A DNA stretch of 29,477 bases. It comes from a virus. The stretch spans positions 1-29,477 of IMG/VR virus record IMGVR_UViG_3300009494_000014; one strand, 5' to 3'. Each line of letters begins with the position of its first letter. Within the stretch, counting starts at the first letter, position 1. The translations under genes and the position numbers were made by a program. Positions 1 to 29,477 of this stretch are shown here, piece after piece. The notes beneath the pieces are model-generated. The model did no database searches, was not told where the DNA came from, and worked only from the letters and a program-made list of their open reading frames with translations.

Positions 1-218
1 TTGGGCTTTTTGGCTAAATGTGCCTCAATTACCTGTTCTATTTGAGCAATTTCGTTTTCCGTTTCGGCAATTCTATCAAGGACGACCTTTTTCCCGGCGT
101 CATATATAGACATACCGCGCTTTGAATTTTCATTGAAGGCCGCTGACATATCGGCAATGTCATCACCGGTCCAATCCTTTGAATGTTTCCCAACACAGAT
201 TAAGAGTGATTTTGTCAA
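1..218 (-). CDS. Hypothetical phage protein, N-terminal part (cut by the window edge)
   Basis: An open frame runs off the left edge with 72 codons visible. The most likely start is a TTG at 218 that overlaps the stop of the upstream frame as TTGA, which suggests translational coupling. The visible product has a hydrophobic start (SLLICVGKHSKDW), an acidic stretch (TGDDIADMSAAF) and then a charged helical or coiled-coil segment (DRIAETENEIAQIEQVIEAH). The frame stays open upstream of the TTG and reads GYYGDFTDWLRIGDNT, with YYGDF matching the N-terminus of the 466-1302 protein, so the true N-terminus could be longer. I do not recognise the family. Confidence 0.5.
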   Translation of the reverse strand, partial: MTKSLLICVGKHSKDWTGDDIADMSAAFNENSKRGMSIYDAGKKVVLDRIAETENEIAQIEQVIEAHLAKKP

Positions 219-463
219 TGTATTATCCCCGATCCTAAGCCAATCAGTAAAATCTCCATAATATCCTTTTCATCGTAGATTCCCGCCGTTTCACGTTCCT
301 TTTCAGGGCGTCTGAACCCAGCTTTTAATATCCCCCCGCCCCCAGAGCGTGAAGAATAGAAAGGCGACCCCCCCGGGATCTGCTCGCCAACCCTTGAAAA
401 TTGTGGCCATGCTCGTAAAGGAAAGGCCCTTTGAGGGCTATCACCATAATAAAGGAAATCCAC
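215..463 (-). CDS. Small hypothetical protein, 82 aa, GTG start
   Basis: This frame begins with GTG at 463, three bases beyond the stop of the 466-1302 gene, and ends at TGA 215. It reads through a Gly/Ser-rich stretch (SSRSGGGG), a charged motif (RRPEKERETAGIYDEKD) and a hydrophobic end (IMEILLIGLGSGIIH). The initiation region is weak. A competing frame begins at the ATG immediately after the upstream stop and encodes about 43 aa. A third reading contains YYGDF near its end and continues into the next gene. A real small gene and a frameshifted remnant are both possible. No function can be proposed. Confidence 0.42.
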   Translation of the reverse strand: MDFLYYGDSPQRAFPLRAWPQFSRVGEQIPGGSPFYSSRSGGGGILKAGFRRPEKERETAGIYDEKDIMEILLIGLGSGIIH

Positions 464-1291
464 ATTTACGACCCATCCACCAAAACACCGGTGCGATCAC
501 CAACCGCATCGACCGTCATTGTGATCCTATCTTTCGTGTCCGCCTGATCCCGGAAGTTTATGGACGTTCCGCCACCCCCGTCCGCCTTACCCGCTGCCCT
601 TGCAAGCAAGATTCTTTGAAGCTGCTCAAATGTTATTGTACCCTCGATAACCCCAGTGAAAATGTCTGACGCCGAAAGTTCATTGTCATAAACTTCTTGA
701 TTCGTTTTACCAGGCGCCCCCTTGATCGCAGAGGTTGGATCTGCATGACTTGACCTACTCGATATTGCAGCGTCCAGGTTGGTGAGCCTTGCGTTTGTGC
801 ATATAGAATCCAGGGCTACAGCGCCAGCAGATAAATTGTCAAGATACCCTGCCCTTGCGGCGCTAAGCCTGCCTTCCAGGTCATCAACCAGCGCCTCAAT
901 AGCTGATAAGCCATAAGTAGCATTCTTTAAAAGAGCTAATGCCCCGCCAGCACGTTCAACACTAAACGTCCCAATCCAGGCATTGATCGTGGCCCCATCG
1001 ACTGTAGTGCCTTCCATCCTGACAGAATATTCAGAACCGGTTACCCAAAAGCCAGCCACCGTATTATCAGAGGTATCTATTTTGACTAAATGGTTTCCAG
1101 TGATACCGTCAAAATTCACAGATACAGTAATCCCAGCGGCGTTATTCCTTTGGGCTACCCCACCGTCCTTATGGATATGAATATCTGTATTAAGAAGATC
1201 TGTAATCGTACAAGAAGCCGACGGATCGTTTGAAGTAAACGTATTAAACGGAATATCAACCGTATCGTCTTCTGCAAAATCTCCATAATAT
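249..1291 (-). repeat. 16-bp direct repeat (249-264 and 1276-1291)
   Basis: AAAATCTCCATAATAT (plus strand) occurs exactly at 249-264 and at 1276-1291. At the right copy it encodes YYGDF near the start of the 278-aa protein. At the left copy it encodes the same residues in the frame that continues into the left-edge gene. This looks like a shared N-terminal peptide module or a partial duplication. Confidence 0.7.
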
Positions 1292-1302
1292 GGCACTGGC
1301 AT
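466..1302 (-). CDS. Phage virion appendage-type structural protein, 278 aa
   Basis: The product starts MPVPYYGDFAEDDTVDIPF and continues with a beta-rich domain (residues about 1-120) containing the HIHKDGGVAQRNN and IDTSDNTVAGFW segments. From memory, this is a domain recurrent in phage tail or capsid appendage proteins. The middle (about 125-190) is Ala/Leu-rich and probably helical (IEALVDDLEGRLSAARAGYL, ARLTNLDAAISSRSS). The C-terminal part has a Gly-rich linker (GKADGGGGTSINFRDQ) and a short beta region. ATG follows the upstream stop immediately, with an upstream GGGGGGA serving as SD. Its position after the ejection-protein genes fits a late accessory virion protein. The exact role is unknown. 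Confidence 0.6.
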   Translation of the reverse strand: MPVPYYGDFAEDDTVDIPFNTFTSNDPSASCTITDLLNTDIHIHKDGGVAQRNNAAGITVSVNFDGITGNHLVKIDTSDNTVAGFWVTGSEYSVRMEGTTVDGATINAWIGTFSVERAGGALALLKNATYGLSAIEALVDDLEGRLSAARAGYLDNLSAGAVALDSICTNARLTNLDAAISSRSSHADPTSAIKGAPGKTNQEVYDNELSASDIFTGVIEGTITFEQLQRILLARAAGKADGGGGTSINFRDQADTKDRITMTVDAVGDRTGVLVDGS

Positions 1303-1869
1303 TTATATTGGTCCCCCCATCGGCCCTACAAGCGGACCATTAATATTCCCTGTTGGTGCAACTGACGGTGCCAGTTCATATTTCGCATAAATTGAAATCA
1401 ACATAGCCGGTCCGCCATCAACCACAAACGGGTCTGATAATGTCTCAGAATCCAATGCCTCAAAGCGATATAATTCACCGGCTTCCGAAACTATATCAGT
1501 CCAATTCGACTGGCTAACAGGTTCCATCCCAAACGCAATCCAATAGATTGTAGCCGGGGAAATAGGTATGTTTAAGCCTGTGTATTTATACCAAGCAGGC
1601 ACATTGGTCGTTGATTGCCCTGTGCTCTGTGTAGCTATTAAGGCACCCGGCTCTCCGGCATCATTAGCATAAATACCCGCATTATATTTTGCGACATCGT
1701 TTTCGCTTCCTCCCTGCCAGAAGCCAATTTCAGTTATGATATTGTTCCCTGCAGGAGAGGTGGCCCTAAACGCGAAGCCATGCCCATCACAAGGAACGCC
1801 TAATTCTTCAGGGTCAGTGGATGGGGCTACAGTAACAAAACCGCAGTTAGTTGAAAGGATTAAAGCCAT
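1303..1869 (-). CDS. Beta-rich virion or appendage protein, 188 aa
   Basis: The protein is rich in aromatic residues, Gly, Thr and Ser (for example EIGFWQGGSEND, AGIYANDAGEPGAL, IYWIAFGMEPVSQSNW), as expected of a beta-sandwich or jelly-roll appendage domain. The C-terminus is a Pro/Gly tail (VAPTGNINGPLVGPMGGPI). Translation starts at the ATG directly after the TAA of the 101-aa membrane-protein gene, and the gene abuts the next appendage gene at 1302. No catalytic motif is visible. A carbohydrate-binding or decoration role is an inference from composition only. Confidence 0.55.
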   Translation of the reverse strand: MALILSTNCGFVTVAPSTDPEELGVPCDGHGFAFRATSPAGNNIITEIGFWQGGSENDVAKYNAGIYANDAGEPGALIATQSTGQSTTNVPAWYKYTGLNIPISPATIYWIAFGMEPVSQSNWTDIVSEAGELYRFEALDSETLSDPFVVDGGPAMLISIYAKYELAPSVAPTGNINGPLVGPMGGPI

Positions 1870-2175
1870 TTAATTCCCTTTAAGCGCACGGAGAGCTTTC
1901 TCTTTTTCATCAATAAGCCGCCGGTATGCGTCACAGGCGTCAGGAGGCATTTTAGATTTATCTATTCCGTATCGGTCCTCAAGGACCCAAATCCGCTCCT
2001 GGATGTTTGAGAGCCTGTCCTCCTGGATCTTCTGTTCAAGTCTTATGCTCAATGTTTGAATTGATTTATTGACGTCCTCTGCCTTGGCCAACCGTTCGTC
2101 ATACTTATAGCCCATGGTAATCAAGGTCAAAACACCGATAAAGATTCCAATATAAAGACTTAATCGCTTAGGCAT
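1870..2175 (-). CDS. Small membrane-anchored coiled-coil protein, 101 aa
   Basis: Residues about 5-23 (LSLYIGIFIGVLTLITMGY) form one transmembrane segment behind a short basic N-terminus (MPKR). The rest is charged and helical, with coiled-coil character (NKSIQTLSIRLEQKIQEDR). A WVLEDRYG segment follows, and the C-terminus is lysine-rich. This layout (N-in anchor plus coiled coil) occurs in phage holin-accessory or spanin-like proteins and in unassigned phage membrane proteins. There is no lipobox or partner gene here to call it a spanin. The start overlaps the upstream stop as TGATG, so translation is probably coupled. Confidence 0.6.
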   Translation of the reverse strand: MPKRLSLYIGIFIGVLTLITMGYKYDERLAKAEDVNKSIQTLSIRLEQKIQEDRLSNIQERIWVLEDRYGIDKSKMPPDACDAYRRLIDEKEKALRALKGN

Positions 2176-2510
2176 CAGACTTGCTCCATTATCATCTCAG
2201 AGATTGCGCCGTTCTGATCCCGCCCGGTAATTTTAATCCGCCATTGCTTCGAACTTTTGTCACCGCCCACAATTTCGACCTTTTGAACTCCGCCTTTATC
2301 TTGCCCCAGCAGCTTGATGCTATCCTTATTAGCGGCCATGGCCATCGTGGTAGCCGTGGAGACTTTATCCAAGGTTTTAACCGTTTCCTGTATGGCCTTG
2401 CTAACATCGGAGATCACCTTTGAGGATTTAGAGGAAGCTATCCGGCCCAGGTCCTCAGACTTGAGCTTGATTCCACGTTTCTTGAGTTCCTTTTCAGATA
2501 TTTTTCTCAT
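2175..2510 (-). CDS. Hypothetical phage protein, 111 aa
   Basis: A basic N-terminus (MRKISEKELKKRGIKLKSEDL) leads into a Ser/Lys/Thr-rich helical middle (SKAIQETVKTLDKVSTATTMAMAANKD). The C-terminal end looks like a beta-hairpin (QWRIKITGRDQNGAISEMIM). The start ATG overlaps the stop of the giant ejection-protein gene (TAATG), and its own stop overlaps the next start, so it sits in a coupled run of three genes. I do not recognise the family. The position suggests an accessory virion or late protein. Confidence 0.55.
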   Translation of the reverse strand: MRKISEKELKKRGIKLKSEDLGRIASSKSSKVISDVSKAIQETVKTLDKVSTATTMAMAANKDSIKLLGQDKGGVQKVEIVGGDKSSKQWRIKITGRDQNGAISEMIMEQV

Positions 2511-5500
2511 TAATCAGACTCAATGCACTCCAAAAGTTTATTGTAATTCTCCAGGCGGTTATCAGCTTCATTAAGGGAGGTCCCGGCATCCGTAGTCACC
2601 TCAACAATATCGCCAGTCTCCGCGACTTCCATTTGAGCAGTGTAGTCTATTCCGGCTTTCTTACCTTTTTTAGCATCGGCCCGGACTTGATCCAGGGTAT
2701 TGACAAAGGCTTTCGCTTCTTTTTTCGCAGCCTTTTCCTCCGCCTCCGCGAACATATCGCTCGTTTCGCCTTTTTCATAACCGAATAAACCTTGTTGCCT
2801 GCCCACGGCCCCAGCGCCAGTGACGGGAGGTTTCCCAAACTTAGCTTGAACCTTCTTACCCTTTGCAGGCCGTTCAACGGCACCCTCCTTTTCAAGTTCC
2901 GCCTGCCGTTCCCATAGCGTTCCCTTCTCAGGAGTTAAGGCAAGCGGTTCTGCCTTTTCTTTAAGATGGGCTTTTTCCCGTATAACTTCTTTTTCTGTGG
3001 CTGAAGGAGACTCAAAGACTTCCTTAAGGGATTCAGGTTCTCTAATAGGCTTTTCTTTTACTTCACGCTCAGTTTCCCGCCTGGGGGAAGGGACTGTAAC
3101 CACTCCCGGAGGGGTTTCGCCCCTGGGCGCCCTAAAACCCTTACGCTCCCTTTCCGCTTTATGTTCTTTAAGATGTTGCTCCGCAACTGTGATGTTTTGA
3201 GCGATGCCATAACTTATCCCCACTCCTTTCTTTTTTATAATGCGGCCATCAGGAAGTTCATATACGAATTCTTTTCCGGCCAGGTATTCATCGGCTGCAT
3301 CAAGTAATTTATGAGCTTCTTCCTCGGATTTGGCCTGAATAATAAATTCATCTCCGGAAATGTGGTATGCAACATAGGCGGTAGTTTGCTTAAGGGCATC
3401 TCCGATCACCCTGAGCAAAACATCACCCGCTTCGTGGCTGATATTATCATTGACCCATTTAAGTGAGTCCGCATCGATGAATACCTGGACAGGCAGGCGT
3501 TCATCTTCTTCATAAGCCCTTTTATTTCCTAAGCCCGTGAGATGGTCAGAAAGGAGTTCCTTGCGCATTTCCTCGGGCGTCATTTGCTCGACACGCGTCC
3601 TTTCCTCAATATCCTTCCTTCTTTCAAATTCCTCCGGAGCCTTTTCAACGACTTCCTTTTCCGTGTACTTCTTTACCTCGATCTTGTATGCCGATATGAC
3701 CTCTGCCAGCATTTTAGCGCGTTCGGTCTTGTCAGGCCCGGCGCGTTCTGTGAGTTGTTTGACCTGGCCTTGATATATCTTATCCAGCTCCGCCTTTGTT
3801 TTATGCTCCGTCATGAAGTCAAGGTCATGCCCCTTAATATCGGCCTTGCTTATGGGTTTTGTTTGGTCCCCGTATTTCAGCCAGGCCTTGAATTCATCAA
3901 CTGAAAGGGCAACAATGTTCCCCAGGCCTTGCCATCCGCTCTCATAGTTAGCCAGGTATGCCACACGGGCTTTCTGCACAGTCTCAAAGCCCATCATGGT
4001 CTTATGTTCATCAAATTGAGTAGTCGCAGGCACCATTTGATTGACTACAAAAACCTTATCGCTCGTTAATTCATCACCAACAAAAACGTCAACCTGATCC
4101 CCGTCTTTATCTTCGGTCCGCAGGATATAGCCGTAATGGTGTTTCACCACGATTTCCCAGGCCTTGCCGTCCTTATCTTTTCCTTTCCGGATAGAGCCTT
4201 TCGGGTTCTCAATGGTAATATCCAGGCCGTAAAGATTAATATGGCCTTTCTGATAATTGCCTGCCTCTTTTTGCGCCTCAGTAGGTTCGGTTTCCGCTTC
4301 CTCCGCCGCCAGGTCGATAGCCTCCTTAAATTCTTTCTCGGGCGCCGCTTTTGAAAATTTCTCAACTGTGAGTTCGAGTTTATCCTTTACTGCATCGGCC
4401 TCAAGTTCTTTTGCCAGGAAGGTTGCTTTAAATGCAGGGGATTCCTTAGCGTAACAAGTGAACTGGTACATATCCGGCATATCAGGAGCAAAGCCCGGCC
4501 AGATGCCGTCATACTTAACCCCATGGCCCGGAAAGAGATTGCCGTTTATCAGTTTGGCTATTAGGTGCCCTTTTTGCTCGATTTCGTCAGGGGATGCCTC
4601 TTGAAGAACTCCACCTGCCTCAGTCTCTTTTGTGCCAGCTTCTCGCTCGAGTATGGCCCGCCCAGGTTCTTTCCCTTTTCGCTCAGTACGTGCCAGCCGT
4701 CGCTCTTGTGTTTCAGCATAGCCCTCCGCCTCCGTTACGGGTGTTAGGTACGCAGCCACCGGCTTTGTGCCCGTCGCCTCTTTCCAGGCAGCATCACGGT
4801 CGGACGCGGCCTCGAAGGGATCATTTAGGATTTCTTCAATTTCTTCTTTTGAAAAGCCGTACTCATTTCCAATCGACGCAATAACGTCGCCCTCAATCTG
4901 TTTGCGATGCCTTGCCGCAATTTCCTCAATTTCTCTGGTGCTAATTCCTTCATGTTGTAGCTCCGTGATTAAAAGTTTATAGTCTTTGTCAGGCAGGCCC
5001 TTAATGGTAGTAGGTTCCTCAATATAGGTTTCAGCAGCCAACCGCAGATCCCTATTCCGCATTTCATAGGCCTCGGATTTTACGTCCTCCCAAATACTTG
5101 CCTGTTTAACTTCATGCTCAGGAAACACATATCCAGACAGCCCTTTTTCAATAGCTCTAACAACTTCTTTTTTGCTATACCGGTTTTTCATAAAGGCTGG
5201 AAATTCAGAAGGAACGCCAAACCATTTCTCGGTACCATCATAATCGGTTACCCTAATGCGATGCCCGGCCTCCGCACCCTTGACTTGTTCGAGCAGGCCC
5301 CGGATATACGGTACCTTGAATTCCATGCCCTCAATTTCGGACGCTTCACCTTTTTCCTTAACCTGTTGGGTTAATCCTTCGTAGCCAGGCCGTGCGGTCC
5401 GGTCGTATGTTTCCCTTGTGACTCTTTCGGCCTCTACTCGACGCGCTTCTTCTGCTTGTGCCGTTTGAGCTTGTTTCTGCCGGGCAATATCTTCCTCAAA

Positions 5501-6898
5501 GACTTGAGCCGATTCCCGTGCCGGTATTCCAAAGGCGGGTGAACCAGGCCATTCGGGTTCCTGTGGGGGAGCTGCTTCGAACATTTGGGATTCTGGTATT
5601 GCTTCGTCCGGGAGAAAGTCCTCGGGTTCGAGCGCCAGCACGTCCCCAGTCATCATATCCTTTTCAGGAATTGTGGCCTCAGACTCTTTAAGCAGGCTGT
5701 CAATAACCTTGTAGGTGGGATGCTTCTTTGGGAATTGACTTTGAATTTCCTTGAGGTGAGTACTGTTAATTTTACCAGTACTGTATGCCTCTCGGAGATC
5801 CGTTTCCTGCTTTTGGGTTTTCGTTTCAGTCTTAAGGAGATCCGCTTCCCCAGGTCCAGACTTTTTACGCCGTTCGGCCATATCTTGCGTCGAACTGACT
5901 GCCGTCCCAGGTGCCATAAAAACGGAGAAGGCAAGCGCCGACTGTTTGCCTGTCTCCCATAACTGGTCAACAATCTCTTTCCTTGTTTGGGTGGGAATTT
6001 TGGTTCCCTTGAGGGCGTTATTGACTTCCGTGGCCATGTAGCGACCGGAGATATTGACTATTTCTTGAAGTTCCTCTTGACCTGTTTCAATAGCGACGCC
6101 AGTTCCATACTTTTTAGCCGCCCGGAAAACAATACTTTTTAGAGCCTTTGATTGAAGGACCTTCTTGACCGATGCAGTCAGGCCTTTCCTAACCAGGCTT
6201 TCAGCCCCCGGTATGGACCGGAGGAAGGTCTTGATCTGCAATAGCTCGATTGCCCCGTTAATAGCACCGACGCCCAGCCCGGCTACCTTTGCGATAGCCT
6301 CATTCATCTTTTCGCCCGTGTCCGGATCTTTCAGGTCTTTGAATTCACGATAGGCCAGCCCAGCCTCAATACCACCAATATTTTCAAGTGACGCGGAGAT
6401 CATACCTATTGAAAATCCAGCCGCAGCCGCAGCAGGTACGGTAATAGGAGCTGCAGGCCCACCCAGGGTAGCAATCGCACCGAATCCAAGGCCTAAAGCC
6501 GTGCCCCGCCTTAAACCTTGCTCCATGCCGGTCAGAGGGATGGGCGCCATTTCAGCCGCCGCCCTAACAGCTTGCTCAGGTAATGCCCTTGATGGGCGCG
6601 GACCACTGGGGATAGTTTCCTCGATAGCTTGAGCCCGCGCCTCAGTCTCAGGGCTTGCGTCCCCCAAAACCTGCTTAAAACCTAACTGACCAATGGAAAC
6701 TTGCTTTTTGCCTATTTCCCAGGATTCTTTTACACGCCCGCCGAAGGTAGGGGCTTCCTTGACTTCTTCCTGCCATTCAGCCTCCCATGGGTTCTCGGTA
6801 CCACCCCGGTCGGTAGGTTCCCAATCAGCCTTGAAGGGATCTTCGTCATCATCGTAAGGTTGCCAATCGGCGTCCCATAATTTTTGCTGTGTAGCCAT
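2510..6898 (-). CDS. Giant polyvalent ejection-type protein with pyrophosphatase-like and GGDEF domains, 1462 aa
   Basis: This is the largest gene of the window and the last of three probable internal virion genes. Residues 6-45 carry three acidic Trp motifs (WDADW, FKADW, WEAEW). A Gly/Ala-rich hydrophobic stretch at about 134-167 could contact or cross a membrane. Residues about 350-600 and 850-880 are charged and largely helical. Residues about 885-1010 resemble a family I inorganic pyrophosphatase: HYGYILRT at 921-928, then DGDQVDVFVG with acidic residues D932, D934 and D937. Residues about 1115-1245 form a GGDEF domain: DHLTGLGNKRAYEE, FIDADSLKWVND with metal-site D1142, and signature SGDEF at 1181-1185. 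The C-terminus (MEVAETGDIVEVTTDAG, then a Leu-rich end) resembles the tail of other phage or plasmid polyvalent proteins. I infer, without proof, that it enters the cell with the DNA. I recognise no peptidoglycan hydrolase domain. Confidence 0.8.
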   Translation of the reverse strand: MATQQKLWDADWQPYDDDEDPFKADWEPTDRGGTENPWEAEWQEEVKEAPTFGGRVKESWEIGKKQVSIGQLGFKQVLGDASPETEARAQAIEETIPSGPRPSRALPEQAVRAAAEMAPIPLTGMEQGLRRGTALGLGFGAIATLGGPAAPITVPAAAAAGFSIGMISASLENIGGIEAGLAYREFKDLKDPDTGEKMNEAIAKVAGLGVGAINGAIELLQIKTFLRSIPGAESLVRKGLTASVKKVLQSKALKSIVFRAAKKYGTGVAIETGQEELQEIVNISGRYMATEVNNALKGTKIPTQTRKEIVDQLWETGKQSALAFSVFMAPGTAVSSTQDMAERRKKSGPGEADLLKTETKTQKQETDLREAYSTGKINSTHLKEIQSQFPKKHPTYKVIDSLLKESEATIPEKDMMTGDVLALEPEDFLPDEAIPESQMFEAAPPQEPEWPGSPAFGIPARESAQVFEEDIARQKQAQTAQAEEARRVEAERVTRETYDRTARPGYEGLTQQVKEKGEASEIEGMEFKVPYIRGLLEQVKGAEAGHRIRVTDYDGTEKWFGVPSEFPAFMKNRYSKKEVVRAIEKGLSGYVFPEHEVKQASIWEDVKSEAYEMRNRDLRLAAETYIEEPTTIKGLPDKDYKLLITELQHEGISTREIEEIAARHRKQIEGDVIASIGNEYGFSKEEIEEILNDPFEAASDRDAAWKEATGTKPVAAYLTPVTEAEGYAETQERRLARTERKGKEPGRAILEREAGTKETEAGGVLQEASPDEIEQKGHLIAKLINGNLFPGHGVKYDGIWPGFAPDMPDMYQFTCYAKESPAFKATFLAKELEADAVKDKLELTVEKFSKAAPEKEFKEAIDLAAEEAETEPTEAQKEAGNYQKGHINLYGLDITIENPKGSIRKGKDKDGKAWEIVVKHHYGYILRTEDKDGDQVDVFVGDELTSDKVFVVNQMVPATTQFDEHKTMMGFETVQKARVAYLANYESGWQGLGNIVALSVDEFKAWLKYGDQTKPISKADIKGHDLDFMTEHKTKAELDKIYQGQVKQLTERAGPDKTERAKMLAEVISAYKIEVKKYTEKEVVEKAPEEFERRKDIEERTRVEQMTPEEMRKELLSDHLTGLGNKRAYEEDERLPVQVFIDADSLKWVNDNISHEAGDVLLRVIGDALKQTTAYVAYHISGDEFIIQAKSEEEAHKLLDAADEYLAGKEFVYELPDGRIIKKKGVGISYGIAQNITVAEQHLKEHKAERERKGFRAPRGETPPGVVTVPSPRRETEREVKEKPIREPESLKEVFESPSATEKEVIREKAHLKEKAEPLALTPEKGTLWERQAELEKEGAVERPAKGKKVQAKFGKPPVTGAGAVGRQQGLFGYEKGETSDMFAEAEEKAAKKEAKAFVNTLDQVRADAKKGKKAGIDYTAQMEVAETGDIVEVTTDAGTSLNEADNRLENYNKLLECIESD

Positions 6899-6911
6899 TG
6901 AGTTCCTTAGA

Positions 6912-7145
6912 CTATAACTTACCTTGCTTCTTATATTGCTCAGGAGTGAGTGGCAGGGATTTATTCTTACCAGTCATACCCCTTAGATATTCGACGTACC
7001 CGCCCCGCCGTCTTGTTTCCTGTTTAGGAGCCGCACGGCCTCCGCCCGTTACAACCCCTGTCTCTTTCCTTGGCTTAAACTCCCTTTTCGAGCGTTCCGA
7101 TATTTTCTTGAAACGATCTTTACTGAATCTGCTTTTAGTCGCCAT
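6912..7145 (-). CDS. Small highly basic protein, 77 aa
   Basis: The sequence is strongly Lys/Arg-rich (MATKSRFSKDRFKKISERSK, then FKPRKETGVVTGGGR and ETRRRGGYVEYLRG). It is predicted to be mostly disordered and could bind nucleic acid or act as an assembly factor. A GGGGGA SD lies upstream of the ATG. It lies between two ejection-protein genes, with 13 bases to the next start, so it may be a minor virion protein of the internal core. There is no recognised family. Confidence 0.6.
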   Translation of the reverse strand: MATKSRFSKDRFKKISERSKREFKPRKETGVVTGGGRAAPKQETRRRGGYVEYLRGMTGKNKSLPLTPEQYKKQGKL

Positions 7146-7202
7146 AACATCCCCCTAACTAACTATTTTTTCTCTGGCCATAAATCGACTTTGTGGCCAT
7201 TA

Positions 7203-8525
7203 TTAAACTTTGGGCTTTTTCTTTTTGCTGTTCACTTCCTCAGTGGTTATGGTCCCATCAGAGTTCATGGTTGCTTTCATCTTTTTCCCGGTCTTTGGAT
7301 CTGTATAGGTTGCGCTCCCATGCCTTGAGACTTTGCTTTTTTCCTTTGGAGGAAGTTTGGCCTCTTTTTCGGCCTTATCCGCCTTTGCCGCTACGTCAAT
7401 AGCTTCATCCCATTGCAAATTGGTTTCTCCTGCCTTTTCTCCGGTTTTCTCACCGCCCCTCGTTGCCAATACCTTACCGGATGGGTCCATGACCTCGCGT
7501 TTGCCCCCAGGATGAATGACAAGCGTATTCCCGGTCTTTGGGTCCTTATACCGTTTAGCTCCGCCCTCAGCCCCAGGCACTTCGCTAATAGCCTGTTCAG
7601 ATCCAGCAGAAACACCTTTACCAACTATCTTGCTCAATTCCTTTTCGGTTTCCTGATCTATCCAGGTTTCCATGTCCGGCGCGTCCTCTTTGAGTTCACC
7701 CAGGACGTCCTCAAATTTGGAGTTATACCGTTTACGCACATCGTTCCTTACCTGTCTCCGCTGTGCTGGAGTAACGGCTTTCTTGTTATAGGTTGCGTAA
7801 TCTTTCCGGTCCTGTTCACGGTCTTTTCGAGTTTCCCCGGCCTGTTGACCTGCCAGCTTAATAGCTTGAGCCTCGACTTTTGGGTTTAAGAAGCCAACAA
7901 AGGACTTCATAAATTCCTCATTGTTCTTGAAATAACCGGGCTTTTCCTGCTCATTTTGAGGAAACACCAGGACCTCGCCCTTTTCATTCCAGGAGATCCC
8001 GCGCAGGTTCGAGGTTTCGCTTCCATATCGATTGACAAACTCGACGATAGGCCCTGCCTGCCTGTTAGCGACGGCCCATTGAACCATCTTAAAATCTTCG
8101 GACTGCTTGGCCTTGCTCATGCCCCATTCATGCTTTTCCTGCGTGCGGATTTCGCCCATGCCCTCACGGTATTCCTCGCCAGGACTCCCACCGACGCCCT
8201 TTTCTGCAAGGCCTGCCTGTTCATTCAGTTCGTCGGCTACCTTATTTTCAGCAGCCCACCGGCGTTCGTCCTCTTTGTCTCGCTGGGCTTGAACAGCCTG
8301 TGACTCGACAAAATCCTGTTTTCGTTCTTGCAGCTCAATAGCCCTCTGTTGATTAGCCATGCCAGCCGCCGTGTTTCGGATCATGGCAGGGTGCAATCGC
8401 TTATTAAGCGTTTTCAATGTTTCTTGAATCGCTCCCATGGCCTGATATGGATTACTCTTTGGCCTGTTTGGAGTCCATCGACTTGCAGCCTGTGTGCCTG
8501 CCTGTATTCCCTGTGCAAATCCCAT
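7203..8525 (-). CDS. Probable internal virion (ejection) protein, 440 aa
   Basis: The N-terminus is Gln/Ala-rich (MGFAQGIQAGTQAASRW). A long charged helical region follows (ELQERKQDFVESQAVQAQRD, and basic runs near GETRKDREQDRKDYATYNKK). The C-terminal third contains two related short beta motifs, KRYKDPKTGNTLVIHPGGK and SATYTDPKTGKKMKATM, and ends in a basic tail (KKKKPKV). No enzyme motif is visible. Size, helical composition and position between the 339-aa and 1462-aa genes resemble the three consecutive core or ejection genes of short-tailed phages. The SD is AGGGGGA, with ATG 5-6 bases later. The functional call rests on context. Confidence 0.6.
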   Translation of the reverse strand: MGFAQGIQAGTQAASRWTPNRPKSNPYQAMGAIQETLKTLNKRLHPAMIRNTAAGMANQQRAIELQERKQDFVESQAVQAQRDKEDERRWAAENKVADELNEQAGLAEKGVGGSPGEEYREGMGEIRTQEKHEWGMSKAKQSEDFKMVQWAVANRQAGPIVEFVNRYGSETSNLRGISWNEKGEVLVFPQNEQEKPGYFKNNEEFMKSFVGFLNPKVEAQAIKLAGQQAGETRKDREQDRKDYATYNKKAVTPAQRRQVRNDVRKRYNSKFEDVLGELKEDAPDMETWIDQETEKELSKIVGKGVSAGSEQAISEVPGAEGGAKRYKDPKTGNTLVIHPGGKREVMDPSGKVLATRGGEKTGEKAGETNLQWDEAIDVAAKADKAEKEAKLPPKEKSKVSRHGSATYTDPKTGKKMKATMNSDGTITTEEVNSKKKKPKV

Positions 8526-8534
8526 TTTATCCCC

Positions 8535-9554
8535 CTATCCGTTTGCCGGTATCGCTTCGGTTTTAGAGCCAGAGCTTCTGCTAATCCCAAAATTTACCGA
8601 ACCGCTTGGAGTGCCGCCGCCCCCAGGAATTCCGCCAGCCCCCATAAAATAACCCGCCATTTCAGCGTATGGACTGACTACGTTTGAGCCGTAACTACCG
8701 GTCAAATTTGCCAGCGCATTAGTTTGTGAAGATATGGCTTGAGCGCCTGATTGATAAACATCCGCAGCCGTCCGGGCCAAAGCATTCCCGCCTTGACTGA
8801 TACCCAGGGCAAGGTTCCCGGAAACTCTCGGGTCCGCCGTCCTGGCAATATCCAGGCTAACACCAGCCGCCCGCTCCTTTTCACCCCGCCGGGCAACGTT
8901 CATGTTGATAGCTGTATCCCTCGCTTCATCAAGGTATGATCGCCTTGTCAATGCCCCGAACTTGCCTGCCGTGGGATCAATGCCATATCCCATCATTTCC
9001 CGTGCCGCGCCTTGACGTTTGATTTCGCTTTGACCGGCCACATCAGCCGCAGCCCTGCCCTCGACACCCTCATAGTCAGGCCTTGAGTATTGCTGTAATT
9101 GACTGATAGCTTCACCCCTTGCCTGTCCCTCGACTTTAGCTTGTTCCATGAAGGTCTGCTCAGTCTCTCCCCAGCGTTCGCGGTAATCCTTATATTCTTG
9201 CGTCATAAGATCACCCAGCTCATTCAGCTTGCCAACCTGGCCGCCGATAGCCCCACCGTCCCCGCCGCCGAATATGGCATCAAATGTTTTTCCGTACACA
9301 TCTTTGAGCCCTTTCATAGCGGAGGACCATTCACCCATGAACTTCGTGGCAAATTTTCCCGCAGCTTCGGCCTGTTTTTTCTGAAAGTCCCATTGTTCTT
9401 TGGAGAGTTGCAGGTCCCAGCTTGCTTGCTGGGAGGCCGTGTTTGCAAGATTTGTCTCAGAGCTAAGTAAAGAACTCTCCGCTTCACGCGCCTCTCGCCG
9501 CCTTTGTTCTGCTACCCTACCCCCGAACATTACGTCAGTCGGTCCCCAGGACAT
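8535..9554 (-). CDS. Probable internal virion (ejection) protein, 339 aa
   Basis: An N-terminal coiled coil (VAEQRRREAREAESSLLSSE, then QQASWDLQLSKEQWDFQKKQ) is followed by Gly-rich linkers (FGGGDGGAIGGQVG, MGAGGIPGGGGTPSG). Helical Ala/Arg-rich segments contain repeated RR(G/S) pieces (ALTRRSYLDEARD, NVARRGEKERA). This composition is typical of the smallest ejection protein of short-tailed phages, which must unfold to leave the virion. It is the first of three such genes in order. The start is ATG at 9554 behind AGCGGGG. No catalytic signature is seen. Confidence 0.6.
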   Translation of the reverse strand: MSWGPTDVMFGGRVAEQRRREAREAESSLLSSETNLANTASQQASWDLQLSKEQWDFQKKQAEAAGKFATKFMGEWSSAMKGLKDVYGKTFDAIFGGGDGGAIGGQVGKLNELGDLMTQEYKDYRERWGETEQTFMEQAKVEGQARGEAISQLQQYSRPDYEGVEGRAAADVAGQSEIKRQGAAREMMGYGIDPTAGKFGALTRRSYLDEARDTAINMNVARRGEKERAAGVSLDIARTADPRVSGNLALGISQGGNALARTAADVYQSGAQAISSQTNALANLTGSYGSNVVSPYAEMAGYFMGAGGIPGGGGTPSGSVNFGISRSSGSKTEAIPANG

Positions 9555-9559
9555 TTTAT

Positions 9560-10078
9560 TTACCCCGCTTGCTGTATAAGTGTTTTAAGATCATCGATAG
9601 ACGCACCATAATCAATACGCCTTACCGTGATATTACCCTCTAATTCAAACTCAAAAGACCGCCCCCGGTAACCATCGTCGCACCGGAAAGGCCGTTCTGA
9701 ATAGATTTCTTTCGTGAACTTCAAAATGCCGTCCACATAAAGCCGAAATAACAAATTAAACTCCCCGGAATAGGCTCCTACCGTGGGAGGATCTTCCAGA
9801 TCATCGCCATTAACTTCCACGACACCAATCAGGTTTTCAGAGATAGAACCGCCTATCATGCCAGCGGAGATCCGGGCAGAGTTCCGGGCAATAGCTTCCT
9901 GCCGGGCCAAAAGAAGCGCAAAATGGGCCTCCCGGTCCTCCAGGTTAGCAATCACCCGTGCCGCTCCGACCGTAGCTCGATAAGGAAGTAGAACCTTTTT
10001 AGACCGCCAAACCCAATTTGACGGGTAAGGCTGTGTTTTATCACCTTCCCACTGGAAAACATTGTTGATCGTTGTCAT
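9560..10078 (-). CDS. Conserved tail or appendage structural protein, 172 aa
   Basis: I chose ATG at 10078, because AAGGA lies 8 bases upstream (AAGGACGCCTAAAATG) and the preceding gene ends at 10080. A longer in-frame reading would overlap that gene by 165 bases and has an atypical composition. The product starts MTTINNVFQWEGDKTQPYP. It has an Ala/Arg-rich helix (NLEDREAHFALLLARQEAIA) and beta segments (SGEFNLLFRLYVDGILKFTK, then GRSFEFELEGNITVRRID). I recall similar proteins next to the nozzle and ejection genes of short-tailed phages, but no assigned role. Confidence 0.6.
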   Translation of the reverse strand: MTTINNVFQWEGDKTQPYPSNWVWRSKKVLLPYRATVGAARVIANLEDREAHFALLLARQEAIARNSARISAGMIGGSISENLIGVVEVNGDDLEDPPTVGAYSGEFNLLFRLYVDGILKFTKEIYSERPFRCDDGYRGRSFEFELEGNITVRRIDYGASIDDLKTLIQQAG

Positions 10079-10079
10079 T

Positions 10080-10490
10080 TTAGGCGTCCTTGAGGTACCC
10101 AAAGAGATCAATATAAAAGTTTGCCGCCCCGGTTGATCCGGTATTGATATACGCGCCGAATATGATAGCAGCGGCATACTCTGTTTTCTTGACCGGGACA
10201 ATAGGAGGTCCAGCAGCTTGAGCAGCTTGCTCCGCCTTTGCATAATCAGTCGTAGCAGTCAGACCGGCAAGCGTGATCTGTAAAAGCCAATCATCACACA
10301 AGGCGTTCCCGCCAAGGTCCAGGTCAACCAGGCCCACCAGTGTAGCCGTAGGATCTCTGAAAACCACATGGTCAACTACCATCACCTTGCCCGCTGGTAC
10401 GGTATAAATCGCCTGCTTGGATGCAGTCGTTTGACCGTTAAGCGTGGCAGATCCCAGTAAGCTAATCGCTTTCTCTTTTAAATCAGGCAT
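10080..10490 (-). CDS. Small structural protein, probable tail appendage, 136 aa
   Basis: The product begins MPDLKEKAISLLGSATLNGQ and is dominated by short beta-strand-like segments (KQAIYTVPAGKVMVVDHVVF, LVDLDLGGNALCDDWLLQI) with a C-terminal NFYIDLFGYLKDA. The AIYTVPAGKV(M/T)VV type of opening is familiar from phage appendage or decoration proteins. The start has an excellent SD (AAAGGAGTAATAAAATG). It belongs to the tail block between the two small proteins at 10504-10791 and 9560-10078. The precise role is unknown. Confidence 0.55.
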   Translation of the reverse strand: MPDLKEKAISLLGSATLNGQTTASKQAIYTVPAGKVMVVDHVVFRDPTATLVGLVDLDLGGNALCDDWLLQITLAGLTATTDYAKAEQAAQAAGPPIVPVKKTEYAAAIIFGAYINTGSTGAANFYIDLFGYLKDA

Positions 10491-10503
10491 TTTATTACTC
10501 CTT

Positions 10504-10791
10504 TTAAGGAAAGATTAGGTCATTCTCGTAAGAAACAACCTCGTTTTCATAGAACACAAGGGACATAGCTCCGCCCTCAGAATCCTTTGTATGGCTGTGC
10601 GTCATGTTCGCAAAGTCCGCGATTGAAGGCTTTACAATACTGGGTTCATAGAATAACCAGGACATTGTAAGGCGCTTGTTCTTATCCGCGTCCAGGGGTT
10701 CGCTTATGTCAATGACCTCGACGTAATCACCCAGCGCAGGCGCGGCGGCCAAAGCGGTCAGTTCTGAAATTTTCTTGTCTGATGCTGCCAT
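10504..10791 (-). CDS. Short tail-fibre-type adaptor protein, 95 aa
   Basis: The N-terminal signature KISELTALAAAPALGDYVEV, followed by DISEPLDADKNKRLT, is the common phage fibre motif (KISEL-x-A-x-x-x-x-GD-x-x-x-V-x-D-x-S-x-x-x-x-x-NKRLT). It usually occurs at the base of fibres or other appendages, where it mediates attachment or trimerisation. Here it is followed only by about 50 residues ending in ENEVVSYENDLIFP, so the protein lacks a receptor-binding shaft. It may be a collar or adaptor, or a fibre whose distal part is encoded elsewhere. The SD is TTGGAG upstream of ATG 10791. Confidence 0.6.
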   Translation of the reverse strand: MAASDKKISELTALAAAPALGDYVEVIDISEPLDADKNKRLTMSWLFYEPSIVKPSIADFANMTHSHTKDSEGGAMSLVFYENEVVSYENDLIFP

Positions 10792-10795
10792 ATTA

Positions 10796-12352
10796 TTACT
10801 CCAATAATCTTAGGTTACCGTCCTCTAAAAGCCTCGCTCCAGTACGGGAAGGCCATCCGGTTCCGTCCTCTAAAAGTCGAGTTTCGCTTGATGATTTCCG
10901 AAAATAGAGAATATCCGTTTTCGGATCGACATAGGCACATTCAGTATAAAAATCGAGCGGAGTAACCTGGCCGGAGATCAAATTGAACACCAAGCCCCCT
11001 TCATCACCGCCAGAGCTGTAAAATATGAAAACCTTATGGTCATGAATGTACGAGTGCATCGTTTCCGGGTGCAGGGCGCTCCATTCATCCACCGTGTAAT
11101 GATCTTTAGTAAGAAGCAACCCCTTAACCCCGTCCACCAGGTACAGGCCGTTAGGTGCCGCATAGATGCCCCCTGTTGTGTATGAGACACTTGACCTTGA
11201 CGAAACGCTTGCGATGGGGTCAGGCATCTTGAGAGGCGTCATAGAATTCGGATCAATCCCGGTCACAGAATAGGGATTTTCCTCCGTGGTTACTATGATC
11301 GTACTCCCCAGGCTGATAATGGAAACGATAGGGCTTGAGAGTGAAAGCCGGTAATCAATAGGGAAGGCCCAAGGCCGGTATGGCTCGGAGAAATACAGGT
11401 CCTTACCCACAAAGCCGACGACGATGCCGTTTGACATATAAGTTAGGCCGCTCAGTTCATCAGGTGGATAGTCCCAATACTGTGAAGGCAGGACGTTCCC
11501 AAGCTGGGTATCTAGTTTTGAATCCGCATAGACGGTCGTTCCGATTGCGATTGTATCAACCAACTGATATTGAGCATAAGACTCCCCGGTATTTATCCGG
11601 TAAATCCGCTTTTCTTGAAGGTTGTTTTTGAAACATCGCCAGGTAACAGTGCCGTCGGTTGTGTCCCCGTCAATAGTGGTTCCCCAGGTCCCCGGTTCAG
11701 CAGCCCCGGACGTCCCGGGTACTACACATTTATATAGGTATGTACCGTTTTCATCACCAACCGGGAAAACTGAATCCCCTTGATTGTAAACTATGGAGGC
11801 TTGCCAAACGAGTGTCATTCCAGAAAGGTTGACCGTTTGCCCGGACATAGCGGAAACGGTATTTGATGCAGGCGCGGGAAGGCCCTGTTCGCCCCAATCA
11901 GTAATAACAGTCCAAGTGTAATTGATCGCGCGAGGATCACCGGACCCGCCGCCCCCCAGGGCAGCCACAGAGGCAAGTTTGGCCGCTGGTATCGCCAGAG
12001 GAAAGAAGTTGATAGGCATAGCACCCGCCCCGGTCGTAGCTTCACTTAGATTTGTTTTCTTTGGGATGCCGTCCCCGGTATAATAAATCTTGTTTTCAGT
12101 GTCCCCGCTTATGGGAGCCCTTACAATGTCAACAGCCGCTTCCCATTCCAACCAGTATTGATCCGCATACAGGTATATGGTCCTAACCGTGCCCTCACTC
12201 TCTAAGACTCCCTCTTGAAGTTCATTGAACCAAGCCTCAATGTGACCGCTTGTGATCTTGACGTTATCGGCTATTTGAGCATCGTTACCGCCCAGGAGGT
12301 CAGGAGCCATCATAGGCCGGATGCCGTGAAATCTGTCAATCGAGTAACGCAT
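10796..12352 (-). CDS. Tail nozzle-like structural protein, 518 aa
   Basis: The product starts MRYSIDRFHGIRPMMAPDLL, with GGNDAQIADNVKITSGHIEA close behind. I recall this opening, and the AINYTWTVITDWGEQGLPAP segment, from large tail hub or nozzle proteins of short-tailed phages. Successive beta segments such as GLTYMSNGIVVGFVGKDLYF, SIISLGSTIIVTTEENPYSV and TTGGIYAAPNGLYLVDGVKG suggest a beta-propeller body. A Gly-rich linker (ALGGGGSGDPR) lies at about residue 136. The C-terminus repeats RLLEDG (SETRLLEDGTGWPS, GARLLEDGNLRLLE). Translation is coupled to the upstream gene (TAATG) without a clear SD of its own. Confidence 0.6.
   Translation of the reverse strand: MRYSIDRFHGIRPMMAPDLLGGNDAQIADNVKITSGHIEAWFNELQEGVLESEGTVRTIYLYADQYWLEWEAAVDIVRAPISGDTENKIYYTGDGIPKKTNLSEATTGAGAMPINFFPLAIPAAKLASVAALGGGGSGDPRAINYTWTVITDWGEQGLPAPASNTVSAMSGQTVNLSGMTLVWQASIVYNQGDSVFPVGDENGTYLYKCVVPGTSGAAEPGTWGTTIDGDTTDGTVTWRCFKNNLQEKRIYRINTGESYAQYQLVDTIAIGTTVYADSKLDTQLGNVLPSQYWDYPPDELSGLTYMSNGIVVGFVGKDLYFSEPYRPWAFPIDYRLSLSSPIVSIISLGSTIIVTTEENPYSVTGIDPNSMTPLKMPDPIASVSSRSSVSYTTGGIYAAPNGLYLVDGVKGLLLTKDHYTVDEWSALHPETMHSYIHDHKVFIFYSSGGDEGGLVFNLISGQVTPLDFYTECAYVDPKTDILYFRKSSSETRLLEDGTGWPSRTGARLLEDGNLRLLE
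10818..10876 (-). repeat. 14-bp direct repeat encoding RLLEDG
   Basis: CCGTCCTCTAAAAG (plus strand) occurs exactly at 10818-10831 and 10863-10876, 45 bases apart and in frame. It encodes two RLLEDG copies at the extreme C-terminus of the nozzle-like protein, and a third partial copy (RLLE) ends the protein. Confidence 0.8.
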
Positions 12353-13026
12353 TATTTGAGTAGCTCCGTGACTTCTTTTTTCAAGACGGGCTTAATATAA
12401 CTCAATTCTTGTGCGAAATGCCCGTGATCCTCGTTTTCGTACCATTCCATGAGCTTAGGAACGTCCTTTGTCATGGCAATCAGGATTTTCCTTTGGTATC
12501 GAGGCATACACATTATAAGATCAAGCGTGGCCTTGCTTATTCGGCTATGAACCATAAAATCGACGGCCATAAGTTCTTTTGCCCTTTCGACCCACATATT
12601 TTCGTCAAGATCCCGCAGCCTGTCATCAGTTAAAGGCCCGTCTACCTCGAGCTTTTCCATGAGAACACAGGCTTGTTGCCAGAACCTAACCAGCTCCCTT
12701 TTGTTGTCCAGTAAGGAGCGCTTAGCCTGTTCCAGGTCTCGCTTTTTCTTGTTTAGCTCCAATTCATCGCGCATGAGATCGTAAGAGTTTACATGGTTCC
12801 TTGAAGTAACCCTTGCGGATAGCTCCATAACGTCTATTTCCAATCCCTCTTTCATGTACCCGTAGTCAGTATTGCCCCGGACGCGCTTATACAGCTCCCT
12901 AAGAGCTTGCTTGAATTGGCCAAAAACCGTCCGGCTTGCCCTGCCGGTAATAAAGTGATCTTGCTGAAATTCCGTATGACTCCCCACATGATATTGAAGT
13001 AAGTCCTTAAGTGAATATCGTTTCAT
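12352..13026 (-). CDS. Hypothetical helical phage protein of the tail block, 224 aa
   Basis: The N-terminus (KDLLQYHVGSHTEFQQDHFI, then GRASRTVFGQFKQALRELYK) is followed by a central coiled-coil region rich in Glu, Leu and Lys (RDELELNKKKRDLEQAKRSL, LDNKRELVRFWQQACVLMEK). The C-terminal half is also helical (MPRYQRKILIAMTKDVPKLM). No enzymatic motif is visible. I remember similar sequences in short-tailed phages next to the nozzle gene, always unassigned. Helical content and position suggest an assembly factor, chaperone or internal component. The SD is AAGGGGGAATAATG, and its stop overlaps the nozzle start. Confidence 0.55.
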   Translation of the reverse strand: MKRYSLKDLLQYHVGSHTEFQQDHFITGRASRTVFGQFKQALRELYKRVRGNTDYGYMKEGLEIDVMELSARVTSRNHVNSYDLMRDELELNKKKRDLEQAKRSLLDNKRELVRFWQQACVLMEKLEVDGPLTDDRLRDLDENMWVERAKELMAVDFMVHSRISKATLDLIMCMPRYQRKILIAMTKDVPKLMEWYENEDHGHFAQELSYIKPVLKKEVTELLK

Positions 13027-13036
13027 TATTCCCCCT

Positions 13037-14443
13037 TTAAGCTGAGAAACCCGTGCTTTGGGCCATCGTGAAATAGCCTTTTATATTTGGAGCGTTTGTC
13101 TTTAAAGACCAGCCAAAGAAATACTCCCTTGTAGTTTGCTCGAAACCGCTTTGATCCCCCCCAACATGGTATGTTGCGCCACCACTTGCGTCATAACCGC
13201 ATCCATTCACTTGATAATGGAGATTATCAAGGCCGTCGGTAAGGGCAATCCATGAATTCCCGGTCGGATAGAAATAATCAAAATCAGCGCACATATTTAT
13301 ATTATCTCTACCATAAGCAACATAGAAGTAATCGAGGTCAACGGCGCCGGAGAAGTCAGACCGTGCAGGAGATAAATCGGTTTTTCCCGTCCATGAATCT
13401 CCTGTTTCGTCATATTCGTTATGGTCTCCCGTTGCCGTGCCATTGGAGTAACCAACAGTATCACCGCCTGTATAATAGATCTCACCCAGAGAAGGGCGTC
13501 CAGCAGCCCCGGCCATTCGTGCAGGGCTTGGAACTGCCTGCCTGCCAAGCCATGAATCTCCTGTTTCAGAGTAACGGTCATTATCCGAAAGAACAGCCGC
13601 GCCTATAAAATCTATACCACCAAAGCAATAAGCATAATCGCCATAAGATCCAACGGCCATGTGGGCCTGCCTGGGAGGTGTAGGTATATCGGTTTTAGTC
13701 GTGTAACTCAGGCCAGTTCCCCAATGTTCATTATCCCGACAACAATGACTCCAATTATTTGTACCGCCGCCAAATACGTTTATCCCATCACGTCCACTTG
13801 GAGAAGCAGCCGCCGCTCCATAACGATTTGCGCCGAGATTTGTTCTCTCAGTCCAGTTATCACCGCTCGGATCGTATTGGTCTGTGGCATCGGGATCATC
13901 CAGGCCACCAAAGGCGAAAAGCTGTTGAGCCGAATAGATCCACCCGTTATCCCAATATTCATCGTCACACTTCACCCCGGCGGCCAGGCGCCATTTATTA
14001 TCCAGGGCATGAATCCACCAGCGCCTATGACAGGCATCACCGGATTGATAGACCTTTTCGTTTGGATAGTCAGGTACGAGGATTCCATTAGGATTATAGT
14101 CAATGGTCTTAAATTCACCTTTTTGATTGATCCGCCCCAGGGTTTCGGCAACCGACCTTTGAGCAATCAAGGTACCAGCAGGCCAATTACGCGCAACTGT
14201 GCCGTCTTGACCCCTCGATACAGTCAGCTTATCACCCTGTATGTCAGTGATTTTGCAGACTTCCAGGTTGCCCGCAGCGTCCCGCAGGGTAACGAACATA
14301 TTCCGGCCGGAGGCCCAGCCCTGCAAAAGATTACTGACATACCCACGAATGAGCCTTAAGACCGTGGCAGAGCTATTGGTATATTCGAGCAAACGGGCAT
14401 AGGTCAGATCATTAAAGCCGTGTTTTGAATATGATATAGCCAT
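13037..14443 (-). CDS. Kelch-type beta-propeller tail protein, probable receptor-binding or appendage protein, 468 aa
   Basis: Residues about 1-110 resemble a recurrent phage tail attachment domain, including LTVSRGQDGTVARNWPAGTL and IAQR. Residues about 114-155 hold a linker module (YNPNGILVPDYPNEKVYQSG, then RRWWIHALDNKWR) also found at the end of the adjacent 145-aa protein. From about 170 to the C-terminus there are five or six kelch-like blades, each with a Gly-Gly and a Tyr-x(5-6)-Trp element: FAFGGLDDPDATDQYDPSGD with NWTER, YCFGGIDF with RYSETGDSWLGR, YYTGGDTV with EYDETGDSWTGK, and DYFYPTGNSWIA. Kelch propellers bind proteins or glycans, so host recognition is a fair inference. No depolymerase active site is visible. 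Confidence 0.65.
   Translation of the reverse strand: MAISYSKHGFNDLTYARLLEYTNSSATVLRLIRGYVSNLLQGWASGRNMFVTLRDAAGNLEVCKITDIQGDKLTVSRGQDGTVARNWPAGTLIAQRSVAETLGRINQKGEFKTIDYNPNGILVPDYPNEKVYQSGDACHRRWWIHALDNKWRLAAGVKCDDEYWDNGWIYSAQQLFAFGGLDDPDATDQYDPSGDNWTERTNLGANRYGAAAASPSGRDGINVFGGGTNNWSHCCRDNEHWGTGLSYTTKTDIPTPPRQAHMAVGSYGDYAYCFGGIDFIGAAVLSDNDRYSETGDSWLGRQAVPSPARMAGAAGRPSLGEIYYTGGDTVGYSNGTATGDHNEYDETGDSWTGKTDLSPARSDFSGAVDLDYFYVAYGRDNINMCADFDYFYPTGNSWIALTDGLDNLHYQVNGCGYDASGGATYHVGGDQSGFEQTTREYFFGWSLKTNAPNIKGYFTMAQSTGFSA
13391..13567 (-). repeat. 18-bp direct repeat within the kelch gene
   Basis: CCATGAATCTCCTGTTTC (plus strand) is exact at 13391-13408 and 13550-13567. It encodes ETGDSW in two neighbouring kelch blades. 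The identity at DNA level suggests recent blade duplication or gene conversion. Confidence 0.75.
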
Positions 14444-14444
14444 T

Positions 14445-14882
14445 TTAATCCGTCATTATTTTCCATTCAGTAGCGGTTAGATGCTTCCACCAATGCTCGG
14501 AAGTTGATTGATAGACTTCCTCGCCCGCGTATTCAGCGGAAAGGGCTCCGTCCGGATCTGTGGCAACCGTCCGAAAAACCCCTTGCTGCATAAAATGTTC
14601 AAGTACCGTACTATTGAGTACCAGCTTGACCGTAGCACCGGAAGGAAAGGAGTTTGATTCTGTCCGCGTTACTGTGAGCGCGTCCCCAGCTCGCTGGGTA
14701 CAAAGCATAAAGACCGATTTAGACCCACTCTCGACCTGGATATAAAACCCTTGACCTGATCCCGCGCCAACAGCGGGAAAAAGAGACCCTTCCCCCGCTT
14801 GCAGATCCAGAATAACGTCGGCCCCGCCTATTGAAGTTTCCAGGGTACCAGTTGCATTGTTTGTGAATAGAAATTCTGTCAT
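14445..14882 (-). CDS. Tail appendage base protein, 145 aa, paralogous in part to the kelch protein
   Basis: The protein begins MTEFLFTNNATGTLETSIGG and has the phage attachment-domain pattern ILDLQAGEGSLFP, followed by ALTVTRTESNSFPSGATVKL. The C-terminus (DPDGALSAEYAGEEVYQSTS, then EHWWKHLTATEWK) parallels the linker of the kelch protein (NPNGILVPDYPNEKVYQSG, then RRWWIHALDNKWR). It therefore looks like the same base module without a propeller. Start ATG 14882 overlaps the upstream stop (ATGA region) behind GAGGAAC. The two proteins could form one hetero-oligomeric appendage, or share an attachment site. Confidence 0.6.
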   Translation of the reverse strand: MTEFLFTNNATGTLETSIGGADVILDLQAGEGSLFPAVGAGSGQGFYIQVESGSKSVFMLCTQRAGDALTVTRTESNSFPSGATVKLVLNSTVLEHFMQQGVFRTVATDPDGALSAEYAGEEVYQSTSEHWWKHLTATEWKIMTD

Positions 14883-15556
14883 ATCCAGTTCCTCATTCGC
14901 ACCTGCATAGGCCGTTTTGTTGGCCCTGTAATTTTATCCTGCTTACCGTCTGCATAGGCGTCTTTGAAAAGGGCACCGTGATACATACTCTTTTCAATGT
15001 CATACCAGGGCATCGCTTTTGATCCGAACAGGAAGCCAAGGGCGCCATCCTTGATCTGTTGACGGTAATCTCTGTATAGGAAGTCCGGGAGATCATCACA
15101 ATCAATTTCCGGGCGCACATTAACCTTGACCAAAAGCCCCTCTGCACTGGCCGCCGTGGGTATCTGATAAAAATTGAGTTGCTTGTTTAGATAGTCTGAA
15201 TAGTAGGCATTAGGATTAGGCGAACTAAGAAAAGACCATGATCCGCTGGCAATCAGGTCTCTTTGTGTTTCGGAGATAGGATCTAAGCGCCTGAATTGAT
15301 CGTCGTCTTGACCGTCTTCCTTGTACTTAACATTGTCAATATTTATGATCTGCCCGTCTTGAGAAACGGGAAGGGCTAAATCATAGGTTTTTGTATCCGC
15401 AACAATGCTGATCCTATCGAGCGCAATGGTCCAAAGGAACGTTTCCTCACAAAACTTAATTGCCGCATTACGAACGGCGTACTTAATACCTGGCGCTGGC
15501 ACCCCAACCACCTGCGTTAATATCTCAGGGGACCAGGCCGTTAAGAGCGTAGCCAT
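14879..15556 (-). CDS. Probable neck or tail adaptor protein, 225 aa
   Basis: The product contains VRNAAIKFCEETFLWTIALD, then VADTKTYDLALPVSQDGQII and a late IKDGALGFLFGSKAMPWYD segment. In my recollection this layout (early helix with CEE, beta strands, then a helical end near KDGALGFLFG) is typical of the adaptor or gatekeeper proteins at the portal ring of short-tailed phages. Size (about 220 aa) and position between the DUF6682-like adaptor and the appendage genes agree. The SD GAGGT lies about 10 bases before ATG 15556. The name is a context-supported inference. Confidence 0.6.
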   Translation of the reverse strand: MATLLTAWSPEILTQVVGVPAPGIKYAVRNAAIKFCEETFLWTIALDRISIVADTKTYDLALPVSQDGQIINIDNVKYKEDGQDDDQFRRLDPISETQRDLIASGSWSFLSSPNPNAYYSDYLNKQLNFYQIPTAASAEGLLVKVNVRPEIDCDDLPDFLYRDYRQQIKDGALGFLFGSKAMPWYDIEKSMYHGALFKDAYADGKQDKITGPTKRPMQVRMRNWI

Positions 15557-15582
15557 GGCTTATATACCTCAAATATGAATGT

Positions 15583-15771
15583 TTAACCCTCTGGCCGTCC
15601 ATTTCTATGCCATTGTTCTTTAGACAAGGCCTGTGACTTATTCCTTGTTGACATTCGATTCCGATACTTACGATATTTAATATTATCAGCAGCGCCAAAG
15701 GCGGAGTGAGCACCAGCCTCACCAGGCTTATTCTTTTCAGTCTTAAAGATTTTCTTTATTTTATCTAACAT
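15583..15771 (-). CDS. Small basic hypothetical protein, 62 aa
   Basis: The sequence is Lys/Arg/Asn-rich (MLDKIKKIFKTEKNKPGEAG, then IKYRKYRNRMSTRNK) and probably disordered. It starts at an ATG overlapping the upstream stop (TAATG), with AAGGAGGAAGG just upstream, which is strong initiation evidence for such a short gene. An overlapping open reading in another frame lacks an SD of this kind. The role is unknown; its place between two adaptor genes suggests a minor assembly factor. Confidence 0.6.
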   Translation of the reverse strand: MLDKIKKIFKTEKNKPGEAGAHSAFGAADNIKYRKYRNRMSTRNKSQALSKEQWHRNGRPEG

Positions 15772-16439
15772 TACCTTCCTCCTTGCTGTGGTTGCTGTTT
15801 TCCAGGGTTCTGTAATCCGGCGCTCGAATAGAACAGATCCAGATGAAAGCCAGACCGTTCCAGATTCCCAGGAAAGTCAGTGTCTTTGTCATAGGACCTA
15901 TGAAGAATGTAATTAAGCAGGCTGTCGACATACTTTTCATGGACACCCACCATGAGGTTTTCCCATAGGCCGCCGGCATCATATACGGCGATGGGAGGCA
16001 CCTGGCCATATTCAAGCTCTATGTAGCCGGATCCATTAGAAGGCGGATAGGTATAGAAATTGGTTTTGTCAACTGGATCTTGCATGAAATTTATGATCAC
16101 CGCCGCCTCTGTGGTAGTTACCCAATTCAAGTCAAAGGCTTCCATAGCCTGAATTGAGGTAGGCGTTATAGCAGGCCCAGGGGTTAGACCATCCGTTCCC
16201 ATGTTCCGGTACACATTAATCAGGCCCATGGACCGGGCAGGAAGTGACTGCTTTGAACCGGAGGCCAACTTCATTACGTCAATTAAAGCATTTGCGTCCG
16301 GGAGATAGGAGACAAGAAGCCTTTGTCCAAAATTATACCAGTTTATCAGATCTGGAAAGTCAAATTGATCCCTGTCAACAGCGTCTTGAAGAAGCTCTAA
16401 AGTCTGATCCAATAAATGCTTGATTGTGATATCTGCCAT
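15771..16439 (-). CDS. Phage adaptor protein, DUF6682-like, 222 aa
   Basis: The sequence reads MADITIKHLLDQTLELLQDA, then LINWYNFGQRLLVSYLPDAN, and later ITPTSIQAMEAFDLNWVTTT with FMQDPVDKTNFYTYPPSN and YIELEYGQVPP. I recognise this as the phage adaptor family I remember under the name DUF6682, which sits downstream of the capsid genes in short-tailed phages and is thought to build the head-tail interface. The C-terminus is Gln/Gly-rich (GKQQPQQGGR). ATG follows AGAGGAATAAC, and the gene ends overlapping the next start. The family name is from memory. Confidence 0.65.
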   Translation of the reverse strand: MADITIKHLLDQTLELLQDAVDRDQFDFPDLINWYNFGQRLLVSYLPDANALIDVMKLASGSKQSLPARSMGLINVYRNMGTDGLTPGPAITPTSIQAMEAFDLNWVTTTEAAVIINFMQDPVDKTNFYTYPPSNGSGYIELEYGQVPPIAVYDAGGLWENLMVGVHEKYVDSLLNYILHRSYDKDTDFPGNLERSGFHLDLFYSSAGLQNPGKQQPQQGGR

Positions 16440-16440
16440 G

Positions 16441-16971
16441 TTATTCCTCTAAGATTCTTTTCTCCGTTTTCTCAATGGCATAGGCTTTCAGATCCTTGAA
16501 AGGGCGGGAAATTTCGATTTCCTGTCCAAATTCCAGGAGCATATATTCCTCAACTTCATTCCGGGACTTGAAGCCCGTGACCTTTTTGTATTTCGGGTCC
16601 TGATCGAGCCTGTCTTGTTTGACTTGTTTCTCCGCCTGTTCGGTTGTGATAGGGCTTTGGTCATTCAGATCCTTTGCATCATCCGGTAAAGCCGCGTCCT
16701 CGATTGCCTTTTCCTCTGCCTTTTCGACGTTTTCGAGCTTTGACTCTAAACCTGCAAGCTCCATAGCGCTTGCCTTGACCAGAACCGCTTCCTCCGCAGA
16801 AGCATCGGCTTCCTCGGGAGTAGGCTGACGGTTCAGCAGCATAGTCTTAATTGCCGCTATCCTGTTCTTTGCCTGCTCTGCATCGTAAGGCACCATATCG
16901 CGCCGTTTCGCCAACGTGGGTGTCATGATATAGATTGCGCCTGTCTTGAGTTGTCTTAAATACCGTGCCAT
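16441..16971 (-). CDS. Hypothetical helical protein of the head block, 176 aa
   Basis: I chose ATG 16971, because AAGGAGGGAATTCA lies immediately upstream. The frame stays open 72 bases further, but that extension reads through a noncoding-like, hairpin-rich region. The product starts MARYLRQLKTGAIYIMTPTL. It has a long acidic helical middle (EEADASAEEAVLVKASAMEL, ESKLENVEKAEEKAIEDAAL) and a C-terminal domain that begins with a YKKVTGFKSRNEVEEYMLLE stretch. It follows the decoration gene and precedes the adaptor, so it may be a minor head protein or an assembly factor. There is no family match I can name. Confidence 0.55.
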   Translation of the reverse strand: MARYLRQLKTGAIYIMTPTLAKRRDMVPYDAEQAKNRIAAIKTMLLNRQPTPEEADASAEEAVLVKASAMELAGLESKLENVEKAEEKAIEDAALPDDAKDLNDQSPITTEQAEKQVKQDRLDQDPKYKKVTGFKSRNEVEEYMLLEFGQEIEISRPFKDLKAYAIEKTEKRILEE

Positions 16972-17044
16972 TGAATTCCCTCCTTGTTTTGAATTCCCCA
17001 GGCCCACCGTGGCAGGCCCAGGGTAAAAGTTTATAAAACGCAAT

Positions 17045-17070
17045 TTCTAATTGATAAATATCAATTAGAA
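17045..17070 (-). repeat. Perfect 12-bp inverted repeat at the end of the decoration gene
   Basis: Arms TTCTAATTGATA and TATCAATTAGAA are separated by only two bases. The stem begins inside the last codons (TTC TAA) of the 162-aa gene and is followed in the transcript by AATTGCGTTTT. It could act as a weak terminator, a 3' RNA stabiliser or a protein-binding site. Confidence 0.7.
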
Positions 17071-17553
17071 CACTCTCCAACCAGCCGCCCAGATGTCGAA
17101 AACGGCAACGGCAGTAGCCGCAGTTACAAAGGTAAGGTCAATGGTTCCATCGGTCACAAAAACGACGCCCTGGTAGTTATCGGCCCCCAGGTGTGCGTCT
17201 GCAACAAGAGTGACCTGTGTGGTTTCCGAATTGAAGTCAAGGGTCCCCATGTATCCATCAGCATCGGCAGCCAAAAGATGTGTCTGTGTAGCCGACGCAT
17301 TACCAATATCCCCCGTGCAGGCTCCACCCTCAACAGTTGTGACCCTTACCCCCACTTGAGTAAGTAGAAATCCGGCGGGCACCTCAAAGACTTGAAGAAT
17401 GTCCGCAGCCCCGAACCCCGCAGCGGGAATGGTAGAATCAAGGGGTTGATTAGCAATCATGTCCGGGATATCGATATGAGCCTTAAAGGCCACATCATGC
17501 GGCGCAGCGTAAGGCATACCGTGTCCCCGGTTAGCAAAAGCAAAAGTTGTCAT
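17065..17553 (-). CDS. Probable capsid decoration or minor head protein, 162 aa
   Basis: The product is Ala/Gly/Thr/Val-rich with few lysines (AAGFGAADILQVFEVPAGFL, then GVRVTTVEGGACTGDIGNAS, and ending VFDIWAAGWRVF). This composition suits a secreted-like beta-rich virion surface protein. It lies directly after the major capsid gene, where decoration proteins are commonly encoded. It has a strong SD (AGGAGGATTTTACT then ATG), consistent with high expression. Structured RNA lies upstream (17582-17650) and an inverted repeat covers its stop. Decoration is inferred from position and composition, not from a recognised fold. Confidence 0.55.
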   Translation of the reverse strand: MTTFAFANRGHGMPYAAPHDVAFKAHIDIPDMIANQPLDSTIPAAGFGAADILQVFEVPAGFLLTQVGVRVTTVEGGACTGDIGNASATQTHLLAADADGYMGTLDFNSETTQVTLVADAHLGADNYQGVVFVTDGTIDLTFVTAATAVAVFDIWAAGWRVF

Positions 17554-17581
17554 AGTAAAATCCTCCTATGGTTTAAATTTT

Positions 17582-17650
17582 GGGACGGTAAGAGGACGAT
17601 AAGGAGGTCAAAACGCCCCAATACCGTCCCTGGGACGTTTAACCGTCCCC
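17582..17650 (-). promoter_or_regulatory. Two consecutive hairpins between the capsid and decoration genes
   Basis: In the transcript the first hairpin has arms GGGACG and CGTCCC around GTTAAA, which contains the capsid stop codon TAA. The second has arms GGGACGGTA (17630-17622) and TACCGTCCC (17590-17582) around a 31-base loop. Within that loop is ACCTCCTTA (17608-17600), which is the 16S rRNA anti-SD sequence. It could pair with the AGGAGG (17568-17563) of the decoration gene. This suggests translational tuning; no experiment is implied by the sequence. Confidence 0.5.
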
Positions 17651-18568
17651 ACCGTTACGGACATAGAGATCACAAAGACACTCTGTCTTTAGGACCTCAT
17701 ATCCATACACATTTAGCCCTCTCACAAGGGTTCCGAAGGTGCTCTCAGACCGCAAGGACTCCATTTTCGTCATTTGAGCGGCGAAACTTAAACCCTTGAT
17801 CTGACCCGCCATGGCATGAAACGCCGTGTAAGCGCCATCAGTGACGGAGGTTAGAAGGTTAGACTTGTAAATGGTGAATTCGTCAATCATACCTATCCTG
17901 CCGTTTCGCAGGATCGATTGACCATCCCCGGTAAGGGAAGCGTCCTTGAGGTCAGACTTCTTGATCTTGCCAACCATCCAGGCAGCGAACACCATCCAGC
18001 GGGAATTATCCGGGACGTTCTGTTCTGTCAACACGGTTCCGCAGTCAACAATAAAATCCAGGATATTCGCCTTTGTGATTGCCAAAGGAGCGCCCACAGA
18101 GCCCAGGTCAATATCTTGCGATATTTTCCCAGCCGTAGCGCCCTTGTTATAAGTATGGGCATCGGCGTAAATGTCACCAAGTACGCCAGTGTCAATCTTA
18201 ATTTTCATCTGCTCCCCAGCATCGTCGGACCAGCCATTCATCAGGGGAATGTCAGTTTGGTGTTTATCGATGTCGTCACAGATAAAGTTGAAATACTTCG
18301 CTTTATCTATAACGAGTTCTTTGTTGGGTGCCTCGGGGCGCTGGATCTTGAGCGTCATATTCTTAGAATAATCGTTAATCTCAATATCCGGCACAGTCCG
18401 AATTATTACTTTGTCCCCAACGTCCTTGATCTCACCCTCGTAATCCGTATTGGAAATAGCGGCCAGCACGGTTGCAGCATAAAATTTAATGAGCAACTTG
18501 CCGGACCATATTTCCGGGATGAAGGTTCCGCTATATTGCGGAGTTCCGCTTGCTGCATCAACAGCCAT
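17639..18568 (-). CDS. Major capsid protein, 309 aa
   Basis: I chose ATG 18568 because AGGGAGGATTTAAT lies just upstream. An earlier in-frame ATG would place that SD inside the gene. The protein begins MAVDAASGTPQYSGTFIPEI, then WSGKLLIKFYAATVLAAISN. It contains YEGEIKDVGDKVIIRTVPDI, a loop region (FNFICDDIDKHQTDIPLMNG), and helical/beta segments later (LDFIVDCGTVLTEQNVPDNS, RWMVFAAWMVGKIKKSD). The N-terminal WSGKLL opening, length and position after a scaffold gene are typical of HK97-fold coat proteins of short-tailed phages. It ends in the Gly-rich RNGGDG, whose codons take part in an RNA hairpin. Confidence 0.75.
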   Translation of the reverse strand: MAVDAASGTPQYSGTFIPEIWSGKLLIKFYAATVLAAISNTDYEGEIKDVGDKVIIRTVPDIEINDYSKNMTLKIQRPEAPNKELVIDKAKYFNFICDDIDKHQTDIPLMNGWSDDAGEQMKIKIDTGVLGDIYADAHTYNKGATAGKISQDIDLGSVGAPLAITKANILDFIVDCGTVLTEQNVPDNSRWMVFAAWMVGKIKKSDLKDASLTGDGQSILRNGRIGMIDEFTIYKSNLLTSVTDGAYTAFHAMAGQIKGLSFAAQMTKMESLRSESTFGTLVRGLNVYGYEVLKTECLCDLYVRNGGDG

Positions 18569-18611
18569 ATTAAATCCTCCCTGCCACATAGGATGAAGCA
18601 GAGGTCAAATA

Positions 18612-19613
18612 TTAAACCCGCCCAGCACCTATGGAGCGCTGAAAATTATCTGAAATTGCTTTAAATTGTTCCTCTGTGATCTTGCCTTTAACCCGGTCGG
18701 TTACGGCCAAATTGAATTGCGCCCGTGTAACCGTGACGGGTTGCCCGCCCTCGGGTTGTGTAATCTCTGTCCTCGTCCCCGTGTCAAACGGTACGACTTG
18801 GCCTGCCAAGAGGTTCGGTTGCACGACGTTCGGCGTAGGATTAGGGGTTTCAAGGTTAGGTGTTTGTTTGCCGTTTGCTTTGAAGGCGGTGAAGTATTTA
18901 GCCACGCCCTTTGCGTCCAGGGCGGTATGTGCAACGGTCATGTTTTCCTGCCGTGGAGTAGCTGAAAGACCGTCAGGCTCTCTCAACCAGGCCAGAAACT
19001 CAGGGCTTTTGTTTATGACACGCCAATCCTTAACGTCCAGATCGAGCGCGTCATAATAAATTTCTGCCTCTGACTTGACCTGCCTTTCCACTAACTGACT
19101 CGTTTCACCCTTGAGTAGGGAGATTTCGGAGGCCTGTTGTTTGACCAGGTTCACCAGGTCCAACATTTCAGCTCCATATCCCTCGAATTTGACAGGATCT
19201 AAAACCCCTTGCCCGTCCTGGGGCCGCACTTCTTTGGAAGGCTCTGCCATCGGCTCACGGGGAGCGCTGTTCATACTGACAATCAATGAATTGAGGTTAG
19301 CTATGGTCCCGCCCTGTGATTCGAGTTGATCCCTTAGCTCGGTCAAATCAGTGTTGTACTTGCCTTGTAGAACGCTGTATTTATGCTCCCATGTATCGCC
19401 GCCTTGCAGTTGAGGTTGAGCCGGGGTCTCCACGGGCTTTGCTACATCACCCGCAGGTTTACCCGGTTCCGCACTGACAAACTCAGTATCAGGATTGACA
19501 TTGACTACCCTGGGGAGGTCTGAAATGACCTCGACGGGTGTGGCACTGGCTAATTGTTTCTGTAATGCTTCCGCTTTATCCGCCTGTTTTTGAATTGCAT
19601 CCGGTACAGCCAT
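18612..19613 (-). CDS. Head scaffolding protein, 333 aa
   Basis: The gene directly precedes the major capsid gene and has an SD AAAAAGGAG. The product is acidic/helical with a coiled-coil centre (YSVLQGKYNTDLTELRDQLE, VNLVKQQASEISLLKGETSQ). It has Pro-rich linkers (KPVETPAQPQLQGG, TPNLETPNPTPNVVQPN) and a short C-terminal helical domain (TRAQFNLAVTDRVKGKITEE, QFKAISDNFQRSIGAGRV). Scaffolds of tailed phages commonly have this organisation, with the C-terminal helices binding the coat. They leave or are cleaved during maturation. No protease motif is visible here. Its start region follows a terminator and a duplicated 22-bp element. Confidence 0.7.
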   Translation of the reverse strand: MAVPDAIQKQADKAEALQKQLASATPVEVISDLPRVVNVNPDTEFVSAEPGKPAGDVAKPVETPAQPQLQGGDTWEHKYSVLQGKYNTDLTELRDQLESQGGTIANLNSLIVSMNSAPREPMAEPSKEVRPQDGQGVLDPVKFEGYGAEMLDLVNLVKQQASEISLLKGETSQLVERQVKSEAEIYYDALDLDVKDWRVINKSPEFLAWLREPDGLSATPRQENMTVAHTALDAKGVAKYFTAFKANGKQTPNLETPNPTPNVVQPNLLAGQVVPFDTGTRTEITQPEGGQPVTVTRAQFNLAVTDRVKGKITEEQFKAISDNFQRSIGAGRV

Positions 19614-19633
19614 AGTTACAATCTCCTTTTTGC

Positions 19634-19693
19634 GAGTCGCCGTTACGCGGTATTCGCGGTTGTGGCACCATGAGTCGCCGTTACGCGGTATTC
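19634..19693 (-). repeat. 22-bp direct repeat upstream of the scaffold gene
   Basis: A 22-bp sequence starting GAGTCGCCGTTACGCGG and ending TATTC (plus strand) is exact at 19634-19655 and 19672-19693, a 38-bp period. It lies in the 230-base gap 19614-19843, between a terminator and the scaffold SD. Position suggests a regulatory element such as an operator or a phage-specific promoter. I see no convincing sigma70 promoter here. Confidence 0.75.
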
Positions 19694-19709
19694 AAGGTAT
19701 GCCGTTAAT

Positions 19710-19769
19710 AAAAAAAGCCCCACTGGTTGAAAAGTGACCGAATATTCCGGTTTTTTCATCCAGTGAGGC
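19710..19769 (-). terminator. Intrinsic terminator upstream of the head genes
   Basis: In the transcript the arms GCCTCACTGG (19769-19760) and CCAGTGGGGC (19726-19717) pair over ten bases, with one G-U wobble, and are followed by TTTTTTT (19716-19710). The 33-base interior can extend the stem (GAAAA with TTTTC, and CCG with CGG), giving a long imperfect hairpin. It would end transcripts coming from the portal side. The rest of 19770-19843 shows nothing clear. Confidence 0.7.
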
Positions 19770-19843
19770 CTATTAAGACGTTACTGGCTAACCTATGGGC
19801 GTTTCCTTTCGGGGAGGCCCAGGGGCGCTATGTGGTTAAAGGG

Positions 19844-20359
19844 TTATTGTTTCCAGGCATCCTTTAGTTGAATTACCATTTGCTTTACAAACTCTTTTCT
19901 TTTTTTAATTAGCTCAGGCATTGTGGTTGAATAACGTATAGAAAATTGTTTTCTATTGGGTTTCTTATATTTATTAAGGCAAATACCCACAACAGTACTG
20001 GTTCCGTTATTCCCATCGTTCCACGTTTCTATTTTTACAACTCTACCGACATCTTCCTCCGCCATCTTATTTATTTGTTTTACAATATAATTCTCAAAAT
20101 TAAGTATGGTCTTATATTTAGCTTTCGGCCACCCAAACTTATAAGAATCATGCGGGTTATGGCTTTTAGACAAAAGGGCATCAACTTGATATGGAGACAA
20201 GTCTGCGATTGCTATTGCCCCAAAAAAATCGCGAAAAGGCAAGGGCCTTGGACTCTTATCAAGAGAGAGCGATTTATCATCCATGCCCAAAAACTTATAC
20301 TCTTGGCGGTCTTTAGGCTCCGGGAGTGGCTCAGAGCTGACATATTCGTCGGTCATCAT
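19844..20359 (-). CDS. AT-rich hypothetical protein, 171 aa
   Basis: I chose ATG 20359, overlapping the upstream stop (TGATG), with GGAAGG five bases upstream. A TTG further upstream in frame is less likely. The N-terminus is acidic and Pro-rich (EPLPEPKDRQEYKFLG); the rest is mixed and Lys-rich (NFENYIVKQINKMAEEDVGR, then KKPNRKQFSIRYSTTMPEL). The DNA is visibly more AT-rich than the flanking structural genes, as is the 21396-21914 gene, which suggests acquired cargo (a moron). I do not recognise a domain. It is followed by a terminator, as expected for the end of a transcription unit. Confidence 0.55.
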   Translation of the reverse strand: MMTDEYVSSEPLPEPKDRQEYKFLGMDDKSLSLDKSPRPLPFRDFFGAIAIADLSPYQVDALLSKSHNPHDSYKFGWPKAKYKTILNFENYIVKQINKMAEEDVGRVVKIETWNDGNNGTSTVVGICLNKYKKPNRKQFSIRYSTTMPELIKKRKEFVKQMVIQLKDAWKQ

Positions 20360-20826
20360 CACGCCTTCCAATTAGTCATACAAAACAATTCAGCCTCTCC
20401 GGCGCCGTTATTGCCGGACAGGATCAAGCGACCTTCCCGCTTCTTTGAGTACATCGGATGGGAAATGAAGTAAACAATCTCATTCTCGTAATAGACATAT
20501 ATTCCGGATCGAGTGAATTGATCGCCGTCATACTGCCGGCTTTCAACCTTCACCCCCCGCTCTTTCATTTGCCTGTCAACCCGTTTTGCAGCTAGTTCAT
20601 GCTGGGCTTTATCAATTTTCGGGTTCCCGGTCACCTTAAGAACCAGGCTGACTCCCAGCTTTGCAAGGATCTTGCGGAGTGTTTCGCCCACCCAAAACTT
20701 ACATTCACCAGGAGATTGAAACAATACGGGCTTGCATTGTTTCCAGACAAGGGCCTGATTATCAATGTCCCGGTCCCTGATTTCGTCAAGGGTCAGGTGT
20801 TTAGTTAGATCGAGGACTTTGGCCAT
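20359..20826 (-). CDS. Hypothetical phage protein, 155 aa
   Basis: The sequence opens MAKVLDLTKHLTLDEIRDRD, then KQCKPVLFQSPGECKFWVGE and LRKILAKLGVSLVLKVTGN. The C-terminus is beta-like (RSGIYVYYENEIVYFISHPM, YSKKREGRLILSG). The start lies 25 bases inside the upstream gene and the stop overlaps the next start, so it is part of a tightly coupled three-gene run. Small proteins in this place, between portal and scaffold, are often accessory head or regulatory factors. I cannot assign one. Confidence 0.5.
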   Translation of the reverse strand: MAKVLDLTKHLTLDEIRDRDIDNQALVWKQCKPVLFQSPGECKFWVGETLRKILAKLGVSLVLKVTGNPKIDKAQHELAAKRVDRQMKERGVKVESRQYDGDQFTRSGIYVYYENEIVYFISHPMYSKKREGRLILSGNNGAGEAELFCMTNWKA

Positions 20827-21289
20827 CGCCTGTAACCTCCGCTATGACTTTTTGCACGATTTCATCATCTATTGCCTCTTTAATGGCATCGCCCATGGAA
20901 TCATCAGCAAGCTCTTTGGTTGCTTTATCCAGGAGACTACCTCCCTCAAAAGGTGTTTGTTTCTTTCCAGTAGCCTCTTTCATAACATCATCATCGATTG
21001 CATCTTTAAGGCCTTTGGCAGCAGGGCCAGTGTCCATAACTCTCCGGTCATTTTCAACGTCCGCAATACCAAGGCACCGGATCATAGAGCGACCGCGCGT
21101 CTTTTTCGCATAGCAGATGTAAACAAATCCCCCAAATTCAAAAACAGTCTTTTCCTTCATGGGGTCATATCCATGAGGGACCTTACGCACACGTACCTTG
21201 CGCTTGCCCGTTTTCTCGGGATCCCACCTGGGTTCCATAACAGGCAATGTTGACCTTTCCCTTATTTCCGCAGTTTCAATCTGTTCCAT
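20801..21289 (-). CDS. Hypothetical acidic protein with internal repeats, 162 aa
   Basis: The N-terminal half has a basic stretch (KTGKRKVRVRKVPHGYDPMK) and a beta-like segment (KTVFEFGGFVYICYAKKTRG). The C-terminal half is acidic and helical with two related pieces, GLKDAIDDDVMKEATGK and DAIKEAIDDEIVQKVIAE, suggesting an internal duplication. The SD AAGGGGGGT precedes ATG 21289. Its 3' end overlaps the next gene by 26 bases. There is no recognised family. The acidic repeat could be an assembly or protein-interaction module. Confidence 0.5.
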   Translation of the reverse strand: MEQIETAEIRERSTLPVMEPRWDPEKTGKRKVRVRKVPHGYDPMKEKTVFEFGGFVYICYAKKTRGRSMIRCLGIADVENDRRVMDTGPAAKGLKDAIDDDVMKEATGKKQTPFEGGSLLDKATKELADDSMGDAIKEAIDDEIVQKVIAEVTGDGQSPRSN

Positions 21290-21295
21290 TGAAAG

Positions 21296-21388
21296 TTACC
21301 CCCCTTTTAAGAGCTTTTCCAATAAGCTAAGTGTGAACTTTAATCCCCGGATCAATGCCCGGATTATCTGTTTAGCGTCTTCACTCAT
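21296..21388 (-). CDS. Very small protein or gene remnant, 30 aa
   Basis: The reading frame from ATG 21388 encodes MSEDAKQIIRALIRGLKFTL followed by SLLEKLLKGG, an amphipathic basic helix. It lacks a clear SD. Its first codons (MSED-x-K) are duplicated at 21948, on the other side of the AT-rich 172-aa gene. It could be an intact small gene, or the 3' part of one disrupted or duplicated when that cargo arrived. A longer in-frame start at 21415 overlaps the upstream gene. Confidence 0.3.
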   Translation of the reverse strand: MSEDAKQIIRALIRGLKFTLSLLEKLLKGG

Positions 21389-21949
21389 TAACTGGTCAAT
21401 TAGTAATTCTCGCATCTGGAAAAAACCGAAGAGGGGAAAAAATTTCATCTTCAGGAATACGTTCTTTCCATGTAGCAGCATCATTCAACTCCCAAATACC
21501 GCCTATCCTTTGCGCTCGATAGGTAATGCCATCCATAAATCTTACATGGTAAACACCATCGCACAGTAAGTCTTTATTTTTACCCTCTACAACAATAAAT
21601 TTATCGTCTTTAAATTCTACCATTTCACGCTCACAGTGTTCTAATTGCTTAGCAATAAGAACCGGAACTACATTTCTTCGTTTAAATAAATCCCAAAGGC
21701 CTTTAAATTCAGGAAGCACAACTTTAAAATATTTCGGCTTTTCTTCGTCTGTTTTTTTAGCAATTCCCCTAATAAAGCGGTTGAAATGGTTTGGTGAGCT
21801 CAAAATCTCAATATGGGAAATTTGACCAATATAATTCCATTTTTTTTTGGTTTCCAACACACGTTTTGTATAAGTAAGTAATAATAAATCACTAAAAAGA
21901 TATGCCAGGATCATATAGTTTACTCTCCTCCTTGGTATCTTCACTCATT
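21378..21949. repeat. 12-bp direct repeats bracketing an AT-rich gene
   Basis: TCTTCACTCATT (plus strand) is exact at 21378-21389 and 21938-21949. On the coding strand both copies contain ATGAGTGAAGA, an in-frame MSED start. The roughly 550 bases between them hold one AT-rich gene, consistent with an insertion or recombination module. Confidence 0.65.
21396..21914 (-). CDS. AT-rich cargo protein with hydrophobic N-terminus, 172 aa
   Basis: I chose ATG 21914 because AAGGAGGAG lies upstream; a GTG at 21944 is possible in frame. The N-terminus (MILAYLFSDLLLLTYTKRVL) is hydrophobic and could be a membrane anchor or buried helix. The body is Lys-rich and mixed (KWNYIGQISHIEILSSPNHF, FDARITN-like end at PDARITN). 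By eye the GC content is about one third over representative stretches, clearly below the flanking head genes. Direct repeats bracket it, so recent acquisition is likely. I recognise no domain; a lysogenic-conversion or anti-host role is only a possibility. Confidence 0.55.
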   Translation of the reverse strand: MILAYLFSDLLLLTYTKRVLETKKKWNYIGQISHIEILSSPNHFNRFIRGIAKKTDEEKPKYFKVVLPEFKGLWDLFKRRNVVPVLIAKQLEHCEREMVEFKDDKFIVVEGKNKDLLCDGVYHVRFMDGITYRAQRIGGIWELNDAATWKERIPEDEIFSPLRFFPDARITN

Positions 21950-21952
21950 TTC

Positions 21953-22747
21953 CTACTGGAGGCCGCACTCCCATTCCTGCAAGATAACATCTCCTGGAGT
22001 TGTTGCGGCATGGAGAAGATGAAAAAACGGGATCACCGTCAAGGCATCGGTAAATGTGTAAGCCGCGACTGTAGTTGGAGCCGCCCCGTCAACCTTGTAG
22101 GTAACGACCCCGGCCTTACTGACATAGACCTCAAGGGTTTTGGTAGCGCCATCAGCCCAATTATCCGTCGTATCCGTCGTAACCGTTACGGCATCACCAA
22201 CGATTGTCTCAATCTTAATATCCCCGCCTATAACGTTTAAGGCGGCCATATCGGCATAATCATCAATATTAGCCTGATAGGCCTCTGCCTTACGAAAACC
22301 GACGGCAACTTCATCGGCGCCGGAGACATCGGCGATACTGAATTTTAACTTGAAATAAAATTCGTCCGTCCCGATAACCATAGCTTGCTTTGACCTGGCA
22401 AGTATCCCCTGGCTATACTCCGCACCTTCATCGTTGACCTTATCGAGGGAAACCAGGAGTCCCGTTGCCACAAGTGAAGGAGCTAATATTGTCTGGCCAG
22501 CGCCAAGGATATGGTACTCAAACATATTCTTACCAAGGCCCATGACGTTTTCATCACCACCAGCGCCAGTGGCAGCCCCACCCGCCTTACCTGCCGTTAC
22601 GGGGTCTGACTCGAATTGTTCCAGGGTGTATCTTTCAAAAAAGACAGTGTTGTATGGGACAATCGTTCCTAACAGCCCATTTTCATCACCCAGGTAGAGC
22701 TTGTTGATTCTCGCTTTATTAAAACTAATGTCTTCTCGCCTTGCCAT
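21953..22747 (-). CDS. Beta-rich virion structural protein, 264 aa
   Basis: The N-terminus (MARREDISFNKARINKLYLG) leads into a Gly/Ala-rich loop (AGKAGGAATGAGGDENVMG). A beta-rich domain follows with strands such as DEFYFKLKFSIADVSGADEV, GGDIKIETIVGDAVTVTTDT and KTLEVYVSKAGVVTYKVDGA. The pattern resembles the concanavalin/laminin-G-like sandwich used in phage decoration or fibre proteins, but that fold is a guess. The SD is AGGAGGAAGTTAATC before ATG 22747. It lies just after the portal pair, so a head or portal-associated surface role fits. Confidence 0.55.
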   Translation of the reverse strand: MARREDISFNKARINKLYLGDENGLLGTIVPYNTVFFERYTLEQFESDPVTAGKAGGAATGAGGDENVMGLGKNMFEYHILGAGQTILAPSLVATGLLVSLDKVNDEGAEYSQGILARSKQAMVIGTDEFYFKLKFSIADVSGADEVAVGFRKAEAYQANIDDYADMAALNVIGGDIKIETIVGDAVTVTTDTTDNWADGATKTLEVYVSKAGVVTYKVDGAAPTTVAAYTFTDALTVIPFFHLLHAATTPGDVILQEWECGLQ

Positions 22748-22749
22748 GA

Positions 22750-23028
22750 TTAACTTCCTCCTGTTAAGGGTTTAATTGGTTTAGCTTGAGCCGATAATGC
22801 CCATTCATGGGCTTTTTCACATAAAACAAGCAGGTCAATTACGGCCTGCAAACGGCCTTGGTTCTGCCGGTATTCCACTTCATCTATTAAATCCGCGCTT
22901 TTCAAGGATAACTCCTTCCTCAGCACGGCCAGGTATTCAAGAAAACCAGCTCTAAAATCCGTATTGCTTTGCAGCCTGGCTATAGCAATGAGCTCGCGCG
23001 GATCTGTGGGGACTGGTAGCCATCGCAT
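22750..23028 (-). CDS. Small helical portal-adjacent protein, 92 aa
   Basis: The sequence is helical and charged (PRELIAIARLQSNTDFRAGF, LEYLAVLRKELSLKSADLID) and ends in a Pro/Gly tail. Its ATG overlaps the portal stop (TAATG), so translation is coupled to the portal. Small helical proteins directly after the portal are common in short-tailed phages and are usually unassigned. A QNQGRLQAVIDLLVLCEK segment, with its Gln-Gly-Arg core, is reminiscent of those. No function can be stated. Confidence 0.55.
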   Translation of the reverse strand: MRWLPVPTDPRELIAIARLQSNTDFRAGFLEYLAVLRKELSLKSADLIDEVEYRQNQGRLQAVIDLLVLCEKAHEWALSAQAKPIKPLTGGS

Positions 23029-25178
23029 TAATTTGGCCTCGGTGCGCTGGGAGTCCGTGGCGGTCCCATACTTGCCCCTTCATTAGGCCTACCACCCGCT
23101 GCATCAATAACAGCAGCGTCAGGTATAGCCATACCCTCTTGACCTGGCATAACTCCGCCTGGCGGTACCATCATAGGCGCTTGCTCCATCATTTTTTGAC
23201 GGCGCTCCATGTCCTCTTTGGAAGGAATAATTTCCTCCGGGAGCTTAAGGCTTTTGCTCGTTTCCCTCAGAAGCGTGGCCCTGCCGGTTTCACCCATAAT
23301 GCTCATGTCAAGGTCGTTATTGGTCCGCTCCATGAACTCCATACGCCTGATTTGTAATTGTTCCTGTATAATCAGGTATTCGGAGGCCCTGGCCACAATG
23401 TTTATATCGCCCACCTTCATAATATCCTGATCGTACAACATTAAATGCAGCCAATGCTCGTAAATAGTGGGCTTGATGATATTTTCGTCAACCTGGCTAA
23501 CCACGTTCTTGAGTGTCTTAGATGCCGCGTTCATCAGCATTGAGAGCCCGGAGGCCGTTTTACCAGCGCCCCCCACATCAGAACTGCCATAAATGTATGC
23601 AGGGATGCCGCTTTGCTCAGATGCCTGCTCAAAGAAATACTCATAAACCTTCATCAAAAGGTCTGACATGGGGTCAGGCTGAAAGAAATTGACCGCGAAC
23701 TTCCCGGAGCCGGTTGAATCGCTTTTAGTTTTCCAGATCTTCCATGGCCACATGGACTCAGCGTCCTCCCCGGGTTGTAGCCTGTCCATCATAATTTCAA
23801 CTTGCGGCCCGGAGGCAATTCCCAGGTTATTAATAAGCGCCCTGGCTATGGCATTACAGATCCTTTGCACATCGCGCATTAACTCAGGAGGCGCTTTACC
23901 CCAAATCGAATCATTGACTGCCTCAAAAGACGCAGCGTAATAAGGCCTGTGGCCAAGCGGGTGAGGATTGAGCCGCGCCATGATAATGTATTGACCAACC
24001 AACCAGGCGTTCACCTGATAATCAAGTTCGGCGTCGGGGACCTGATCCTTTGACATACCCCATTCCATGAGAGTTTTCCCTTGCGCGAACCCCCAAAACT
24101 CAACTGCATCAATAGGCGGGTCAGGATCATCGAACTCATTAGGCCTATTCTCGACGTTTGCCCGCTCCTGATCCACGGTAAGCCATTCACGCAGGCCACC
24201 AGTTCCGTAATCATCCAGGACGGCCCGGATTGAACTTTCATCGAACCCGGGAACGCCTATCATGGCCACTAAATCCGACCGTCTAAGCCTGTGGCGCTCA
24301 CACAGATAGCCGTCTTGAATATTCTTTGCCCCAGGTGAAGGGTATATATCAAACGCAGACACGCGGCTATATTGACGCTCATACTTGTATTCAACAGCAG
24401 GAACGAGCTGTCCTGATTGATCCTCGGTCCAAACCAGCTTTTTCTTGCGCCGGATAATAGGCCCCTTGAAAAATGCCGTGGGGAATGTAACCAAATCATC
24501 TATAAAATCGGCTAATGCCGTGTAGTAGCCACCCTCAACCAAATCATCCTCAATACGCGCCTCGAACCGCTTTGTCGCCTCTTTGGCCCGTTCGGTCCGT
24601 TCTTGCTCCATCCGGCCCTGTATTTCTTGTATTCGTTCGGCGATATTTTCGGCGGATATAGCCTCGATGCCACCGTCAATCATAAGTTGAGCAGCTTCCA
24701 TGGTGACTTGCTGTTCAATTTCGACTTCCTCTGCCTCGGGAAGATCCGGCACGGGAGTTGGATCAATGGACCAGGGCTTTTCTCCAGGCGGTATCATAAT
24801 GTCACGAATCCAGCTTTTCGCGGCCCGGCACTTAACGCTTGTCAACATCATGTAAACGTCAGATCCGCCCCACTTATTAATCAGGGCTTTGCGCTCAGGA
24901 TCATAGGTACCGTTCCTTTGTCTCACGCACCTTAAAAGCCGTGTCTCAATACTGACATTATCGCCAGTAGCCGCAGTTTTCGCATTCCGTGCGGCCTGCC
25001 ATGCTGTCTTGACATATTGAGCCAACCGGAGGATTTCCGGTTTATCTTGTAGCTTTTGAGCAGCTTCCTTGTTTGCGTTTTCAGCCTGCCGTCGGTCTAT
25101 CTCAGAGTTTGAGACAATCCTTAGAAATCCATCACCCTGCTTAGCAGGAATAGCGGAGGTTGCAGATTGAGCGTCCAT
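23028..25178 (-). CDS. Portal protein, 716 aa
   Basis: This is the dodecameric DNA channel at the head vertex. Its length is close to that of P22-type portals. The N-terminal region (residues 1-130) has helical and beta segments with YDPERKALINKWGGSDVYMM. A long charged helical hairpin lies at about 150-215 (EEVEIEQQVTMEAAQLMIDG, RIQEIQGRMEQERTERAKEA). The wing/stem part contains YYTALADFIDDLVTFPTAFF, and YKYERQYSRVSAFDIYPSPG is a recognised portal-type motif. DSIWGKAPPELMRDVQRICN and EQSGIPAYIYGSSDVGGAG are also typical. The C-terminus is Pro/Met/Gly-rich (APMMVPPGGVMPGQEG), as expected for a disordered tail. The SD AAGGGGTG precedes ATG 25178. Confidence 0.8.
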   Translation of the reverse strand: MDAQSATSAIPAKQGDGFLRIVSNSEIDRRQAENANKEAAQKLQDKPEILRLAQYVKTAWQAARNAKTAATGDNVSIETRLLRCVRQRNGTYDPERKALINKWGGSDVYMMLTSVKCRAAKSWIRDIMIPPGEKPWSIDPTPVPDLPEAEEVEIEQQVTMEAAQLMIDGGIEAISAENIAERIQEIQGRMEQERTERAKEATKRFEARIEDDLVEGGYYTALADFIDDLVTFPTAFFKGPIIRRKKKLVWTEDQSGQLVPAVEYKYERQYSRVSAFDIYPSPGAKNIQDGYLCERHRLRRSDLVAMIGVPGFDESSIRAVLDDYGTGGLREWLTVDQERANVENRPNEFDDPDPPIDAVEFWGFAQGKTLMEWGMSKDQVPDAELDYQVNAWLVGQYIIMARLNPHPLGHRPYYAASFEAVNDSIWGKAPPELMRDVQRICNAIARALINNLGIASGPQVEIMMDRLQPGEDAESMWPWKIWKTKSDSTGSGKFAVNFFQPDPMSDLLMKVYEYFFEQASEQSGIPAYIYGSSDVGGAGKTASGLSMLMNAASKTLKNVVSQVDENIIKPTIYEHWLHLMLYDQDIMKVGDINIVARASEYLIIQEQLQIRRMEFMERTNNDLDMSIMGETGRATLLRETSKSLKLPEEIIPSKEDMERRQKMMEQAPMMVPPGGVMPGQEGMAIPDAAVIDAAGGRPNEGASMGPPRTPSAPRPN

Positions 25179-25188
25179 TTAACACCCC

Positions 25189-25347
25189 TTAATTTTCATC
25201 ATCAAAGGCAAGATCGCGTTCGCCTGTGGTTAGATCATACCCGGATGCCCACCTTTTAAAGCCAAGGCCAGCAAGTGCTTTTTCAATGTTATTATCCAGG
25301 TCAACATCGATCTTGTCGTCTTTCTTGTAAATAACTTTCAGTTTCAT
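25189..25347 (-). CDS. Small conserved-looking protein between terL and portal, 52 aa
   Basis: ATG 25347 overlaps the terL stop as TAATG and TAA lies at 25189. The product reads MKLKVIYKKDDKIDVDLDNN, then an amphipathic helix (IEKALAGLGFKRWASGYD) and an acidic end (LTTGERDLAFDDEN). The GFKRWASGYDLTTGERDLAF pattern is one I associate with short phage proteins at this position. It is easily missed because of length. It is probably translated by coupling to terL. The role is unknown; it may assist packaging or portal assembly. Confidence 0.6.
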   Translation of the reverse strand: MKLKVIYKKDDKIDVDLDNNIEKALAGLGFKRWASGYDLTTGERDLAFDDEN

Positions 25348-27785
25348 TAAGTCCACCCACGAGGATCTTTCCGGTCTGCATTCCTATTTTGGTCCCCGGA
25401 CATGACATTGGTTCCGCCTAATTCAAACGTAGCCCTAAATCTATGCAGTGTTGCCATGGTCCTTAAGGCATCGGCACCGTTAGAGTTATGAACTATAGCC
25501 CCGTTCTCTAAAGAAAAATGCCCCACGCCTGGAACAGTGAGGCACCAAACATCTTCTTTTTTATTTGGATTGGTTGTAACGGATACGACGCGCAACGGCT
25601 TTGCATGAAGGGGAGCAATAAATTTGGCTATGGCCGCTTTTACGAATAAGGGCGGGAAATGTTTTTCCACAAATCGGACAAACTCTATCTTCACGTTTCC
25701 ATTTCGTCCATGATTTGGATCGTTTTGCCTGCCGGCTATGCCAGAGACGGCCCGCCTCTGACTTGTGCCAATCAGCGGCTTTCTGACGTGCCTGTGGGGT
25801 AAAATGTTCTTTTCGCGTTCCGTGTGTTTTCTTCCAGTTATCAGAGAGGTGTTTTTTAATTGGCAAACATTCGAGGTTTGATAAATGATTGTCGGTAATA
25901 ATGTTGTTTTTATGATGGATATGGCAATCATTTGGTGTAGGGCCAAAAGCATCTTCCCAAACAACCTTGTGAAGATATCTGCCACCCTGGGAGAAATATT
26001 CTTGCTTATGTGGCGAAACGCGAAATAAACGTCCATCAAAATATTGTGTGATAGGGTCAAGGAAGACTGGATCTGCAAACCCCTCTGGAGGTCGTTTGCG
26101 TATTTCCACCCTTTCTCCGTTAAGAATAAATGATCCGGCGTACATTTCACCGTAAGTCCGTCGTTGAACGTGACCGCCACAAGTTGGGCATTTTTCTTTG
26201 TTATGTGAGGATTCAGGTATTGCTTCCAGCCACATGATGTTAAGACCTCCCCCGTACAAGGTAGGTCCATTATCTGATACGTTCCGGTACGTGTCAAGAC
26301 TTTTGTTTGACCTGCCAAGCAGGCCCAATCGTGCAAGGGCGTGGTCCTGTAAGAGCCCAGCGCCTCGTTCCATTCCTTTCGGTAGGACTCCACAGAGTTC
26401 AACCCAACATCTTTTTTCATATACCGCTTGGTTGTGTTGACTTCATCAAAAACACATATTCCCAGCATTTGACGGACCTGCTCAATCCCGCTTTCCTTAC
26501 TCAGCTTGGGAGCTATGTGAAATTGAAGGCCCAGGGCGGCGGCTGAATCAATCCGTCGCTTTCCGCTATTACCCCACTCCCGAACGTTAATATCATGGGG
26601 AGCCCCGTGTATTCCGTAATGGTAGCCCTTTTCGAGCGTCCAGGTGTCCAGGATTTCATGCTTGTAATGATCGAGGCCCTCGCCAGAATCCTCATGGTAG
26701 TCAATCACATGGATCTCGCGTCCGACGTCCTGGGTGAACCAAATGGCCGTGGTATCATCCATGCCAATATCCCACCAGGTGTCAACAAGAATTCCAGGTT
26801 GATATGGCACCCTTGTAATTCGGCCCTGTTCTCGAATCTTAATAAATTGCGTCGCATAGAACGTCCCCATGATAGCGGCCTCAAAAGCCTCTATCCAGGT
26901 GGACGGATGCTCCCGTTTCATATCATCGCCTTGCACATTCCATTTCTTGACGTACCAGGCCTTTTGCCAAAGATCGAGCTTGACTCCATGCTTATCCCGG
27001 ATCTCATTGAAATATTTGTTCTGATATTCGAGGAAGGTAATGCCGAAGGGATTAAGGCGGTTAAAGGCGTTTTCGTACCAGGAGAAAAAGAAGAATTTGT
27101 AATCCATCTTTGAAAGGAAGGAATTGCTTTGCTTTGCGGCCTGGGCGGTCTTTGTCATTTGGTAGAAATCGCCCTCGCGGCCCTCTGCCGTACTCTCGAT
27201 AATCACATAGTTACCAGGATGAACAGTGTTTAACGAGCCTGTCTTGATCTCACGGGCTTTCTCAGGGTATTTCGCACATATCTTGCCATACTCTGAAATA
27301 TGTAAGAGCTGATAGGTACCTGATCGCCCGGAGGTTGTAACACGCAGGCTTGAACCATTGGAGAAACGGAGAACCCGGGCGCTTGACCTATCGGCACGGA
27401 TCTCGCTCCGGATAGATTGAGGCAGGTTGTCATAGGCGTGTTTGATATTCCTATGGAAAAAGTCCTCCGCGTCCTCTTTATTGTGAGCGATGATAGCGGC
27501 CTGTATGTTTGAGGTAAACAAACAGGTGTCCAGGAACAATATACACGCTTCTGTTGTAATGCCATGCTGTCTCGATTTGAGGATTAGGTTGAGGTACCAC
27601 AGGCCCAGGTAAAGAATCTTTTGGACCAGGTTCATCTTAAAATCAATCTCAATGCCATCCTTATTGATGATTTTATACAGATGATCCAGACGCCAGCGCC
27701 GGTTTTTGAGCTTCTTTGAGAACTCTTGACGATAGGCTTCCTCTTGCTCAGGATCAAAAGCGATAGCTGGTTCAGCGCCGGTCAT
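25347..27785 (-). CDS. terL: Large terminase subunit (ATPase and nuclease) containing an intein, 812 aa precursor
   Basis: The motor protein that packages DNA. An ATPase domain has a Walker A-like KSRQHGITT at 70-78 and a Walker B/catalytic ISEYGK at 163-168. An RNase H-like nuclease domain has acidic residues D339 (TWWDIGMDD) and D398 (GAPHDIN), with a third, D772 (NGADALR). Residues 489-767 are an intein: it starts at C489 after TTPLHDWA and ends at N767 before S768. Removing it leaves a 533-aa protein, a normal terminase length, and restores HDWASNGADALR, the usual third nuclease motif. The start overlaps the small-terminase stop and has GGAGGAAATCGA upstream. The intein frame is open throughout. 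Splicing is inferred, not shown. Confidence 0.85.
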   Translation of the reverse strand: MTGAEPAIAFDPEQEEAYRQEFSKKLKNRRWRLDHLYKIINKDGIEIDFKMNLVQKILYLGLWYLNLILKSRQHGITTEACILFLDTCLFTSNIQAAIIAHNKEDAEDFFHRNIKHAYDNLPQSIRSEIRADRSSARVLRFSNGSSLRVTTSGRSGTYQLLHISEYGKICAKYPEKAREIKTGSLNTVHPGNYVIIESTAEGREGDFYQMTKTAQAAKQSNSFLSKMDYKFFFFSWYENAFNRLNPFGITFLEYQNKYFNEIRDKHGVKLDLWQKAWYVKKWNVQGDDMKREHPSTWIEAFEAAIMGTFYATQFIKIREQGRITRVPYQPGILVDTWWDIGMDDTTAIWFTQDVGREIHVIDYHEDSGEGLDHYKHEILDTWTLEKGYHYGIHGAPHDINVREWGNSGKRRIDSAAALGLQFHIAPKLSKESGIEQVRQMLGICVFDEVNTTKRYMKKDVGLNSVESYRKEWNEALGSYRTTPLHDWACLAGQTKVLTRTGTYQIMDLPCTGEVLTSCGWKQYLNPHITKKNAQLVAVTFNDGLTVKCTPDHLFLTEKGWKYANDLQRGLQIQSSLTLSHNILMDVYFAFRHISKNISPRVADIFTRLFGKMLLALHQMIAISIIKTTLLPTIIYQTSNVCQLKNTSLITGRKHTEREKNILPHRHVRKPLIGTSQRRAVSGIAGRQNDPNHGRNGNVKIEFVRFVEKHFPPLFVKAAIAKFIAPLHAKPLRVVSVTTNPNKKEDVWCLTVPGVGHFSLENGAIVHNSNGADALRTMATLHRFRATFELGGTNVMSGDQNRNADRKDPRGWT
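25561..26235 (-). CDS. HNH endonuclease nested out of frame inside the terminase intein, 224 aa
   Basis: This gene lies entirely within the intein coding sequence in a different frame (its first base is the third base of a TerL codon). The ATG at 26235 has GGGGGAGG ten bases upstream. Features: a CPTC motif at 16-19, then RRTYGEMYAGSFILNGERVE and KRPPEGFADPVFL. An HNH core follows: RYLHKVVWEDAFG at 86-98, HIHHKNN at 105-111, DNHLSNLE at 115-122 and KKHLSDN at 127-133. The C-terminal part has a Cys4 cluster (CPIC at 186-189, CSPSC at 207-211) and a basic end. From memory the whole length, including the region over intein block B, matches an HNH family of phages. Homing at the terL site or a terminase-associated cleavage role are both possible. 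An upstream in-frame ATG (26373) is less likely. Confidence 0.8.
   Translation of the reverse strand: MWLEAIPESSHNKEKCPTCGGHVQRRTYGEMYAGSFILNGERVEIRKRPPEGFADPVFLDPITQYFDGRLFRVSPHKQEYFSQGGRYLHKVVWEDAFGPTPNDCHIHHKNNIITDNHLSNLECLPIKKHLSDNWKKTHGTRKEHFTPQARQKAADWHKSEAGRLWHSRQAKRSKSWTKWKREDRVCPICGKTFPALIRKSGHSQIYCSPSCKAVARRIRYNQSK
26246..26253 (-). promoter_or_regulatory. Internal ribosome binding site for the nested HNH gene
   Basis: GGGGGAGG lies inside the intein block A region (codons for T-G-E-V), ten bases before ATG 26235. It decides the HNH start and implies translation separate from TerL. Confidence 0.65.
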
Positions 27786-28195
27786 TCGATTTCCTCCGAA
27801 GGCAAAGGAGGTACTCCCGCAGATTTGTCGAGTATGTCTCTGACGACCTCGCCGACAAGTCTGTCAAAGCTGTGGGTGACGGATACTTTCTCCGTGGGAT
27901 AAAGGCCCCGCTGTTTACATATCTCTACCCAGGCCTTAAGCCTGATTCCATTGTCAGCTAATAGCTCCTGGATCAAGGTTTCGTCTGTGGTGCCCTTGAT
28001 AACCGAAAAGCCGTCAACCATCGGGATAGTTCGGTCAAACCACCCCTTGAGCTTATACGTCTTTGGAGTAACGGCCCCTAAGAGTTCTTTTCCTTTTTGC
28101 GCCAGGATCTGTGGCGTAACTCCCTCCGCGTCATAAAACTGAGACATGGGCGCGGTTGTGATACTGTCAAGATGCTCTTTTAACGTGGCTGGCAT
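27782..28195 (-). CDS. Probable small terminase subunit, 137 aa
   Basis: The gene lies immediately upstream of terL, with a four-base overlap (ATGA). The product is helical (MPATLKEHLDSITTAPMSQF, then YDAEGVTPQILAQKGKELLG) and ends with GLYPTEKVSVTHSFDRLVGE and an acidic tail (SEEIE). Small terminases are about this size, with an N-terminal DNA-binding part, a helical oligomerisation part and a C-terminal portion contacting TerL. The GLYP-x-EK-x-x-VTHS end recalls them. No SD is evident before ATG 28195. Short repeats, which could be its recognition sites, lie just upstream. The call rests on position and general character. Confidence 0.55.
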   Translation of the reverse strand: MPATLKEHLDSITTAPMSQFYDAEGVTPQILAQKGKELLGAVTPKTYKLKGWFDRTIPMVDGFSVIKGTTDETLIQELLADNGIRLKAWVEICKQRGLYPTEKVSVTHSFDRLVGEVVRDILDKSAGVPPLPSEEIE

Positions 28196-28201
28196 GGTAA
28201 A

Positions 28202-28229
28202 GCTAAGCGTATATTAAGACCGCTAAGCG
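28202..28229 (-). repeat. GCTAAGCG repeated with a 20-bp period before the small terminase gene
   Basis: GCTAAGCG (plus strand) occurs at 28202-28209 and 28222-28229, one helical double turn apart. It may be a binding site for the terminase or a regulator. Confidence 0.5.
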
Positions 28230-28238
28230 CACCAAGTG

Positions 28239-28290
28239 GAACTATAGGATGGAATTATAGGGTATGAATCATAGGGATATGAATTATAGG
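28239..28290 (-). repeat. Four-copy short direct-repeat array upstream of the small terminase gene
   Basis: Variants of GAATTATAGG (plus strand) start at 28239 (GAACTATAGG), 28252, 28266 (GAATCATAGG) and 28281, spaced 13, 14 and 15 bases. On the coding strand each reads CCTATAATTC or a one-base variant. This iteron-like array lies in the 117-base gap before the packaging genes. It is a candidate packaging recognition site or a set of tandem promoter-like boxes, because each copy contains a TATAAT-like core. Confidence 0.6.
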
Positions 28291-28312
28291 CCTGCAAAAT
28301 TCACGGGTAAAA

Positions 28313-28540
28313 TCAGAACGTTTCACCCTTCGAGGATTTAATTGCAATCCAGCGCTTGAGTGAGCTGGGAAAGGCACAGACAACCCGGCGAGGGGGAGGC
28401 CCGGAATTGCGATAAAATATGTATCCGCCATTATGGAGTTCCTGCCTATATTGCATCATCTTTCGCACAGAGCAATTAAACATGCCGGCGATGGAATTCC
28501 AACCTTGAATCGCTATTTCACCGTCATACGGCACAATCAC
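28313..28540 (-). CDS. Small helix-turn-helix DNA-binding protein, 75 aa, GTG start
   Basis: The sequence contains GWNSIAGMFNCSVRKMMQYR, then LHNGGYIFYRNSG and PPPRRVVCAFPSSLKRWIAI. An Ile-Ala-x-x-Phe-x-Cys-Ser-Val-Arg-Lys helix pair, a GG turn and a following basic/Trp helix give the pattern of a winged or MerR/excisionase-like HTH. The GTG start overlaps the upstream stop (GTGA). It sits next to the repeat array and the terminase genes. Binding that array, regulating packaging genes, or acting as a Nu1-like terminase component are possible. The fold call is by pattern only. Confidence 0.6.
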   Translation of the reverse strand: MIVPYDGEIAIQGWNSIAGMFNCSVRKMMQYRQELHNGGYIFYRNSGPPPRRVVCAFPSSLKRWIAIKSSKGETF

Positions 28541-28887
28541 ACCTTCCTACCATACATTTTATTATTTAAAATATATTCAATTAGCTCAGGGGCGGGATGA
28601 AACCACTCACCACGTTTTCGATATTTCTTAAATCTCTTATGGAGTTCAGCTTCTAAGTCAAAACCGCCCTTCATCTTACCTATCAGCTTTATTTTCATAC
28701 AGTTATCAATCTGCATTCTCACGAGTCTTGATTTAACATGGCGCGTAGTGCCTATCTTTACAAACCCATCCTCATTTTGCACAAAATAAACGTAAGGCTG
28801 TTTTTGTAGGTGTGGAACTTGACAAAACGCGCCCTGTACAAGCGGAAGGCTGGTCACTCTGTTCATTTCATCAATGGTTACCGGCAT
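28537..28887 (-). CDS. GIY-YIG-type nuclease domain protein (T5orf172/MUG113-like), 116 aa
   Basis: I chose ATG 28887, with GAGGGG seven bases upstream; a GTG at 28902 is in frame. Residues about 32-97 show the compact GIY-YIG variant. YVYFVQNEDGFVKIGTT supplies the YVYF and VKIG strands. RHVKSRLVRMQ holds the catalytic-type arginine. AELHKRFKKYRKRGEWFHP is the typical end with acidic and His/Trp residues. Proteins with this domain are common in phages and are assumed to be DNA nickases or nucleases, but few have been tested. The start of the next gene overlaps its stop (GTGA). Its place just ahead of the packaging genes may indicate a terminase-associated or homing role. Confidence 0.7.
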   Translation of the reverse strand: MPVTIDEMNRVTSLPLVQGAFCQVPHLQKQPYVYFVQNEDGFVKIGTTRHVKSRLVRMQIDNCMKIKLIGKMKGGFDLEAELHKRFKKYRKRGEWFHPAPELIEYILNNKMYGRKV

Positions 28888-28907
28888 TTCAAATCCCCTC
28901 ACTTAAT

Positions 28908-29096
28908 TTAATCAGGATGCCATTCCATTTCGCGCTTGACCGTGAATATAAGTGTGCCACCTATTTTCATAGGATCTGAACTGATAACCTCAAGATCCTG
29001 GGTTTTGTTAATAATCGAGGTAATGTCATGGACGGTTTGACGTTCGCCAGGCGTGATCTCTAAAGACTCAATTCTAAATATTTTCATTTGTTTCAT
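28908..29096 (-). CDS. Small hypothetical protein, 62 aa
   Basis: The product MKQMKIFRIESLEITPGERQ has a C-terminal beta-like end (GGTLIFTVKREMEWHPD). The start overlaps the upstream stop by four bases and is preceded by AAGGAGAATAAGCT, so initiation evidence is good. The ITPGERQTVHDITSII middle is not a motif I recognise. It probably belongs to the early-side small-gene cluster. Confidence 0.5.
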   Translation of the reverse strand: MKQMKIFRIESLEITPGERQTVHDITSIINKTQDLEVISSDPMKIGGTLIFTVKREMEWHPD

Positions 29097-29437
29097 AGCT
29101 TATTCTCCTTGTCAGTGTTTGGAGTAAGGACTGTTTCTTGATGTTTTGCCTCTTCTCTTCCTTGTTGTTCTGCAAACATAGAATCAGACATACGGGTTAG
29201 TCCGGTTGAGGAAAATATTGGAGCGGCAGACCCAATATGAACCCTGCCCAGCTTGGAAACATCATCGTTATATTGCTTTTCCACGTCCACCGGGTTTTCA
29301 AAATATTCAGTAAGATCCCGGATTAATTTTGTATAGCCTGCATACGCGAGCGTTGCGCATCCGACCTTGCAAATAAATCCGCCGTTTGGAGTAGGATCAA
29401 TCGAAATCTGATAGGGAATTGATCTTTTAAATTTCAT
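29093..29437 (-). CDS. Hypothetical phage protein, 114 aa
   Basis: The N-terminus (MKFKRSIPYQISIDPTPNGG, then FICKVGCATLAYAGYTKLIR) is compact and beta/helix-like. The C-terminal half is charged and polar (FAEQQGREEAKHQETVLTPN) and probably flexible. It has a strong SD (AAGGAGGCAATAAT before ATG 29437). Its stop overlaps the next gene, so the two are coupled. The YTKLIRDLTEYFENPVDVEK helix recalls small host-interaction proteins, but there is no specific match. It is the first complete gene of the window. Confidence 0.5.
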   Translation of the reverse strand: MKFKRSIPYQISIDPTPNGGFICKVGCATLAYAGYTKLIRDLTEYFENPVDVEKQYNDDVSKLGRVHIGSAAPIFSSTGLTRMSDSMFAEQQGREEAKHQETVLTPNTDKENKL

Positions 29438-29477
29438 ATTATTGCCTCCTTAAAAAGTTGATTAGGTAATGTGTCAT

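Follow-up and report, generated by a model that had tools for sequence, protein, structure and literature searches.

The window, by which we mean the whole stretch of 29,477 nucleotides analysed here, forms part of a linear virus record of 32,275 bases and harbours the gene for a large protein, P0001, that comes after the genes for terminase, portal, head protein and tail/internal proteins in a T7-like order (Table 1). The N-terminal region of P0001 matches gp32 of Cobetia phage Carin1 (tblastn E 4e-10, 31% identity), whose gene comes after those for the tail nozzle and a putative lysozyme, and in relatives of P0001 the giant ORF is located behind genes matching tail protein phrog_376, 'internal virion protein' phrog_511, head closure, 'DNA ejection protein' or endolysin families. 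Judged by gene order, P0001 is encoded where T7-like phages place their ejected internal virion proteins, and its delivery into the host is likely; the original prediction had named it a probable ejected virion protein, an attribution that the gene order supports well. Pfam and PHROGs profile searches found no metallopeptidase or other release domain and no DNA-binding domain in P0001.

Amongst the tail genes lies one for a Kelch-repeat-like protein that is possibly a receptor-binding part. The terminase ORF contains an intein in which a homing-type endonuclease is nested out of frame, with the intein's own frame still open. A RusA-type endodeoxyribonuclease gene (E 1e-22) is found on the minus strand of locus L179 at 3741-4205, which corresponds to about 31440-31904 of the full record (G000), outside the window.

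Table 1. Features of the window and of protein P0001, with the evidence for each.
Feature	Position	Strand	Evidence
P0001, polyvalent, probably ejected virion protein, 1462 aa	2510-6898	minus	open frame; two unrelated enzyme domains; last large gene behind virion genes
GGDEF domain with conserved N-terminal helical part, residues 1085-1270 as modelled	3089-3646	minus	PF00990, AlphaFold2, Foldseek
C-terminal basic motif KAERERKGFRAPRGETP, K1247 to P1263	3110-3160	minus	conservation
SGDEF signature, residues 1181-1185	3344-3358	minus	conservation
FIDADSLKWVND, residues 1140-1151, with metal-site D1142, phosphate-side K1147 and guanine-contact N1150	3446-3481	minus	conservation; alignment with solved cyclases
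DHLTGLGNKR, start-of-domain motif, residues 1118-1127	3518-3547	minus	sequence
N-terminal motif RR.D...R.....M of polyvalent members, residues 1093-1106	3581-3622	minus	conservation
Inorganic pyrophosphatase (InPase) domain, residues 872-1015	3854-4285	minus	PF18823; acidic residues
Region related to Cobetia phage Carin1 gp32, N-terminal residues 178-339	5882-6367	minus	tblastn
Gene without match	7203-8525	minus	no Pfam or PHROGs match
'Virion structural protein'	8535-9554	minus	phrog_8003
Tail/'internal virion protein'	10796-12352	minus	phrog_511
Kelch-repeat-like protein	13037-14443	minus	PF13418, E 6e-5
Terminase ORF with intein at residues 529-767	25347-27785	minus	PF14890 (intein)
270-aa ORF inside the terminase intein, other reading frame	25561-26373	minus	HNH_3 endonuclease domain, E 4e-11
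Small protein with T5orf172/MUG113 (GIY-YIG-like) domain	28537-28902	minus	E 1.5e-10

The GGDEF domain originally predicted in P0001 is borne out by profile searches and by its predicted structure. PF00990 matches residues 1126-1231 (E 2.1e-7) with 31.3 bits, above its curated cut-off of 23.8, and phrog_5594, the PHROG assigned to a solo GGDEF-like protein in a phage record, matches residues 1088-1265 (E 1.8e-22); TIGR00254, the general GGDEF model of NCBIfam, reaches E 6e-7, yet its 29.3 bits stay below its own cut-off of 37.4. Sequence searches of solved structures returned GGDEF-domain proteins as best matches, chiefly diguanylate cyclases. AlphaFold2, supplied with a 68-row alignment of the window and fetched relatives, predicted a GGDEF fold for residues 1085-1270 with a mean pLDDT of 95 and a pTM of 0.86, and every one of the best 50 Foldseek matches listed from the PDB has a GGDEF domain, diguanylate cyclases such as SiaD, WspR, PleD and DgcB forming the majority (E-values from 1e-8 to 1e-6, TM-scores moderate at about 0.5-0.67). 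Against viral models the best named match is a protein of Bordetella phage CN1. The predicted position at 3160-3555 was correct but its extent was too small, as the conserved unit covers residues 1093-1270 or thereabouts (about 3089-3622) and takes in the N-terminal helical part and the C-terminal K..R.....R..RG..P motif. By profile, conservation and model, the domain is a real GGDEF domain and not a degenerate one. A chance motif is ruled out by the profile match, the fold and the conservation, and degeneracy as the default assumption is rejected because the catalytic positions are amongst the best conserved. A cyclase of the mCpol/Cas10 type is likewise unsupported: in mCpol the GG(D/E)EF motif is nearly absent (PMC12657218), GDEF is kept here, and the listed PDB matches are all GGDEF-domain proteins.

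Conservation was counted in an alignment of 92 rows, of which a few come from outside the phage clade described below; some columns cover fewer rows. The metal-site aspartate, the ND pair and the DEF triad, whose retention had been predicted, are present and nearly invariant: D1142 is kept in 90/92, D1144 in 89/92, K1147 in 83/92, N1150 in 92/92 and D1159 in 86/92 rows, whilst G1182 and E1184 occur in all 91 and D1183 in 90/91. Flanking motifs are retained at the start of the domain (T1121 82/91, G1122 80/91, N1125 80/91), in the C-terminal basic motif (K1247 82/86, R1250 78/86, R1256 83/84, R1259 80/84) and at the N-terminus (R1094 67/83, M1106 75/88). The family profile aligns the kept residues to the DxDxxKxxND and GG(D/E)EF motifs of solved cyclases, and the metal, phosphate and guanine-contact residues are in place; in PleD these positions bind metals, triphosphate and guanine. 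The replacement of the first glycine by serine was also correctly foreseen. P0001 has SGDEF in place of the canonical GG(D/E)EF, and this is the usual form in the phage clade, with serine in 82, glycine in 7 and alanine in 2 of the 91 rows at this position. ECA3270 (SGDEF) and VCA0965 (AGDEF) are active, although a serine variant of VCA0965 is inactive (PMC3974145), and MbaA (SGDEF) apparently makes c-di-GMP in vivo, although its cytoplasmic domain failed in vitro (PMC8079147). By analogy with these enzymes, the SGDEF signature can be compatible with cyclase activity and the strict canonical motif would be unneeded.

Two further traits characterise the phage domains: 79 of 81 clade rows lack the RxxD inhibition site, and the distance from the LTGLxN motif to the first strand has a median of 13 residues in the clade vs 20.5 in the non-clade GGDEF domains sampled. 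Estimates of dN/dS lie between 0.08 and 0.25 in the 11 pairs of relatives with measurable synonymous divergence, indicating that the relatives of this domain are under purifying selection; synonymous sites are saturated in the window's own pairwise comparisons. The retention of the GTP-site residues across the whole clade supports a working diguanylate cyclase as opposed to a relic, and the GGDEF domain of P0001 is probably functional. Helices are predicted in front of the domain, and the linker and the relative orientation of the InPase and GGDEF domains are of low confidence (two-domain model, pTM 0.44).

A scan of viral contigs seeded with eight phage sequences returned 80 loci, to which prokaryote genome records added seven further phage-type loci (L092-L098), and most relatives are part of ORFs 1.5-5 kaa long. 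As the scan relied on two short motifs, motif frequencies are partly selected; a single motif sufficed for a match, and the other motif therefore provides independent evidence. A careful tree of 65 rows places those from phages on one side of a branch with support of 100/99, the bootstrap being not fully settled, and a quick tree of 119 rows recovers the same split between phage and bacterial sequences (SH-aLRT 95); rows were picked by similarity and motif, which does not set the outer limit of the clade. A recently captured bacterial cyclase is unsupported, as the phage clade stands apart from the sampled bacterial GGDEF domains (100/99, with rows chosen by similarity and motif), and amongst the matches listed from a plasmid collection we found ordinary bacterial cyclases on large replicons. 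The clade holds both polyvalent forms and solo proteins of the YuA type. Solo proteins ranked at the top in three tblastn searches against 50,697 phage records, and other giant relatives bear ART, ddrB-ParB, methylase, helicase, RadC or GNAT domains. In YuA-like phages (L003, 7977-8447; L004, 5977-6447) a solo SGDEF gene has an antirestriction gene on one side and, on the other, a gene that is uncharacterised or putatively DNA-binding; such surroundings hint at a role in host takeover early on.

Neither this clade of viral relatives nor a second enzyme domain in the same chain featured in the original prediction. PF18823 matches residues 874-1008 of P0001 (E 1.4e-54), and the acidic residues D932, D934, D937, D963 and E964 are present, with the DGDxxD and DE motifs kept; by profile and metal site the domain is a type I inorganic pyrophosphatase. 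It occurs in 16 of 92 ORFs, the window counted, and most family members are without it in the sequence available, many of the ORFs being incomplete through contig or locus ends. In 12 of the 15 ORFs for which the distance was measured, no more than 160 aa separate the InPase and GGDEF domains, whereas random placement predicts 2.6 such ORFs, and none of 5000 random draws reached 12, a figure that is not a probability since the rows share kinship. The InPase domain is found on either side of the GGDEF domain, which argues that the two were brought together more than once. As the cyclase reaction yields two molecules of pyrophosphate, their clearance is a plausible role for the InPase domain, and its placement beside the GGDEF domain suggests that it removes the by-product of the cyclase. 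Pyrophosphate clearance has been proposed for such InPase domains in general (Iyer et al. 2017, PMC5512222).

We propose that P0001 is polyvalent, belongs to the internal virion proteins of a short-tailed phage and stands in place of T7 gp16; it would be packaged in virions and enter the host by ejection together with the DNA. Its C-terminal third would carry a diguanylate cyclase with catalytic competence, from a phage-specific clade in which SGDEF prevails; two copies may be joined via the ejection complex or the helical region that precedes the domain, and the paired GGDEF domains would bind GTP-Mg and convert it to c-di-GMP and two pyrophosphates. The pyrophosphatase domain of the same chain may hydrolyse the latter and so favour the cyclase reaction, and in the absence of the RxxD product-inhibition site the cyclase should not be throttled by its own product. 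Points that weigh against this reading are our estimate that P0001 would enter the host in few copies, which calls for a high turnover or a local effect, together with the serine in the signature, the TIGR00254 score below its cut-off, the moderate TM-scores, the lack of InPase in most family members and the location of the solo YuA-type genes away from the virion genes. We hypothesise that an early pulse of c-di-GMP alters the surface, motility or defence state of the host in favour of the phage, for example such that later phages are excluded; candidate benefits are altered receptors with superinfection exclusion, motility arrest and interference with nucleotide-based defence. Precedents for a host effect are indirect and analogical: the receptor of phage N4 in E. 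coli is reported to be a c-di-GMP-dependent surface glycan (PMC8669472), and lysogens of Bordetella phage LK3, which has a solo member, overproduce biofilm and also show increased motility, with causality untested there (PMC8471281). That P0001 is an ejected polyvalent virion protein whose active cyclase makes c-di-GMP at the start of infection is a reading to which we give about an even chance of being right. The broader generalisation, namely that diguanylate cyclases ejected from virions form a widespread class specific to phages, free of product inhibition, sometimes coupled to a pyrophosphatase in one chain and able to reset host c-di-GMP within minutes, before phage gene expression, is offered tentatively and may well prove too broad.

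Alternative readings differ in what they ask of the catalytic site. The domain may no longer be catalytic and act instead as a GTP or c-di-GMP sensor or play a structural or dimerising part within the ejected protein, in keeping with the serine at the first glycine position and with the many GGDEF domains with changed motifs that are receptors or regulators (PMC3974145). We consider this unlikely, since D1142, D1183, E1184 and K1147, which a non-catalytic module would not need, are amongst the most conserved positions of the clade, and the RxxD site for c-di-GMP binding, often kept in receptor-type domains, is missing. An active nucleotidyl cyclase with another product, such as hybrid cGAMP or a linear dinucleotide that would occupy or confuse host immune receptors (CBASS, type III CRISPR or Panoptes-like), finds a parallel in related palm domains that make other products in antiphage systems (PMC12657218) and in the suggestion of Iyer et al. 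that host nucleotide responses are interfered with (PMC5512222). However, the guanine-contact residues of canonical cyclases are kept, with N1150 invariant and D1159 nearly so in the counts above, and amongst the Foldseek matches listed the fold resembles GGDEF-domain proteins and not mCpol/Cas10, which renders a different product quite improbable.

The remaining alternative concerns delivery. P0001 may be a late-expressed cytoplasmic or capsid-assembly factor that is not ejected, its cyclase acting late or on the next host generation; the solo YuA-type members have their genes apart from the structural ones, next to DNA-binding and antirestriction genes, and show that the domain can work without packaging. 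In the window and several podovirus lineages, however, the gene for the polyvalent form comes immediately after those for tail and internal proteins, and the N-terminus of P0001 matches a Carin1 protein in the gp16 position, so that a non-ejected P0001 appears very unlikely to us. If the proposed ejection of an active cyclase is true, phages would open infection by writing into host cyclic-dinucleotide signalling, beyond erasing defence signals. Motility is under c-di-GMP control, as are surface structures that include phage receptors; superinfection and entry into biofilms could thus be shaped by an injected cyclase. The phage clade moreover constitutes a concrete set of domains that are assayable in isolation.

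Iyer et al. (2017, PMC5512222) predicted polyvalent proteins that contain GGDEF and InPase domains and proposed that they are injected. Like these, P0001 is a large chain that combines unrelated enzyme domains including InPase and GGDEF and is encoded among late virion genes; unlike them, it has no detected metallopeptidase or DNA-binding domain. The presence of unrelated domains in one chain and the location amongst virion genes place P0001 with the polyvalent proteins. Our literature search found no polyvalent GGDEF domain with a tested function. The solo GGDEF proteins of YuA-like phages (YuA gp44, Bordetella CN1/CN2; phrog_5594) belong to the same clade with about 35% identity and share with P0001 the motifs DSLKW(V/I)ND, (S/A)GDEF and the C-terminal K..R.....R..RG..P, but are free-standing proteins of 150-157 aa encoded outside the virion genes and without InPase. 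Bacterial diguanylate cyclases such as SiaD, PleD, DgcB and WspR share the fold and active-site residues, whereas P0001 has its first glycine replaced, no RxxD, a shorter alpha-1 segment and no sensory or receiver domain. With internal virion proteins of the T7 gp16 type P0001 shares its place as the last of the large genes, after those for tail and internal proteins; it differs in having no match to a gp16 family, and its similarity to a protein so placed, Carin1 gp32, is confined to the N-terminal region. Proteins of this kind have thus been known since 2017, when their GGDEF domain was described as 'not very widespread' (PMC5512222), in contrast to the approximately 80 viral contigs with this phage clade found here; the present analysis adds how far the phage clade extends and how it is defined, the retention of the active site and the adjacency of the InPase domain.

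Follow-up and report, generated by a model that had tools for sequence, protein, structure and literature searches.

The large terminase gene (terL) in the viral DNA analyzed here, a stretch of 29,477 nucleotides that we call the window, carries what we read, with a probability of about 85%, as a cis-splicing intein. Its mobility nuclease, on this reading, is encoded not as a fused domain but by an autonomous gene that lies nested in the same DNA in a different frame. An earlier note on this sequence had claimed that an HNH nuclease and an intein share these bases, and Pfam matches in both frames bear this out. The intein occupies positions 25485 to 26321 and the HNH gene positions 25561 to 26235 in another frame, the intein frame being the HNH frame + 1. 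Both lie, as does every feature of the window given below, on the minus strand.

The terL ORF (25347 to 27785, 812 codons in the ORF list) matches the terminase family phrog_2 of PHROGs (E = 1e-18) and Pfam Intein_splicing and has no stop anywhere. Its N-extein (26322 to 27785) and C-extein (25347 to 25484) flank an intein of 279 residues at the TTPLHDWA/SNGADAL junction of TerL, with a match to PF14890 (E = 9e-10) and a predicted Hint fold. Block A (CLAGQTKVLT, 26292 to 26321) includes Cys1, which is invariant among 52 aligned inteins of the window's class (class I), as are T61 and H64 of block B (VKCTPDHLFL, 26121 to 26150). The C-terminal blocks F and G (VWCLTVPGVGHFSLENGAIVHN, 25485 to 25550), recognized from the sequence and the alignment, fall in a predicted C-terminal Hint part with a pLDDT of 91 to 96, and the intein ends in HN followed by Ser+1 of the C-extein. 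The block A nucleophile, the TxxH of block B, and a C-terminal HN followed by C, S, or T are all found in the window. A locus without the intein (L325) has the exact empty site, with TerL continuous over the junction and 84% nucleotide identity in the N-extein; an in-frame insertion and an uninterrupted allele, as expected of an intein, are both at hand.

AlphaFold predicts a confident Hint domain in the intein frame, formed by approximately residues 1 to 88 and 241 to 279. Its best match among solved structures is the DnaB intein 1mi8 (Z score of 19.3, rmsd of 1.8 over 127 residues), and the solved inteins matched by sequence include gp41-1 and NrdJ-1. The filler between the two Hint parts (approximately residues 89 to 240, 25602 to 26057) is free of stops, with low amino acid identity and block means of pLDDT from 35 to 63. 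Residues 91 to 209 and 225 to 238 have a pLDDT below 50, in agreement with the earlier observation that some 150 intein residues carry no recognizable domain.

The nested gene encodes a predicted HNH nuclease of 224 residues that is as complete as it had first looked, with its own ATG at 26235, its own TAA at 25561, and the catalytic residues present. It matches Pfam HNH_3 (PF13392, E = 4e-11, in a search run on a longer ORF) and the PHROGs HNH family phrog_15471, the best PHROGs HNH match covering residues 81 to 218. The catalytic core, HH...N...H (residues 107 to 129, 25849 to 25917), is conserved in 40 class I HNHs, with H107, H108, and N120 invariant and N116 and H129 nearly so. Among the matches listed, 52 of 54 class I members have a rough form of this pattern, compared with 96 of 121 in class II. 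The AlphaFold model has a mean pLDDT of 85 and a pTM of 0.52, residues 1 to 12 being below 50; a fold search with it returned nothing at an E value of 0.001 or better, the top match being I-HmuI (E = 0.1). The claim that the overlap takes in block B holds as well, since VKCTPDHLFL lies inside the HNH ORF, over residues 31 to 47 of the nuclease, where a β-hairpin is predicted (strands 31 to 38 and 41 to 47, pLDDT of ∼87 to 90).

We searched 50,697 phage records by tblastn with both frames as queries, as the earlier note had proposed for phage proteins, and found four more phages with an HNH in the other frame within a TerL insert (MT838676.1, TJE1, LS06-2018-MD07, and Highwayman). Viral contigs were scanned four times and genome contigs once, with 80 matches listed per scan, which gave a total of 323 listed HNH loci including the window, after a copy of the window (L095) and a locus without the HNH (L005, whose TerL has a mini-intein) had been left out. 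All were retrieved with HNH queries, and the fractions that follow are not natural frequencies. Profile HMMs for the intein N and C blocks placed the HNH +1 to an unbroken open intein frame in 239 of the 323 loci among the matches listed, +2 to such a frame in 20, and in the intein frame itself in none, the classifier having had no true in-frame HNH intein as a positive control. The remaining loci had no intein blocks (32/323) or were mixed (32/323). With near-copies removed at 90% nucleotide identity, 238 listed representatives remained, of which 173 were +1, 11 were +2, none were in frame, 29 had no intein blocks, and 25 were mixed; in a single one of them (L243, itself a +1 case) did the HNH frame stay open for over 120 codons upstream.

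The splicing residues are largely kept in the 186 cis representatives listed, with an N-block match that begins with Cys in 183, T/NxxH in 179, and C, S, or T at position +1 in 173. The HNH stop lies upstream of the end of block G in all of the cis representatives listed (185/185). A phrog_2 terminase match was obtained for 43 of 54 sampled open intein-frame ORFs, and other terminase families are in the tally too. The window's class comprises 54 listed representatives by profile. Decayed-looking copies also occur (L297 in both frames, L076 in the HNH frame). A sequencing error that had put the HNH out of frame, one of the ways in which the earlier claim might have failed, is excluded by the many independent contigs with the same layout.

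The mixed loci, which had surfaced first as an oddity of the classifier, were inspected one by one. Two of the 25 representatives (L112 and L318) are additional open +1 cases, one (L297) is broken, and 22 were labeled split inteins, in which an ORF with TerL and the intein N part ends soon after block B and is followed by the HNH and then by an ORF with the intein C part and the C-terminal part of TerL. The intein halves lie on two separate ORFs in L014, L206, and L215, and in the clearest cases the C-side ORF begins at the HNH stop (ATG 3600 in L206, GTG 2117 in L215); for L122 and L238, also labeled split, the C side alone is present on the contig.

Openness of the second frame follows the intein. 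In the first scan, made with the HNH sequence alone, one of the two alternative frames had no stop along the whole match in 78 of the 80 listed loci (the +1 frame in 76, the +2 frame in 2), and the other alternative frame contained 3 to 34 stops. Where both intein blocks lie in one alternative frame, that frame is fully open in 259 of 272 listed loci, compared with 0 of 32 listed loci without intein blocks, so stops in the intein frame of homologues, which had been named as grounds against the overlap, do not count against it. Of the stop-bearing loci that were inspected individually, most proved to be split inteins, with one ORF on either side of the HNH. For the 27 free-standing relatives, the mean number of stops is 5.70 in +1 and 18.9 in +2, and none has an open alternative frame; the lower +1 average may be why +1 dominates among the open loci.

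Synonymous-codon shuffling, in an analysis that left out rows with a stop or an N in the HNH frame, gave a mean of 2.24 stops for 171 open +1 genes and 8.83 for 10 open +2 genes. Since the mean chance of no stop was 0.095 per gene for the +1 set, one open gene alone is unremarkable. A Met codon before a codon starting with A was found in 0 of 282 cases in open +1 genes versus 23 of 74 in free-standing genes. We rejected this figure and the absence of stops (0 in 171 genes) as evidence of selection, because both are true by definition for genes chosen as open. They show the cost of an open frame and are not proof of selection on openness; the evidence from stops is the contrast with the free-standing genes, together with the way in which openness tracks the intein.

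Constraint in both frames, which the earlier note had wished to see measured, was assessed in 40 class I members (408 pairs), with a wobble test on 19 disjoint pairs. Over HNH residues 1 to 14, amino acid identity is 0.44 in the HNH frame versus 0.70 in the intein frame. Both frames are conserved over residues 15 to 45 (CPTCGG to IRK, 26101 to 26193), the region of intein block B, with 0.68 to 0.69 in the HNH frame and 0.64 to 0.72 in the intein frame; residues 46 to 65 are intermediate (0.60 and 0.55, respectively), and residues 66 to 215 are conserved mainly in the HNH frame (0.51 to 0.69 versus 0.25 to 0.34). Wobble positions of both frames are suppressed at 26101 to 26193. With sites taken as independent and common descent ignored, the wobble difference in the HNH frame rises from 0.202 in this stretch to 0.565 in the HNH body (P = 4e-11 over sites); that in the intein frame rises from 0.224 here to 0.419 and 0.597 in blocks that belong to the intein only (P = 0.0011 and 1.5e-7). 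Purifying selection is seen along most of the HNH frame. Many relatives have the same layout, which suggests that selection maintains the double coding. Conserved-looking motifs in the filler of the intein frame (FG...) were rejected as intein features; because intein-frame identity is so low there, they are better seen as a shadow of the HNH frame.

HNH residues 1 to 14 look like a leader, the constraint there being mostly that of the intein, and for this reason the clearest two-frame constraint is that at 26101 to 26193. The expectation that the first 70 HNH residues would have homologues was borne out in part, as they are conserved in class I and missing from free-standing and class II relatives.

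The start of the HNH gene appears to be written into intein codons. A Shine-Dalgarno (SD)-like sequence, GGGGGAGGT (26245 to 26253), lies within the intein codons of TGEV, and in most class I members the intein residues GEVLT and xCGWK encode GGNGAGGT and the ATG. Among the 51 motif-bearing class I members listed, the ATG is made in 38 and GGAG, GAGG, or AGGA stands at SD distance in 35, while the base preceding TGT, which completes the ATG, is A in 45, although usage at these residues outside the motif predicts 10.2. GAG is the Glu codon of the SD in 37 of 46 class I members, compared with 927 of 1733 Glu codons in the rest of these ORFs. In nearly all class I members, the HNH start sits between intein blocks A and B; L191, which is class I by profile, has no class start motif, and its membership is doubtful. 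SD matches of at least 5 nucleotides were found, among the representatives listed, in 36 of 54 class I loci (2/54 in controls), 33 of 119 class II loci (12/119), 1 of 11 loci of the +2 layout (1/11), 17 of 22 split loci (4/22), and 15 of 28 free-standing genes (4/28). Independent initiation of the predicted nuclease is well supported in the window's class and weakly, or not, supported in the other cis cases.

Two other starts were rejected. The 270-residue ORF from 26373 is a mechanical ORF only, the start at 26235 being the one supported, and for a GTG near residue 88 of that ORF, which would place the start after block B, the class I relatives and the SD and ATG pattern point to 26235 instead. 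A start after block B had been considered since the free-standing matches begin at residue 91 or later.

With the window's TerL as query, we obtained 16 loci, of which one (L326) has the intein and 14 do not; the tail of L340 was left out. An HNH relative sought in the 14 fetched intein-less loci was absent from 13, and in L338 the only match was weak, at 19.5% identity (E = 5e-4). The locus of L325, with its empty site, has no HNH relative. Since 13 of the 14 have no HNH relative, intein and HNH come and go together there. For the putative homing of the window's HNH, what was observed is this presence and absence of the insert. L326 is on the same contig as L015, and the intein-less L327 to L329 have the same tail.

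Among 702 listed pairs of HNHs with at least 55% identity, 364 have TerL exteins that are less than 35% identical or give no usable alignment. A FastTree tree of 237 HNH rows, from which the short L324 was left out and in which L297 was unlabeled, requires at least 29 changes of layout state, counted without direction. Strongly supported branches alone force changes involving cis +1 (11), free (7), split (4), and cis +2 (3) layouts. The window belongs to a starred clade in which each of the 53 rows is cis +1.

From these sequences we infer translation, splicing, cutting, and homing as follows. Ribosomes initiating at terL would produce TerL-intein-TerL, the two ends of the intein would come together as the Hint domain, joined by a disordered loop of ∼150 residues, and the intein would excise itself to leave a whole TerL. 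Other ribosomes would initiate within the intein, at the SD and ATG held in intein codons, and produce the HNH in the other frame, which would cut a terL that lacks the intein close to this conserved site, and repair would copy intein and nuclease into the cut gene. The anatomy itself restricts the HNH to +1 or +2, because in the intein frame its own stop would truncate TerL, and the intein frame is then held free of stops. The free relatives adjoining terminase genes, the mini-intein of L005, and the split relatives suggest that a free HNH gene once entered a mini-intein. We lean, if only slightly, toward a broader reading in which inteins come not only fused to a nuclease or free of one but also in a third architecture, as a shell that encloses an autonomous nuclease gene in a different frame. 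HNH genes next to terL would have entered mini-inteins repeatedly, leading either to a split trans-splicing pair or to stop-free rewriting, which in the window's clade would include the dual-coded block B; the two would be exits from one event.

It is unlikely, in our judgment, that the HNH is instead a packaging-associated partner of the terminase, functionally linked to terL and housed in the intein by chance, and not a homing nuclease. Free-standing relatives do adjoin terminase genes in several phages, and a 2015 brucellaphage paper, in its available text, prefers a functional link, citing Kala et al. (PMC4422536). A partner of this kind fits poorly with the 13 intein-less TerL relatives whose fetched loci have no HNH relative and with the similar HNHs that accompany very different TerLs. 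Programmed ribosomal frameshifting, by which the HNH would be read as an intein-HNH fusion with no separate protein, could draw on the overlap of the two frames from 26235 and on the intein-dominated constraint over HNH residues 1 to 14; we nevertheless hold it to be very improbable, as an SD and ATG stand at the HNH N terminus in most class members and are made through biased intein wobble bases.

We give hardly any credence to the second frame being a decaying relic or a chance ORF created by a frameshift or sequencing error. Decay does occur, as the broken frame pair of L297 illustrates, but the window's HNH keeps its catalytic residues, most of its frame is under purifying selection, and an independent contig (L015) is 91% identical to the window in the HNH frame. 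HNH genes are common in phage introns, and an insert removed as RNA, a group I intron that carries the HNH ORF, was also weighed; it can practically be dismissed, given that the insert keeps the terL frame open and codes for a predicted Hint domain and that no Rfam family, and hence no ribozyme core, was matched at E values up to 1 within 24800 to 27900.

The preferred reading, an intein with an autonomous nested nuclease gene, shares with canonical large inteins a Hint domain interrupted by a mobility nuclease, a conserved essential extein, and an exact empty site. Unlike in those, where the endonuclease domain lies in the intein frame, the window's HNH lies in another frame with its own start and stop and is a putative separate product, and the intein's own block B is dual coded. 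Dassa et al. are said to have described in 2009 a split-intein "fractured gene" in which a free-standing endonuclease separates the two halves. The window resembles that arrangement in having an autonomous nuclease gene between the intein N and C parts, and the fractured-gene layout itself occurs with this HNH family in the 22 representatives listed as split (L122 and L238 with the C side only). The difference is that the window's TerL and intein form a single open frame and not two ORFs, giving one polypeptide that would splice in cis.

A preprint of the group that worked on ShiLan reportedly deals with actinobacteriophage inteins of "non-canonical architecture" and may bear on the nested layout. 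ShiLan, as far as the available text goes, has an out-of-frame HNH without splicing motifs and without a detectable ribosome binding site (PMC11855218). It resembles the window in that an HNH with its own start and stop is hidden in the other frame of an insertion open in frame, and it is a non-intein analogue, unlike the window, whose host frame has an Intein_splicing match and a Hint model and encodes an SD. The 2015 brucellaphage paper mentions, in its accessible part, that the large terminase gene contains an out-of-frame HNH, putatively encoded by an intein (PMC4422536); we set it beside the window by this description, and the layout is apparently the same. The judgment that the arrangement is not well described stands in that the available text makes a passing mention, without splicing motifs, two-frame constraint, or a wider family, and falls in that the out-of-frame HNH had been mentioned at all. 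An out-of-frame HNH in a methylase is mentioned in the available part of PMC12613952, and the nested layout was not found in the available parts of PMC8228797, PMC10448857, PMC6145125, and PMC5418858. A dual-coded block B, an encoded SD, and a pairing of split and cis forms were not described in the literature searched, including the accessible text of PMC4422536, PMC11855218, and PMC12613952.

These results indicate that the homing nuclease of an intein need not be fused to it or in frame with it and that a catalytic protein-splicing block can be overwritten on a folded element of a nuclease; they also raise the possibility that split inteins arise when a free gene invades a mini-intein. The family offers at least 184 nonredundant open cases in two frames as natural replicates, plus split and free relatives, so that the effects of overprinting can be gauged by comparison with family members that stand free. 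For annotators there is a warning, as the nested HNH was missed in the records of TJE1, LS06-2018-MD07, and Highwayman, in which TerL is the only gene listed where the HNH lies.

The HNH nuclease gene lies between the two halves of split TerL inteins, where it separates an ORF for TerL and the N part of the intein from an ORF for the intein C part and the remainder of TerL, in 22 representatives so labelled (L014, L206, L215, L132, L209, L218, L227, L296, L305, and others). Lactobacillus phage CL2 (L014) is a member of this group, and its annotation table lacks the small C-part ORF located after the nuclease gene. The nuclease gene occupies the +2 frame of an unbroken intein at loci L075, L080, L107, L118, L136, L141, L156, L162, L258, L267, and L322, and strongly supported branches of the HNH tree force at least three changes involving this +2 state.

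The insertion point of the intein in TerL varies by a few residues from carrier to carrier, around a conserved D..DAxRY motif, the shift being seen in the exteins of L250, L281, and L004.

Relatives of the nuclease were also found in archaea-titled contigs (L297, L299, and L313) and on a contig titled as a candidate phylum (L298). L298, L299, and L313 show the open +1 layout, while at L297 both the HNH and intein frames contain breaks.

Upstream of the terminase gene of the window, a gene at 28537-28902 (minus strand) encodes a small protein matching PHROGs for phage endonuclease and homing endonuclease. Many PHROGs also match residues about 860 to 1020 of a 1462-residue protein (2510-6898, minus strand), with conflicting names: DarB-like antirestriction, endolysin, and minor head.
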